From IMG/VR virus record IMGVR_UViG_3300035670_000422, positions 1 through 44,178 of that record: a DNA stretch of 44,178 nucleotides. The stretch is one strand, 5' to 3'. The notes beneath the pieces were generated by a model that saw nothing but the letters and a program-made list of their open reading frames with translations, did no database searches and was not told the origin of the DNA. Position numbers and translations under genes: made by a program. This DNA is from a virus. Positions 1 through 44,178 of this stretch are shown in pieces. Positions within the stretch are counted from its first letter, which is position 1. Every line of letters begins with the position of its first letter.

Positions 1-426
1 CAGCTCGGCGCGGGTGCGCTCCAGGCTTTCGATGCGGGCGGTCAGTCGGTCGATCAGGCTGGAATAGTCCCGAACCTTGCTGGTGGTGGTTACACCTCCA
101 TGCTCGCCCGTATCCAGCTTCTCGCTGTCGACCTCAAGCGTGTTGCCGAACTCGTTCTCCCGCGACAGCGCACGCATCAATCGAATGCGGGTCAGCCGCA
201 GCTCATCGTCCACGCGCCCCAGCTCAATGCTGGCAAGCAGGTCGTTCTCTTCATCGGTCAGGAACTGGCTGTAGATGGAACCAGGCTTGGCTGCGTTCTT
301 GTTGCCTCTTTGCTCTTTGGGGCCTGAACTCTTGCCGCCGTGTAGCTTGCAGCGAGAGGAACCCGGTACTGCGTGACGCTTACATGGTTCCCCGTTGCTG
401 CGCTTTGATGCGCCGCATTGGGCCAT
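1..426 (-). CDS. terminase small subunit (partial, C-terminus beyond the left edge)
   Basis: This is the DNA-recognition subunit of the packaging motor, expected to bind the phage packaging site and hand DNA to the large terminase. The frame is open from 426 to the window edge (142 codons). The N-terminal part carries C-K-R-H, then LHGGKSSGPK and RGNKNAAKPG, typical of a Pseudomonas-phage TerS family. It is followed by a helical, charged C-terminal part ending in a probable coiled coil. I chose ATG 426 over ATG 438 because GAGG lies about 6-7 bases upstream of it. The large terminase should follow to the left, outside the window. Family assignment comes from motif memory and was not searched. 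Confidence 0.8.
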   Translation of the reverse strand, partial: MAQCGASKRSNGEPCKRHAVPGSSRCKLHGGKSSGPKEQRGNKNAAKPGSIYSQFLTDEENDLLASIELGRVDDELRLTRIRLMRALSRENEFGNTLEVDSEKLDTGEHGGVTTTSKVRDYSSLIDRLTARIESLERTRAEL

Positions 427-497
427 TGGAAGCCTCATTCATGGGGTTGGTTTTCGCAGAACGATTCATTCAATGCGTTCGAACGTCATTCAATGGT

Positions 498-686
498 TCA
501 TTCGATTATTCGTTCCAGCCACTCTTCAATGATCCGCTGAACTACTGGCTCACTCAGGATGGAGGATGGCTTGTCACCGGCAATGACTGATCGGATCAGG
601 GCGTGCGAGATGACGTGCGCACCATCGCTTGCTGCAACCATGAGGTGTGGCCGTTGGTCTGCGATGTCGTGAATGTCTGCGGTCAT
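498..686 (-). CDS. small conserved-looking phage protein, 62 aa
   Basis: I do not recognise a function. The product starts MTADIHDIADQRPHLMVAAS and ends in two short amphipathic helices rich in Ile and Glu, soluble and acidic. ATG 686 is chosen rather than upstream codons because GAGGA lies about 8 bases before it and because it overlaps the stop codon of the upstream gene in an ATGA junction. It is the last gene before TerS, with a gap of about 70 bases, in the lysis-to-packaging interval where small unassigned genes are common. Confidence 0.6.
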   Translation of the reverse strand: MTADIHDIADQRPHLMVAASDGAHVISHALIRSVIAGDKPSSILSEPVVQRIIEEWLERIIE

Positions 687-844
687 TGGCTCATCCTCAA
701 CTTCACGCCGCGCATGGCAAACGCCACACACTTGTCGACGTCGGGAGACATTCCGGTCATGTTCGCGAAAAGATTCACCGCTCCAAGATACGGCTGAACC
801 CACCAAGCTACCGAGATGCTGATTTGCATGGTTGTTGTTGCCAT
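683..844 (-). CDS. small phage protein with hydrophobic N-half, 53 aa
   Basis: This gene is too short for a usual ORF cutoff but well supported. A GAGGTG Shine-Dalgarno sits about 7 bases before ATG 844, its stop overlaps the next start (ATGA), and the previous gene ends two bases upstream. The product starts MATTTMQISISVAWWVQPYL, then a hydrophobic stretch to about residue 30 and a basic tail (RGVKLRMSQ). I recall similar ISxxVAWWVxPYL proteins beside lysis genes of many proteobacterial phages, always without a function. It may associate with the membrane. Confidence 0.65.
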   Translation of the reverse strand: MATTTMQISISVAWWVQPYLGAVNLFANMTGMSPDVDKCVAFAMRGVKLRMSQ

Positions 845-976
845 TTAGGACACCTCGCAATTCGGCCAGATCGACCTAGCCCAAGCCAGCGCCTCATCGT
901 GGCTTAAGGCCTCGTCAAGGGTGAGCATTGGGAAGGGTTTGTAGCCTGGCGTTGTGACTGACCAGTTCTTCTTCAC
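845..976 (-). CDS. small phage protein, 43 aa, GTG start coupled to upstream stop
   Basis: The frame runs from GTG 976 to TAA 845. The GTG overlaps the TGA of the upstream gene (GTGA), so translation is probably coupled by stop-restart. There is no strong separate Shine-Dalgarno. The product begins MKKNWSVTTPGYKPFPMLTL and continues with a short acidic helix (LDEALSHDEALAWARSIW). It has no membrane segment or recognisable domain. The exact fit between its neighbours, with no intergenic base wasted, is the main evidence that it is a gene. Confidence 0.5.
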   Translation of the reverse strand: MKKNWSVTTPGYKPFPMLTLDEALSHDEALAWARSIWPNCEVS

Positions 977-1485
977 TTCCGGCGACCGGAGGTGAGCTCG
1001 GTAAACTGCACATCACCTACTTGGCTGTGCTGGACCACAGTCGGCTCGCTCAGCCGCTTGAGCTGCAACGCCAGAAGCTTGTCGAGATGCTGCGCCATGC
1101 GGGCAAACACCGAGCTTTCTCCGACCTCCCCGCCATTTGGCTTGGATAGGTCAACCAGTTGCGCGTATTCGTCACGCATGATCCGAATCGTCGACTCAAT
1201 GGCCGATTCCAGCGGGTCGATGACGTAACCGGTAGTTGATTCCTTAGCGCCAAGCGACTTAAACCAATCGGTAATCTCGGCATCTACCCCCGCGCAGGCA
1301 GATTTAGACGTTTTGACTTTTAGCGCGCCGGAACTGAGGTCTCGTCCATCAGGCGAGGTCTTGGCGTTTCCGACCACGCAGCCAGTAGCATCAGGGAACA
1401 TTCCGACGAACAACTCGTGAACCGCTTTCTTCGCCACGCTCACCTGGTCACTGGTGAAGCCTTCAAGCTCAAAATAGACGCTCAT
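973..1485 (-). CDS. hypothetical phage protein, 170 aa
   Basis: Function unknown. I place the start at ATG 1485 (MSVYFELEGF), which has GGAG about 10 bases upstream. The open frame continues further up, but that part overlaps Rz1 and looks like non-coding translation. The product is soluble, with mixed alpha/beta composition, a SGALKVKTSKSACAGVD segment near the middle and a helical C-terminal half. It lies between the spanin genes and the small genes leading to TerS and overlaps the next start by four bases. Confidence 0.6.
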   Translation of the reverse strand: MSVYFELEGFTSDQVSVAKKAVHELFVGMFPDATGCVVGNAKTSPDGRDLSSGALKVKTSKSACAGVDAEITDWFKSLGAKESTTGYVIDPLESAIESTIRIMRDEYAQLVDLSKPNGGEVGESSVFARMAQHLDKLLALQLKRLSEPTVVQHSQVGDVQFTELTSGRRK

Positions 1486-1538
1486 GCCAATCTCCAATGT
1501 CACGACACAATTTGCACTCTCGCGAAACGTGTCGCGAC

Positions 1539-1805
1539 CTACTTGCTCTGACTGCGCTTTATCTGCGCGTCCACCTGATCTGCGCAGGTGTCGAGCAGGT
1601 TGATGGCTTGGTTCTTCAGTTCCCACAGCTGGCCGTTGTCGGCGAGGTCTTCGTCAGCCACCCGCTCGCATGGCACCAGCTCAGGGGGCTCGACTCTTAC
1701 CGCCGCTGTCTTTGTTACCACTGGCGGCTTTCCCGCGCAGCCCGTCAGGCAGAGGCTGAGCAGCCCAATCACGAACAGGCTTGCTGTTGCGTTTGAGTTC
1801 TTCAA
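1539..1805 (-). CDS. Rz1: outer-membrane spanin Rz1 (first spanin pair)
   Basis: Rz1 is the small outer-membrane lipoprotein that joins the inner-membrane Rz to fuse the two membranes in the last step of lysis. The 88-aa product has a basic start, a hydrophobic core and a clear lipobox (LTGC, Cys 23), followed by a Pro-rich segment (GKPPVV, VEPPELVP). It begins inside Rz (1681..2067) in another frame and extends about 140 bases beyond the Rz stop, the overlapping rather than embedded spanin architecture. A second, different pair lies at 24215..24727. Confidence 0.8.
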   Translation of the reverse strand: MKNSNATASLFVIGLLSLCLTGCAGKPPVVTKTAAVRVEPPELVPCERVADEDLADNGQLWELKNQAINLLDTCADQVDAQIKRSQSK

Positions 1806-2067
1806 AGTTCTTCTCCGCCTTTCTGGCTTTGGCCTGACTGGCCTGCAACCGCTTGCTCAGGTCTTTCTGGTAGTCGGCGTTGCGCTGGGCTTCGGCGCGC
1901 AGCGTGGTGATCGTGGCCTGGCTTTCGAGGTTGGCGTCGACCGCCTTCTTCTTTTCGCCCGCCTCGAACGCGACCTCACCCCTTAGCGCAACAACTCGCG
2001 ACTGCTGGATACCTATGAGCAGCAGACCGACGAGCAGGATGATTGCTGCAGCGGCGAATGCTTTCAT
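1681..2067 (-). CDS. Rz: inner-membrane spanin Rz (first spanin pair)
   Basis: The 128-aa product has one N-terminal membrane segment (about residues 4-22, AAAIILLVGLLLIG) and then a long Glu/Lys/Ala-rich periplasmic coiled coil to about residue 110. This is the i-spanin layout. It overlaps the holin stop by four bases (ATGA) and contains the start of Rz1 in another frame. Holin, Rz and Rz1 form a lysis cassette here, but no endolysin sits with them; that gene is at the other end of the late region (24724..25257). Confidence 0.8.
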   Translation of the reverse strand: MKAFAAAAIILLVGLLLIGIQQSRVVALRGEVAFEAGEKKKAVDANLESQATITTLRAEAQRNADYQKDLSKRLQASQAKARKAEKNFEELKRNSKPVRDWAAQPLPDGLRGKAASGNKDSGGKSRAP

Positions 2068-2387
2068 ATCGAGTCAACCTTGCGACCGAGGAAGCGGGTC
2101 ACCATTTCGCGGATTGCTGTCACACCAAGGAACCCAATGGCCCCCCCGGCAGCAACAGACAGATTCGATGGCCACTCCATCCACTCAATGATGCTACTTG
2201 CTGACAGTGCCAGCCCGCCGCAGATGAGCGCTTCGAACACGATACGGCGCTTGCTTGTCTCCTTTGCGTCATACAGCACACGCAAGCATGAGATGAGGAT
2301 CGCCATAATCGCGCCCTGCCAAAGTGGATTCGAAAGGGCGACCCAGAGCGCAGCCCATGTATCTGGCTTTTCAGGCATGGTTGGCAT
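2064..2387 (-). CDS. phage holin, lambda S / phage_holin_3 type
   Basis: Holins form the timed holes in the inner membrane that start lysis. The 107-aa product shows three hydrophobic segments: about residues 20-38 (WQGAIMAILISCLRVLY), 53-70 (EALICGGLALSASSIIEW) and 77-95 (LSVAAGGAIGFLGVTAI). It ends in a short basic tail. The pattern of an aromatic N-terminus, an LYDAKE loop and a GxxIGFLG segment fits the lambda-S-like holin family. ATG 2387 has GGAGGAC about 6 bases before it. An intrinsic terminator (2416..2439) sits just upstream, so expression should depend on late read-through. Confidence 0.8.
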   Translation of the reverse strand: MPTMPEKPDTWAALWVALSNPLWQGAIMAILISCLRVLYDAKETSKRRIVFEALICGGLALSASSIIEWMEWPSNLSVAAGGAIGFLGVTAIREMVTRFLGRKVDSI

Positions 2388-2415
2388 TCCGGTGTCCTCC
2401 CTTTCGGGGGATGAA

Positions 2416-2439
2416 TAAAAAAGGCCGATTGGAGCGGCC
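2416..2439 (-). terminator. intrinsic terminator upstream of the holin
   Basis: Read on the minus strand, GGCCG and CGGCC form a perfect 5-bp stem around a 7-base loop and are followed by six T residues (TTTTTTATT). It lies between the late promoter region and the holin start, so late transcription must read through it. Confidence 0.65.
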
Positions 2440-2516
2440 AAGGGAAACAGGCGCGAATGAGGCCCTCGCTGAACTTGGCGATCAGAGGTTCCGAGGGATT
2501 GGGAAACTGGAGACGC

Positions 2517-2541
2517 AAAAAACCCGGCGCAGTGGCCGGGT
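2517..2541 (-). terminator. tR'-like terminator just behind the late promoter
   Basis: On the minus strand ACCCGGC and GCCGGGT form a 7-bp perfect stem with a 6-base loop, followed by TTTTTT. It lies about 40-60 bases downstream of the predicted late start site, as tR' does behind lambda PR'. It would end the short leader RNA until Q acts. Confidence 0.75.
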
Positions 2542-2583
2542 CCGGTGTTCTCGTGCGTCGGTGGTAAGTTGCGCACTATGGGA

Positions 2584-2612
2584 AAAGTACCCGTAAAACC
2601 CCGTCATGTCAA
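2584..2612 (-). promoter_or_regulatory. probable late promoter (PR'-like)
   Basis: On the minus strand a perfect -35 hexamer TTGACA (2612-2607) is followed after exactly 17 bases by TACTTT (2589-2584), a weak -10. The -35 starts a few bases after the stop codon of the Q-like gene, and a terminator follows within 60 bases. That geometry matches the Q-dependent late promoter of lambdoid phages. The transcription start has not been shown. Confidence 0.6.
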
Positions 2613-2617
2613 TATGA

Positions 2618-3295
2618 TTATGCCGCCTCCTGATCTTTTTCCGCGTGGATCACCTGCCATACCGGCTGCTGAGCCTGAATATCCACTTCCTTTACGACCT
2701 CTTTCAGGGATTCCCAGAGGTCGAGCCAGTCGCGAGTCCAGTTCTTAGGGTCGATGGTGACCCCAAAGAAGACATTCATCTCTGCCGCCACCCGGGCGGG
2801 CCCCCACTCCGCCGCGCCATGAACTTCGCCCTTGTAGGATTGCAGCGCCATGGTGACTAGATACTGGGCCTTCACGCGCTTGGCTGAGGTCAGGTCTGGC
2901 AGCTGGGCTTTGGCAGTGATCAGCAGCACGGCGTTCATGACGTGGCGCATGGTCATCATCGGGTGATACAGGAAGTGCCCGAATTGCTGCACCTGGAATG
3001 GCAGCGTGTCGATGGCTCGCAGCACCTTTCCGATTGTGGCCAGGTGCGCGGCGCGGGCAGTGGATCGACCTACCGGCGTGCGGCGCGTCTCGCTGATGCT
3101 GATCTTCTGGCGCACAACCTGAATGCGTTCTTCCTTGTCATCCCCTAGCGCAGCGAACACGGCCTCGGCGCGGCGCATGCGCTGGCCTTTCTTGATGGGT
3201 GCCGATTGCGCTTTGTCGATGGCTACAGCGCTGATCGACGCATTCGATTCGTGCTGAGCTTCGGTCCATACCTGCCTTGCGTTGATCAGTTTCAT
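2618..3295 (-). CDS. putative late-gene regulator (Q-like antiterminator by position)
   Basis: The 225-aa product is basic and mostly helical. Features seen: an N-terminal helix (MKLINARQVWTEAQ), a basic KKGQRMRRAEAVFAALG segment near residue 40, RRTPVGRSTARAAHLATIG near 80-95, and a C-terminal half rich in aromatic residues. I cannot assign a family with certainty; Q-type or DUF1133-type proteins are the candidates. The main argument is position: last gene of the early replication operon, after NinG, with a TTGACA promoter and terminator immediately behind and the lysis genes next. Its start overlaps the NinG stop (ATGA). Confidence 0.5.
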   Translation of the reverse strand: MKLINARQVWTEAQHESNASISAVAIDKAQSAPIKKGQRMRRAEAVFAALGDDKEERIQVVRQKISISETRRTPVGRSTARAAHLATIGKVLRAIDTLPFQVQQFGHFLYHPMMTMRHVMNAVLLITAKAQLPDLTSAKRVKAQYLVTMALQSYKGEVHGAAEWGPARVAAEMNVFFGVTIDPKNWTRDWLDLWESLKEVVKEVDIQAQQPVWQVIHAEKDQEAA

Positions 3296-3876
3296 GCTGC
3301 GATCCCCTTCTTCAGTTCTTTTGTCTTTGCCCGGTAGTCGGCGGTCATCGCCTTCAGCTCATCCACGGTGTACTTCTTGGCCTCATGAGGTCCTTCGAGC
3401 CACTCGACCGCCTCTATGCCAATCTTCTTGATCAGGCCAGGCCGATACCCAAGCAGGTTTCCGGACTTGCCCATGTTGCAGTTGCGATTGCACTGAAGGT
3501 TTACGTTGAGCGGTTCAAAGCGGAGCTCTGGGGCGGCTGCAGTCGTCCTGTAGTGTCCGGCGCAGTACTGAACGTCAGCCGTAGTCCCGCAACTAATGCA
3601 GGGCTGTCCTGCGTCACGGGCGCGCACCCAGGCGTTGAATGCCTGCTGCGTGTCCTTGAGGTGATCCGCCCTGCTCTTCAGCTTCTCCTTGCGAACCTTG
3701 ATCTCCCGTCGCTCGATGTCCGCCAGAGCTTTGCGAGCCTTGGCCTGATGCACTGGAGCCATTGCCAGTGCGCATGCCGGACTGCAAACCTTCTGTGTGG
3801 TGTTGAACGTCGGCCTGAACTCAGCCGAGCAGTGAGCGCACTTGCGGGCTTTCTTCTCCTTCACACTGGCAAGCAT
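3292..3876 (-). CDS. ninG: NinG / Rap-like recombination protein
   Basis: NinG (Rap) of lambda is a structure-specific nuclease used in phage recombination. The 194-aa product has an N-terminal zinc-finger-like pair (KCAHC and CSPAC, about residues 13-33), a long basic coiled-coil helix (KARKALADIERREIKVRKEK) and the family core CISCGTTADVQYCAGHY. That core is followed by LQCNRNCNMGKSGN, an HNH-like metal-binding region, and a YRPGLIKKIG segment. I chose ATG 3876 because a GGGGG run lies about 8 bases upstream; earlier ATGs are too close to it. It lies in a typical nin-region operon and overlaps both neighbours. Confidence 0.85.
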   Translation of the reverse strand: MLASVKEKKARKCAHCSAEFRPTFNTTQKVCSPACALAMAPVHQAKARKALADIERREIKVRKEKLKSRADHLKDTQQAFNAWVRARDAGQPCISCGTTADVQYCAGHYRTTAAAPELRFEPLNVNLQCNRNCNMGKSGNLLGYRPGLIKKIGIEAVEWLEGPHEAKKYTVDELKAMTADYRAKTKELKKGIAA

Positions 3877-4061
3877 GGGCATTCCCCCTCTACGCAATCC
3901 ACACAGCGGTTCAGGGGCTCTGGCTGGGCACGATCAACCTTGATCAGGCGATTGGCTTCAGCCTCAGACGAAACCATGAACGCTGGATCGCTCTCTCTTG
4001 GGCGGTAGACGTGCAGGGAATTGGCTGTGCTGGTGACGAGCTTGATGACGTAGCCGTTCAT
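3861..4061 (-). CDS. small nin-region protein, 66 aa
   Basis: Function unknown. The product begins MNGYVIKLVTSTANSLHVYR and has a C-terminal cysteine cluster (CVDCVEGECPC) that could bind a metal. It overlaps the 4058 stop by four bases at its start and the start of ninG by 16 bases at its end, so it belongs to a tightly packed, translationally coupled run of genes. Confidence 0.6.
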   Translation of the reverse strand: MNGYVIKLVTSTANSLHVYRPRESDPAFMVSSEAEANRLIKVDRAQPEPLNRCVDCVEGECPCLPV

Positions 4062-4234
4062 GACTGGAGCCCCTTATCCCGCGAATTGCCGAGCAGCGAC
4101 TTCTGCCCCTCGTCCAGCTTCCAATCAAACTTCTCCTTGCAGCCTGTGGCGCACTGGCGAAGGTTCAGGCTTGGCATGCTGACCATGGGTTCGCCGCAAT
4201 CTGGGCAGGGTTTTCCTTTCGGTGAATCAGTCAT
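4058..4234 (-). CDS. small zinc-finger-like nin-region protein, 58 aa
   Basis: The gene runs from ATG 4234 to a TGA that overlaps the next ATG. The product starts MTDSPKGKPCPDCGEPMVSM and carries a second Cys pair (CATGC) about 14 residues on, so CxxC-x(n)-CxxxC could hold a zinc ion. The rest is basic (KEKFDWKLDEGQK). A short AAAGGAA lies upstream on the minus strand only inside the gene, so coupling through the ATGA junction with the previous gene is the likely route of translation. It may be a NinF-like small protein, but I cannot assign it. Confidence 0.6.
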   Translation of the reverse strand: MTDSPKGKPCPDCGEPMVSMPSLNLRQCATGCKEKFDWKLDEGQKSLLGNSRDKGLQS

Positions 4235-4344
4235 ACCCAGCCTCCCTGAAACTCAATGCACAGCTCTGGACGCTCATAGGCTTTTGCCATGAAGGTGGTG
4301 AAGTTGGTTGCGGTCCGAATGAGGGCCTGCATGAAAGTGTTCAA
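4231..4344 (-). CDS. very small nin-region protein, 37 aa, TTG start
   Basis: A TTG at 4344 overlaps the NinB stop (TTGA) and is preceded by GGAGGGG about 7 bases away, a strong ribosome site. The frame ends in a TGA that overlaps the following ATG. The product (M)NTFMQALIRTATNFTTFM then KAYERPELCIEFQGGWV is uncharged at the front and unassigned. The perfect fit between two overlapping neighbours supports it despite the rare start codon. Confidence 0.45.
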   Translation of the reverse strand: MNTFMQALIRTATNFTTFMAKAYERPELCIEFQGGWV

Positions 4345-4757
4345 TACCGCCCCTCCCATAGATCCTTCTGGCTCCACCGCACCTGATGCTCAGCACCAAA
4401 TGCGGCGATCCATTCCAGCAAACTGGCGCACTGCTTCACGGTCAGCTTTGAGGTCCGCTCGTAGATCACGTCGAAGCCGTGGCCATCGACTGCTGGGATC
4501 ATCTGCGGCTGGTCACCGGCCTCACGCAGCCATGCGGCGGTCAGCAGGCGCTTCCAGATCAGTGCGTCCCACTTGCGTCCGGCGTGCTCAACCTGATTGG
4601 CGATGTCGGTCAGCGAGGCATGCAGTTTTTTGTTCTGCTCCCCGCTGCGGTCGAGATCCTTGATGATGATTTTCTTTGGCTTGCTGAAGTCCGTTGCGAG
4701 CAGCAGGCCCTTCAAAGCGCTAGTGTCGTCGCGGCTGCGCATTACGATCTCGGTCAT
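4341..4757 (-). CDS. ninB: NinB-like recombination protein
   Basis: NinB (Orf) of lambda binds single-stranded DNA and stands in for RecFOR during recombination. The 138-aa product shows the family order: an N-terminal strand-rich part (LKGLLLATDFSKPKKIIIKD), RSGEQNKKLHASLTDIANQV, the conserved W-x-x-L-I-W-K-R-L-L-T-A-AWL block, and a C-terminal LLEWIAAFGAEHQVRW. Length is normal for the family. It starts where the upstream stop overlaps (ATGA) and is followed by NinG three genes later, as in lambda nin regions. Confidence 0.85.
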   Translation of the reverse strand: MTEIVMRSRDDTSALKGLLLATDFSKPKKIIIKDLDRSGEQNKKLHASLTDIANQVEHAGRKWDALIWKRLLTAAWLREAGDQPQMIPAVDGHGFDVIYERTSKLTVKQCASLLEWIAAFGAEHQVRWSQKDLWEGRY

Positions 4758-5239
4758 ACAAGCTCCTTAGGCACGCTCACTGTCTCGCCGAGTACAGAGG
4801 CGACGACCGGCTCTTCCGGGTATGGCATCCAGTGCGAAGGCGTTTCAGAGCCGTCCATGCGATCAACGCCCCAATGGCCGAAACCGAATGCATCGATACG
4901 GAACTGCCCTTCTTCGTCACCACCCCACTCATCGCGCTCTTTGTCGGTCATGAGCGAGTCTGCATCGGTCAGGCGGCCCGGAATAACGCCGTTGCGCTCG
5001 TTGAAAAACAGAACGTCGACGTGCTTGGGGCAGGATTCCATCGGTTGCCAAGTCGGCAGCGCTGCGCGAGATGCCTGCCAGCCCTTCTGGAAGTAATGCC
5101 AAGCCGTGGACTTGCTTTCAGCTGCCCGGTTAACTCTTTCGGATCCGTAAGCGTTCAGCTCGGGGATGAAGTAGCAGTCTTGCTCTTCGTTGGTGAAACC
5201 CCAGCCAGCCTCGAATTCTTCACGCATCTTGTCGGTCAT
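4754..5239 (-). CDS. DUF551-like small phage protein, 161 aa
   Basis: Function unknown. The C-terminal half carries the DUF551 pattern: WQPMESCPKHVDVLFFNE near residues 64-81, and SHWMPYPEEP near 135-144. Between them lies an acidic loop rich in Gly, Trp and Asp. The N-terminal half (MTDKMREEFEAGW, AWHYFQKGWQASRAA) resembles the helix that precedes DUF551 in enterobacterial prophage proteins. It overlaps both neighbours by four bases and is part of the replication/nin operon. Confidence 0.6.
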   Translation of the reverse strand: MTDKMREEFEAGWGFTNEEQDCYFIPELNAYGSERVNRAAESKSTAWHYFQKGWQASRAALPTWQPMESCPKHVDVLFFNERNGVIPGRLTDADSLMTDKERDEWGGDEEGQFRIDAFGFGHWGVDRMDGSETPSHWMPYPEEPVVASVLGETVSVPKELV

Positions 5240-6018
5240 GTCCGTTGCTCCGGGGTCTTCTTGCCGAACTTGGCCAGCAGTTGCGCCCGTGCTGCGGCGC
5301 CAGATGCTGGGATCTGCTGAATTTCCAGCAGCCGTGCCTGGCGCTGGTTGCCGTAAGCCTCTGCCAGCTCAAGCTCGGTCTTCTGACCGTCGTGCCCGAT
5401 CCCTTTGGCGATATCTTCCAGAGGAAGGCCCTGCACCAGCAGGCGAATGGTGATGTCGTAGGCTCGGTCGAAGACTTCGCTGGCCTTCTCCGGATCCAGA
5501 TCGCCAAGGTTATGCATCTCGCATTGCAGCGCTGCGTGACGAACAGCCTCATGCGACCAGGTGCGGTTGCCAAACCGGCTTGGATGGGCGTTTTCCAGCG
5601 CCTCACGAAAAGCCTTGTCGTGTGGTGGGATCCCGAGCATTTCCGGCGCCGGCTGGCACAGCTTGATGAACTTGCCGACGCTGGGCATGAAGTCGGTACC
5701 CAGCATCCGGCAGCGCTCAACGCCGAAACGGATCTGCTCGATCTGGCTGATCCCCTCGACCATGAAGGCCTTGGTCCAGCTGCGCTTTGCAGAGTTAAGT
5801 GCCTCATCATTCGGCCAAGCCTGCTTCCACGCCGGGAAGATCGCCTGCAGCTCACGAAACAGCGAGTTCACGACATCGACAGCTTCGGGCGGCAACGTCT
5901 TCGGCAGAACCGGGACGGCTGGCGGCTGGTAGCTGACCATCGCAGCGACCACGTCAGTGTTCGCGCCAGATGATTTCAAGAGCTGGGCCGCACTTTGTGG
6001 CGGCTTCGGCTTCTTCAC
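5236..6018 (-). CDS. replication protein P-like (helicase loader)
   Basis: Lambda P brings the host DnaB helicase to the phage origin bound by O. The 260-aa product has a disordered N-terminus, then the family-like core: VVNSLFRELQAIFPAWKQAW near residues 49-68, KRSWTKAFMVEGI, IRFGVERCR, and FMPSVGKFIKLC near 109-120. The C-terminal half has LVQGLPLEDIAKGIGH and a charged tail. Its position directly behind the O-like gene, with a four-base overlap, agrees. I infer the function from the fold order, not from a search. Confidence 0.75.
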   Translation of the reverse strand: MKKPKPPQSAAQLLKSSGANTDVVAAMVSYQPPAVPVLPKTLPPEAVDVVNSLFRELQAIFPAWKQAWPNDEALNSAKRSWTKAFMVEGISQIEQIRFGVERCRMLGTDFMPSVGKFIKLCQPAPEMLGIPPHDKAFREALENAHPSRFGNRTWSHEAVRHAALQCEMHNLGDLDPEKASEVFDRAYDITIRLLVQGLPLEDIAKGIGHDGQKTELELAEAYGNQRQARLLEIQQIPASGAAARAQLLAKFGKKTPEQRT

Positions 6019-6797
6019 AGGACACCGTCCATGTTGTCCGCCCAGTCGCGACCGTCGAAGTCAGGGCCGTTTGCCTGCCGGCGCAATGGGAATTGGCGAA
6101 CGTTGCTGGCTGTCGCGTTGTCGCGCTTCACCCACTTGACCAGCAGGCTCACCCAAGAGGCTTGCGTCTCGACGCGGCCAGAGGCCGAGTAGTGACAGAC
6201 GAAGGCTGCGGTAGCCTCACTGGTGAACTCAGCGACAGGGATTGCCATGCGCAGCGCATAAGACTTCAGCAGCTTCTGGTCTGGCACCCAGTCGAGGGTC
6301 ATTTCAGTCGGCGACTTTGGGTCGACCGAATTTTCCTCACCCGCGTGTAGTGAGTTGTGTTGATCTTCTCCTATTCCCTTCCCTTCCCTTCCGGGGTCTA
6401 CCGGTCGACGATCAGTCGACGACTCCTCGGCGAATTGTTGGCGAATGCTCTCCGACTGGTCGTCGAATTCAGAAGGCGGGCCGGGGAATTTGAAGTTCTT
6501 TTTCTCGATCTTCTGGTGCTTCCAGCCACGGACGTGGAAGTAGTTTTTCCCGGTCACCCAGTAGCTCTGGATCAGCTCGGCGCCTTCCAGCTCGCCCAGC
6601 AGATTGCTCACCTCTTCGGTGGTGATGTCGTCACCTGGGAACACCAAGGCCTTGATGGTTCGCGGTGCCAGCGGATGGTTGCCGCCGTCATCGCAGAAAT
6701 TCCACAGGCCAATGAATAGCAACCGAGCCATCGGACGGCAGGACATGACCTGCTCGCTCGACCAGAACTCGGGCTTGACGGTACGGATGCGAGCCAT
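6015..6797 (-). CDS. replication initiator, O-like with DnaT-like C-terminal domain
   Basis: The 260-aa product should bind the phage origin and recruit the P-like loader. Residues 1-105 form a winged-helix-type domain: MARIRTVKPEFWSSEQ, LLFIGLWNFCDDGGNHP, then VRGWKHQKIEKK. Residues about 108-150 are a polar linker. Residues about 175-235 match the DnaT DNA-binding domain (FVCHYSASGRVETQASWVSL). I take ATG 6797, which overlaps the upstream TGA by one base; the open frame continues upstream but only as antirepressor shadow. The linker DNA contains six 11-bp repeats (6404..6469), as expected for an origin inside an O gene. Confidence 0.75.
   Translation of the reverse strand: MARIRTVKPEFWSSEQVMSCRPMARLLFIGLWNFCDDGGNHPLAPRTIKALVFPGDDITTEEVSNLLGELEGAELIQSYWVTGKNYFHVRGWKHQKIEKKNFKFPGPPSEFDDQSESIRQQFAEESSTDRRPVDPGREGKGIGEDQHNSLHAGEENSVDPKSPTEMTLDWVPDQKLLKSYALRMAIPVAEFTSEATAAFVCHYSASGRVETQASWVSLLVKWVKRDNATASNVRQFPLRRQANGPDFDGRDWADNMDGVL
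6404..6469. repeat. six tandem 11-bp repeats, putative replication origin iterons
   Basis: Counting in 11s from 6404 the units are GTCGACGATCA, GTCGACGACTC, CTCGGCGAATT, GTTGGCGAATG, CTCTCCGACTG and GTCGTCGAATT. All six share T at position 2 and CGA at positions 6-8. The period is one helical turn and not a multiple of three, so this is a DNA-level signal and not an amino-acid repeat. A run of TTCCC units (6373-6392) adjoins it. Lambda has its iterons in the same place, the linker of the O gene. Confidence 0.65.
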
Positions 6798-7600
6798 CAC
6801 GCGGCCCCCTTGAGTGCTTTGTCGTGGGTGAACAGGCCGTCCCAGGTCTTCTTCATGGGAAGCTCGCCGGCCAGGTAGAGGTCGTACAGGCGCACGGCGC
6901 CCTTCTTGAGCAGAACTGGCGTGAAGGAAACGAACGGCTCTTTGCCGTGGGGAGTGACTTCGTGCTGGTGCTCGGTCATGTACTTGTCGCGGGCGTAGGA
7001 CGCCACACGGAAGCGCAGACCGGATTTGCTCTCGTTGTAGAGCCAGTTGCGACCTTCGAGGAACTTGCCCACCTGCATGACGTTGACCCCATTGAGGCCC
7101 TTGCAGAATTGGGTGTGCGTCATCCCTTCCTTGAACAGGTTCTCCATGGAATGGATTTTGGTGGCTTGGGCTTCGACCTGGATCGAAAGCTGGAGACGTT
7201 GCTGCTCGGCCTCGAACGCGATCTGAATGAGATCCATGCGGGACAGCTCGCGCGGTTGAGACAGAGCATTGATCTTGGCGACGACCGAGCGGCGAACTGC
7301 TTTCGATTCCCGCATCGAGATCAGAAGGCACTGATCCTTGGTCAGCATCAACGCCTCAGAGGCTGGTCCACGCTGATTCCTTACTACGAAAGTTTCGTAG
7401 TATTCGCCGTCCAGCTCGTCGCGGCACCGCGCGGTGAAATCATTGCGGCGAACTTCGCTTTCGCCGAATTCCTTGCGCGCCGCGTTTACCAGGTCGAGCA
7501 AGTCGAAGCTGCTCATTTTTTCACGCGACACGTTTTCACCGTTGCCAAATTGTGTCGCGACACTGGCCGGGGTATTGATCGTTTGGATTGATTGGTGCAT
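6797..7600 (-). CDS. Rha-type / KilAC phage antirepressor
   Basis: This family inactivates phage repressors or otherwise reroutes the lytic switch. The 267-aa product has an N-terminal Rha-like domain (VRRNDFTARCRDELDGEYYE, then YETFVVRNQRGPASEALMLT and AVRRSVVAKI to about residue 105). A basic-acidic linker follows, then a KilAC domain (THTQFCKGLNGVNVMQVGKF, LEGRNWLYNE, FTPVLLKKGAVRLYDLYLAG). I start at ATG 7600, with GGAGC 7 bases upstream, rather than the in-frame GTG four codons earlier. It is expressed from the cro-side operon directly ahead of the O-like gene. A hairpin lies in its leader. Confidence 0.75.
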   Translation of the reverse strand: MHQSIQTINTPASVATQFGNGENVSREKMSSFDLLDLVNAARKEFGESEVRRNDFTARCRDELDGEYYETFVVRNQRGPASEALMLTKDQCLLISMRESKAVRRSVVAKINALSQPRELSRMDLIQIAFEAEQQRLQLSIQVEAQATKIHSMENLFKEGMTHTQFCKGLNGVNVMQVGKFLEGRNWLYNESKSGLRFRVASYARDKYMTEHQHEVTPHGKEPFVSFTPVLLKKGAVRLYDLYLAGELPMKKTWDGLFTHDKALKGAA

Positions 7601-7626
7601 GATTTGCTCCACAAGCGTTTTAAGAG

Positions 7627-7653
7627 AGCCAGGCCACGAACCTGGCTTTTTTT
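7627..7653 (+). terminator. plus-strand terminator facing the antirepressor leader
   Basis: AGCCAGG and CCTGGCT form a perfect 7-bp stem with a 7-base loop, followed by TTTTTTT on the plus strand. No plus-strand gene precedes it, so it would stop an antisense RNA running against the replication operon. Read on the minus strand it is a hairpin in the leader of the antirepressor mRNA, without a T-tract. Confidence 0.6.
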
Positions 7654-7682
7654 CGTCTCGGATTTGACAGAGGCCCTCTCGG

Positions 7683-7895
7683 TTACCCTGAAGAGTCCCT
7701 GCTGGAGGCCCTCATTGGGGTCACCAGATGAAGCACCTGTGCTTTCCTTCGTCCCACTACCGATAGCGCGCCGCTGGCAACCGCAGCCTCGAACATTTCG
7801 TTCATGGCCTGGTTGAAGCTCCAGCCGTTGGCGCGCATCAATTCCTCCACCCTCTTCCGCGTCTGCGGAGGCAGCCTTTCAAGCTCTACGGTCAT
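7683..7895 (-). CDS. small DNA-binding-like protein, 70 aa
   Basis: The product begins MTVELERLPPQTRKRVEELM and continues RANGWSFNQAMNEMFEAAV, a strand followed by two helices as in Arc/MetJ-type ribbon-helix-helix proteins. The tail is basic. I chose ATG 7895 because GGAGGG is 6 bases upstream. The gene lies in the cro operon between cro and the antirepressor, where small regulators are usual. It could equally be a CII-position protein of another fold. Confidence 0.55.
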   Translation of the reverse strand: MTVELERLPPQTRKRVEELMRANGWSFNQAMNEMFEAAVASGALSVVGRRKAQVLHLVTPMRASSRDSSG

Positions 7896-7914
7896 TTGGC
7901 CCTCCAAAGGGGCT

Positions 7915-8115
7915 TCAGCCCGCGATATCTTCTTGTTTGTCCTGCATGAGTTCTTCGATCACGCCGTTGGCGACGGCCCACTCGATGATTTCGTAGAGGT
8001 AGGTCGCGTGCTGCATGCGGGTTTTTGTGGCGGCTTTGCGCAGAATCCGATCAAGCACCGGTTCGAATCGAACCTTCACCGGAATGGCGCGCTTTTGATT
8101 GGGGTCCATGTACAT
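7915..8115 (-). CDS. small regulator-like protein, 66 aa (CII position)
   Basis: The product begins MYMDPNQKRAIPVKVRFEPV, a basic strand-forming stretch, followed by two helices (LDRILRKAATKTR; ATYLYEIIEWAVANGVIEELM). This suggests a ribbon-helix-helix dimer. AGGAGC lies 8 bases before ATG 8115. It is the first gene after cro on the same strand, the position of cII in lambda. I see no CII-like sequence, so the lysogenic-decision role is only a positional guess. Confidence 0.55.
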   Translation of the reverse strand: MYMDPNQKRAIPVKVRFEPVLDRILRKAATKTRMQHATYLYEIIEWAVANGVIEELMQDKQEDIAG

Positions 8116-8145
8116 GCTTCGATGCTCCTGGCTGATGAATTGGTT

Positions 8146-8355
8146 TTAGGCTGCGGATTTGCGAGGCTGCGAGGCGCAAAGCTGGCGAGCAGTGATTGCT
8201 CCGCTGGTGAGCTCTTCAGCCAGGAATGCTTTGTTAGCGCCCATAACGTGGGTGCCGTTGAACCAGTAAGAGACGGCGGCCTGGGATACACCGAGTGCTG
8301 CGGCCGTTTTTGCTTGCCCGCCAAAGAACTCGACGAGCTTTTCAATGGGGGTCAT
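8146..8355 (-). CDS. cro: Cro-like repressor (YdaS/Cro-type HTH)
   Basis: The 69-aa product is a single helix-turn-helix domain: MTPIEKLVEFFGGQAKTAAA, LGVSQAAVSYWFNG, then a short C-terminal arm with basic residues. This matches the YdaS/Cro group. It is read divergently from the CI-like repressor across three operators and should be the first product of PR. AGGAG lies 8 bases before ATG 8355. Expected role: occupy the operators, first O3, to shut down the repressor gene on the lytic path. Confidence 0.8.
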   Translation of the reverse strand: MTPIEKLVEFFGGQAKTAAALGVSQAAVSYWFNGTHVMGANKAFLAEELTSGAITARQLCASQPRKSAA

Positions 8356-8369
8356 AGCTAGAACTCCTG

Positions 8370-8430
8370 ATAAGCGTGCTTATATCCTAAGCATAAGGAC
8401 GCTTATTTGCAAGCCGATAAGGGAACTTAT
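8370..8430. promoter_or_regulatory. right operator: three 14-bp ATAAG-N4-CTTAT sites
   Basis: Three palindromes fill the cro-cI gap: ATAAGCGTGCTTAT (8370-8383), ATAAGGACGCTTAT (8393-8406) and ATAAGGGAACTTAT (8417-8430). Their centres are 23 and 24 bp apart, the same spacing as OR1-OR3 of lambda. The site recurs twice at the PL-like promoter near 10616. They are the expected binding sites for both the CI-like and Cro-like proteins. Confidence 0.85.
8382..8412 (-). promoter_or_regulatory. PR-like promoter for the cro operon
   Basis: On the minus strand TTGCAA (8412-8407) is followed after 17 bases by TAGGAT (about 8389-8384), a 4/6 -10. The middle operator lies in the spacer and the cro-proximal operator covers the start-site side, so repressor binding would block it. 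Confidence 0.5.
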
Positions 8431-8433
8431 AAA
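8406..8433 (+). promoter_or_regulatory. PRM-like promoter, probably giving leaderless cI mRNA
   Basis: TTTGCA (8406-8411) and TATAAA (8428-8433) are spaced by 16 bases. The expected start is at or within a few bases of ATG 8443, and that ATG has no ribosome-binding site, so the repressor mRNA is probably leaderless as in lambda. The third operator overlaps the -10. Confidence 0.5.
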
Positions 8434-8442
8434 TTGCTGGTC

Positions 8443-9114
8443 ATGACGACACTTGCCGAAAGAATGAAACTTGCCCGTGCGCACGCGAAAATCACCCAGA
8501 AAAAGCTGGCTGAAATAGCGGGCGTTGAGCAGCCAGCCATCTCTCAAATGGAGAGTGGGAAGACGCTGAAGTCAGCGCATTTGGTCCCCATAGCCAAGGC
8601 TTGCGGGGTTAGTGTGGAATGGCTCGCCAGTGGTACTGGCGGCATGACCGAGGAAACATCCGGCTTTGACGCCAACGTCGAGATGGCTCTTCAGCCTACC
8701 CGGTCGTTCATGTATCCCGAGATAAGCTGGGTTCAAGCAGGAAGCGCCAGGGAGGCGGTTGAAATGGTCAACGTATCTCTATGCCCTCAGCATTCCTCAG
8801 ACGTTTGGGCTGGCGAGGATGCGTTCTGGCTCCGAGTGTCGGGCAATTCGATGACCTCGAATTCCGGCAATTCCTTCCCGGAAGGCTTCTTGATCCTGGT
8901 GGCTCCCGACATAGAGGCGCGCCAAGGTCAATTCGTTGTGGCTCGCATGATCGATTCAAATGAAGCGACGTTTAAGCAGCTCGTCCGTGACGCTGGAGAG
9001 CTATATCTGAAGCCGCTGAACCCCTCCTACCCAACAAAGCCAGTGGACGACACATGGGAGATCGTTGGCACCGTTGTCGATGGCAAGATGCCGAAGTCAG
9101 TTTTCATGATGTAG
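8443..9114 (+). CDS. cI: CI-like S24-family prophage repressor
   Basis: This repressor maintains lysogeny by binding the ATAAG-N4-CTTAT operators and cleaves itself when RecA is activated. The 223-aa product has an HTH_XRE domain (residues about 4-62, KITQKKLAEIAGVEQPAISQ). After a linker comes the LexA-like S24 peptidase: Ala99-Gly100 as cleavage site in WVQAGSA, Ser136 in GNSM, and Lys178 in EATFKQL as the dyad. I start at ATG 8443; an upstream in-frame TTG lies inside operator 2. The lack of a Shine-Dalgarno fits a leaderless message. All catalytic residues are present, so the phage should be SOS-inducible. Confidence 0.88.
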   Translation: MTTLAERMKLARAHAKITQKKLAEIAGVEQPAISQMESGKTLKSAHLVPIAKACGVSVEWLASGTGGMTEETSGFDANVEMALQPTRSFMYPEISWVQAGSAREAVEMVNVSLCPQHSSDVWAGEDAFWLRVSGNSMTSNSGNSFPEGFLILVAPDIEARQGQFVVARMIDSNEATFKQLVRDAGELYLKPLNPSYPTKPVDDTWEIVGTVVDGKMPKSVFMM

Positions 9115-9155
9115 GTCTGGATTTCCGGCGCGACCGATATCTGCAGGAGTCAACC

Positions 9156-9383
9156 ATGCCCCTCACAAAGCCCAACCAAGAGCTAAGCCGCGATCTCAAG
9201 ACCCTAGCGCTTGATATCGAGCAGGCCGCAGACGAAGTGCTGAGAATCACTAAGGACTGCCGAGGTGTCGATGCAACAGCCGTCCTCATGCTGATAGCGA
9301 GGCTATACAAGGATGGAGATCGTATTGCAGCGCTGGCGGATGAGGTGAAAGCTGGAGGGATTGTGCGGGGGAAGGCTGGGTAG
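9156..9383 (+). CDS. small helical protein downstream of cI, 75 aa
   Basis: Function unknown. The product (MPLTKPNQELSRDLKTLALD onward) is nearly all helix, acidic at the front and with GGIVRGKAG at the end. GCAGGAG lies 5 bases before ATG 9156, and the cI stop is about 40 bases upstream, so it is probably co-transcribed with the repressor and expressed in the lysogen. Genes in this position often affect superinfection or host traits, but nothing in the sequence shows that here. Confidence 0.6.
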   Translation: MPLTKPNQELSRDLKTLALDIEQAADEVLRITKDCRGVDATAVLMLIARLYKDGDRIAALADEVKAGGIVRGKAG

Positions 9384-9425
9384 GTGGCGGGGCAGAAATT
9401 CCAATTCAACTGAAGGATGCAGATT

Positions 9426-9755
9426 GTGAGTGATGAGCCAGACAGCAAGCCTAAGCCGTCCACTCAGCAGGAGTTTAATCTCGCCGCGATGGAGGCGATC
9501 AGACATCTCGCAGAGTACACCGTAAAGATCTACCGCCTGGCAGGCGAGGCAGCCGTACAGTCTGAAAATATCGCCAGGACTTCCGGGCAAGAGGCAGCGG
9601 CGGACAGCATCAGAAATGCAGCCGATGAGGCCAGAAAGTCTGGTCTGCGCTACCACAATGCCGCACTCGACTTGTGGGAGGCGTTCCAGAAAGACGCTGG
9701 CGATGAGCTTGTAAGGCCTAGAGAGCTTCCGCCAAGGCAGAACGTGGATGATTGA
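9426..9755 (+). CDS. hypothetical helical protein of the cI operon, 109 aa
   Basis: Function unknown. GTG 9426 is preferred to ATG 9417 because AAGGA lies 8 bases before the GTG and sits right against the ATG. The product starts (M)SDEPDSKPKPSTQQ and is then a long amphipathic helix with heptad-like Ala/Leu spacing (AEYTVKIYRLAGEAA, ADSIRNAADEARKSG). It overlaps the next gene by eight bases, so the two are probably translated together. Confidence 0.6.
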   Translation: MSDEPDSKPKPSTQQEFNLAAMEAIRHLAEYTVKIYRLAGEAAVQSENIARTSGQEAAADSIRNAADEARKSGLRYHNAALDLWEAFQKDAGDELVRPRELPPRQNVDD

Positions 9756-10179
9756 TGAGATGGATTTCACCAATAGAAGCGCCGACATCGGCAAAAACCT
9801 TGACTTCGCGCACCTAATGACCGGCATTGACAGCACTTCAAAACCGACTGATGATCGACCAATGAACGAGATAACGCGCGAAGAGATTAATGCCAAGCTT
9901 GAGGCTCTAGAATCCAGAATGGATTCCAGGGTGAGTTCTATTGGCGGAAAGATTGATGCGTTCCTGGCCGCTCAGGCTGAGCGTGATAAGGCAGGCGAGT
10001 ACCGCTTTGGTCGGGTTGAGTCGGATATAGCAAGCATGAAATCCGACCTTAAGACTGCCGTCTCTGACGTCCATGGAATTCGCACTCATATAGCCAAGTA
10101 CACAGGTGGCATTGCTGTCGCGGCAGCCATCGCAGGCATAGTGATCGGCGCGGTAATCCGATTCATACCAGCCTCCTAA
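9748..10179 (+). CDS. membrane-anchored coiled-coil protein of the cI operon, 143 aa
   Basis: The product has a polar N-terminus, a coiled coil at about residues 40-110 (INAKLEALESRMDSRVSSIG, VESDIASMKSDLKTAVSDVH) and one C-terminal membrane segment at about 120-140 (GGIAVAAAIAGIVIGAVIRF). This is a tail-anchored layout. A terminator follows three bases after the stop. It is the last gene of the repressor transcript and so probably made in lysogens, where a membrane protein could act in superinfection exclusion. That role is inference. Confidence 0.65.
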   Translation: MIDEMDFTNRSADIGKNLDFAHLMTGIDSTSKPTDDRPMNEITREEINAKLEALESRMDSRVSSIGGKIDAFLAAQAERDKAGEYRFGRVESDIASMKSDLKTAVSDVHGIRTHIAKYTGGIAVAAAIAGIVIGAVIRFIPAS

Positions 10180-10182
10180 ACA

Positions 10183-10210
10183 AGCCCGGCCCAGCGCCGG
10201 GCTTTTTATT
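10183..10210 (+). terminator. terminator of the cI operon
   Basis: AGCCCGGC and GCCGGGCT form an 8-bp perfect stem with a 5-base loop followed by TTTTATT. It starts four bases after the last gene of the repressor transcript. Confidence 0.8.
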
Positions 10211-10274
10211 GCCCGCAATCTCAAAGAGCACATCTGTACTCTTTTCGGCTTGCCCTATTCGGCCTGATAAAATA

Positions 10275-10290
10275 CTGTATATCCATACAC
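10275..10290. promoter_or_regulatory. LexA-like SOS box upstream of the DUF1654 gene
   Basis: CTGTATATCCATACAC differs from the CTGT-N8-ACAG pattern only at the last base. It lies about 20 bases before the start of the DUF1654 gene, in a short promoter region between two terminators, so this gene forms its own unit. Confidence 0.55.
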
Positions 10291-10308
10291 CTATGGAGCA
10301 GTAATCTG

Positions 10309-10557
10309 ATGGCGAAAGCAAAGACAGCACCGAAAGCACCAACCACCTACGAGCTACTGGGCATGCGCATCCAGGCAGCCATCAATACACCGAAGGCCCA
10401 GCTGGCTAAGTCGGTCCTGCTCGAACCCTCGCCGAGTGACGACCCGGCTGACTGGGATCGCATCCTGGACGAGATCGCTGAAAACGAGAACGTAACCATC
10501 GCCCATCGCGACGACGGCCTTATTCAGCTGTTGTGGACTGTCACCAAAGAAGACTGA
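10309..10557 (+). CDS. DUF1654-family protein
   Basis: The 82-aa product fits DUF1654: YELLGMRIQAAINTPKAQLA near residues 14-33, ADWDRILDEIAENENVTIAH near 47-66, and DDGLIQLLWT at the end. I know the family mainly from Pseudomonas chromosomes and prophages; its biochemical role is not established to my knowledge. GGAG lies about 10 bases before ATG 10309. The gene stands alone between terminators at 10183..10210 and 10574..10597 and has an SOS-box-like site in front, so it is probably induced by DNA damage independently of the repressor. Confidence 0.75.
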   Translation: MAKAKTAPKAPTTYELLGMRIQAAINTPKAQLAKSVLLEPSPSDDPADWDRILDEIAENENVTIAHRDDGLIQLLWTVTKED

Positions 10558-10573
10558 CTCCAAGATCCCCTAT

Positions 10574-10597
10574 GCCCGCCACTGTGCGGGCTTTTTT
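10574..10597 (+). terminator. terminator after the DUF1654 gene
   Basis: GCCCGC and GCGGGC form a 6-bp perfect stem around CACTGT, followed by TTTTTT. It insulates the DUF1654 unit from the PL-like promoter that follows within 35 bases. Confidence 0.8.
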
Positions 10598-10615
10598 GTG
10601 CCTGCGTTAAAAAAT

Positions 10616-10657
10616 ATAAGCGTGCTTATTGACTAGCCTGATAAGGAGGCTTATATT
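10616..10657 (+). promoter_or_regulatory. PL-like promoter with two repressor operators
   Basis: TTGACT (10629-10634) and TATATT (10652-10657) are spaced by exactly 17 bases. Two copies of the immunity operator overlap it: ATAAGCGTGCTTAT (10616-10629, identical to the cro-proximal site) touches the -35, and ATAAGGAGGCTTAT (10641-10654) lies in the spacer and enters the -10. This should be the repressor-controlled promoter for the whole plus-strand recombination/integration arm. Confidence 0.85.
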
Positions 10658-10663
10658 TCACCC

Positions 10664-11035
10664 ATCGCAGCGACACACAGCCACTGCGAAGGGCCTCGAA
10701 AGGGCCTTCTGCTTCAACCGCTCTTTAAAAACCTGATGGACGCCGAGCTGGCCGATGCATAGCCAGCGGACGTACCGCGCAACGGTACGCAGCGATTCGA
10801 CCTCATGTCGGCGCTGGGCATAGGAGGCCTCATTCGGAGGGCGCAGCTGGAGAGGCTGCGTGGTGGCGAGTAAGCGTCTGGCCTTGGGACCTTGATCCCC
10901 TGTCGCGCTGAAAGTCATCAACGGGAAAGCGACCGTTGGCCTATGCAAGGAATAGAGATTACCTGCCCGTTACCAGCGGGCCGGATGCTCTCCAGGTGGC
11001 CCTACTCAGGACCACGCGGAAAGCAGGAGAGTGAG
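10664..11035 (+). promoter_or_regulatory. long untranslated leader with nut-like boxA and hairpins
   Basis: About 370 bases separate the PL start site from the first good start codon. The leader holds an imperfect hairpin (GAAGG...CCTTC, about 10688-10710), the boxA-like CGCTCTTTAAAA at 10719-10730, and a perfect 7-bp stem CGTACCG/CGGTACG with a 5-base CGCAA loop at 10771-10789. BoxA plus a 5-base-loop hairpin resembles a lambda nut site, but the antitermination protein is not identified. A 22-codon ORF (10805-10873) has no ribosome site. Confidence 0.4.
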
Positions 11036-11269
11036 ATGAACGAAGAACAGATTGAACGATTTCGCCAGATCGTTCAGGAGGTATCGACGGACGAAAGCGT
11101 CACTTTTGATGAGGCTTTCGCCATCGCTTCAAACTACCTGGCCTACTGGGTAAGTGAAATGCCCAAAGGAAGACCTTCCGCTGGCGGCGGTAGTTCGTCT
11201 CAGGCTGGTCGAAGCCAGCCAGACCAGTCGCTTGACTCAGAGACAAACACTGAAGGATCGGCCGGGTAG
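11036..11269 (+). CDS. first gene of the PL arm, 77 aa, unknown
   Basis: AGGAGA lies 5 bases before ATG 11036. The first 50 residues (MNEEQIERFRQIVQEVSTDE, then FDEAFAIASNYLAYWVSEM) look like a compact helical domain. The remainder is Ser/Gly/Gln-rich and overlaps the 3' end of a gene on the other strand (11200..11481). By position it is where lambda N would be, but it is acidic and lacks an Arg-rich motif, so I do not call it N. Confidence 0.5.
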   Translation: MNEEQIERFRQIVQEVSTDESVTFDEAFAIASNYLAYWVSEMPKGRPSAGGGSSSQAGRSQPDQSLDSETNTEGSAG

Positions 11270-11481
11270 GAGAAGGGGGCGGCAATAGTCTTAACTTTCT
11301 CCCTCAGCTCATAGGTTCCCAGCGAGCTTGCTCCGTAGTAGGTGCCAGGCGGCATCCTGAGAACCCCATTATCCCCTTGAACCGTCCTCTTGAGGCCAAG
11401 CGCTTCCAGCGCCTTATGTAGGTCTGCGTATTCCTCGCTGTCAGCCTTGAAAATCTCAACCCGCACCATGTAATTCGCCAT
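11200..11481 (-). CDS. DUF2622/GhoS-like small protein on the opposite strand
   Basis: The 93-aa product starts MANYMVRVEIFKADSEEYAD, then LHKALEALGLKRTV, LRMPPGTYYGASSLGTYELR, and ends SESSDWSGWLRPA. This order resembles the DUF2622 family, to which the GhoS antitoxin endoribonuclease belongs. I recall the resemblance and could not test it. AAGGA lies about 9 bases before ATG 11481, and a possible promoter (TTTCCA, 17 bases, TATGCT) lies about 11510-11545 on the minus strand. It is the only minus-strand gene well inside this part of the PL arm and converges with the 11036 gene. Confidence 0.6.
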   Translation of the reverse strand: MANYMVRVEIFKADSEEYADLHKALEALGLKRTVQGDNGVLRMPPGTYYGASSLGTYELREKVKTIAAPFSYPADPSVFVSESSDWSGWLRPA

Positions 11482-11496
11482 TACTACATTCCTTGT

Positions 11497-11579
11497 TTCG
11501 ACTGTGGAAGTCGAAGCATATGGATTTCCCTCGACTGTGGAAAGCGAGGAACCAGGGAGCCTGCCCCTGTAAAAACAGG
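11497..11579. repeat. cluster of three hairpins, two sharing a CTGTGGA loop region
   Basis: TTCGACT-GTGGA-AGTCGAA (about 11497-11515) is a perfect 7-bp stem with a 5-base loop. About 12 bases on, CCTCGACTGTGGAAAGCGAGG repeats the loop and part of the stem. A third hairpin, CCTGT-AAAA-ACAGG (11566-11579), follows. Read on the minus strand the first two lie in the leader/promoter of the 11481 gene; read on the plus strand they lie in the PL transcript ahead of 11698. Their role is unknown. Confidence 0.45.
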
Positions 11580-11697
11580 CGACCACATTGATTCAAGCCG
11601 GCGACCGACGCCAGTAGCGGGTCGCGGTGCAAAACCAGATTTCACTGGCTGGCCTTGGCGACAGGGCCAGACGGGAAATCAAACCGGAGATACGACA

Positions 11698-11895
11698 ATG
11701 CCTCAGTACAGCTTTCGACTTATGGCGGTTTGCGAAGTGATCGTGACCGCAGACAACGAAGAGCAGGCAGGTTTGCTGGCTGCTGATGAAACGCCGATCA
11801 GTGCTTACTCTTTTGAATCGGGTGAGCTTTCTTGCTTGGTGACTCCCCAGAATCACGCCCAGTGCGTGCGACACGCTGATCACGTAATCGGCTGA
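11698..11895 (+). CDS. small hypothetical protein, 65 aa
   Basis: The product MPQYSFRLMAVCEVIVTADN continues EEQAGLLAADETPISAYSFE and looks like a small alpha/beta fold. GGAG lies about 9 bases before ATG 11698. I do not recognise a family. A 510-base stretch without a plus-strand gene follows, containing the 119-bp inverted-repeat element. Confidence 0.6.
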   Translation: MPQYSFRLMAVCEVIVTADNEEQAGLLAADETPISAYSFESGELSCLVTPQNHAQCVRHADHVIG

Positions 11896-11937
11896 ACAGC
11901 CACCGTGGCTACAACCACCCGATCCTCTCTATGAGAG

Positions 11938-12056
11938 CGCATCGGGGTGTGATCTGAGGCTAAGTCTCGGGCAGCGGATGTGCCAACCGGTCGCCTACAG
12001 GGCTACCCCTTCCGCCGAATGCCGGTTGAGCCCCGGCCAGATCACACCCCGATGCG
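11938..12056. ncRNA. structured element: 119 bp with perfect 19-bp inverted ends
   Basis: CGCATCGGGGTGTGATCTG (11938-11956) is exactly complementary to 12038-12056. The 81 bases between hold further pairing: GGCA/TGCC (11970-11984) and AACCGG/CCGGTT (11985-11990 with 12022-12027). As RNA this gives a long closing stem and a multi-branched head. Nothing in it looks coding on either strand and no terminator T-tract follows. It could be a structured leader or stable RNA in the PL transcript, or a MITE-like insertion; I see no target-site duplication. More pairing occurs downstream (AGCGGC/GCCGCT near 12210-12264). Confidence 0.55.
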
Positions 12057-12089
12057 GACGAAACTGCGGCCTATAACCGCCCGCCTGCA

Positions 12090-12269
12090 TCACCGCAAAA
12101 ACGCAGATGAATGCCCGGGCTGACGGGCAAGTGTAAGACCTGAGGGATCGCGGGAATCGTGGCCGGTAAAGTGAGTAAGCGCCCAGATGGCCACGGCGAG
12201 TCCAAGAATAAGCGGCTGAAACCTTCGCCCCGGTGAAACTCCGGTGTCACTAAGGCCGCTAATAGTCAT
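12090..12269 (-). CDS. possible small membrane protein on the opposite strand, 59 aa
   Basis: An ATG at 12269 opens a frame MTISGLSDTGVSPGRRFQPL, then LILGLAVAIWALTHFTG (a plausible membrane segment at residues about 20-36) and a polar tail HDSRDPSGLTLARQPGHSSA. GGAG lies about 11 bases upstream, rather far. Third-position base use is only weakly biased. The one clear membrane segment with basic residues before it argues for a real small protein. The alternative is that this is the complement of a structured non-coding region. Confidence 0.3.
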   Translation of the reverse strand: MTISGLSDTGVSPGRRFQPLILGLAVAIWALTHFTGHDSRDPSGLTLARQPGHSSAFLR

Positions 12270-12405
12270 GCCGGGATCAGCTCCGGCCATCTGCACCCAC
12301 CCTCCCCGACCAACCCCGAATGCCCTCCCCTCCGCGCCCAACGGCAACCAGCGGAGCGGATGAGTGCATTGCGAGTTTTGTTGGATCACCCACATGGAGC
12401 AAATC

Positions 12406-12597
12406 ATGGCCGAGCAACGAGCGCCGTATCCACGGTCGGCGGACAACGCTGATCAGATGAACCTTCCTGAGGGCAAGACCTGCGGCGACTGCGTGCACTG
12501 CAAGCGCTGCACCGCGATGTTCGGCCACATCCCTACGGATGAGTCGTGCGACTGGAGCCCTTCGCGCTTCCGTGAAGCCGTCCCCGCCACCGCCTAA
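12406..12597 (+). CDS. small Cys-rich protein, 63 aa
   Basis: ATG 12406 has GGAGC about 6 bases upstream. The product has MAEQRAPYPRSADNADQMNL at the front and then KTCGDCVHCKRCTAMFG, a CxxCxxCxxC cluster, followed by ESCDWSPSRF. It probably binds zinc or iron. Similar short proteins (C-G-D-C, then FG, then CDxxPSRF) occur in Pseudomonas phages as I recall, without a function. Confidence 0.65.
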   Translation: MAEQRAPYPRSADNADQMNLPEGKTCGDCVHCKRCTAMFGHIPTDESCDWSPSRFREAVPATA

Positions 12598-12618
12598 CCC
12601 CAAACACCGGAGGTCGCC

Positions 12619-12885
12619 ATGAGCGCAACAGTTGAAGTTGTTTGCGATTGGTGCGACGCGAAGTTCACGGCCCGCACCGCAGACCGAAAGCGCGGCTGGG
12701 CCAGATTCTGTAGCAAGGCTTGCAAAGCCAGCAAGCAGCAGTTCGGTGGTACCAAGAAATTTTGGGAGGCCGCCAATCCAAACAACAAGCGCTCAAACAT
12801 CGGGAAATACACAGACCGCCTTGCCGACGACGAGCATTGGGGCCACCCCTTCGCGGCTGGTTTTGAAGGTCACGGCCAAAACTGA
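12619..12885 (+). CDS. small zinc-finger-like protein, 88 aa
   Basis: The N-terminal 35 residues carry VVCDWCDAKF and RFCSKACKASKQQ, a CxxC...CxxxC pair that should hold one zinc ion in a treble-clef-like finger. The rest is basic and polar (GGTKKFWEAANPNNKR). CGGAGG lies about 6 bases upstream of ATG 12619. The function is unknown; nucleic-acid binding is the usual property of such fingers. Confidence 0.6.
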   Translation: MSATVEVVCDWCDAKFTARTADRKRGWARFCSKACKASKQQFGGTKKFWEAANPNNKRSNIGKYTDRLADDEHWGHPFAAGFEGHGQN

Positions 12886-12910
12886 ATAGACCGCCACCCT
12901 GGAGGCAACT

Positions 12911-13339
12911 ATGAACGCAGCACTGAAGATTTGTCAGGCCGTGCACGACGCGCAGTTGCCTCCGATGGTGAGCGAGAGCGCGCAGGAATTGGCTCGGGCT
13001 GAGTGGCTGTACAACGCCGCTGAGCAGTTGGTGCGGTTCGGCTGCGACGTCTCGTTTCAGCGCCGCATGCGGCCGGCTCAGGGCGTCACGCTGGCCCAGT
13101 TCGCTCTGGCAGTTGATGAGCATGCAAACGGCCGGCTTGCAGACTTCGAGGTGACCACGGCTTCACTGGGCTTCCTGCTGATCGCCGCCGAACGAGGTCA
13201 CGCTGACAAGGTGGCCGCCGCCGAACTGCTCGGCCCGAGCGACCACCCACTGGGCAAGCTCGGCGAAATCGCAGAGGGCCTACTTCGACCCCTTGTCGAT
13301 GACGCGCTGATCGCCCAGGCCGAGGACAACGAGCTATGA
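12911..13339 (+). CDS. hypothetical helical protein, 142 aa
   Basis: Function unknown. The product is mostly helical: an N-terminal helix (MNAALKICQAVHDAQLPPMV), a QELARAEWLYNAAEQLVRFG block, GVTLAQFALAVDEHANGRLA, and an acidic tail. GGAGG is 6 bases before ATG 12911. Its stop overlaps the next start, and the four genes from here to 13864 overlap in series, so they are translated as a block. Confidence 0.6.
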   Translation: MNAALKICQAVHDAQLPPMVSESAQELARAEWLYNAAEQLVRFGCDVSFQRRMRPAQGVTLAQFALAVDEHANGRLADFEVTTASLGFLLIAAERGHADKVAAAELLGPSDHPLGKLGEIAEGLLRPLVDDALIAQAEDNEL

Positions 13340-13551
13340 GCAATCAGGTAGCACTGGCCCGCCTGGGCCTTGAGATCGCGAAGATGCGCAAGTCCTGCAC
13401 TCCGGTGCCTGATCGCACCTTCGTTATGGGCATGATCGAAATGGCGGAGTTCGCCGAGATCATCGATACCCGCACCGCCAATCGTTATCGGGATGCGCTG
13501 GACGCCAAGTTCGTCGAGCGCAACACGCATCTGAAAGGAGTTTCGGCATGA
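13336..13551 (+). CDS. hypothetical protein, 71 aa
   Basis: The product MSNQVALARLGLEIAKMRKS is a helical protein with a basic first half and an acidic middle (GMIEMAEFAEIIDTRTANRY). ATG 13336 overlaps the previous TGA. It has no recognised domain. A strong AAAGGAG near its 3' end serves the next gene. Confidence 0.55.
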   Translation: MSNQVALARLGLEIAKMRKSCTPVPDRTFVMGMIEMAEFAEIIDTRTANRYRDALDAKFVERNTHLKGVSA

Positions 13552-13742
13552 CAACCCCTCTGGTGAAATCGCTGGTCGATGAGCAGCTCGACGAAATCGA
13601 ACGCCGCATCGCGATCCTCGGCTTCGGCCTGCCCTTCAATGAAGTGATCGGCCGCAAGCGCGAGGATCTGGTCGACAACCTCCCGCAGCGCCTGTCGGTG
13701 ACCATGAAGGGCGGACGCATCGCGGTGAGGGCTCGGCCATGA
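13548..13742 (+). CDS. hypothetical protein, 64 aa
   Basis: AAAGGAG lies 7 bases before ATG 13548. The product MTTPLVKSLVDEQLDEIERR continues with a short hydrophobic stretch (AILGFGLPFNEVIG) and a basic C-terminus (MKGGRIAVRARP). It is probably soluble. I do not recognise a family. Confidence 0.55.
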   Translation: MTTPLVKSLVDEQLDEIERRIAILGFGLPFNEVIGRKREDLVDNLPQRLSVTMKGGRIAVRARP

Positions 13743-13864
13743 ACCTCGTTTACTGGATTCTCGTCGTGCTTCTGGTTGCCGGTGCAGGCGCCTATGGCGT
13801 CGTTCGCGATGGTCAGGGCACTTGCCAGGTGCCGCGCTCCACCACCTACAACGTGTTCCGATGA
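13739..13864 (+). CDS. small membrane protein, 41 aa
   Basis: ATG 13739 overlaps the previous stop (ATGA) and the frame ends in a TGA overlapping the next ATG. The product starts MNLVYWILVVLLVAGAGAYG, an N-terminal membrane segment, followed by a short polar tail with one Cys. Double overlap and a clear hydrophobic segment support a real gene. Confidence 0.55.
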   Translation: MNLVYWILVVLLVAGAGAYGVVRDGQGTCQVPRSTTYNVFR

Positions 13865-13977
13865 CCAGTCTTCAGCGGGCGCGCCGCATCCTGATTCGGC
13901 GCGGATCGTTTCGAGTTCTCGCGATTTACACCTTCCTGATGCTGCTCAGCGCCCTCGCCGATCGCATCACTCAATAA
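13861..13977 (+). CDS. small basic membrane protein, 38 aa
   Basis: ATG 13861 overlaps the stop of the previous small gene. The product MTSLQRARRILIRRGSFRVL is strongly basic and is followed by AIYTFLMLLSALADRIT, a short membrane segment with the positive charges on the cytoplasmic side. Together with 13739 it forms a pair of consecutive tiny membrane proteins. The function is unknown. Confidence 0.5.
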   Translation: MTSLQRARRILIRRGSFRVLAIYTFLMLLSALADRITQ

Positions 13978-14021
13978 CACAAAAATTTCAGCGCCCCGCA
14001 AGGATGGCGCGGGAGACCGTC

Positions 14022-15116
14022 ATGCTCGCAGCAATTGCAGATCGCATCCGTTCCAAGTCCTACGAACTTCCCCTCTCCCGTGATTACGTCCGGCACTGGG
14101 GCTTGAAAGAGGCAATTCGGGAGCTTGTCCAGAACGCTCTGGATAGTGAATCGCCGTTCGAATACGCCTTCGCCGATGGCCAGCTGTTCATAACCAGCCG
14201 ATTTGCACGACTCGAAGCCAGCACACTTGTGCTGGGCAGCACCTCCAAAACAGACCGCACTGATGCCATCGGCAGCTTCGGCGAAGGCTACAAAATTGCC
14301 CTGCTGGTGTTAACCCGCAATGGTTACGACGTGAAGGTTCTCAACGGGAATAAGCAGTGGGCGCCCGAGTTCCGGCATAGCGATCAGTTCGATGCAGAGG
14401 TGCTGTGCATCAACGAGACACCAGCTCACCGCCAGAATCAGGGCGTTGAATTCATCATTTCTGGGCTTACCGAAGATGACGAGGCCGAAATTCGCAGCAT
14501 GTGCCTGCGGATGCAACCGCCGATGAGTGACGTAATCGGCACAAAATACGGCCATATTCTGCCATCCCGCCCCGGGAAGCTTTACGTCGGCACGCTCTTC
14601 GTGTGCGACACCGAGCTGACCTACGGCTACGACATCCTTCCTGAACACCTGCAGCTTGAGCGTGATCGTCAAACCGTGTGCGGCTGGGACCTGAAACAGG
14701 TCTCGAAGAACGCCTGGATCGACACTGAGCGACTGGAAGACGTGGCAACGATGATTGAGGCCGGCATTCCCGATGTCGAGTACGTCGAGTACGGCAGCAC
14801 TGAGCTTGTGAAAGAAGCTTGCTACAAACTGTTCCAGCAGAAACACCCTGGCGCAATCGCCGTTCAATCCCAGGAAGAGCTGAACAGTCTGGTCAAGCAA
14901 GGCATGACCAACACCGTGGTGGTGAGCAGAACCTTTCACTCTCAAGTTTCCAACTCGACCTCATACAAGCAACAGATCGCCCACGTCGTTGCCATCCAGA
15001 CGCCGAAAGCGGCGCTGGAAGAATGGTATCGCGACAACAAGAAATATATGAGCAGGCTGCCGGCAGCTTCCTTCAAGGAGCTGGTAAAGCGCGCTGACGG
15101 TTGGAGGAACAAGTGA
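14022..15116 (+). CDS. GHKL-type ATPase (histidine-kinase-like ATP-binding fold)
   Basis: The 364-aa product has the two marks of the GHKL (gyrase/Hsp90/kinase/MutL) ATP site: an N-box helix LKEAIRELVQNALDSE (Glu34, Asn38, Asp41) and a G-box IGSFGEGYKIALLVL (residues 83-97). No histidine-kinase phospho-acceptor or MutL endonuclease motif is visible; the C-terminal 200 residues are unassigned. ATG 14022 has GGGAG 7 bases upstream. It overlaps the annealing protein by one base (TGATG), so it belongs to the recombination block, which suggests a DNA-metabolism or sensor role. That role is inferred. Confidence 0.7.
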   Translation: MLAAIADRIRSKSYELPLSRDYVRHWGLKEAIRELVQNALDSESPFEYAFADGQLFITSRFARLEASTLVLGSTSKTDRTDAIGSFGEGYKIALLVLTRNGYDVKVLNGNKQWAPEFRHSDQFDAEVLCINETPAHRQNQGVEFIISGLTEDDEAEIRSMCLRMQPPMSDVIGTKYGHILPSRPGKLYVGTLFVCDTELTYGYDILPEHLQLERDRQTVCGWDLKQVSKNAWIDTERLEDVATMIEAGIPDVEYVEYGSTELVKEACYKLFQQKHPGAIAVQSQEELNSLVKQGMTNTVVVSRTFHSQVSNSTSYKQQIAHVVAIQTPKAALEEWYRDNKKYMSRLPAASFKELVKRADGWRNK

Positions 15117-15850
15117 TGTCCACGAACATGCAGATCTGGGAAAAGGTCAGCACGACCGATACCCGTTACACCAAAGCCGCCGAGGTTGGCGGGCAGAAGA
15201 TCACCAGCCTCAACGGCACCGCGATGATCATGAAAGCGACTGAGGTTTTCGGCCCGGTCGGCATTGGTTTCGGCTGGTCGATCGTTGAAGAGCGCTTCGA
15301 TGAGGGTTCCGAAATGGTCAGCGGCGAAGGCGACAAACGCCTGGTGCTCGGTCGCGAGCTGAACCACACCATCAAGATTCGTTTCTGGTTCGAGCTGGAC
15401 GGGAAGCGCGGCGAGATCGAGCAATACGGCTGCACGCGCTACCTCTACAAATCGAAGTACGGCACCACCACAGACGGGGAAGCGCCGAAGAAGTCGCTGA
15501 CCGACGCCATCAAGAAATCTCTGTCGATGCTCGGCTTCAGTGCCGACGTGTTCCTCGGGATGTTCGATGACCACACCTACGTCGAGCAGCTCAAGGAAGA
15601 ACAAGCGATCGAGCAGGCAGTAGACAAGGACGCCGAAATCCTTCGTCAGAAGCAGGAGCGACTGGACTGGCTGAATTCTGCGGTGGAAACGATGAGCAAG
15701 GCCGTGACCGCCCACGAACTGAAAATGCTGAACGTCAAATACATCCGCGAGGCGACCCGCCGGAACGAGCCGACTTTCATCGCCCGAATCACCCGCGCCT
15801 TTGAAGAACGCAAAGCGGCCATTGAGCCCGGCAAGGAGAATGCAGCATGA
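15116..15850 (+). CDS. Rad52/Sak-like single-strand annealing protein
   Basis: Such proteins anneal complementary single strands in phage recombination. The 244-aa product has IWEKVSTTDTRYTKAAEVGG, then MIMKATEVFGPVGIGFGWSI, a strand-rich core with LNHTIKIRFWFELDGKR. It also carries PKKSLTDAIKKSLSMLGFSA near residues 120-140, matching the KK(A/S)xTDAxKRALxxxG signature of Rad52-like SSAPs. The C-terminal part (DKDAEILRQKQERLDWLN onward) is charged and helical. ATG 15116 overlaps the upstream TGA, with GGAGG 9 bases before it. The assignment is by signature, not by search. Confidence 0.65.
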   Translation: MSTNMQIWEKVSTTDTRYTKAAEVGGQKITSLNGTAMIMKATEVFGPVGIGFGWSIVEERFDEGSEMVSGEGDKRLVLGRELNHTIKIRFWFELDGKRGEIEQYGCTRYLYKSKYGTTTDGEAPKKSLTDAIKKSLSMLGFSADVFLGMFDDHTYVEQLKEEQAIEQAVDKDAEILRQKQERLDWLNSAVETMSKAVTAHELKMLNVKYIREATRRNEPTFIARITRAFEERKAAIEPGKENAA

Positions 15851-16410
15851 CCCAGCTCTACGCACTGACCGGCAAGCTCGCCGAACTTCAGGGAATGGCA
15901 GACACCGACGACGAGGGCCTGAAAGAGGCCCTGCAGCACGCGATGGACGAAATCCAAGGCGAGTTCGAGGTGAAGGCTGACAACATCGTCATGCTCCGCC
16001 GCAACATTGAAAGCGACGTGACGGCCATCGACACCGAGATTGAGCGACTGACCGAGCTCAAGCGCATCAAGTCCAACAGCGTTGCGCAGATCAGCGATTA
16101 CCTGCGCCGGAACATGGAAGCCGCCAATCTCAAGTCGATCAAGCGCCCGCTGTTCACCATCACCTTGGCCCTGGGCAAGGAGAAGGTCATCGTCGACAAC
16201 GAGGATGCGGTGCCCGACGAACTGACATCCGTGAAAACCAGCATTGCTCCGGACAAGAACGCGATCGCCGCCAAGCTCAAGGAAATTCGCGAGCACAACG
16301 AAACCGTGCGCAAGCGCATGGCCGCCGGCGAAGACGCAGAACACGAACTTATCGAAGAGCCGGCCTGGGCTCACCTGGAGCGCGGCGACAGTTCGATCCG
16401 GATCAAGTGA
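15847..16410 (+). CDS. Gp157-family phage protein
   Basis: The 187-aa product matches the siphovirus Gp157 layout: an acidic helical N-terminus, a long coiled coil (MLRRNIESDVTAIDTEIERL, ISDYLRRNMEAANLKSIKRP), then beta strands (LFTITLALGKEKVIVDNEDA, VPDEL) and a helical C-terminus. The family was named from a Streptococcus thermophilus phage and linked there to phage resistance; a direct role is not settled. It follows the annealing protein with a four-base overlap, the usual company of Gp157 in recombination modules. Confidence 0.75.
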   Translation: MTQLYALTGKLAELQGMADTDDEGLKEALQHAMDEIQGEFEVKADNIVMLRRNIESDVTAIDTEIERLTELKRIKSNSVAQISDYLRRNMEAANLKSIKRPLFTITLALGKEKVIVDNEDAVPDELTSVKTSIAPDKNAIAAKLKEIREHNETVRKRMAAGEDAEHELIEEPAWAHLERGDSSIRIK

Positions 16411-16417
16411 GGCCAGC

Positions 16418-16660
16418 ATGATCAGCAACCACCTCAACCTCGTCGAGCAGCACCGGCCGGACGCCGAATCGATCGCTGAGCGAATCGCGCAATACCTGGC
16501 CGCTGGCGGGCGGATCGACCAACTGAACAGCCCGCCGCGCAATCCGCTCCCACCGCCCCGCTCGAAGAAAATAGACCCTGAAACGGTCCTCAAGCGGCGG
16601 CCGAAGCCGATATCGGCGGCCGAACGCAAGGCGCTGCGCAAAATGGCGGACTCGCTATGA
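16418..16660 (+). CDS. hypothetical basic protein, 80 aa
   Basis: ATG 16418 has GAGG 6 bases upstream. The product starts MISNHLNLVEQHRPDAESIA, has ERIAQYLAAGGRIDQL, a Pro-rich basic linker (PPRNPLPPPRSKKIDPETVL) and a basic helical tail (SAAERKALRKMADSL). The mix of a short helix and a Lys/Arg-rich linker suggests nucleic-acid binding. It overlaps the next start by four bases. Confidence 0.6.
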   Translation: MISNHLNLVEQHRPDAESIAERIAQYLAAGGRIDQLNSPPRNPLPPPRSKKIDPETVLKRRPKPISAAERKALRKMADSL

Positions 16661-17121
16661 AGTCGAAACGCAAACCCAACAACGGTTTCGCCCGGGCTGA
16701 ACGCAGCTGCCGGGCGCTACTGCGCACCAACCACGTTGCGGTCGTGAACATCGACCCCAGCGGCAGCCAGATCATGGCGAACTGGAAGAGCTGCAAGCAG
16801 ATTCGCAGCCTTGCGATCGCCAACGCGATATTCGACTTCTCCTACCGCTGGACGATCTACATCGCCGCCATGTGTCGAGACGAGCGCGGCGCCGAGTACA
16901 TCAAGTCGGTCGAGATATCGCCGGAGGGCATTTACAAGGTCGAGCGCCTCACGGATGCGATCGAGCATTACTACCTGGAGCGGCGCAACAGCGCGAACCC
17001 TAGTCATCTGGTCGCCTCAGGCTGGATCGCCATTCCGGACGAAGTTTCGATGGACGAAGCCCAGGCCGCGAAGCTGTTCTACGCCGCCGGCGCCTGGCAT
17101 CAGGTGAAGGTAGCTGCGTGA
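16657..17121 (+). CDS. hypothetical phage protein, 154 aa
   Basis: Function unknown. The product has a basic front (MKSKRKPNNGFARAERSCRA), a central part with alternating strands (HVAVVNIDPSGSQIMANWKS, RWTIYIAAMCRDERG, IKSVEISPEGIYKVERLTDA) and an acidic-helical C-terminus. It looks like one alpha/beta domain. It sits in the PL-arm block between the recombination genes and the methyltransferase. Confidence 0.6.
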   Translation: MKSKRKPNNGFARAERSCRALLRTNHVAVVNIDPSGSQIMANWKSCKQIRSLAIANAIFDFSYRWTIYIAAMCRDERGAEYIKSVEISPEGIYKVERLTDAIEHYYLERRNSANPSHLVASGWIAIPDEVSMDEAQAAKLFYAAGAWHQVKVAA

Positions 17122-17196
17122 CACGTTTTCGCACCCAACAACGCAAACGACAGACCTGGCTGGACTTGCCGGCCAGCGGAATAGAAGAGGTAAGCC

Positions 17197-17508
17197 ATGG
17201 CAGCCGCGCAGAAAGAACGATCAGCAAAGAGTGCGGCGAGGCGAAAGACTCGCGGCGAGGAAGAAATCAGGCTGCACTGCATGGTCGGCACCCGCCAAGC
17301 ACTGGCTGAGCTGATGGCCTGGAGCGGCATAGAGGAACAGGGCGAGGCCATGACCTTGATGATTCACCACCTGCACGGCCTGGGCCCAGCAGGATCAGCT
17401 CAGTTCCTCGCGCCTCCGCGACACGAATATGTGATACCCGAAAACGTGTCGGCAAAATTGCAGCTCGCCTACAACCGCGAAGCCCTTCGCATCTGTCACG
17501 ACGAATAA
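17197..17508 (+). CDS. hypothetical basic protein, 103 aa
   Basis: The product has a very basic N-terminus (MAAAQKERSAKSAARRKTRG), then EEEIRLHCMVGTRQALAELM, a helical core with WSGIEEQGEAMTLMIHHLHG, and a C-terminal LAPPRHEYVIPENV. GAGG lies about 7 bases before ATG 17197. The Lys/Arg-rich tail plus helix suggests DNA binding. The gene lies directly before the methyltransferase. Confidence 0.6.
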   Translation: MAAAQKERSAKSAARRKTRGEEEIRLHCMVGTRQALAELMAWSGIEEQGEAMTLMIHHLHGLGPAGSAQFLAPPRHEYVIPENVSAKLQLAYNREALRICHDE

Positions 17509-17551
17509 ACCCACCTCTTAAACGAATCACGCCGTCCGGCGAGGCGCAGCC

Positions 17552-18385
17552 ATGGCCGCTTATTACAACGAGATTGACCCGTATGCGGCCCAGTGGCTGC
17601 GAAACTTGATTGAGGCTGGCCACATTGCGCCCGGCGTCGTAGATGAAAGGAGTATCGAAGATGTCCGCCCGAGCGATCTTTCCGGATTCACGCAGTGTCA
17701 CTTTTTCGCCGGCGTTGGTGTCTGGTCCCTCGCATTACGTCGAGCAGGATGGACAGACGACGTTCCTGTATGGACCGGCAGTTGCCCATGCCAGCCTTTC
17801 AGCGCGGCAGGCGCTGGAGCTGGGTTTGAGGACGCAAGGCACCTTTGGCCAACCTTTGCCTGGCTCATCAAGCAGTGCAAGCCTCCAGTCGTCTTTGGAG
17901 AGCAAGTTGCGAGCAAGGCTGTCGAGCCTTGGGTCGACCTTGTACACGCTGACATGGAAGCCCTGGGTTACGCCTTCGGGGGTATCCCGTTTCCGTCTGC
18001 GGGGGTCGGTGCGCCGCACATCCGGGACAGACTTTTCTGGGTCGCCGACACCTGTGGCCAACGACGACAACAAGTCGCCGGAGGCGCATTTAGCAATGAA
18101 AATCCGAATGGGCGTCCGGGACGGGACGGGAGCAAATCGAAAAGCAATAACCTCTCTACAGGTAATGTCCAAATACTTGGAACTGAAGGACTTCAAAAGG
18201 TTAACGGATACTGGGGAAGCGCTGATTGGCTCTTATACCGAGACGGCCTCTTTAGGCCAGTTGAACCCGGATCATTGCCGTTGGTTGATGGGTTTGCCGG
18301 TCGAGTGGAGCAGGTGCGCGCCTACGGAAACGCTATCAACGCTGAAGCGGCGACGCAATTCATAGCCGCCTACCTCGAAACATAA
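17552..18385 (+). CDS. DNA (cytosine-5) methyltransferase
   Basis: This enzyme transfers a methyl group from S-adenosylmethionine to cytosine C5 in DNA, probably protecting phage DNA from restriction. The 277-aa product carries motif [17 protein letters not shown] (52-67), motif [11 protein letters not shown] with catalytic Cys80, a motif VI-like GEQV (116-119), motif [13 protein letters not shown] (156-164), and motif [19 protein letters not shown] near the end. Motif VI usually reads ENV, so EQV is a mild variant. No restriction enzyme gene is nearby. A second gene is encoded within it in another frame (17661..18365). GAGG lies 8 bases before ATG 17552. Confidence 0.85.
17661..18365 (+). 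CDS. overlapping gene in an alternative frame of the methyltransferase
   Basis: A 234-aa frame lies entirely inside the methyltransferase gene, same strand. Its ATG 17661 has a full AAAGGAG ribosome site about 8 bases upstream, formed from methyltransferase codons. The product begins [20 protein letters not shown] and includes [20 protein letters not shown], a Ser-rich stretch, [34 protein letters not shown], and [20 protein letters not shown] near the C-terminus. I recall phage proteins with TWKxWxxPSG, PTPxANDA and LNPxxxRWLMGxPxEW, often annotated vaguely beside methylases. Their conservation would mean true dual coding. Function unknown. Confidence 0.65.
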
Positions 18386-18429
18386 CTCCCCCACTCCACC
18401 GCCCGGGCATGCCCCGGATAGGACGCCCC

Positions 18430-18897
18430 ATGCCCACAGAAAACAAACTCGCCCTGAAGCGCCAGCGCGCAGATCAGGTCAACCAAGCGATCCGGATCAT
18501 CGCCGACCACGGGCGCCGGTTCTTCTACAGCCAGTCGGTGAATCGTTACGCCAGCATGGAAGTCGATCACCGCGGCAAGGTCTGGATCATCGATGACTAC
18601 AGCGGAAAGCGCGTCTTCACCCATGAAACGGTGTGGGGCGGTCGGTGGCGCGGCTTCAGTCACGGCGGCACTCTGCGCAGCCTGGTCGAAGCCTTCCGCG
18701 ATTACATCTGCACCGGCGAGCCATTGCACCGTGGGTACCTGGGGCCTGAGCGGTTCGACGACAGCAACATCTGGGGTTACGACGAGGAAGGTATGCGGGC
18801 AGTGCGCGAGCAGGCCGGCGCACTTCCCGTGTTCCGCCAACCTGAGCGGGTGGCCCTGAATGTCCATGAACTGGCATCGATGGATGCTTCCAGGTGA
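18430..18897 (+). CDS. hypothetical phage protein, 155 aa
   Basis: ATG 18430 has AGGA about 7 bases upstream. The product contains a helical start (MPTENKLALKRQRADQVNQA), a beta-rich middle (RYASMEVDHRGKVWIIDDYS, TVWGGRWRGFSHGGTLRSLV) and an acidic GYDEEGMRAVREQAG near the C-terminus. I do not recognise a family. It ends the first half of the PL arm, before the AT-rich stretch with the Arc-like gene on the other strand. Confidence 0.6.
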   Translation: MPTENKLALKRQRADQVNQAIRIIADHGRRFFYSQSVNRYASMEVDHRGKVWIIDDYSGKRVFTHETVWGGRWRGFSHGGTLRSLVEAFRDYICTGEPLHRGYLGPERFDDSNIWGYDEEGMRAVREQAGALPVFRQPERVALNVHELASMDASR

Positions 18898-18934
18898 AAC
18901 AGGCGCCACCATCACTAAACCGAGACAAAGCCTG

Positions 18935-19180
18935 CTACTTGTAAGTCTTTAGTTCGGCCTGCATAAGCTCAATTTGATGTTCTAAAAAAACAATTCGATC
19001 AAAAAGAAGCCGATTTAGCTTGGTGTAGGCTACACATGCTTGGTTGCCCTCAGAATATTGCTCTAGCCTTGCGATGATTTCGCAATTCATGCTTCGCTTT
19101 TCTACTTCCGCAATACGTTTGATTTCTGCATGAAGCTCGCTTGGGAGACGAACATTAAAAGCCTGAAGATCATTTTGCAT
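18935..19180 (-). CDS. Arc-family ribbon-helix-helix regulator, opposite strand
   Basis: The 81-aa product starts MQNDLQAFNVRLPSELHAEI, an Arc-type beta strand (FNVRLP) and first helix, then EKRSMNCEIIARLEQYS as second helix, and a C-terminal helix that may form tetramers. Arc of P22 represses the antirepressor gene; this phage also carries an antirepressor, but far away (6797..7600). The gene and its 200-base upstream region are clearly more AT-rich than the neighbours and lie against the PL transcript, which suggests separate acquisition and its own promoter. Confidence 0.75.
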   Translation of the reverse strand: MQNDLQAFNVRLPSELHAEIKRIAEVEKRSMNCEIIARLEQYSEGNQACVAYTKLNRLLFDRIVFLEHQIELMQAELKTYK

Positions 19181-19363
19181 ATGGAGCTCTAGGTTGCGTC
19201 AACGAGAAGACAAAGCGACATGATACAAGTACTACCGCTTCAGTTGCTCCGTGAATTTTCAGGAGGCGACAGAAGCTCTCAGTAAAAATTACAACCTATA
19301 AAATTTGCCCTCCGCTTTATTCGCAACATAAAAATTCTCCGTACCCCTCCCCCTTCAAAGTCA

Positions 19364-19377
19364 GCCGCTATAGCGGC
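19364..19377. promoter_or_regulatory. 14-bp perfect palindrome before the 19390 gene
   Basis: GCCGCTATAGCGGC is a perfect palindrome ending just before the AAGGA ribosome site of the 19390 gene. It could be an operator (for example for the divergent Arc-like protein) or an RNA hairpin limiting access to the ribosome site. The 209-base gap 19181-19389 that contains it is AT-rich and otherwise shows nothing I can name. Confidence 0.4.
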
Positions 19378-19389
19378 AAGGACGAAGTC

Positions 19390-19812
19390 ATGTCTGAAGA
19401 AAATGTTTTGATCCTGCAGCTCCCCGTTGAGCGCGACGAAGACGGCTTTTGGACTCACCCCGCCTGGCCAAGCGACGGCGAGGAAGACGCCATTCCAAAA
19501 AGCTGGTTTGGGGATAGCGGCCTCGAACTGTTCATCGTCGATATGGAAAGCGACGGCCCGGAAGGCCTTTTCGAAACATGGGCAGATGAAGGGCTGTGCG
19601 ACTGCTCGCCATGGGTGCCGAGCGCGCCAGCAGGTGAAGGATGGTTCATCTTCTCGATCCACGACACCGAGGACGGCCCGATCTGCGTTTGGGTTCGGCA
19701 TCTGCCTGGACTGAAACAAGAAATCGATGCCTTGTCCGCCGGCCGCGAGTTCTGCGGTGCGTGCGGCGATGGCTGTGAATCCTGCAGGGTTGCCGAGGGC
19801 TGCCCCAAATGA
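19390..19812 (+). CDS. hypothetical acidic protein, 140 aa
   Basis: AAGGA lies about 7 bases before ATG 19390. The product is acidic and Trp-rich (EDGFWTHPAWPSDGEEDAIP, FETWADEGLCDCSPWVPSAP, GEGWFIFSIHDTEDGPICVW) with a C-terminal Cys cluster EFCGACGDGCESCRVAEGC that may bind metal. Small acidic phage early proteins sometimes mimic DNA, but I see no known inhibitor family. Its stop overlaps the start of a 26-codon gene. Confidence 0.6.
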   Translation: MSEENVLILQLPVERDEDGFWTHPAWPSDGEEDAIPKSWFGDSGLELFIVDMESDGPEGLFETWADEGLCDCSPWVPSAPAGEGWFIFSIHDTEDGPICVWVRHLPGLKQEIDALSAGREFCGACGDGCESCRVAEGCPK

Positions 19813-19889
19813 TCCTCACCAGTATTGCCGGCTGCACAGTCTTCTTCTGGCTTCAATTGGTACTGACCATAAAGGCGGTGATCGGATGA
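19809..19889 (+). CDS. membrane micropeptide, 26 aa
   Basis: ATG 19809 overlaps the previous TGA (ATGA), and its own TGA overlaps the next ATG in the same way. The product starts MILTSIAGCTVFFWLQLVLT and is one membrane segment with a basic residue near the end. The double four-base overlap makes translation by coupling likely. No homologue is known to me. Confidence 0.45.
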   Translation: MILTSIAGCTVFFWLQLVLTIKAVIG

Positions 19890-20347
19890 AAGTAACCGAC
19901 TCAGAAATCCTGCGCGCCATCTGGCGAGCGCAGGTAAAACGAACCGCGAAGGGCGTTATCGTCAATTATATCGGTGGCGGCAAAGGGCTCACCGGTGATC
20001 GCGATATCGACCGCCACCATGCGCAGTACCTGAGCATGATCAGCCGCGGCGGCCTTGGAATCGAACTGAGCAAAGGGCAGCTTGCGAGACGCATCAAGGC
20101 CTTGGTGGGCACGGGATGTCTGCAATGGAATGGTCGGCCGGGGAATGCTTACGAGTTCCAAGCCCCGGCAGCCACCGAGATGTTCCACTTCGCGCGTAAC
20201 TGGTGGGCAGATCGCGGCGTGCCGGCCGGTTTCGACCGAGTAGAAAATCGCATGCGCACGATCAGGCTCAGCGATTACGAGGTATTGGTCGGCCAGCTCG
20301 AGGAAGAACTGATGCGGTTATTCGGCGATCGAGAGGTGACGCCATGA
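19886..20347 (+). CDS. hypothetical protein with helix-turn-helix look, 153 aa
   Basis: ATG 19886 overlaps the micropeptide stop. The product MKVTDSEILRAIWRAQVKRT, then IELSKGQLARRIKALVGTGC and LQWNGRPGNAYEFQ, resembles a winged-helix arrangement: recognition helix followed by a two-strand wing. The C-terminal half (RMRTIRLSDYEVLVGQLEEE) is helical and could dimerise. A DNA-binding regulator of the PL arm is possible but not shown. Confidence 0.55.
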   Translation: MKVTDSEILRAIWRAQVKRTAKGVIVNYIGGGKGLTGDRDIDRHHAQYLSMISRGGLGIELSKGQLARRIKALVGTGCLQWNGRPGNAYEFQAPAATEMFHFARNWWADRGVPAGFDRVENRMRTIRLSDYEVLVGQLEEELMRLFGDREVTP

Positions 20348-20397
20348 TCGCCCTCGCCTGGTTCGCCTACGTGTACTGCTACAAGGTGCCGCGGTGA
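20344..20397 (+). CDS. possible 17-codon micropeptide in a coupled junction
   Basis: ATG 20344 overlaps the previous stop and its TGA overlaps the next ATG by one base. The peptide MIALAWFAYVYCYKVPR is hydrophobic with a basic end. It may be a tiny membrane peptide or just a coupling spacer that carries ribosomes to the next start. Length alone gives little support. Confidence 0.25.
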   Translation: MIALAWFAYVYCYKVPR

Positions 20398-20855
20398 TGA
20401 GTGACGCCCCGATTGAGCCGCAGGACTACATCTATGGTGTGAAGGTCGTTCAGATCGAAGATCTGCGCGTAGCCCGAGGATTAACACGGCGCCCAGCTTC
20501 CTCCTGCCGACACAAACAGTTGGTTTATGACCAAGGAGAGCGGCGCGTCTGGTGCCAAGACTGTGAAGTAGAGGTTGAGGCTTTCGACGCCTTCGTTGGA
20601 ATAGTCGAGGTTTTCAGCGCCGGCATGAGCAAGCTGAATACTCGGCGCCGTGAGCTGGCAGAAGCTGAACAGTTCCAGATCCGTAGCCGCGCCGCAAAGG
20701 TGATGGACGAAGCCTGGCGCAGCACGAAGATGGCGCCGCTCTGCCCTCACTGCAATGCCGCAATCCTCCCCGAGGACGTTGCCGGCGGCGTGGCGAAAAC
20801 ATCGAAAGCTTTGGTTGCCGCTGCACGCAAACGCCAGCAGACCACCAAGCCCTAA
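20397..20855 (+). CDS. hypothetical protein with Cys pairs, 152 aa
   Basis: I use ATG 20397, which overlaps the micropeptide stop by one base and has AAGGTG about 9 bases upstream. The product has SCRHKQLVYDQGERRVWCQD with WCQDC, a helical middle (LNTRRRELAEAEQFQIRSRA) and CPHCNAAILPED near the C-terminus. The Cys and His residues could form two zinc sites. The basic C-terminal tail (ARKRQQTTKP) suggests nucleic-acid contact. Function unknown. Confidence 0.6.
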   Translation: MSDAPIEPQDYIYGVKVVQIEDLRVARGLTRRPASSCRHKQLVYDQGERRVWCQDCEVEVEAFDAFVGIVEVFSAGMSKLNTRRRELAEAEQFQIRSRAAKVMDEAWRSTKMAPLCPHCNAAILPEDVAGGVAKTSKALVAAARKRQQTTKP

Positions 20856-20908
20856 CCCTTCCCCCAACTCAACAGCCTGCCGGTGTACGGCGGGCGAGGA
20901 ATCCCTGC

Positions 20909-21868
20909 ATGTTCGAAATCATCAAGGCTTGGTGGACTCGCAATGTTTTCCGGGCGAACCCATGGCACGACAAGTTCGTGCTGCTGAACTTCATTGATCT
21001 GTACTACAAAGGCCAGCGCGACAGCGTCCTGGGTATCACGCTGAACTCCGGCGATCAGGGCGACTACCCGGGCAACAAGCTGGTGCTCCAGATTTGGAAG
21101 TACTCAGCCTGGATCAAGATCCCCAACATCATCAAGCCGTGGGCTGAGCAGCACACCTTCACCAGCCTGAGCCCTGAAGCGGAAGCCAAGCGAATTGCAG
21201 AGCATGGGCACCTTCATTACTACGAATACCACTCTCGCCAGTTCGGCTTCCACCTAACCACTCACGGGATCCATACCAACTTCGGCCCGAGCACTTGGGA
21301 TTCCAAGACCACGAAGTCTCGCTATCACTCGTTCCCATGGCGCGAGTTCGATCTGGTGCGCCATGTCATCTGCGACGCTTCGGGTATCGAACACACCGAA
21401 AAGGGAAAGGGTGTCAGCCTCGGCTACAAGGAAAGGTCAGCTATCAAGGACGCCATGCCGCGCTACGTCTTCCTGCTTCAGGACTACGACGGCGAGGACA
21501 TCCGGGCCTATTGCTACATGGAGAAGCGCGTATACCGCGTAGGCACTGGCTGGGTGAAGAAGTATTTCGGCGCGCTGCGACCCACTCGAACATTCGTTCA
21601 GCTTGAAATCTCGTTCGATGGCGAGACGGGCCCTGAGAAAGGGTCGTGGAAAGGCGGAACGATCGGCACAGGTAGCCGCGCAGAGAAAGGCGATAAGCAC
21701 GACGCCCAGTTCCTGATCGAGAAATATTGCGCCGGAACGCATCGCGCCAAGGGCTCCCAATACCAGATGACCCTGGTGCGCCGTGAACACGATGCACCCT
21801 ACACCAACGAGACGTACCGAAAGGCTTCGGCCGAGCGGCGCGGCGAAACTTACGCACCTCTGGCATAA
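20909..21868 (+). CDS. hypothetical phage protein, 319 aa
   Basis: GAGGAA lies about 8 bases before ATG 20909. The soluble product is rich in His, Tyr and Trp: MFEIIKAWWTRNVFRANPWH, LQIWKYSAWIKIPNIIKPWA, HGHLHYYEYHSRQFGFHLTT, then a basic middle and SFDGETGPEKGSWKGGTIGT. The many His residues between 105 and 125 could bind metal. I recall similar proteins in Pseudomonas phages annotated only as hypothetical. It is the largest unassigned early gene here and lies just before the excisionase. Confidence 0.65.
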   Translation: MFEIIKAWWTRNVFRANPWHDKFVLLNFIDLYYKGQRDSVLGITLNSGDQGDYPGNKLVLQIWKYSAWIKIPNIIKPWAEQHTFTSLSPEAEAKRIAEHGHLHYYEYHSRQFGFHLTTHGIHTNFGPSTWDSKTTKSRYHSFPWREFDLVRHVICDASGIEHTEKGKGVSLGYKERSAIKDAMPRYVFLLQDYDGEDIRAYCYMEKRVYRVGTGWVKKYFGALRPTRTFVQLEISFDGETGPEKGSWKGGTIGTGSRAEKGDKHDAQFLIEKYCAGTHRAKGSQYQMTLVRREHDAPYTNETYRKASAERRGETYAPLA

Positions 21869-21938
21869 CCCATAACCACCTTCTGCCGCCACGCGCGGCA
21901 TAAATTCAAGCCAAGCCGAAATCGGCGAGGAGTTTCAA

Positions 21939-22151
21939 ATGGCAGCGACAGAAAACATCGATCGTTTCCTGCGCCTCGACGAGGTGCTTCACACAACCGG
22001 TCTTGGCCGTAACACGGTTTATCGCAGGATCAGGGAGGGCACCTTCCCGAAACAGGTTAGAATAGGCCCCAACTCGGTCGCCTGGCGTCAGTCTGCTATC
22101 TCGCAGTGGATGCTCGATTTGAACCCCAGCAACGACCAATCAGTACATTGA
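21939..22151 (+). CDS. AlpA-family excisionase/regulator
   Basis: AlpA-type proteins act as excisionases or as activators of integrase genes. The 70-aa product MAATENIDRFLRLDEVLHTT, then GLGRNTVYRRIREGTFPKQV and NSVAWRQSAISQWM, shows the MerR-like helix-turn-helix and the conserved AW-x-x-x-x-I-x-x-W end of the family. GGAG lies about 6-7 bases before ATG 21939. It directly precedes the repeat-rich region proposed as attP and the integrase, as an excisionase should. Confidence 0.8.
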   Translation: MAATENIDRFLRLDEVLHTTGLGRNTVYRRIREGTFPKQVRIGPNSVAWRQSAISQWMLDLNPSNDQSVH

Positions 22152-22396
22152 TCAGTACACCAGCAACTGACAATTCAACAGATCCCGCTAAATACAAGCC
22201 CTACAGGTCATACCGTGGAAATCTTCAAAGATTCCACGGTAGCCTCCCGCCAAAAACCCCTCCGTTTCACAAACCACTCCACAGCCCACGTATTAGGCAA
22301 CATCCGAGTATCACCACGTACCACGCGATACCTTCCCAGTGACACCGACTTAGTACATCATCCAGTACATTGAGAATTGAAAGCAGAGGATGTACT
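22141..22396. other. probable attP region with arm-type repeats and a core-like inverted repeat
   Basis: AGTACA occurs at 22142, 22154, 22352 and 22364, as two pairs each with 12-bp period, and inverted (TGTACT) at 22391. Between the pairs lies a near-perfect inverted repeat, TACCGTGGAA (22211-22220) and TTCCACGGTA (22232-22241), extending to a 14-bp arm with one extra A. Paired arm sites around an inverted core next to an integrase start fit an intact attP for a DUF4102-type integrase. No tRNA end is present to confirm the crossover. Confidence 0.5.
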
Positions 22397-22397
22397 A

Positions 22398-23570
22398 GTG
22401 GCGATCTCGGACACAGCGGCCAGGCAGGCCAAGCCGAAGGACAAGGCGTACACCCTTCCAGACTCGCTCGGACTTTCCCTCTATATAGCTACCAGCGGCA
22501 TCAAGAGCTGGCATTTTCGTTTCACTTGGCTTGGTAAGCAGGCGCGAATTTCGTTCGGGACATACCCGGACACAGGCCTAAAGGAAGCGCGCGCACGTCG
22601 AGACGCGGCACGGGAAGACATTGCAAGCGGGATTGACCCGCGCAATTCGAGAAGGGAGAAGAAGGCCGAGATGATCGAGGCCGGCGGCCGAACCTTCCGT
22701 CGCGTGTATGACGAGTGGCTGGCATTCAGGAAGGGAAGTATTTCGCCTGGGACATACCGAATCATCAGCAACCTGATGGAGTTGGATGTTCTGCCGGTGT
22801 TCGGCACCAGGCAGATCGACTCCATCAAGCGAGCTGACGTCATCAGCCTGATCCGCAAGATTGAGAAGCGCGGCTCGGTGGCCACCGCGGTGAAGGTTCG
22901 ACAGCGAACCGGCCAGGTGTTCAGCTACGCCATCGCCATCGGCCTGATCGAGGTCAACCCAACCGCCGAGATGCACGCCGTCACGGAAAAGATGGGCCAG
23001 CACAAGCCACACCCATTCCTCCCTTTCAGCGAAATGCCGAAGACCATGGCAGCGATTCAGACATCCTCGTCCGGTCATCCGCTGCGCGCAGCGCTCATGC
23101 TGATGATCTACACCGCGTCGAGACCGGGCGAAGTGCGGCGCGCCGAATGGTCGGAGATTGATCTCGACGCCGCCACTTGGACGACACCAGCAGCCAAAAT
23201 GAAAATGCGCAGAGATCATTCGGTTCCGCTATCGACTCAGGCAGTCGAGGTACTGAAAAGCATGTTGCCGATTACCGGCCACCTGCGTTACGTGTTCGTC
23301 AACCGAAGCGACTCAACGCTGCCAATCGGCACCAACTACGCCAATAATGTCTTGGACGCCTGCGGGCTGACCGGCAAGCAATCGCCGCACGGCTTCCGCC
23401 ACCTCTTCTCCACCGAAATGAACGGACGAGGGCATAACCGGGATTGGATCGAGCGACAGCTTGCGCACGCCGACAGCAGCTTCATCCGCGATGTATACAA
23501 CCACGCAGCGTACTTGGAGCAACGCAGAGCCATGATGCAGGAATGGGCCGATCTAGTTACCCCAAAATGA
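22398..23570 (+). CDS. int: tyrosine-type phage integrase, DUF4102/P4-like
   Basis: It catalyses site-specific integration and, with the excisionase, excision. From GTG 22398 (GAGG about 8 bases upstream; MAISDTAARQAKPKDKAYTL is a typical start) the product has 390 residues. It has an N-terminal DUF4102 arm-binding domain to about 90, a core-binding domain to about 190, and a catalytic domain with Arg242 (TASRPGEVR), His331-Arg334 (HGFRH), His357 (LAH) and Tyr367 (RDVYNHA). All active residues are present. The upstream TTG 22377 gives a less usual N-terminus. The repeat-rich region in front is the likely attP. Confidence 0.9.
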   Translation: MAISDTAARQAKPKDKAYTLPDSLGLSLYIATSGIKSWHFRFTWLGKQARISFGTYPDTGLKEARARRDAAREDIASGIDPRNSRREKKAEMIEAGGRTFRRVYDEWLAFRKGSISPGTYRIISNLMELDVLPVFGTRQIDSIKRADVISLIRKIEKRGSVATAVKVRQRTGQVFSYAIAIGLIEVNPTAEMHAVTEKMGQHKPHPFLPFSEMPKTMAAIQTSSSGHPLRAALMLMIYTASRPGEVRRAEWSEIDLDAATWTTPAAKMKMRRDHSVPLSTQAVEVLKSMLPITGHLRYVFVNRSDSTLPIGTNYANNVLDACGLTGKQSPHGFRHLFSTEMNGRGHNRDWIERQLAHADSSFIRDVYNHAAYLEQRRAMMQEWADLVTPK

Positions 23571-23624
23571 TTTCAGAGCTGCAGCCCGTCGCCTAAACCT
23601 CGCCCGCTGGCATCGCCTCGATTA

Positions 23625-23640
23625 CTGTATATGCAAACAG
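23625..23640. promoter_or_regulatory. LexA SOS box of the post-integrase cassette
   Basis: CTGTATATGCAAACAG matches CTGT-N8-ACAG perfectly. It lies 20 bases before the start of the 23660 gene and 55 bases after the integrase stop, so the two following genes form an SOS-controlled unit separate from int. Confidence 0.75.
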
Positions 23641-23659
23641 TATTCAGTAAGGCAACCCA

Positions 23660-23989
23660 GTGGACCCCCTCTATATAGAAGACACCGACGACTGGCTCGG
23701 CACTCCGACTCCGCTCGAAACCTGCCGGCACCAACTCCGGATGTACGAGAACGAATTCGAAGCGCTCACCCTTCAGCTGCAGCGAGCGCTGGAAAACGTT
23801 CAAGGCTTGGTTCGGGATAATGATCGGATCACACAGGAAAGAGATTCGCTGCGAGCAAAGCTCATGTCAGTTGAATCGGAGTTACTGACTGAGAAGCGCA
23901 GATTTGTTCAAGTCGAGCATCAAAGAGGTTTTCTGCACGATGAAAATCAGCGATTGCTCCGGGAGCGAAGAGACAGTGAAGAGGAATGA
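23660..23989 (+). CDS. SOS-controlled coiled-coil protein, 109 aa
   Basis: The product begins MDPLYIEDTDDWLGTPTPLE, a conserved-looking acidic head, followed by coiled coil to the end (YENEFEALTLQLQRALENVQ, ITQERDSLRAKLMSVESELL, EKRRFVQVEHQRGFLHDENQ). It has no membrane segment or catalytic motif. With a perfect LexA box in front it should be made during induction, before or alongside excision. It is followed by the 23991 gene one base after the stop. I do not know its function. Confidence 0.65.
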   Translation: MDPLYIEDTDDWLGTPTPLETCRHQLRMYENEFEALTLQLQRALENVQGLVRDNDRITQERDSLRAKLMSVESELLTEKRRFVQVEHQRGFLHDENQRLLRERRDSEEE

Positions 23990-23990
23990 A

Positions 23991-24221
23991 GTGGCCCGCG
24001 CCATGAGGAAAATTGAAAATCTCGAGCTTCCACAAGTATTGCAGAGCAAGATCGGCGGTCACGTGCGCAGGGTTACGGATGCTCAAGATGATTCCGATAT
24101 CCGACTGGCGGTCGAACGCGCCGAGGGTTTTGTGGAAGGGCTGGAAGCTGCTCGCTGCTTGAACCCCGCCACGATTGAAGCGCTTTTCATCATTGTAGAA
24201 AGCGCATCGGCTCGTCATTGA
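23991..24221 (+). CDS. second gene of the SOS cassette, 76 aa, GTG start
   Basis: GTG 23991 has GAGGAA about 5-6 bases upstream and starts one base after the previous stop. ATG 23986 is in another frame. The product (M)ARAMRKIENLELPQVLQSKI is a small helical protein with a basic front and acidic middle (VTDAQDDSDIRLAVERAEGF, VEGLEAARCLNPATIEALFI). It converges with the Rz gene of the late region and overlaps its 3' end by seven bases. No family is recognised. Confidence 0.55.
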   Translation: MARAMRKIENLELPQVLQSKIGGHVRRVTDAQDDSDIRLAVERAEGFVEGLEAARCLNPATIEALFIIVESASARH

Positions 24222-24727
24222 GCCAATGCTTTCACATACGCCTGGCACGCTTGCAGCGCGATCAGTCCCCGGTCGCCGGTGTCGGTGATGGCGATAATTC
24301 GTTGAGCATGCGCCGGGTCAAGTCTGGCTCGTACGGTTGCATGATCCACGCTGCCGGTGCCGGTGGCTTTTGGCACGTCACAGCCACCGGCTGAATCCGC
24401 GTCGATGAGGACTGACAGCCGCAGATCAGCAGTGGCAAGGCGATCGCGCAGGCGAGCTTGGTCTTTTTGAGCATTGGTCAAAACCTCTTGGTGGGTTTGG
24501 TCGCTGGCTGCCAGACGCTGCTCGAGCGCGAGCCGTTTCGCCTGGTCGGTGCGTACCTGGTCAGAGGCCGCATTGCTGATGGTGGTCAGATCGGCCTGAT
24601 ACGCGGCGGACTGCTCGGCGAGCTTCTGGCCATAACGCCAGCCCTGCACCTTCCAGACTCCACCGGCCACGCCCAGCACCAGCGCCAGCACACCAGCCAG
24701 TGCGGCTTTCAGCGCTACCGGGCTCAC
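24215..24727 (-). CDS. Rz: inner-membrane spanin Rz (second spanin pair)
   Basis: The 170-aa product from GTG 24727, whose GTGA overlaps the endolysin stop, has an N-terminal membrane segment (ALAGVLALVLGVAGGVW, about residues 8-26). A long Gln/Ala/Arg coiled coil follows (SDQVRTDQAKRLALEQRLAA). The C-terminal domain (ATVRARLDPAHAQRIIAITD, RGLIALQACQAYV) matches the phage_lysis Rz family. Another frame inside it encodes its own Rz1. It shares no obvious sequence with the first Rz (1681..2067). Confidence 0.8.
   Translation of the reverse strand: MSPVALKAALAGVLALVLGVAGGVWKVQGWRYGQKLAEQSAAYQADLTTISNAASDQVRTDQAKRLALEQRLAASDQTHQEVLTNAQKDQARLRDRLATADLRLSVLIDADSAGGCDVPKATGTGSVDHATVRARLDPAHAQRIIAITDTGDRGLIALQACQAYVKALAQ
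24262..24474 (-). CDS. Rz1: outer-membrane spanin Rz1 embedded in Rz (second spanin pair)
   Basis: The 70-aa product starts MLKKTKLACAIALPLLICGC with a lipobox LICGC (Cys about 20), then QSSSTRIQPVAV and a short Pro-rich part (KPPAPAAW). GAGG lies about 10 bases before ATG 24474. The gene lies wholly inside Rz in another frame, the embedded architecture, unlike the first pair, which overlaps only partly. Confidence 0.7.
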   Translation of the reverse strand: MLKKTKLACAIALPLLICGCQSSSTRIQPVAVTCQKPPAPAAWIMQPYEPDLTRRMLNELSPSPTPATGD

Positions 24728-25257
24728 GCAAGCACCGCCGTCGCCTTGCTCCAAAGCTTCAGCCGATCCGCCTGGCCATTGAGCCCGCCATTGATCCTGC
24801 GCGTGATGGCTTCGAACTTGTCGGCATCGGCCAGGGTGTTCAGCCCATTGGTTGCCCAGAACCACGCGGCTGACAGGCAGGCGTTCTTCGGCTGCTCCAA
24901 CAGCTCTGGCTGGTTGATCAGGTCAAGGCCGAGGGCTTCGCCGCACGCCGCATAGTTCGCCCGGCCGGTGATCTGGATCAGGCCACGCCCGCGGTATTTG
25001 AGGCCGTCGCCCGGGACGGTGTTGCCCAGGTCCTTGCGACCTTCGTACTTGGCCTGGGCTGGGGTCGGCCCCCAGATCTCACGCACGTAGACCAACTGGC
25101 CGGACTCATGGCCGATCTGGGCGATGAACGCGGCCACACGCTTGGCGCCGACAATCTGATACCGGAGCATGGCCGTATTCAGCACGGGTACAAAAACGCC
25201 GGCTTTGGCGCCGGCGTTCGGGAGGATCTGCAGCAGCTGCTGCGTGGTGATGGGCAT
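24724..25257 (-). CDS. endolysin, glycoside hydrolase family 19 (chitinase-like muramidase)
   Basis: It cleaves peptidoglycan during lysis. The 177-aa product starts MPITTQQLLQILPNAGAKAG and has VAAFIAQIGHESGQL with catalytic Glu51, a second Glu at 60, LGNTVPGDGLKYRGRGLIQI near 78-97 and TGRANYAACGEALG, all typical of GH19 endolysins of Pseudomonas phages. No signal peptide is seen, so it needs the holin at 2064..2387, more than 20 kb away in this permutation. GGAG lies about 9-10 bases before the ATG, directly downstream of a terminator T-tract. Confidence 0.88.
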   Translation of the reverse strand: MPITTQQLLQILPNAGAKAGVFVPVLNTAMLRYQIVGAKRVAAFIAQIGHESGQLVYVREIWGPTPAQAKYEGRKDLGNTVPGDGLKYRGRGLIQITGRANYAACGEALGLDLINQPELLEQPKNACLSAAWFWATNGLNTLADADKFEAITRRINGGLNGQADRLKLWSKATAVLA

Positions 25258-25273
25258 AGCTTTTCTCCGGGCG

Positions 25274-25298
25274 AAAAAAAGCCCGCTCAGTGGCGGGC
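25274..25298 (-). terminator. terminator between the P63C gene and the endolysin
   Basis: On the minus strand GCCCGC and GCGGGC form a 6-bp stem around CACTGA, followed by TTTTTTT, then CGCCCGGAGA, which provides the endolysin ribosome site. The same hairpin-T7-CGCC-GGAGA linker recurs at 26473-26505 and 35680-35714. Confidence 0.8.
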
Positions 25299-25331
25299 CG
25301 AGTTGATCAGTAATTTGATTTTTCGGGCCGA

Positions 25332-26342
25332 TTAAAGTCCTCGACCATCATCCAAAGCGAGCTCCATCGTTTTATTGTAAGCAGGATGTATGCGATCGAG
25401 CTTTTCCATAAAGTCTCCATAACTCGAACTGAGCTTCATCATTGTCAAAACTGAAGACATGTGCTCCCTGAGTTTTGGGTGCCCAAGATCACCGGTCAGC
25501 TTCTGAAACAGCTTGTGCTTCCTAGATCCGCTTTCCGTCTTCGGGCTAGCCGCCTTCAACTCTTCAAGTACCTTTGGCGCCAATCTTCGGTAAATAATGT
25601 CATTTGTAAGGTGACCGAAGTACTGAGGCCTTTTGACACTGTCCGCAGGAAACTCAAGACCCCTGAGCCTAAAAAGCTGCTCATAAAATTCGTCGGGGAA
25701 GGTCTTGATCCAAGGTTGCAGTTCTTTAGCTATGTACCGCTCCAGAATCTCTGCAAGAGCATTTGACGCTCGGTCCCGCTGAAACCCTGTGGCTTCATCA
25801 ACGAGCGCAATAATGCCCACATGAGCAAGGGCCCTCATGATGAGTTTTGCTTTTGCTGCAATCTGCTCCTGCCTGACCCCCAGTACGCCAGCTTCTTGCG
25901 CGTCTATCCAGACGTCACAGATTTTCGGGATCAAATCCGCCCGGATTCCATGAGCAACAGCGCCAGACTCCGTTTTGTATTTTAGTACAAGGTCGTGCAC
26001 ATCACCCAAGTTACTGTTAATAAAGGGCTTTAGGTTCTTGAAGGCAAGGTAAAGCGGTATCTGTGCACTGTCTGCTCCACGCTCTCGCCTAACAGAAAGC
26101 GCACCACTTCGGTACATCCCCATGCTATTCATAAAGTCGGTCTCTGTTAGGACTCGACTCCCATCCGAAAGCACCGCGCAAGGTATTTCCAGATCTCCGA
26201 GCTTAAGGCTGCCAGTGTATTCTGCAACTGGAGCGCCCCACCTCTGTTTTGCTGCTTTTGACGCGATTGCGCTGCGCTCTTCGCTTGTCAGGCTTTTTGC
26301 TCGAGCCGCCCCACCTAAAACCTTGCTAGCGTTCTTTTCCAT
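25332..26342 (-). CDS. P63C-domain protein, moron candidate
   Basis: The 336-aa product has an N-terminal GGAARAKSLTSEERSAIASK segment and KAAKQRWGAPVAEYTG. A strand-rich part follows (LEIPCAVLSDGSRVLTETDF), then a helical middle, and a C-terminal P63C-like domain (PQYFGHLTNDIIYRRLAPKV, KLFQKLTGDLGHPKLREHMS). To my knowledge the domain has no established function. The gene is more AT-rich than its neighbours, has its own promoter (26377..26405) and lies between two terminators, the marks of a moron expressed in the lysogen. I start at ATG 26342 with GAGG about 10 bases upstream. Confidence 0.75.
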   Translation of the reverse strand: MEKNASKVLGGAARAKSLTSEERSAIASKAAKQRWGAPVAEYTGSLKLGDLEIPCAVLSDGSRVLTETDFMNSMGMYRSGALSVRRERGADSAQIPLYLAFKNLKPFINSNLGDVHDLVLKYKTESGAVAHGIRADLIPKICDVWIDAQEAGVLGVRQEQIAAKAKLIMRALAHVGIIALVDEATGFQRDRASNALAEILERYIAKELQPWIKTFPDEFYEQLFRLRGLEFPADSVKRPQYFGHLTNDIIYRRLAPKVLEELKAASPKTESGSRKHKLFQKLTGDLGHPKLREHMSSVLTMMKLSSSYGDFMEKLDRIHPAYNKTMELALDDGRGL

Positions 26343-26376
26343 GCAAGCATTCCTCTTCAAGCCGGTTAATGCTTGC

Positions 26377-26405
26377 AGAATAACGCCGCAGTTGGGGGAT
26401 GGCAA
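26377..26405 (-). promoter_or_regulatory. promoter of the P63C moron
   Basis: On the minus strand TTGCCA (26405-26400) and TATTCT (26382-26377) are spaced by exactly 17 bases. The predicted start lies about 28 bases before ATG 26342. No operator or SOS box is visible, so constitutive expression is likely. Confidence 0.6.
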
Positions 26406-26466
26406 GTAGCCGCACAGCCTTACTCCTGTGCACGCTGGATGGCTGGATAGCTGAAATTTGTAGTCG

Positions 26467-26871
26467 TCAATCTCCAGGCGAAAAAAACCCCGAACTTGTC
26501 GGGGTTGAGTTGTACTGCTTGGCGCCGCCTATCCTGACACCGGCCCACATCAGCCATGCCCTCCAGCGCGCCACGCCCTCGGCACGCAGCGCCCGGTACA
26601 AAACGGCATCCGCCTCTTTGCGCGTCAGCGATCCATGCTCATAAAGCCAGTCGTGCACGGTCGCGGCGTAGTTGCCGTAGCCCGACACCAGGGCAAACAG
26701 CACGAACAGAAAGGCGTTGTGCAGCACCTTGATGCTGGCAAAGTCAGTGACGAAGCCAGCCGGCACGATGATTGTGCGCTGGTCATCGTCGGCCAGCACC
26801 AGGTCAGCCAGCAGCGTGTACGCGCGTCGGTCGGTCTGATCGGTTTTCAGGGTGGTGATAAATCGGCTCAT
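26467..26871 (-). CDS. DUF1353-family phage protein
   Basis: The 134-aa product shows the family order: YTLLADLVLADDDQRTIIVP, AGFVTDFASIKVLHNAF, NYAATVHDWLYEHGSLTRKE and ADAVLYRALRAEGVARW. A short hydrophobic stretch (FLFVLFALVSGY) lies in the middle. DUF1353 proteins occur near tail fibre and lysis genes; the role is unknown. ATG 26871 overlaps the upstream stop (ATGA). Its last ten codons run through an intrinsic terminator. Confidence 0.75.
   Translation of the reverse strand: MSRFITTLKTDQTDRRAYTLLADLVLADDDQRTIIVPAGFVTDFASIKVLHNAFLFVLFALVSGYGNYAATVHDWLYEHGSLTRKEADAVLYRALRAEGVARWRAWLMWAGVRIGGAKQYNSTPTSSGFFSPGD
26481..26505 (-). terminator. terminator inside the 3' end of the DUF1353 gene
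   Basis: ACCCCGA and TCGGGGT form a 7-bp stem with a 5-base loop, followed by TTTTTTT and CGCCTGGAGA on the minus strand. It encodes the residues TSSGFFSPGD of the gene and closes the tail-fibre segment upstream of the moron. Confidence 0.75.
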
Positions 26872-27425
26872 GCTGGCCAACCCTCTTCAAGCATTTCAGC
26901 GGTGATCAAGCCAGCGTCGACCGCCTCCAGCAGCTCCGCCTCGCGATTGAAGCAGGCCTGGACGAATGCCCGCACCCGTGAGGCCAAGCCAATTACCTGC
27001 TCGCCCGTCAGATCAACGAAGCCAGTCGCGGCCTTCCACTTGATGTGGTACGCCGGATCGAGCGATGCGGCAAAGGCCGCACCCGTCAGCAGTGCTTGGC
27101 TGTCACGCTCGGTATTGACCTGCACGCCTTCAACGGTGGTGCCGCCGGTTTCTACCTGCCAGCGGCGGGCGGCGATCTTGTCTGTCCACTGCTCATCCGT
27201 CAGATCAGCTAAGACCCATCCCCGGAAATAGCGGCCGTCTTCTTCGCGCACTTCGCCAGGGATGAAGTCACCCGATGGTTGTGGGTCGATCTCGAGCAAG
27301 GCCCAGCCGCTACCTTCCAAACTCTCTGTGCTAGGGGGCTCGGGCGGCGCCCAGCCTGGAAGTCTCGCTTTAACTTCTGCAAGAGTTAATGATGCGAGTG
27401 TTTCAGTGTTTACAAGTATGGTCAT
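26868..27425 (-). CDS. DUF4376-type tail fibre accessory protein
   Basis: The 185-aa product has an N-terminal strand and linker (TLAEVKARLPGWAPPEPP), a Trp-rich middle (GRYFRGWVLADLTDEQW) and a C-terminal DUF4376-like domain. That domain runs RRWQVETGGTTVEGVQVNTE, RDSQALLTGAAFAASLDPAY, ASRVRAFVQACFNREAELLE. Such proteins follow tail fibre or adhesin genes and are thought to be assembly chaperones or fibre parts. It overlaps the adhesin stop by four bases. Confidence 0.7.
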   Translation of the reverse strand: MTILVNTETLASLTLAEVKARLPGWAPPEPPSTESLEGSGWALLEIDPQPSGDFIPGEVREEDGRYFRGWVLADLTDEQWTDKIAARRWQVETGGTTVEGVQVNTERDSQALLTGAAFAASLDPAYHIKWKAATGFVDLTGEQVIGLASRVRAFVQACFNREAELLEAVDAGLITAEMLEEGWPA

Positions 27426-28954
27426 TTCAATTCACCTCGCATTAGAAATCCATTGTTTCCCACAACCAGGAACACTCCGAATCCATCACCGACAACCCGG
27501 CCTAACGTTTGATTTTGGCCTGACGTGTTGTTAGCTAAAGTCGGCTGATTTACCCAAGTTAGAGAATTATCAAAAGATTGAAGCAGCTTGCTGCCACCCG
27601 AGAGGAAAATTCGAGAAGGACCAATGGATAAGTATGTGTGATCGGTAGGACCAACTGAAGGCCCAGCAGTGAATTCGGAAGAGGCAAGGGCCGCTGTGTA
27701 AATCACGAAGTCCGCTGGTTTTATCGCAATAAACAGCGGCGGGGAGCCGAGCACATCCGAGTAACCTGTTTGCGCAACTGCCCTGGCCCAAGTGATCCCG
27801 TTATCCGCACTCCTTTGCGCGTTTCCTGAATTGGAAACTGCCCACCATACTCCGCCTGCGTATGCGACGGAGATCAGCGGGTTATTCGATGACGTATATA
27901 GCGAACTCGCTTTTTTCCAGCTGGCGCCGTTGTCGTCACTAAAAGCTATTCCCTCTGCGGTCGCCGTGGATGTGTATCCGCAGATCATTATACGAGAGCC
28001 ACTATATCCGATGCAGAACGCGCTTACTGTTGCAACCTCGATCCACGTAATTCCCCCATCCAGCGAGCGCATCACTACACTGTCTCGAGTGCTCGCAACG
28101 AATACCCCGTTTGCGCAAACGATCCCGGTCACTCGCCGGGTAGTAGACCTCGTGACTTTTGTGAAGGTTTTCCCGTTGTCAGTGCTGCGGTAGTGGAAGG
28201 CATCGGACACGCCTGAGAAAACAAGCCAAATTCCATTGCCGTTGTTTGCCACTGCTGGCGGGATTTGGGCCATGCTAGTGTCAAGAAATGGAACAAGCTG
28301 CCAACTGATCTCGCCGGAAATTTCAAAACCTGTGCGCATCGAAGGGAATTGCCGCTCCGCCCCCGACCAAATTATGTAGACAGCCCCCGCGCCGCCCGCG
28401 CCGCCAGGGCCAGGGCTTGTACCGCCCCCCCCGCCCCCCCCGCCGCCGCCTGGGAATGAGCCAGTGGCGCCGGCGCCGCCGACACTATTGACTCCGCCGC
28501 CGCCGCCGCCGCTTACCCCTGGCGCAGTGGTATCGGGGTTAGTGATAGATGTGGCGGGCCCACTGTTGCCGCCCCCGCCGCCAACATTGGTGCCTACGCT
28601 GGTCGAGCTTCCGCCGGTGCCGCCGGTGCCGCCTCTAAGACCCGCGGTGCCGCCCGCTTTCCCGGATACTATCGAGCCGAAAATCGCATCAGTTGCATTG
28701 ATTGTTACCTGAATAGACTGACCTGGCGTCACGGCGACATTATTGGCAAACCGGACAGGTCCGCCGAGCCCGCCGAGCCCGCCAGGAGCGTCTAACCCCT
28801 GGCCGCCCTGGCTCCCCTTAGCGCCAGGATCAAAAGCCGCGACCGAGATCGACGTAACGCCCGCTGGGACGACCCACGTTTGCGTTGTGGTGAGTAGCTC
28901 TTGACCGGCCACCTGTTGCTCTTGCGCAGACAGGAGCATCTTTTTAACTGTCAT
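27422..28954 (-). CDS. tail adhesin: glycine-rich domain plus Asp-box beta-propeller
   Basis: This is the probable receptor-binding protein. Of 510 residues, about 1-40 are a docking part. Residues 50-195 are very rich in Gly with runs of up to ten Gly, resembling the polyglycine-II sandwiches of phage S16-type adhesins. Residues 200-510 hold five Asp-box motifs (STDNGKTF 257, SLDGGITW 297, SDDNGASW 339, SADNGITW 382, SFDNSLTW 460), the mark of sialidase-like beta-propellers. I see no catalytic set, so binding rather than cleavage is likely. The C-terminal half is more AT-rich than nearby genes, suggesting exchange. Confidence 0.75.
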   Translation of the reverse strand: MTVKKMLLSAQEQQVAGQELLTTTQTWVVPAGVTSISVAAFDPGAKGSQGGQGLDAPGGLGGLGGPVRFANNVAVTPGQSIQVTINATDAIFGSIVSGKAGGTAGLRGGTGGTGGSSTSVGTNVGGGGGNSGPATSITNPDTTAPGVSGGGGGGVNSVGGAGATGSFPGGGGGGGGGGTSPGPGGAGGAGAVYIIWSGAERQFPSMRTGFEISGEISWQLVPFLDTSMAQIPPAVANNGNGIWLVFSGVSDAFHYRSTDNGKTFTKVTRSTTRRVTGIVCANGVFVASTRDSVVMRSLDGGITWIEVATVSAFCIGYSGSRIMICGYTSTATAEGIAFSDDNGASWKKASSLYTSSNNPLISVAYAGGVWWAVSNSGNAQRSADNGITWARAVAQTGYSDVLGSPPLFIAIKPADFVIYTAALASSEFTAGPSVGPTDHTYLSIGPSRIFLSGGSKLLQSFDNSLTWVNQPTLANNTSGQNQTLGRVVGDGFGVFLVVGNNGFLMRGELK

Positions 28955-29652
28955 GTCCCCGATCCTTTTCGTCCGAAAACTTGTGAGCCCTCGAAGGTCA
29001 ATGTGTATTCGATGGTCTTGTTGGCAGTCGGCGGGCTGGGTACAGCGCCACCGGATGAGATCCAGATGATCCCTGCAGGCCAGGTCAGGCTGTATGCGGT
29101 TGCGCCCTGGCTTACACGGATCACCAGCACCAGCGTTTCGGTTGCCGAAAGAGTCGGAAGCCCGGTAACGCTCAGCGTGGTATTGCCGGTCAGCGTCAGG
29201 TTGAAGAACCCAGTGGTACCGGCATTCAAGACATAGGCGCCAGTGGCGTTAGCCTTCAGCAGCGGCTCGATGTATAGCGCCTTGATCTGCGACTGAAACG
29301 ACACTCCTGATTCGTTCGGCAGAACGGCAAGCGCTCTACGGCCGTTGCCTATCAAGCTTGGCAAACCAATTGCCGATCCTGCTGCCGCTGCTGCGGACTG
29401 AGCAGCGATTCTCGACACGTCGGCGGCGGCAGCGCTATTAGTGGCAGACGTGGCGGCCTGCGAAGCGGTAGTGGCATAGCCTTCAGCCGCATTAACCTGC
29501 GTGGCGACCCAGCCAAAGGTGGCGTTCAGCTCCACCACCATGCTCGCTTGAGCAGTGAGCGAGGCGCCGGCCTTGGCGTCAAAAACGGCCTCTGCATCAG
29601 TGGGCAGTGGTGCAGGTGGTAGAGGTGTAAGTGTCGGCGCTGTGACTGCCAT
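28951..29652 (-). CDS. tail fibre-type protein, 233 aa
   Basis: The product has a Pro-rich N-terminus (TLTPLPPAPLP), an Ala-rich helix (GYATTASQAATSATNSAAAA, to about residue 100) that may trimerise, and a beta-rich C-terminal domain (TGFFNLTLTGNTTLSVTGLP, ATAYSLTWPAGIIWISSGGA) seen in many tail fibre or tail-tip proteins. It overlaps both neighbours by one to four bases and links the 29652 protein to the adhesin. Confidence 0.65.
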   Translation of the reverse strand: MAVTAPTLTPLPPAPLPTDAEAVFDAKAGASLTAQASMVVELNATFGWVATQVNAAEGYATTASQAATSATNSAAAADVSRIAAQSAAAAAGSAIGLPSLIGNGRRALAVLPNESGVSFQSQIKALYIEPLLKANATGAYVLNAGTTGFFNLTLTGNTTLSVTGLPTLSATETLVLVIRVSQGATAYSLTWPAGIIWISSGGAVPSPPTANKTIEYTLTFEGSQVFGRKGSGT

Positions 29653-30563
29653 TACATGAGGCTCCTTACTTCAAGGGAATATTCGGCCAGGGCGACGTTT
29701 GGATTTATCAGCGCCAGGCGGTCGAACCTGCCAACGGTGATTGACCAGTCCACGGACTCGCTCCCGATATAGAGGGCTGCGGTATCCGAAAGCGGCTCAA
29801 GCGTTCTGAGTGCGGTTGATACTTGGTTGGCATACATGGCGATATCGAAGTCAACGACCCGACGCTTGCCACGCGGGATGATCGTCACGCCGCCGAAGGC
29901 ATCTTCCTTGATGCTCGAATAGCTCTCGATGCTGACACCTGACCCAAAGCGCGCCCACCCGATATCCTTGGACATGCCAATGACCATCATGCCGATGCGC
30001 GCCGTACCACCTGGCGCGCTGGCAATGACCTGGATGTCCGCATTGTTGAATGGCGGCAAATCGAACTGAGCGACGTTGTCCTTCGTCGTGAACTGGCCGA
30101 AGTAGTACCGATACCAACTGCCCCCGGCCTTGCTCGACATGGCAAATGTCTTGTCATAAACGACATTGCCGGCAACGGTCATTTTGATCTGAACGCTAGA
30201 CGCCCTGACCCCGACCAGGCCGATTGAGTTGATCCGCACAGCAGGCCGGATCGTCACGTCGATGCTTTCGGGGTTTGAGGTGAACGTGCCAATAGTCCAG
30301 GTGTTGCCAGCGCGCTTGTTGAACATCTTCCAGCGATTGGTGGGGCTGACGACCATCCAGGTCGGCACCGCCTTCGCAATGCCGTCGAGGGGGCTATCGG
30401 TGGTCGTCGTCGCGAGCACTTCATAGATCATGTGCTGCGCGGCGATGATCGTCCTTATCCCTTGTGCGTACGTCCCTGCTACCCACTCGGGATAATCCGC
30501 CTCCGGCACGTTGTTGCTGATTATCTTTGCGGGGGTTATTTCGACTGGCGGAACTACCTTCAT
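29652..30563 (-). CDS. distal tail protein, 303 aa
   Basis: The product is almost all beta structure: WVAGTYAQGIRTIIAAQHMI, VVSPTNRWKMFNKRAGN, IDVTIRPAVRINSIGLVGVR, SSVQIKMTVAGNVVYDKTFA. The front resembles the jelly-roll carbohydrate-binding folds of distal tail parts. It lies between the tape measure and the fibre genes, where distal tail and hub proteins are encoded. I infer a tail-tip role from position and composition. Confidence 0.6.
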   Translation of the reverse strand: MKVVPPVEITPAKIISNNVPEADYPEWVAGTYAQGIRTIIAAQHMIYEVLATTTTDSPLDGIAKAVPTWMVVSPTNRWKMFNKRAGNTWTIGTFTSNPESIDVTIRPAVRINSIGLVGVRASSVQIKMTVAGNVVYDKTFAMSSKAGGSWYRYYFGQFTTKDNVAQFDLPPFNNADIQVIASAPGGTARIGMMVIGMSKDIGWARFGSGVSIESYSSIKEDAFGGVTIIPRGKRRVVDFDIAMYANQVSTALRTLEPLSDTAALYIGSESVDWSITVGRFDRLALINPNVALAEYSLEVRSLM

Positions 30564-33500
30564 GCTGCCTCCTGCATTTCATTCTGGCGACGAACGCCGG
30601 AAGCGGTCTGTTCGCTGTACTTGGTGATCATGTAGAGGTAGTTCTGCAGGGCGTTGATGGCGTCGATAACACCCTGTTCATTGCGAGACACGGCCATAGA
30701 CGCTGCCGACTTCGTGGAACCGACATAGCTGGAGCCTGCGACATCTGCGGACGAACTGGTCCCAACGAGACGAATCGCGCCACCACCAGCAAACGCCGGC
30801 AACTGCCCAGCGTTCATCTGATCAAGCATTCCGGTGCCGTAGGTGCGAACAGCGTCAGCCGTTAGCACGTATTCACCATTGGAAAGGCGAGCGATGATGC
30901 TGTCGCTGGTTCCGGTTCCCGGGCCAGAAATCAGCCCACCCGTGGCATAACCTGGCGCAATGACCGCCTGACCTTTCTCTCGCGCCGCATTGGCGATGGC
31001 TTGAGCCAACTGGTTATAGCTGATCGCCCCACTGGCCAACTGGCCTTCCCAGTAAGCTTTGCCACCCGCATCAGCCTCACGCCCCAGCAGCGACTGGTAG
31101 ACCGACTCGACGAGCGTGCCGTTGTTGGTTGGGGTGCCGGCTGTGGCTTTGCCGGCAATCGCGCCGAGTGCGGCCACGACCGAGGCGTTCATGGCATTGA
31201 TCGCTGCCGTGACGCCCATCACCGAGGCATCTACGCCGTTCAGCGCATCCATCTGCGCCTGGGCGAAGGCCAACTGCGAATCGAACTGAGCCATCTGAGC
31301 GTCATACGCCGCCTTGGCTAGCTCGATTTGCGTCTCCAACCCTTTCAGCGACTTCTCGGCAGTGGTGAGCTGCTTGCCATTGATGCCGTTCAGTTCGGCG
31401 ACGACGTTAGCCGTGCGCCCCTGGTCCCGGGCGAAGTCCTCCATGGAGCCGTACAGGTCAGTGTTGTTGTTGCTGACCGTATCCAGCGCATCGCTCAAAC
31501 CCGTGAAGCCCGACAGCGAACCACCGGAACGTGCCGTGGCCAGCGCGCTTTGCAGCGTGGCTTGTGCCTGGGCGCGCAGCATCTTCACGGCGTCATCCGA
31601 GTCGCCGCGCAGAGCCTTGAGTGCTGCACCCAGATCGTTGCCGACCGAAGTCAGGCCGCTGACGCTTTCTGTCGCGGTGCTGACCATGTCATTGAGTGAG
31701 GTGACACGCGCGTTATAAGCCTCGGTCGTCGCCTTCTGTTGGGCAGAGATTGCACGCTGCAGGGCGCTTTGAGCGTTGCCCGCTACACCGATCAGTTGCT
31801 CGGACATCGCTTGCACGGCGGCTGCGGCTGCGTCCGCGCGCTGCTCAAGGATCGAATAGGCTTGAGCCGCATTCCCGGACAGGCTGGTAAGCGTGACGTA
31901 CATCTGCCGACCCGACTCGGTTGTCCGATCCAGCGCTTCGACCATGTCCCGATACGCCTCACGTGTACCCGGCAGCTTCACGCCCATCGCTTCGAACTGC
32001 TTGTTCACTGTCGACAGCGCGTAGTCGGCTTTTTCCGTGTCCGTGTAGAAGTTCTCGAAAAAGGAACTTTCTCCGGCTTTCAGGGCTTCCAGCCCGCCCG
32101 CCATGGAAATCAATTGCTCCGCCATGAATCCCGTGCTGACCGACACGTCGTACAGCTTCAGACCCAGCATGTCGAATGAGTCGTTGACGCTGTACAGGTC
32201 GTTGACGAACGTGGTCAGCGTCTCGAAGTTGTAATTCTCCAGGCCGGAGTTGGTCGCTGCATTGATCGCCGAAACGGCCGAGTCACCCAAGCCAGAAAAC
32301 CACTTGTCCAGCTCCTCCTGGATCGCTTCAGGCGTCTTGCCCTGCGTGCTGATCTTGGTGGCCGCCACGTTCAGGCCATCGAATACCGACTCGCTGAGCT
32401 GAACGCCGAGTGCCGAAAACAGCCCCATGGAATTGAGCAGCTTGTCGTTATAGGCGGCGCCGAGCGCGCTTTCAGTCTCTGCGTCGAGATCGCTATATCG
32501 CGTACGTTTCTTGCTGCTGGAAAACAAGCCACCTTTTTTCTTCTGGTAAATGTACTGCTGCGGATCGAACTCGCCATTTTCGACGCCGAGCGAGATGCCG
32601 CCGTCCTTGGTCTCCCACGCGCCCCCGAACAGCTTCTTGCCCACTGCGCCCCATACCGCCTGGTGCAAGGTCGAGCCGCTGATGATTGCAGCGAGCTTGC
32701 CACCCACCAGCTTGCTGTTGATGCCGTCAGTGATCTCGAAGGCCTTCGACTGAAGGGTCTGCGGAATCATCGAGGCCTTACCCAGCGCAGTGCTGCCGCC
32801 ACTGGCAAACATCTCGCTCGCGTCCGGGCGCACCCCGGCGTCGTATAGCTTGCCGGACTGGTACATGCCCATGATGACTGCCAGTGGCCACATGGCGGCG
32901 GCACTGCTCATGGCGGCACTGATCTGCCCACCGAGCGAAGCTGCCGTAGCTGCCGCTCCCGCTTCTGCTGCCGCGTATGTTGCCGCCGTGGTTGTGGCCA
33001 CCCCTGTGGTGAACTGCGCACCGATGGCCGTTGCGCCCTCCGTGACTGCGCCCGAAAGCACAGCGCTCGTAACACCTTGCGCGCCAATGGTGGCCGCCGT
33101 CTGCGCTGCAGTCGCGCCCGTGAATGTCGATACCAGACTGCTAAAGCCATTCGACAAGGTGCTGCCGATGTTGGAAAGCATGTTGCCGTAGTAGCTGGCA
33201 CCGCCAGAGAGCGCGCCACTGACGCCGCCCGATGCGTAGCCAGAAGCCACGGACGAGCCAACCCCAGTGATGGTATTCCAAGCGGATAGCAGGTTTTGAC
33301 CGAGACCGGCCAGGCCACTGAACAGGCCGCCACCTCCCGAACCGTTCGAGGACGAACCGCTGAAAAGCGAGGCAATACCTCCCCCGCCACCAGCCCCAGC
33401 ACCACCACCGAACAGCGAGTTCAGCAGCGGCGTGACCACCTGGGTCTTGATGATTATCCGTGCGATGTCCGCAATGATCGAGTCAGCAAGATCCTTGAAT

Positions 33501-35674
33501 GACAGCTTCCCACCGGTTACGAAATCAACCAGCGAGTCTTCCATCCCGCGGAATGCGTTATCGAACAGGTCGTAGGTCTGACCGGCAATGTCACCGGCCT
33601 CGTAGACGTAGTCCTGCCAGGCAGCGTTCGCGCCGTTGGTCCAGTCGGATTGGGCTTTTTCGAGTTGGTCGTAGTAATCCTCTTGCATGCGCAGGCGTTG
33701 GCCGAGCGCATCCTCAAGCATCCCTGTTTCTTTGTCGTACAGCTCCTTGCTCAGGTCGCCGGAGTTGAACTGGGCCTGCAGCTTGTCCATGTCCTTCTGA
33801 TAGTCCTGACGGATTTTCAGATCATCCTGAAGACGTTTGCGGCCTTCCTGGCCCAGCCCAATACCTGCGAGCTGGTTCGACAGGCCTTGCTGAGACAGGG
33901 CCAGCTTGTCGTTGATGGATTCAGTGAAGGTGAGGAGCTTGGCCGCTTCGGCATTGGCGATCTTGCGGAGTTCGTTTTCCTTTTCGAGCGCAGCGTTCTG
34001 CTTCTGCTGTGCAATGTTCAGCTCTCCCATCGCAAGGATTTGCTTTTGCGCCGTGGTCAGAGACCCCTTCTCTTTGAGCTGGGCAATCTGCTGCTCAAGT
34101 TCAAGCAGTTTTTTCGCCTCAGACCCCAAGGTTTTGGCTCCGACTGCCTGCTCGTCGATCAGCGCGCCTTGCTGAACAAGAACTGCATACTGCTGCCTGG
34201 CGTTGTCGAGCATCTTCTGCCCGGCGTTCTCCTGGTATGCCTTGTTCGCGTCCCTGGTGGCTGCCGCTGCATCCTTGTTGGCCTTGGTCTGGGCGTTGGT
34301 TGCGTACGCCACAGAAAGGATTGCGGCCTTCTCCGCCTCGGTCAGCTTTGTGTGTTCGGCGATGAACCGGTTTGCCTCCTTCACCGCGTCGTTGTTGTCT
34401 TGCAGTTTGGCAAGGGCCTTGCTCTGCGAATCGACATAACCCTTCGCTGCTGCAGACAGACCACCAATAGCGGCTTCGCCTTTCGGAAGCTGGGCGCCGA
34501 GGTCGTCTGCACCTTTCTTTAATAGTCCGATTGATGCGCGAGTATCAGTTACCTTTTTGTTGAGTCCGGCGATTTCCGCGTCGATCTCTTCGCGGTTGTA
34601 GAATTTGAAGTTGAACAGGACGCTGTCTTTGGCATCGCCAGGATTCAGCTTGGAGCGCGCTGCTGTAAGCTCGCGAATCCTTGAAATAGTGACTGCAATG
34701 TCGTTGTTGAAGCCCGCAACGCTCTGCTTGTCCTCCCGAAAGAAGTCCAGGAATTCGCCGGAGTTGAAGCCGTCGAGGGCTCTCGACACGCTCAGTACGG
34801 AGTTCGCGAATGTATTGCTCGCTCCAGTCGCCTGATCGAGCTTGCCAATGGTAGATGTCAGGGAGTTGGCAAAGGCTGTCATAGCCTGGCTTGCCGTAAC
34901 CTGCATGGTCGCGGCCAGCTTATCGACTGCATCCTTTTGGCCGGACAGCGCGCCGATAACCTTTTCGGCAGTGAGCTGGCCCTCAGCGCCCATGGCGCGG
35001 AGCTGACCTATCGTTACGCCGAGTCCGCGGGCGATGGTCTGTGCCAAGGCCGGGGTTTGTTCGAGGATAGAGTTGAGCTCTTCGCCGCGAAGGGTGCCAG
35101 ATGCCAACGCCTGCCCGAACTGGACCAACGCTGCGTCAGCCGATGCGGCCGATGCCCCGCTCATTGCTACCGACTTGGTTACCGTCTCGGTGATCTTGGC
35201 AACCTCAGCCATCGAGATGCCGAGCGCCTTGCCGTTCTGCGCAATCCGCTGGTAGACGGATGCGGTGACCTCAAGCGATTGCCGGGAGTTCTGCGCCGCA
35301 CGGAATACATCATCCTGTGCGCGGGCGAGCTGCGCAGAGCCCTCAGTAACGAGGCGCAAGCGGTTCGTGAGGTCGGCATACTGCTGCGAAGCCTGGGCAA
35401 TCTTCTGCACGCTGAACGCTGCGGCCAAAGCCCCGCCAAGACCTACAGCAGCGCTGCTGAGCATCTTGAATTGACGCTCTGCAACGCTGAGCTGTGGAGT
35501 TGTGGACTTGGCGTTGTCACCCACCTTCCCGATTGACTCGGCGGCCGCGCTCATGGCGCCTGGGGTTTTCAATCCTTCCGCTTCAAGCTTTTGGAGTGCC
35601 TGGCGCGTTTCGTTGACCCGTTGCTCGGCACTCCGGCTATCTACCTCAAGAACCAGGCGGGATGTTTGGGTCAT
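30560..35674 (-). CDS. tail tape measure protein
   Basis: It sets tail length and is ejected with the DNA. The 1704-aa product has an N-terminal tape-measure domain (SRSAEQRVNETRQALQKLEA, YADLTNRLRLVTEGSAQLAR, ASVYQRIAQNGKALGISMAE, LRGEELNSILEQTPALAQTI), long coiled coils, and hydrophobic Gly/Ser/Ala segments about 780-980. Near the C-terminus is a DUF4214-like stretch (VYQSLLGREADAGGKAYWEG) followed by the TMP ending GTGTSDSIIARLSNGEYVLT. At about 0.15 nm per residue the tail would be roughly 250 nm. The largest gene in the window, it starts directly behind a terminator/RBS linker. Confidence 0.92.
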   Translation of the reverse strand: MTQTSRLVLEVDSRSAEQRVNETRQALQKLEAEGLKTPGAMSAAAESIGKVGDNAKSTTPQLSVAERQFKMLSSAAVGLGGALAAAFSVQKIAQASQQYADLTNRLRLVTEGSAQLARAQDDVFRAAQNSRQSLEVTASVYQRIAQNGKALGISMAEVAKITETVTKSVAMSGASAASADAALVQFGQALASGTLRGEELNSILEQTPALAQTIARGLGVTIGQLRAMGAEGQLTAEKVIGALSGQKDAVDKLAATMQVTASQAMTAFANSLTSTIGKLDQATGASNTFANSVLSVSRALDGFNSGEFLDFFREDKQSVAGFNNDIAVTISRIRELTAARSKLNPGDAKDSVLFNFKFYNREEIDAEIAGLNKKVTDTRASIGLLKKGADDLGAQLPKGEAAIGGLSAAAKGYVDSQSKALAKLQDNNDAVKEANRFIAEHTKLTEAEKAAILSVAYATNAQTKANKDAAAATRDANKAYQENAGQKMLDNARQQYAVLVQQGALIDEQAVGAKTLGSEAKKLLELEQQIAQLKEKGSLTTAQKQILAMGELNIAQQKQNAALEKENELRKIANAEAAKLLTFTESINDKLALSQQGLSNQLAGIGLGQEGRKRLQDDLKIRQDYQKDMDKLQAQFNSGDLSKELYDKETGMLEDALGQRLRMQEDYYDQLEKAQSDWTNGANAAWQDYVYEAGDIAGQTYDLFDNAFRGMEDSLVDFVTGGKLSFKDLADSIIADIARIIIKTQVVTPLLNSLFGGGAGAGGGGGIASLFSGSSSNGSGGGGLFSGLAGLGQNLLSAWNTITGVGSSVASGYASGGVSGALSGGASYYGNMLSNIGSTLSNGFSSLVSTFTGATAAQTAATIGAQGVTSAVLSGAVTEGATAIGAQFTTGVATTTAATYAAAEAGAAATAASLGGQISAAMSSAAAMWPLAVIMGMYQSGKLYDAGVRPDASEMFASGGSTALGKASMIPQTLQSKAFEITDGINSKLVGGKLAAIISGSTLHQAVWGAVGKKLFGGAWETKDGGISLGVENGEFDPQQYIYQKKKGGLFSSSKKRTRYSDLDAETESALGAAYNDKLLNSMGLFSALGVQLSESVFDGLNVAATKISTQGKTPEAIQEELDKWFSGLGDSAVSAINAATNSGLENYNFETLTTFVNDLYSVNDSFDMLGLKLYDVSVSTGFMAEQLISMAGGLEALKAGESSFFENFYTDTEKADYALSTVNKQFEAMGVKLPGTREAYRDMVEALDRTTESGRQMYVTLTSLSGNAAQAYSILEQRADAAAAAVQAMSEQLIGVAGNAQSALQRAISAQQKATTEAYNARVTSLNDMVSTATESVSGLTSVGNDLGAALKALRGDSDDAVKMLRAQAQATLQSALATARSGGSLSGFTGLSDALDTVSNNNTDLYGSMEDFARDQGRTANVVAELNGINGKQLTTAEKSLKGLETQIELAKAAYDAQMAQFDSQLAFAQAQMDALNGVDASVMGVTAAINAMNASVVAALGAIAGKATAGTPTNNGTLVESVYQSLLGREADAGGKAYWEGQLASGAISYNQLAQAIANAAREKGQAVIAPGYATGGLISGPGTGTSDSIIARLSNGEYVLTADAVRTYGTGMLDQMNAGQLPAFAGGGAIRLVGTSSSADVAGSSYVGSTKSAASMAVSRNEQGVIDAINALQNYLYMITKYSEQTASGVRRQNEMQEAA

Positions 35675-35689
35675 ACTTTTCTCCAGGCG

Positions 35690-35714
35690 AAAAAAAACCG
35701 GCTCATGGCCGGTT
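35690..35714 (-). terminator. terminator directly upstream of the tape measure gene
   Basis: AACCGGC and GCCGGTT form a 7-bp stem with a 5-base loop, followed by TTTTTTTT and CGCCTGGAGAAAAG on the minus strand, which supplies the tape measure ribosome site. It is nearly identical in layout to the linker before the endolysin. Confidence 0.8.
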
Positions 35715-35731
35715 TCGGTAAATTCGTCCTG

Positions 35732-36028
35732 CTATTCAGTGATGGCAGGCAGGTCTGTTTGGCAGTGCTTGCATTTCAGTGCTTCCCGCTGCACAAGCTC
35801 GGCGCAGGATGGGCATTTGCGATATCGCGACGAGACACCGAACTTCCTGGCGATGTCCTGGCTTTTAGCGTCATCAAATCCGGTCTCAGGGAGAAACCAG
35901 AGAATCGCCAAAGCTATGAACGAAAGGAGGAAGCCAAGCAGGAACCAACCCACAAAGCTGCGCCCTTTCTGTTTTGCGTAATAGCCAGAAAGAGCGGCAA
36001 TCACAAGCCAGAGGATCAGATATTCCAT
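35732..36028 (-). CDS. small membrane protein with zinc ribbon, moron candidate, 98 aa
   Basis: The product has two membrane segments (MEYLILWLVIAALSGYYA and SFVGWFLLGFLLSFIALAIL), a short acidic linker and a C-terminal zinc ribbon CPSCAELVQREALKCKHC. It interrupts the usual chaperone-tape measure order and has AAAGGAG before ATG 36028, with a hairpin upstream (36070-36099) and a terminator downstream (35690..35714). These marks and the membrane topology suggest a moron, perhaps in superinfection exclusion. The role is inferred; I found no convincing own promoter. Confidence 0.65.
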   Translation of the reverse strand: MEYLILWLVIAALSGYYAKQKGRSFVGWFLLGFLLSFIALAILWFLPETGFDDAKSQDIARKFGVSSRYRKCPSCAELVQREALKCKHCQTDLPAITE

Positions 36029-36069
36029 TCACATACTCCTTTTAGATGGCGGCAATTTAACACCATCAA

Positions 36070-36099
36070 GGGGCGACACCAAAGACCGGCTGTCACCCC
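36070..36099 (-). terminator. hairpin after the tail chaperone genes
   Basis: GGGGTGACA and TGTCGCCCC pair over 9 bp with one G-U, with a 12-base loop, at the stop of the 36099 gene. The downstream T-run is poor (CTTGATGG), so it is a weak terminator or a processing/stability hairpin. Confidence 0.4.
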
Positions 36100-36338
36100 T
36101 ATTCTTCCTTGTCGCTCAGCACGATGTAATCCAGCGCGAACATCACCTCATCGACCTCATGCCGGGGCATCGGTGACGGATGCGCATCAAGCCAGTCGCT
36201 GATCTCCCTGGCTGATAAGGGCATGGGATGTGCCCCATTCATGGTCGCCAAGACTCGCCGCCCTCGGCACACGTTTCTGAACGTGTTCAGCATGTACGCC
36301 GTAATCGCATCGGTGGGCGGCTCATCAGGCACGGCCAT
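36099..36338 (-). CDS. second tail assembly chaperone frame, 79 codons from ATG
   Basis: The product from ATG 36338 is MAVPDEPPTDAITAYMLNTF, then CRGRRVLATMNGAHPMPLSA, REISDWLDAHPSPMPRHEVD and an acidic end. It lies where lambda gpT is encoded, just before the tape measure (apart from the 98-aa gene). The ATG has no ribosome site, and the frame is open upstream for about 40 codons in the -1 frame relative to the first chaperone. The real product may therefore be a fusion made by -1 frameshifting, as for lambda gpGT. I saw no perfect slippery heptamer. Confidence 0.6.
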   Translation of the reverse strand: MAVPDEPPTDAITAYMLNTFRNVCRGRRVLATMNGAHPMPLSAREISDWLDAHPSPMPRHEVDEVMFALDYIVLSDKEE

Positions 36339-36340
36339 TT

Positions 36341-36823
36341 TTAGGCGCTGATAGATGCGCTTTCTTTTTTCGGTTTCGCCGGCCCACTCTTTTTCCCAGT
36401 GGTAGCGGGCGATGGCTTTTCCACAGTTTCTGCCAGATCAGCCTTGCCTTCTGCCGCTAACTCGCTGGCCTTGGAGATGACCCACATGAAGAATTCAATG
36501 TTGCCGGAGAGCAGTTCTGTCGCCACTTCATTGCTGAATGCGACCTTGTTGCCGTCTTCGTCCACCACGCCATCCCAATCCTGCACGATGAACTGAGCAA
36601 GGATCATGCAATGGCTTTCGTGAGCGCTTTTTTCGCCCTCAACCAGTCCAATTTGCCCCTGCTCAAACTTCGCATCGTTTCGGTTGATGCGGCGCTGAGC
36701 GCGCTCTAAAACTGTTTGATAGCCGGGGTTGTTAATCCCAATGAGCTGGACCTTTGTTTCTTCATCGAATTCGAACCACTTTGCTTCGGTGTTAAGCGGT
36801 TGTTTTCTCAGTTTAAGAGCCAT
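36341..36823 (-). CDS. tail assembly chaperone (gpG-like), 160 aa
   Basis: These proteins hold the tape measure while the tail tube assembles on it. The product MALKLRKQPLNTEAKWFEFD, then VQLIGINNPGYQTVLERAQR, ESHCMILAQFIVQDWDGVVD, FSNEVATELLSGNIEFFMWV, has the strand-then-helix order typical of siphophage tail chaperones. It ends in a basic, Lys-rich tail containing GGGAAAAAG and CCGAAAAAAG runs where frameshifting could occur. It lies between the tail tube gene and the tape measure. Confidence 0.7.
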   Translation of the reverse strand: MALKLRKQPLNTEAKWFEFDEETKVQLIGINNPGYQTVLERAQRRINRNDAKFEQGQIGLVEGEKSAHESHCMILAQFIVQDWDGVVDEDGNKVAFSNEVATELLSGNIEFFMWVISKASELAAEGKADLAETVEKPSPATTGKKSGPAKPKKESASISA

Positions 36824-36846
36824 TGGTAAATCCTCTACGCCACGCC

Positions 36847-36886
36847 AAAAAGGACTGCCCCGGCTGGCGTAATCGCCGGGGCAGTC
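36847..36886 (-). terminator. strong terminator between tail tube and chaperone genes
   Basis: GACTGCCCCGGC (36886-36875 read on the minus strand) and GCCGGGGCAGTC form a 12-bp perfect stem with a 10-base loop, followed by CTTTTT. It is the strongest hairpin in the late region and probably keeps chaperone levels well below tail tube levels. Confidence 0.8.
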
Positions 36887-36901
36887 AAAGGGTTGGATCG
36901 G

Positions 36902-38062
36902 TTACGCGGTAACGGTGATGGTCGATGTCGACGTTTTGGTGCCGTCGGCGGTGCTGGTTGCGGTGATAACGGAGGTGCCAGCCGACACCGCAGTGACGAG
37001 GCCGGAGCTGCTGACCGTTGCAACAGAAGGTGTTGCGCTGGACCAAGTGACGGTCTGGGTCGAGCCGGAAGGCAGAACGGTCGGAGTCAGTTGGCGGGTT
37101 GCGCCGATGACAACGCTTGCAGTCGTTGGAGCCACAGCAACCGATGCCACTGCATCAGCAGGCGTGCGGGTGATGGTTGGTGCCAGCTTCGAGACGGTGT
37201 AGTTCAGCGTCACCTCAATCAGCTCACGCTTGCCGCCGTTCGGCAGATCGCCATCGATCTCCAGCGCCGGGAAGTCGAACGTGTATTCGTTGCCCAGGCT
37301 GTCGGTGATCGGGAACGAAACCGCAATCGGCGCACGGGTGAACTGATTTTTCCAGAGCTGCCACGCGCGCTGAGACCAGGCCAGGGTGATGCTGCCGGTG
37401 ATGGCCGCTTCGGTGGCGATGTGAGCGCCAGGGCCGAGCTTGCCGTTACCCAGGCAGCGTTGAGTTTGCAGGCTGTTGTCCAGGTTGATCGACATGGCTG
37501 ATACGCACGCAACGCCTTCCAGCGAGGCACCATCAACCAGCAGAGTGCCAACGTTGATGTTCGACATGAACGGTGTAGCAGTCGGCGGGTTGATCGCGGT
37601 GACCGTGTTGCTGTCGCCGTCCGCGTAGTCCAGGCCCATCATGGTGAACGTGGCGGTGATCTTGCCGTCAGACGGGATGTCCAGGGCGAAGGTCGACACA
37701 TGCATACCCTTAAACAGGGTGAACACGTTCACATCGCTGTAGTTCTTGGCGACGGTGAAGGTGTGCCGGGTATCGCCGACGGTCAGGACGTTGCCGGTCC
37801 AGGTGCCATAGAAGGCAGCCTCGAACAGCTTGTCGAACGTGCCATACGACAGCTCGGCAGTCAGGTCGCCTTGAATGTCAGTGCTGGTGGCCACCGAACC
37901 TTGGCTTACGCGCGAGTCAGTGATCTCGTCGCTTGCCTGGGTGTTGACGGTAGGTGACAGGGTGTTGCCGGTCAGTCGAAGCGTGTCGAATGTGCCGGTT
38001 GGGGTTACGCCGGGTGTTACCTCGGCAATCAGGTAACTCGTGACTTTGGCGCCTGAGCTCAT
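36902..38062 (-). CDS. major tail (tube) protein with C-terminal Ig-like domain
   Basis: The product (386 aa from ATG 38062, AGGTGG upstream) is the building block of the tail tube. Residues 1 to about 305 are beta-rich (MSSGAKVTSYLIAEVTPGVT, LTGNTLSPTVNTQASDEITD, TFDKLFEAAFYGTWTGN, EYTFDFPALEIDGDLPNGGK), as in the phage_tail_tube family. Residues about 310-386 form a BIG2-type Ig-like domain (TVLPSGSTQTVTWSSATPSV, ATVSSSGLVTAVSAGTSVIT). Such domains decorate virions and bind surface glycans weakly. Here the domain is fused in frame, so every subunit should carry it. Confidence 0.85.
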   Translation of the reverse strand: MSSGAKVTSYLIAEVTPGVTPTGTFDTLRLTGNTLSPTVNTQASDEITDSRVSQGSVATSTDIQGDLTAELSYGTFDKLFEAAFYGTWTGNVLTVGDTRHTFTVAKNYSDVNVFTLFKGMHVSTFALDIPSDGKITATFTMMGLDYADGDSNTVTAINPPTATPFMSNINVGTLLVDGASLEGVACVSAMSINLDNSLQTQRCLGNGKLGPGAHIATEAAITGSITLAWSQRAWQLWKNQFTRAPIAVSFPITDSLGNEYTFDFPALEIDGDLPNGGKRELIEVTLNYTVSKLAPTITRTPADAVASVAVAPTTASVVIGATRQLTPTVLPSGSTQTVTWSSATPSVATVSSSGLVTAVSAGTSVITATSTADGTKTSTSTITVTA

Positions 38063-38085
38063 TTTTTCCACCTTTCTGTGGGCAT

Positions 38086-38108
38086 AAAAAAACCCGCACA
38101 TGGCGGGT
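38086..38108 (-). terminator. terminator upstream of the tail tube gene
   Basis: ACCCGC and GCGGGT form a 6-bp stem with a 5-base loop, followed by TTTTTTT then ATGCCC on the minus strand. It lies between the tail terminator gene and the tail tube gene. Confidence 0.7.
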
Positions 38109-38126
38109 GGGATTGGTCTTGCTAGG

Positions 38127-38522
38127 TCAGCCGGCGCGGAACCGGATGTTCACGTTGATCTGATAGAAGCCTTCGAACTCGCCAGCAATGATCTGGCTGC
38201 CCTCGATGCACTCAAGGTCACCGGACGACCAGTACGCGAAGTGGGCTATCAGTGCATCGGTCAGGTCGTTGATGGCCTTGGTTCCGGTGCGCACCCGGGC
38301 GAAGCACTGAATGGTGATCAGTCCAGGCCTGCGGGTGTGTGGCTTGTCTGCCATGCCTGCCATGAAGGCTGTTGCGTGCTGAATGACCAGTCGGCACCAG
38401 AGGCCAGCGGCTGGAGTGGCAAACACCTCTGGCTGGTTCTGGTGATCTATTCGTTCTTGCGCGATGCCGGTAAAGGTCGCCATGCGAGACTTGACCGCCA
38501 GCCTGATTTGCTCGTAGGTCAT
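38127..38522 (-). CDS. tail terminator protein (gpU / DUF4128-like)
   Basis: It caps the finished tail tube and joins it to the head. The 131-aa product MTYEQIRLAVKSRMATFTGI, then FATPAAGLWCRLVIQHATAF, PGLITIQCFARVRTGTKAIN and YQINVNIRFRAG, shows the helix-strand order of DUF4128/gpU proteins. It lies directly before the tail tube gene, the usual place, and overlaps the upstream stop by four bases. Confidence 0.75.
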   Translation of the reverse strand: MTYEQIRLAVKSRMATFTGIAQERIDHQNQPEVFATPAAGLWCRLVIQHATAFMAGMADKPHTRRPGLITIQCFARVRTGTKAINDLTDALIAHFAYWSSGDLECIEGSQIIAGEFEGFYQINVNIRFRAG

Positions 38523-38944
38523 TCTCGGTAGGCCTCGGACACGCCAACAAAGGCAAGTTCATAAACCCCGCTCGGTGCCTGGGTCGAATGCCCAAGCTCG
38601 ATGCGCTCGGCATAGGGCAGGTTCGTCTGGATGAATACCTGCGTGTAGGGCTCAAGGCCAGACAGCACAGCCATGCCGCGATTGATCGTGTCTGCGCCAC
38701 CCGGGTCGACGGTGTTGGTGACGGTGTAAACGGGACTTCCGATGCTAACGATGTGGCTGCCGCGAAACCTACCGCCGACGTAGCCAGGCGGTGGCGGGTT
38801 CTTCCAGAGCGAAGGGTTGCCAACCGGGGAGCGCAGTACTACTTCATTCAGCAGTGCCATGGTGATGACCCGGACGCGCTTGACCACTTCCTCATCGATT
38901 AGGTCAGCGAATGCCGTAGGGGGGATGCTCCAGCCGTTCGCCAT
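38519..38944 (-). CDS. tail completion / neck protein (HK97 gp10-like position)
   Basis: The 141-aa product begins MANGWSIPPTAFADLIDEEV and has VRVITMALLNEVVLRSPVGN, GYVGGRFRGSHIVSIGSPVY and EPYTQVFIQTNLPYAERIEL. Helix, then a PVGNPxLWKNPPPPGYVGG loop and strands, is common in HK97-gp10-type neck proteins of Pseudomonas phages as I recall. It overlaps both neighbours. The assignment rests on position and this pattern. Confidence 0.65.
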   Translation of the reverse strand: MANGWSIPPTAFADLIDEEVVKRVRVITMALLNEVVLRSPVGNPSLWKNPPPPGYVGGRFRGSHIVSIGSPVYTVTNTVDPGGADTINRGMAVLSGLEPYTQVFIQTNLPYAERIELGHSTQAPSGVYELAFVGVSEAYRE

Positions 38945-39303
38945 CAGACTTTCCTCAACTGGATCTCGTAATGGGCGATTGCCGGGTCGGTCTGGACGTT
39001 GATCACGTCGAAACCGTTGATCTTGTGGCCGATATCCGGTGTTCCACCGATTGTTTCGTTGGTCAGGGCGATCAGCAGTTGGTCAGTGGCCCGGATGTTG
39101 ACGCCGTCAACCTGGGCAATCTTGAAGGCGTCGAACACGCCCCGGCCGGCATAGGCAATGACCACCGGCGGGCCGGATACTTCTGTGACCGGATCCCATG
39201 TGCCGGGAAGCGTCACGCCACCAGTGAACGGCTGCACAGCGTCCGCCAGATCAGTGTCGAAGGCCTCGGCCAAGTCGGTCTGGATGTCTTCGCGTAAGCC
39301 CAT
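38944..39303 (-). CDS. head-tail joining protein (stopper-like), 119 aa
   Basis: The product begins MGLREDIQTDLAEAFDTDLA and has beta strands with VTLPGTWDPVTEVSGPPVVI, VDGVNIRATDQLLIALTNET and INGFDVINVQTDPAIAHYEI. Short beta-barrel proteins with a D-Q-L-L-I-A-L core at this place are head-closure or stopper proteins. It starts three bases before the end of the upstream gene's spacer and shares one base with the next start. Confidence 0.6.
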   Translation of the reverse strand: MGLREDIQTDLAEAFDTDLADAVQPFTGGVTLPGTWDPVTEVSGPPVVIAYAGRGVFDAFKIAQVDGVNIRATDQLLIALTNETIGGTPDIGHKINGFDVINVQTDPAIAHYEIQLRKV

Positions 39304-39306
39304 GGG

Positions 39307-39696
39307 TCACCTGTAGACGTTGAAGCTGAACGAACTCGCGCGCCACTGACCAAGAAGGCCCAGCGCGAACTGCACACCGTCAGGCAGCGAGGTCGATTTG
39401 CTCGAATCGATCGACGCGAACGTTTTGCTGGTAGTGACTGATCCGGCCTTGACCGTCTTTGCCTCCAGCGAACCCTCGGTGTGTTGCTGGTACAGCTTTC
39501 CCTGTGAAGCGACGACGGCCAGTTCGGCGGCGGCCTGCTTCACCTCATCGGGAATGGCATCCATGTCGACGCCGACCAAGTTGAGCGAGGTCAGATAGGC
39601 ATTGGCCTGCAAGACCGCGCGCGCCTTCTTGTCCTCGGTGGTCCATGTCGCGCCGAGGATGGCGTCTACGTCCGCCACGGTGATGTAGGTTGCCAT
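39307..39696 (-). CDS. head-tail connector (DnaT_2-like), 129 aa
   Basis: ATG 39696 has GGAGG about 5 bases upstream. The product MATYITVADVDAILGATWTT, then RAVLQANAYLTSLNLVGVDM, DAIPDEVKQAAAELAVVASQ, matches the family often annotated as DnaT-like ssDNA-binding. In phage head operons this family fits the helical gp6-type connector better. I call it a connector from position. The longer upstream frame is shadow of the 39737 gene. Confidence 0.65.
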   Translation of the reverse strand: MATYITVADVDAILGATWTTEDKKARAVLQANAYLTSLNLVGVDMDAIPDEVKQAAAELAVVASQGKLYQQHTEGSLEAKTVKAGSVTTSKTFASIDSSKSTSLPDGVQFALGLLGQWRASSFSFNVYR

Positions 39697-39736
39697 CTGG
39701 CCTCCGCTTGAATGAGTGGGGCCGGAGCCCCGGGTG

Positions 39737-39943
39737 TTACTTGGACTTCGCTTTCGCGGCTTCGGTTTTTTCGCCGCCACCGTTGTTTCGAGCCGCAGAT
39801 TCGTCCGAATCCGTCCTCGCGGAATCAACACCACCGGTCTCGCCCACGGTCTGAGGGCCGACGGTGACATTGCCCTCGGTACCGGCAAAGCCCCACCGGG
39901 CCTTGAGGTTCGGGTCGATGTGATTGTCTTTTTGAACGGGCAT
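39737..39943 (-). CDS. small hydrophilic structural-region protein, 68 aa
   Basis: GGAG lies about 8 bases before ATG 39943. The product MPVQKDNHIDPNLKARWGFA continues with a low-complexity acidic/basic tail (TDSDESAARNNGGGEKTEAA) and is probably disordered. It lies between the capsid and connector genes, where small decoration or assembly proteins are often encoded. No function can be read from it. Confidence 0.55.
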   Translation of the reverse strand: MPVQKDNHIDPNLKARWGFAGTEGNVTVGPQTVGETGGVDSARTDSDESAARNNGGGEKTEAAKAKSK

Positions 39944-39990
39944 GTCGTGTCTCCTTCAATTGCCCAGCCCCCGGAGGGGCCAGGCAGCAA

Positions 39991-41013
39991 TTACGCCGCA
40001 GTTACGAGCGAGGTGATGAATGCCATAGGCACCTGCTTGCGAGCGAACTTGCGCTCCCAGTTGGTGGCCAGGGCCAGGTCCGCCCAGTTCGCCGAGATCG
40101 GGCGAGTGGTGGTCGGGGTGCCGGTGATCGTCGCGCTGGTGAACGAGAAGCCCAGCGGGTGCACAACGAAGTTGCGACGAGTCCACAGAGTTTCGGTACC
40201 GCCACCGTTGCCGCGATCCGGAGCACGGTCGTATTCCAGGCCGTCTTCGCCTTCCGGCTGTGCCTCGGCGTAACCGATCGCACCAGGGCCGAAGATGATC
40301 GACAGGTACTTGGCAGTCGGCCCGGTGCCGATTACCGGCAGACCGTCATCCAGCACCACTCGCATGTTCTGGAAGCGGCCGAACTCAGGCACCTGATCAG
40401 CGATTGGAGTGAAGTCGATCTGGTTCTGGATCGAAAGCTCGGTGTGCACCGCCGAGTGCATGGCGATCACACTCAGGCCGCCGAGCTGGCCGCTGTAGTC
40501 GCCCATGGTGCCCTTGGCGCGAATCACCGCGGCCGGCCCGATGATGCCGCCGGCGTCCACGACCATGTCGCCACCGTTGGAGGCGATGTTGTCGTTGTAG
40601 ATGCCGACTGCGGTGGCGATGGTGCGGCGCTGGGCCACTCGCTGCCAGTAGGAGATCAGGCGGCCGGCCACGAACTCCAGCGGGTCTTGCTTGGTGATGT
40701 TCTTCACCAAGTTCATGCAGTTCCAGCCTTCGTTGAGGTACGCGGCGCGCGCCTGCATGGAAGCACTGGTGACCGACAGCGGTACCGCGATGTCGGTGTA
40801 CACGTCGTTCGAGTAGTTCGACTCGATGGACGCGTCCAGGTCAACCCACCACGGAATGGTGAAGGTGTTCGACGGGCTGGCCAGCAGGGTGGTCATGTCC
40901 GAGTTGGTGGTCAGGATGCCCGACTGGAAGAACGCAGTGCGCTCAACGGTGTTGACGGTGATGTAGTCGCGCAGCTCATCGCGGAACACGACGTCCGAGA
41001 GAATGGTTGGCAT
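39991..41013 (-). CDS. major capsid protein
   Basis: The 340-aa product forms the head shell. It begins MPTILSDVVFRDELRDYITV, has FFQSGILTTNSDMTTLLASP, FTIPWWVDLDASIESNYSND, RRTIATAVGIYNDNIASNGG, a central VIAMHSAVHTELSIQNQIDF and a C-terminal RRNFVVHPLGFSFTSATITG, the sequence pattern of the gp13-like branch of HK97-fold capsid proteins. It lies behind the scaffold gene with normal spacing. No N-terminal protease-processed delta domain is evident, so the separate scaffold should guide assembly. Confidence 0.85.
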   Translation of the reverse strand: MPTILSDVVFRDELRDYITVNTVERTAFFQSGILTTNSDMTTLLASPSNTFTIPWWVDLDASIESNYSNDVYTDIAVPLSVTSASMQARAAYLNEGWNCMNLVKNITKQDPLEFVAGRLISYWQRVAQRRTIATAVGIYNDNIASNGGDMVVDAGGIIGPAAVIRAKGTMGDYSGQLGGLSVIAMHSAVHTELSIQNQIDFTPIADQVPEFGRFQNMRVVLDDGLPVIGTGPTAKYLSIIFGPGAIGYAEAQPEGEDGLEYDRAPDRGNGGGTETLWTRRNFVVHPLGFSFTSATITGTPTTTRPISANWADLALATNWERKFARKQVPMAFITSLVTAA

Positions 41014-41027
41014 TGCTGAATTTCCTT

Positions 41028-41723
41028 TTACTTGGCCTCAGCAGCGGCTTTCATGCGCGCGTGCTCGGCGGGGTTGGTTCGGCGAAGCTCTACGCGCTCC
41101 ATGCCGGTCATTTGGTCCCACGTTTTGGTGGCCCCGCCACCCTTCCCCCCGGCAGCCCCGCCGCCGTTCGCTTGCGTGCCGCGCACCAATGCTGCGTAGC
41201 GCGGCGCTTGCTGGAATTCTTTTGCCAGGTCTTCGAGACTGGCGATGGTCAGGTTGCCGGCGGCATCCGTGACCTTCACCTGCCCGTCTACGATCTTCAG
41301 GCGGCGCTGGACGAACTCAGCAAGGATCTCGGCGTTCTCGCCGTCGGCGATGCTGTTGGAGACCTTCGAGGCTGCCGACGTCAGGTCGCGGCGCTCGATG
41401 CTGGCGGTCAGCTCGGCCAGGCGCGTACGCTCTTGCTCAAGGGCTTGTTGAGAGCTGGTGTACAGCTGCTCATATTCGCCGTTCGCTCGCTGCGATTCTT
41501 CTTGCAGGCGTCGCTGCTCCGCTTCGGCTGCGTCGCGCTTGCGCTTTTCTTCCTTCTTCTCGGTGAGTAGCGTTTCCACTTTGTTGCGCAAGCCTTCGAG
41601 ATCATCGCTGCCCGTAGGCAAGCCCTCAACGACGAGAACGAAGTCATCGCCCATTGCCTTGTAGAGCGCCTGCACAACCGCATCGAGCGCTTCGTATTCC
41701 GCCTTGCTGATCTTGTACTTCAT
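41028..41723 (-). CDS. capsid scaffolding-type protein, 231 aa
   Basis: ATG 41723 has GGGG about 6 bases upstream; the longer frame starts inside a terminator T-tract and is rejected. The product MKYKISKAEYEALDAVVQAL has an acidic front, a long coiled coil (about residues 60-130, LLTEKKEEKRKRDAAEAEQR), VQRRLKIVDGQVKVTDAAGN and a Gly-rich, basic C-terminal end (KTWDQMTGMERVELRRTNPA). Coiled coil plus basic C-terminal hook directly before the capsid gene is the scaffold layout. Confidence 0.75.
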   Translation of the reverse strand: MKYKISKAEYEALDAVVQALYKAMGDDFVLVVEGLPTGSDDLEGLRNKVETLLTEKKEEKRKRDAAEAEQRRLQEESQRANGEYEQLYTSSQQALEQERTRLAELTASIERRDLTSAASKVSNSIADGENAEILAEFVQRRLKIVDGQVKVTDAAGNLTIASLEDLAKEFQQAPRYAALVRGTQANGGGAAGGKGGGATKTWDQMTGMERVELRRTNPAEHARMKAAAEAK

Positions 41724-41765
41724 GTCATCCCCCGGATGATTTGCCGTTGGCTCAGCCTCAGGCAT

Positions 41766-41788
41766 AAAAAAACCGGCTCAAGGCCGGT
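41766..41788 (-). terminator. terminator between head morphogenesis and scaffold genes
   Basis: ACCGGC and GCCGGT form a 6-bp stem with a 5-base loop, followed by TTTTTTT then ATGCCTGAGG on the minus strand. It is the first of the internal late terminators met after the portal. Confidence 0.7.
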
Positions 41789-41804
41789 CGTTTGTGGTTC
41801 GTTG

Positions 41805-42848
41805 TCAGAGCCCTGCTCGCTCGAAAGCCAGCGGCTCAAGGTCTTTCAGTTGCTGAAGGGTCAGCGTCTTGCCGTTGTCATCCACGAACTTCTCCAGCGT
41901 CAGCTCTCCCTTGGTGAAGAGCGCGTAGCGGTTCGGGCCGAGGATGTCTCGCTGGAAGGCAGCAGGCTGGCGCGAGAGCCACTCCTGATAGCTCGTCTTG
42001 CTGGACACCAGCGTGACGCCGTCAGGGCCGATTGAGGGCCGTGTAGACCCAGGAATATCGCGGGCAAACTGATCTTTCAGCACGGGCAGCGCGCTCGATC
42101 GGCAATTCCAGTGGCCAGGCGGCTTGGGGTCTTCCCATCCGTAGATGTGCTGATCCCTCGCCTGACACATGGCGCTGGTCTTGCTATCGAGCGTGGATAT
42201 CCAGCGCCAGCCCTGCATGATGTCGTCGTTGGCCTTGAGCGTTTCCATGCGCGCCGTGCTGGCGACATGGTTGGTCATGGTGCGGACGAGCGACGAGGCC
42301 TGATCCTGATGCAACTGGTGGATGCTGGTAAGGCGACGGCCGATCTGCTGGCTTGTCTCGCCCAGGCTGGAACCGATCTGAATCTCGCCGATGATCTCGG
42401 CTGCCTTCTTGGTCCCGAACTGATCGAGCGCACCGCTGATGCTGATCCGCTGTACGCCTTTGCGAGCCTCCAGCAGCATTGGGTCAGCCAGTGCCGCCGC
42501 GCTCACCATCTCAGCCGATGGCACGTTGAACTGAACAACGGCCTTGATGACCTTGCCGAGCATCTTGCCGTTGAACTCAGCCTCGTAGACCGCGAATTCG
42601 CCAAGATCGAGCTGCGCCCTTCCCTTCATGTCGTCGTAGATACCCCGCAAATCGCCTTGGAGCGTTTCTATCTGCGAGGTGTACCGACGCGTGCCGTAGA
42701 CGCTCAGACCTGACGCCACGCGAGCCTTCGCCGTATTGATGGCCTTGCTGATGAATGACGCCACCCGCTTCAGGTTGCCGCCGGCGTATCGCTGGACGTA
42801 CACCTGGTGCCGGGTGGTGGCATCCGTCAGATAGCCCTCGCTACTCAT
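41805..42848 (-). CDS. phage head morphogenesis protein (SPP1 gp7 / Mu F family)
   Basis: The family binds the portal and is carried inside the head in small copy number. The 347-aa product has a helical N-terminal two thirds and the conserved C-terminal block: VASTARMETLKANDDIMQGW, RWISTLDSKTSAMCQARDQH and PPGHWNCRSSALPV near residues 215-265, with the Cys/His residues typical of the fold. It overlaps the portal gene end by eight bases and precedes the scaffold gene, as in SPP1-like head operons. Confidence 0.8.
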   Translation of the reverse strand: MSSEGYLTDATTRHQVYVQRYAGGNLKRVASFISKAINTAKARVASGLSVYGTRRYTSQIETLQGDLRGIYDDMKGRAQLDLGEFAVYEAEFNGKMLGKVIKAVVQFNVPSAEMVSAAALADPMLLEARKGVQRISISGALDQFGTKKAAEIIGEIQIGSSLGETSQQIGRRLTSIHQLHQDQASSLVRTMTNHVASTARMETLKANDDIMQGWRWISTLDSKTSAMCQARDQHIYGWEDPKPPGHWNCRSSALPVLKDQFARDIPGSTRPSIGPDGVTLVSSKTSYQEWLSRQPAAFQRDILGPNRYALFTKGELTLEKFVDDNGKTLTLQQLKDLEPLAFERAGL

Positions 42849-44178
42849 CCTTCACCTCTGGCGGATCGTTGGGTGTCAGTGGGTCGCCTTCGCTACCCGG
42901 CACCGGCGCTTCGCCCTCGCGATCGTCGTCGATGTCGTCGTCGGTGCGGTCAGACTCCAACACGCCCGCCTGACGCAGGTTCGTGCGCAAGTCCTTCTTG
43001 GCGATGATGCCCTGTTGCCAGAGCTGCATCTGAGCCAGGATCGACTGCGCGTCCATGACCTGATCGAAGAACTCCTGATTGAGCCAGAAGACAGTGCCTG
43101 TCTCGTCGACCGCGTCCATCATGAAGCGCTGAGCATCGAACAAGGACAACCGCACAGCCTCGGATACGTTGCCGGCGATCGTGCCCAGCACCGAGTTATC
43201 CGAGCTGTAGCGGATGCGAACAGCCTCTGCCGTCTCAGCGCCGCCGCCCTGCTGGACGATGCGTGCGCCGATCATGAGCATCTGCTCTTCCTTGTCCTTC
43301 ATCAGCTCTCGGGCCAGCTGCGTTTCCTTGGCCTGCAGCATGACGGCGGAGCCTTGCTTGCCGAGGTTGTGGCCACGGCGTGACCCGATATGCATCCCGT
43401 TCGGGTTCAGCTTGAGGAACTCGTCAGGCTGAATATCCGTGGTGATGAACAGCGTTGGCTGCGAACTGATGAAGCCCGCCTCTTCCACCGTGGCGCTATT
43501 GCCGTAGTGGAGGATGTTCACCTCGGCCAAGTCCTCGAGCGGGGCCTTATCTACGCTGGCATCGTTGTTCTGTGAGCCGAAGAAGTGGAACGGGATGTGA
43601 TCGAATGCCTTGCCCGCCTTGTCGGTCGGGTTGCTCTCTTCGCCGTCCGGCCGATCTTCACTGTACACGCACTGCACATACTTGCCATCGAGCAGCATCA
43701 GCGCGCGGTACTGATCCTTTGCTGTGAACTCAAAGCCGTCCAGGGTCACTTCGTTGAGCTTTTCGTGCAGAACGACCAATGTCAGGCGCTTAACGCCATC
43801 AATCACGTCTTCACGCCAGTTGATGATGCTCTCGGCCGGGTAGAAGTGGACGTAGGCCCGGGCCTTGGCCGACTGGGCGACAGTCAGTGATGTCTGACCC
43901 GCTGGCAGCTCAACCTTGGGGAAGTCCACAAGGAAACCACCACGGCCAGTATCCAGGCACTCGCCTGTAGCCTCTTTGCACAGCTGTTCAAGGCTGGCAC
44001 CGTCACCACTGACGTTCTCCAGCAGGTAATCAATGCCCGCTGGCAGCTCGACTTCAGCTGTCTTGCGGAACACAGCACCCAGCAGGCCGGTGCGAGTGCG
44101 GCCGACCACGTTCAGGAACATGGCGCGCTTCTTCAACTGCTCGTACCGGGCCTTGTTCTCTTCGCTCTGGTTGAGCGG
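42841..44178 (-). CDS. portal protein, DUF4055 type (partial, N-terminus beyond the right edge)
   Basis: The portal forms the ring through which DNA enters and leaves the head. The frame is open to the window edge (445 codons shown); roughly 50 N-terminal residues should be missing, since the first visible stretch PLNQSEENKARYEQLKKRAM is a typical internal DUF4055 segment. Then follow FLNVVGRTRTGLLGAVFRKT, DKAGKAFDHIPFHFFGSQNN, DLAEVNILHYGNSATVEEAG and SQPTLFITTDIQPDEFLKLN, all characteristic of this portal family. The C-terminal tail is acidic. TerL should lie just beyond the edge. Confidence 0.85.
   Translation of the reverse strand, partial: PLNQSEENKARYEQLKKRAMFLNVVGRTRTGLLGAVFRKTAEVELPAGIDYLLENVSGDGASLEQLCKEATGECLDTGRGGFLVDFPKVELPAGQTSLTVAQSAKARAYVHFYPAESIINWREDVIDGVKRLTLVVLHEKLNEVTLDGFEFTAKDQYRALMLLDGKYVQCVYSEDRPDGEESNPTDKAGKAFDHIPFHFFGSQNNDASVDKAPLEDLAEVNILHYGNSATVEEAGFISSQPTLFITTDIQPDEFLKLNPNGMHIGSRRGHNLGKQGSAVMLQAKETQLARELMKDKEEQMLMIGARIVQQGGGAETAEAVRIRYSSDNSVLGTIAGNVSEAVRLSLFDAQRFMMDAVDETGTVFWLNQEFFDQVMDAQSILAQMQLWQQGIIAKKDLRTNLRQAGVLESDRTDDDIDDDREGEAPVPGSEGDPLTPNDPPEVKDE

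Follow-up and report, generated by a model that had tools for sequence, protein, structure and literature searches.

A second coding frame nested in a phage cytosine methyltransferase gene and its proposed role as the recognition subunit of a two-chain enzyme

Introduction

The closest known system to the locus described here is M.EcoHK31I, the methyltransferase of a restriction-modification system of Escherichia coli (YGGCCR), with which its isoschizomer M.EaeI is grouped. Lee et al. reportedly found in 1995 that the small chain of M.EcoHK31I is encoded inside the gene for the large one, in a different frame. Long same-strand overlaps in which both frames are under selection have, to our knowledge, rarely been demonstrated in bacteria and their phages; the overlap considered here covers about 700 bases with selection on both frames.

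In M.EcoHK31I, motifs I-VIII and X lie on the larger of two polypeptides and motif IX alone on the smaller, and the recognition domain is predicted on the large chain (PMC3404938); the sequence of M.EcoHK31I has been named as X82231 (PMC6174562). M.AquI, a two-chain C-5 cytosine (m5C) methyltransferase, is split inside the variable region, and motifs IX and X lie on its small chain (PMC3404938). A second frame within a phage methylase gene is also known from the ShiLan type, in which a mobile insertion carries an out-of-frame HNH homing endonuclease (PMC11855218).

The window analysed here, that is, the whole stretch of 44,178 nucleotides forming positions 1 to 44,178 of IMG/VR virus record IMGVR_UViG_3300035670_000422, comes from a temperate siphovirus-like virus with integrase, tape measure, exonuclease and Gam-like genes. 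Its methyltransferase gene, whose product we call alpha, entirely contains a second open reading frame, beta, on the same strand and shifted by one base (+1). The locus resembles M.EcoHK31I, as that enzyme is described, in that its large chain has motifs I-VIII and X and its small one a motif IX block. However, recognition is predicted on the large chain of M.EcoHK31I, whereas selection at the present locus puts it in the nested chain, and because the recognition domain does not appear to lie on the large chain we file the locus as a variant, and not as a member, of the M.EcoHK31I type. The two systems also differ in context: M.EcoHK31I belongs to a restriction-modification system, whereas no restriction gene adjoining the alpha/beta locus was identified among the genes scanned. 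Since M.EcoHK31I has two chains, reportedly nested, the kind of enzyme is already known; what looks new is its breadth, the series of arrangements leading from single-chain to nested, and the evidence for recognition coded in the nested frame. A full-text literature search, covering papers open without subscription, found no description of the nested phage family.

Results

The features of the locus are collected in Table 1. As a previous sequence-only reading had stated, a frame of 234 codons lies wholly inside the methyltransferase gene on the same strand and is preceded, at good spacing, by a complete AAAGGAG; both the positions and the spacing proved correct. The frame is also open from an earlier ATG at 17643 (240 aa), with the same end.

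Table 1. Positions of alpha, beta and their features in the window
Feature	Position	Strand	Basis
Alpha: m5C methyltransferase catalytic chain, 277 aa	17552..18385	+	PF00145, PHROG 363, M.HhaI-like model
Beta: +1 frame nested in alpha, 234 aa, putative subunit for target recognition and motif IX	17661..18365	+	PHROG 1008, PHROG 31772, openness, selection
AAAGGAG, Shine-Dalgarno of beta	17646..17652	+	8 bases before ATG 17661; sequence
Alpha motif	17702..17728	+	translation, conservation
Alpha motif with catalytic cysteine	17786..17812	+	translation, conservation
Alpha motif	18023..18049	+	translation, conservation
Alpha motif	18323..18352	+	translation; G259 and N260 invariant
Beta conserved block, predicted hairpin (pLDDT about 72-81)	17943..18011	+	W99, L97 and L113 invariant; model
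Beta variable region, one S/WPTP module (SPTPVANDD); alpha frame passive	18042..18191	+	dN/dS; equivalence to LPTP modules
Beta motif IX-like block	18255..18308	+	aligned with motif IX of single-chain enzymes, weakly with M.HhaI

Alpha matched PHROG 363 (E 2.7e-87) and PF00145 (E 8.6e-12; 45.6 bits against a cut-off of 22), the latter only over profile positions 64-166 of 324. Motifs I, IV, VI and VIII of C-5 cytosine-specific DNA methyltransferases are present and conserved in alpha, and its structure model aligned with M.HhaI (Z 13.0, rmsd 3.8, 168 aligned), the model being of low confidence at 181-209 and 241-257, the expected place of the recognition domain. In a profile-profile comparison with canonical enzymes alpha aligned from motif I through motif VIII, where the alignment ended. 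Alpha carries motifs I-VIII and X, and neither a recognition domain nor motif IX was recognisable in its frame from the PF00145 match or the profile-profile match to canonical enzymes. The sequence-only reading, which held that the methyltransferase keeps all its motifs, was therefore mistaken as regards motif IX and the recognition region.

Beta matched PHROG 1008 (E 3.6e-21) and PHROG 31772 (E 1.7e-18), both labelled DNA methyltransferase; Pfam gave no family for the beta of this record, and the DUF matches of single beta homologues in Pfam were inconsistent. The protein is laid out as WPTP modules, of which a simple pattern count gave 0-6 per beta protein, followed by a conserved C-terminal LNPxHxRWLMGLPxEW. 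Motif IX of M.HhaI (RKLHPRECARVMGYPDSYK) was the top but weak match of this block (E 0.047), and the structure model predicts a helix at beta 203-210, within the motif IX-like block. On its own, beta is modelled poorly (mean pLDDT 58), too poorly for the model to be of use, and Foldseek found nothing for it under E 0.001; when beta was compared with PDB profiles, the matches did not exceed chance level. Viral contigs yielded nothing to a degenerate DNA pattern made for LNPxxxxWLMG, the pattern being faulty or too strict, as the block is common there by protein search. Near-identical modules such as WPTPMAGTPAQNGNNAAGNNDSSRKTVAV recur across different phages (e.g. loci L005, L008, L025 and L026), as if exchanged.

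Because direct comparison with M.HhaI-type enzymes is weak, the argument for beta runs via its single-chain relatives. Against a profile of single-chain actinophage methyltransferases built from only five sequences, alpha aligned to motifs IV-VIII (E 2.5e-15) and beta to the LPTP modules and motif IX (E 1.1e-6). In Gordonia phage Phinally, the single chain gp5 matches PHROG 363 at 1-204 and PHROG 1008 at 332-516 (E 4.8e-60), and the enzyme of Mycobacterium phage Philonius likewise has PHROG 363 followed by PHROG 1008; unlike alpha/beta, these are one polypeptide with the LPTP modules and motif IX in frame with the core. PHROG 1008 is therefore read in frame in single-chain enzymes, and homologues of beta extend beyond out-of-frame readings of methyltransferase genes. 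Because of these alignments and of Phinally gp5, we assign beta as the putative recognition and motif IX half of the enzyme, and we propose, from its position, that the variable region at 18042..18191 is the target-recognition region of beta.

To compare relatives we used homologous loci from IMG/VR, one set obtained via the nested product and another independently via the enzyme. In nearly all of these loci the +1 frame was open across almost the whole gene, and the +2 frame had many stops, mostly 6-27. Among 111 representatives, the mean open length of the +1 frame was 293 codons compared to 152 after synonymous shuffling, and that of the +2 frame was no different from shuffled sequence (68 and 75 codons). 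No +1 stop was observed inside the overlap of these representatives, start region excluded, where synonymous resampling gave an expectation of 306 and the lowest count in 100 resamplings was 267; in four homologues, one stop lies exactly at the start site. In loci from bacterial genomes third-frame stops were as expected. Premature stops among relatives are thus absent beyond the start region. An open second frame might arise as an artefact of composition in a GC-rich gene, and a GC content of 53-67% does make chance frames longer, as the 152 open codons averaged by the shuffles illustrate. However, we regard such an origin as practically excluded: the complete lack of stops beside a normal third frame contradicts it, as do the substitution pattern and the codon bias at the start site (see below), and the nesting is also present at a GC of 0.47-0.49 in Paenibacillus and Bacteroides phages. 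It is nearly certain that the second coding frame is real and exceeds chance.

The start site of beta leaves its mark on the codons of alpha. ATG was present at the start of beta in 97 of the 109 informative genes (two of the 111 were gapped there), and the GGAG of the Shine-Dalgarno was preserved in 77 of the 111 homologues. Asp37 of alpha, in the start region of beta, was encoded by GAT in 90% of cases compared to 35% elsewhere, and Arg33, in the Shine-Dalgarno, by AGG in 47% compared to 7.5% elsewhere. The Shine-Dalgarno and the ATG of beta are therefore both maintained by atypical codons of alpha. The position profiles show beta residues 1-44 to be weakly constrained, and gene 58 of phage N15 (L321, 726-1721) holds an unannotated nested frame that is interrupted by a stop in the N-terminal part, because of which the beta of N15 must start later. 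Given these two findings, the start position of beta may vary between phages.

Substitutions between close relatives point to constraint in both frames. In pairs above 85% identity, changes at enzyme codon positions 1/2/3 were distributed 45/15/40% in the overlap compared to 15/10/75% in a control stretch of about 30 codons just upstream in the same genes. By a simple counting method applied to partly non-independent pairs, dN/dS at the same identity was estimated at 0.31 (nested frame) and 0.33 (enzyme). Both frames were under constraint in the N part (beta 23-126), with 0.26 for the enzyme and 0.53 for beta in the closest pairs, and likewise in the C part (enzyme 0.38, beta 0.33). In the variable part of the closest pairs, beta third positions took 79% of the changes, and dN/dS was about 0.1 (0.09-0.19) for beta compared to 1.5-2.1 for the enzyme frame, ratios that may be overstated since the blocks were picked through the similarity of their beta proteins, a choice that favours conservation of beta. 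Stop counts are free of this bias: the enzyme frame had none in the variable part where 293 were expected, and the variable part must therefore be read through. Loci from bacterial genomes, which were selected by the beta profile, gave 68% of changes at beta third positions in the variable part and 0 enzyme-frame stops compared to 140 expected. In single-chain relatives, where read-through is not needed, the frame equivalent to alpha has 1-5 stops. In the recognition region, beta is thus the constrained frame, and the enzyme frame, although kept open, is passive. Overall, purifying selection acts in both frames, as in a conserved overlapping gene, and, together with frame openness and start codon bias, this bears out the proposal that about 700 bases code for two proteins at once.

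The relatives show the two halves in several arrangements. All but one of 328 beta-like ORFs (327/328, in 319 loci) overlapped an alpha-like ORF, so the same blocks recur over other methyltransferase genes. Both halves form one chain in two loci (L361 and L364), are encoded by two adjacent genes in two others (L362 and L363), and in L366 lie in two genes that overlap by about 250 bases in +1. Full nesting is found in the family of this record, in Paenibacillus phage Shelly (GC 0.47), in Bacteroides phage BS-TP4 (GC 0.49) and in a podovirus (L322). Rhodococcus phage ReT1v-1 (L360, LC859273.1, 900-1995) has a mixed arrangement, with the LPTP modules in +1 and motifs IX and X in frame 0 with the core. 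In three further loci (L059, 2925-3909; L290, 2870-3956; L315, 2982-3981) single ORFs match the alpha and beta profiles after a frame change, and are either natural fusions or sequencing errors. The nested layout is old; it is conserved in hundreds of proteobacterial phages and prophages, and layouts akin to it are found in phages of Paenibacillus, Bacteroides and actinobacteria. Of two plasmid regions inspected for a restriction-modification neighbour, one looks prophage-borne.

Discussion

We consider it very probable, on the sequence comparisons above, that the locus encodes a two-subunit m5C methyltransferase with beta as the recognition and motif IX subunit. We favour this reading because the nested frame is open and under selection together with the enzyme frame, because alpha has no recognisable recognition domain or motif IX, which beta appears to supply, because the halves occur split, in partial overlap and nested, and because M.EcoHK31I is a characterised precedent. 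Counting against it are the poor model of beta and its lack of a fold match, the weak match of its motif IX, the small size of the single-chain profile, the placing of the recognition domain of M.EcoHK31I on the large chain, and the signs that the start of beta may vary. In the proposed mechanism, frame 0 would give alpha, with a catalytic Rossmann domain, motifs I-VIII and a C-terminal motif X, and the +1 frame, with its own ribosome-binding site and ATG, would give beta, the two being translated separately from one message. The N-terminal region of beta may form the interface with alpha, and the WPTP-module region and motif IX of beta would supply the small DNA-recognition domain that alpha does not have. 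On DNA, the two chains would come together as a single enzyme, and both would be needed; it is the translation of beta, the assembly and the need for both chains that we infer. The assembled enzyme would modify the phage genome and, judging from its class, would probably serve to protect phage DNA. A role for the second product as a partner of the enzyme, which the sequence-only reading had offered as a guess, gains good support, and its wording, 'modulate or partner', can be sharpened to a putative specificity subunit of the enzyme.

Two other readings accept beta as genuine coding sequence. The second half could be reached by ribosomal frameshifting, yielding a fusion of the N-terminal part of alpha and the C-terminal part of beta in place of independent initiation; such a product would fit the single chains of actinophages, the three loci in which both profiles match one ORF after a frame change, and the weak constraint on beta residues 1-44. 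Yet the Shine-Dalgarno and ATG are conserved through unusual codon choice, and selection on beta is already evident far ahead of motif VIII, in a stretch that alpha would have to translate in frame 0, which makes frameshifting improbable. It is also quite improbable, and a shade more so, that beta is a real protein with a regulatory or unrelated function that merely shares the DNA and is no part of the enzyme. Pfam does not recognise the beta of this record, and the assembly with alpha is conjectural, but beta has its counterpart in the C-terminal half of single-chain methyltransferases, hardly ever occurs apart from alpha, and has the very parts that alpha is without.

A more tentative extension, which we hold to be possible though on balance doubtful, is that the recognition part is a swappable dual-coded cassette in which each WPTP module adds a specificity and alpha just reads through. 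If this were true, swapping modules that have to stay open in two frames would let phages alter their methylation targets or acquire further ones.

Among the other systems compared, M.AquI is like alpha/beta in having two chains, and nesting does not figure in its source description. The ShiLan type resembles this locus in that a phage methylase gene contains a second frame. A hidden homing endonuclease of that type was rejected, as no HNH family was among the Pfam and PHROG matches of beta, and so was an insertion, as the overlap covers conserved core motifs of the enzyme and not an insert.

The range of arrangements suggests how an overlapping gene can originate from a split enzyme rather than de novo. 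The range also bears on annotation. GenBank annotates both frames in Shelly (gp55 and 'g55 internal gene') and K1ind2 (ORF29 and ORF28), with no function or relation between the frames stated in those records, and only one frame in N15 and Tunturi_1. Many annotations of a 'DNA methyltransferase' and of a 'hypothetical protein' are probably halves of one enzyme, and therefore an annotated gene that is recoded without its nested frame may be inactive.

In Mycobacterium phage Babsiella (L369), a 'DNA methylase domain protein' is annotated at 755-1063 inside a single-chain methyltransferase gene. In the E. coli chromosomes H310-H312, two 'DNA cytosine methyltransferase' features lie beneath one match, and are possibly two subunits or a broken gene.
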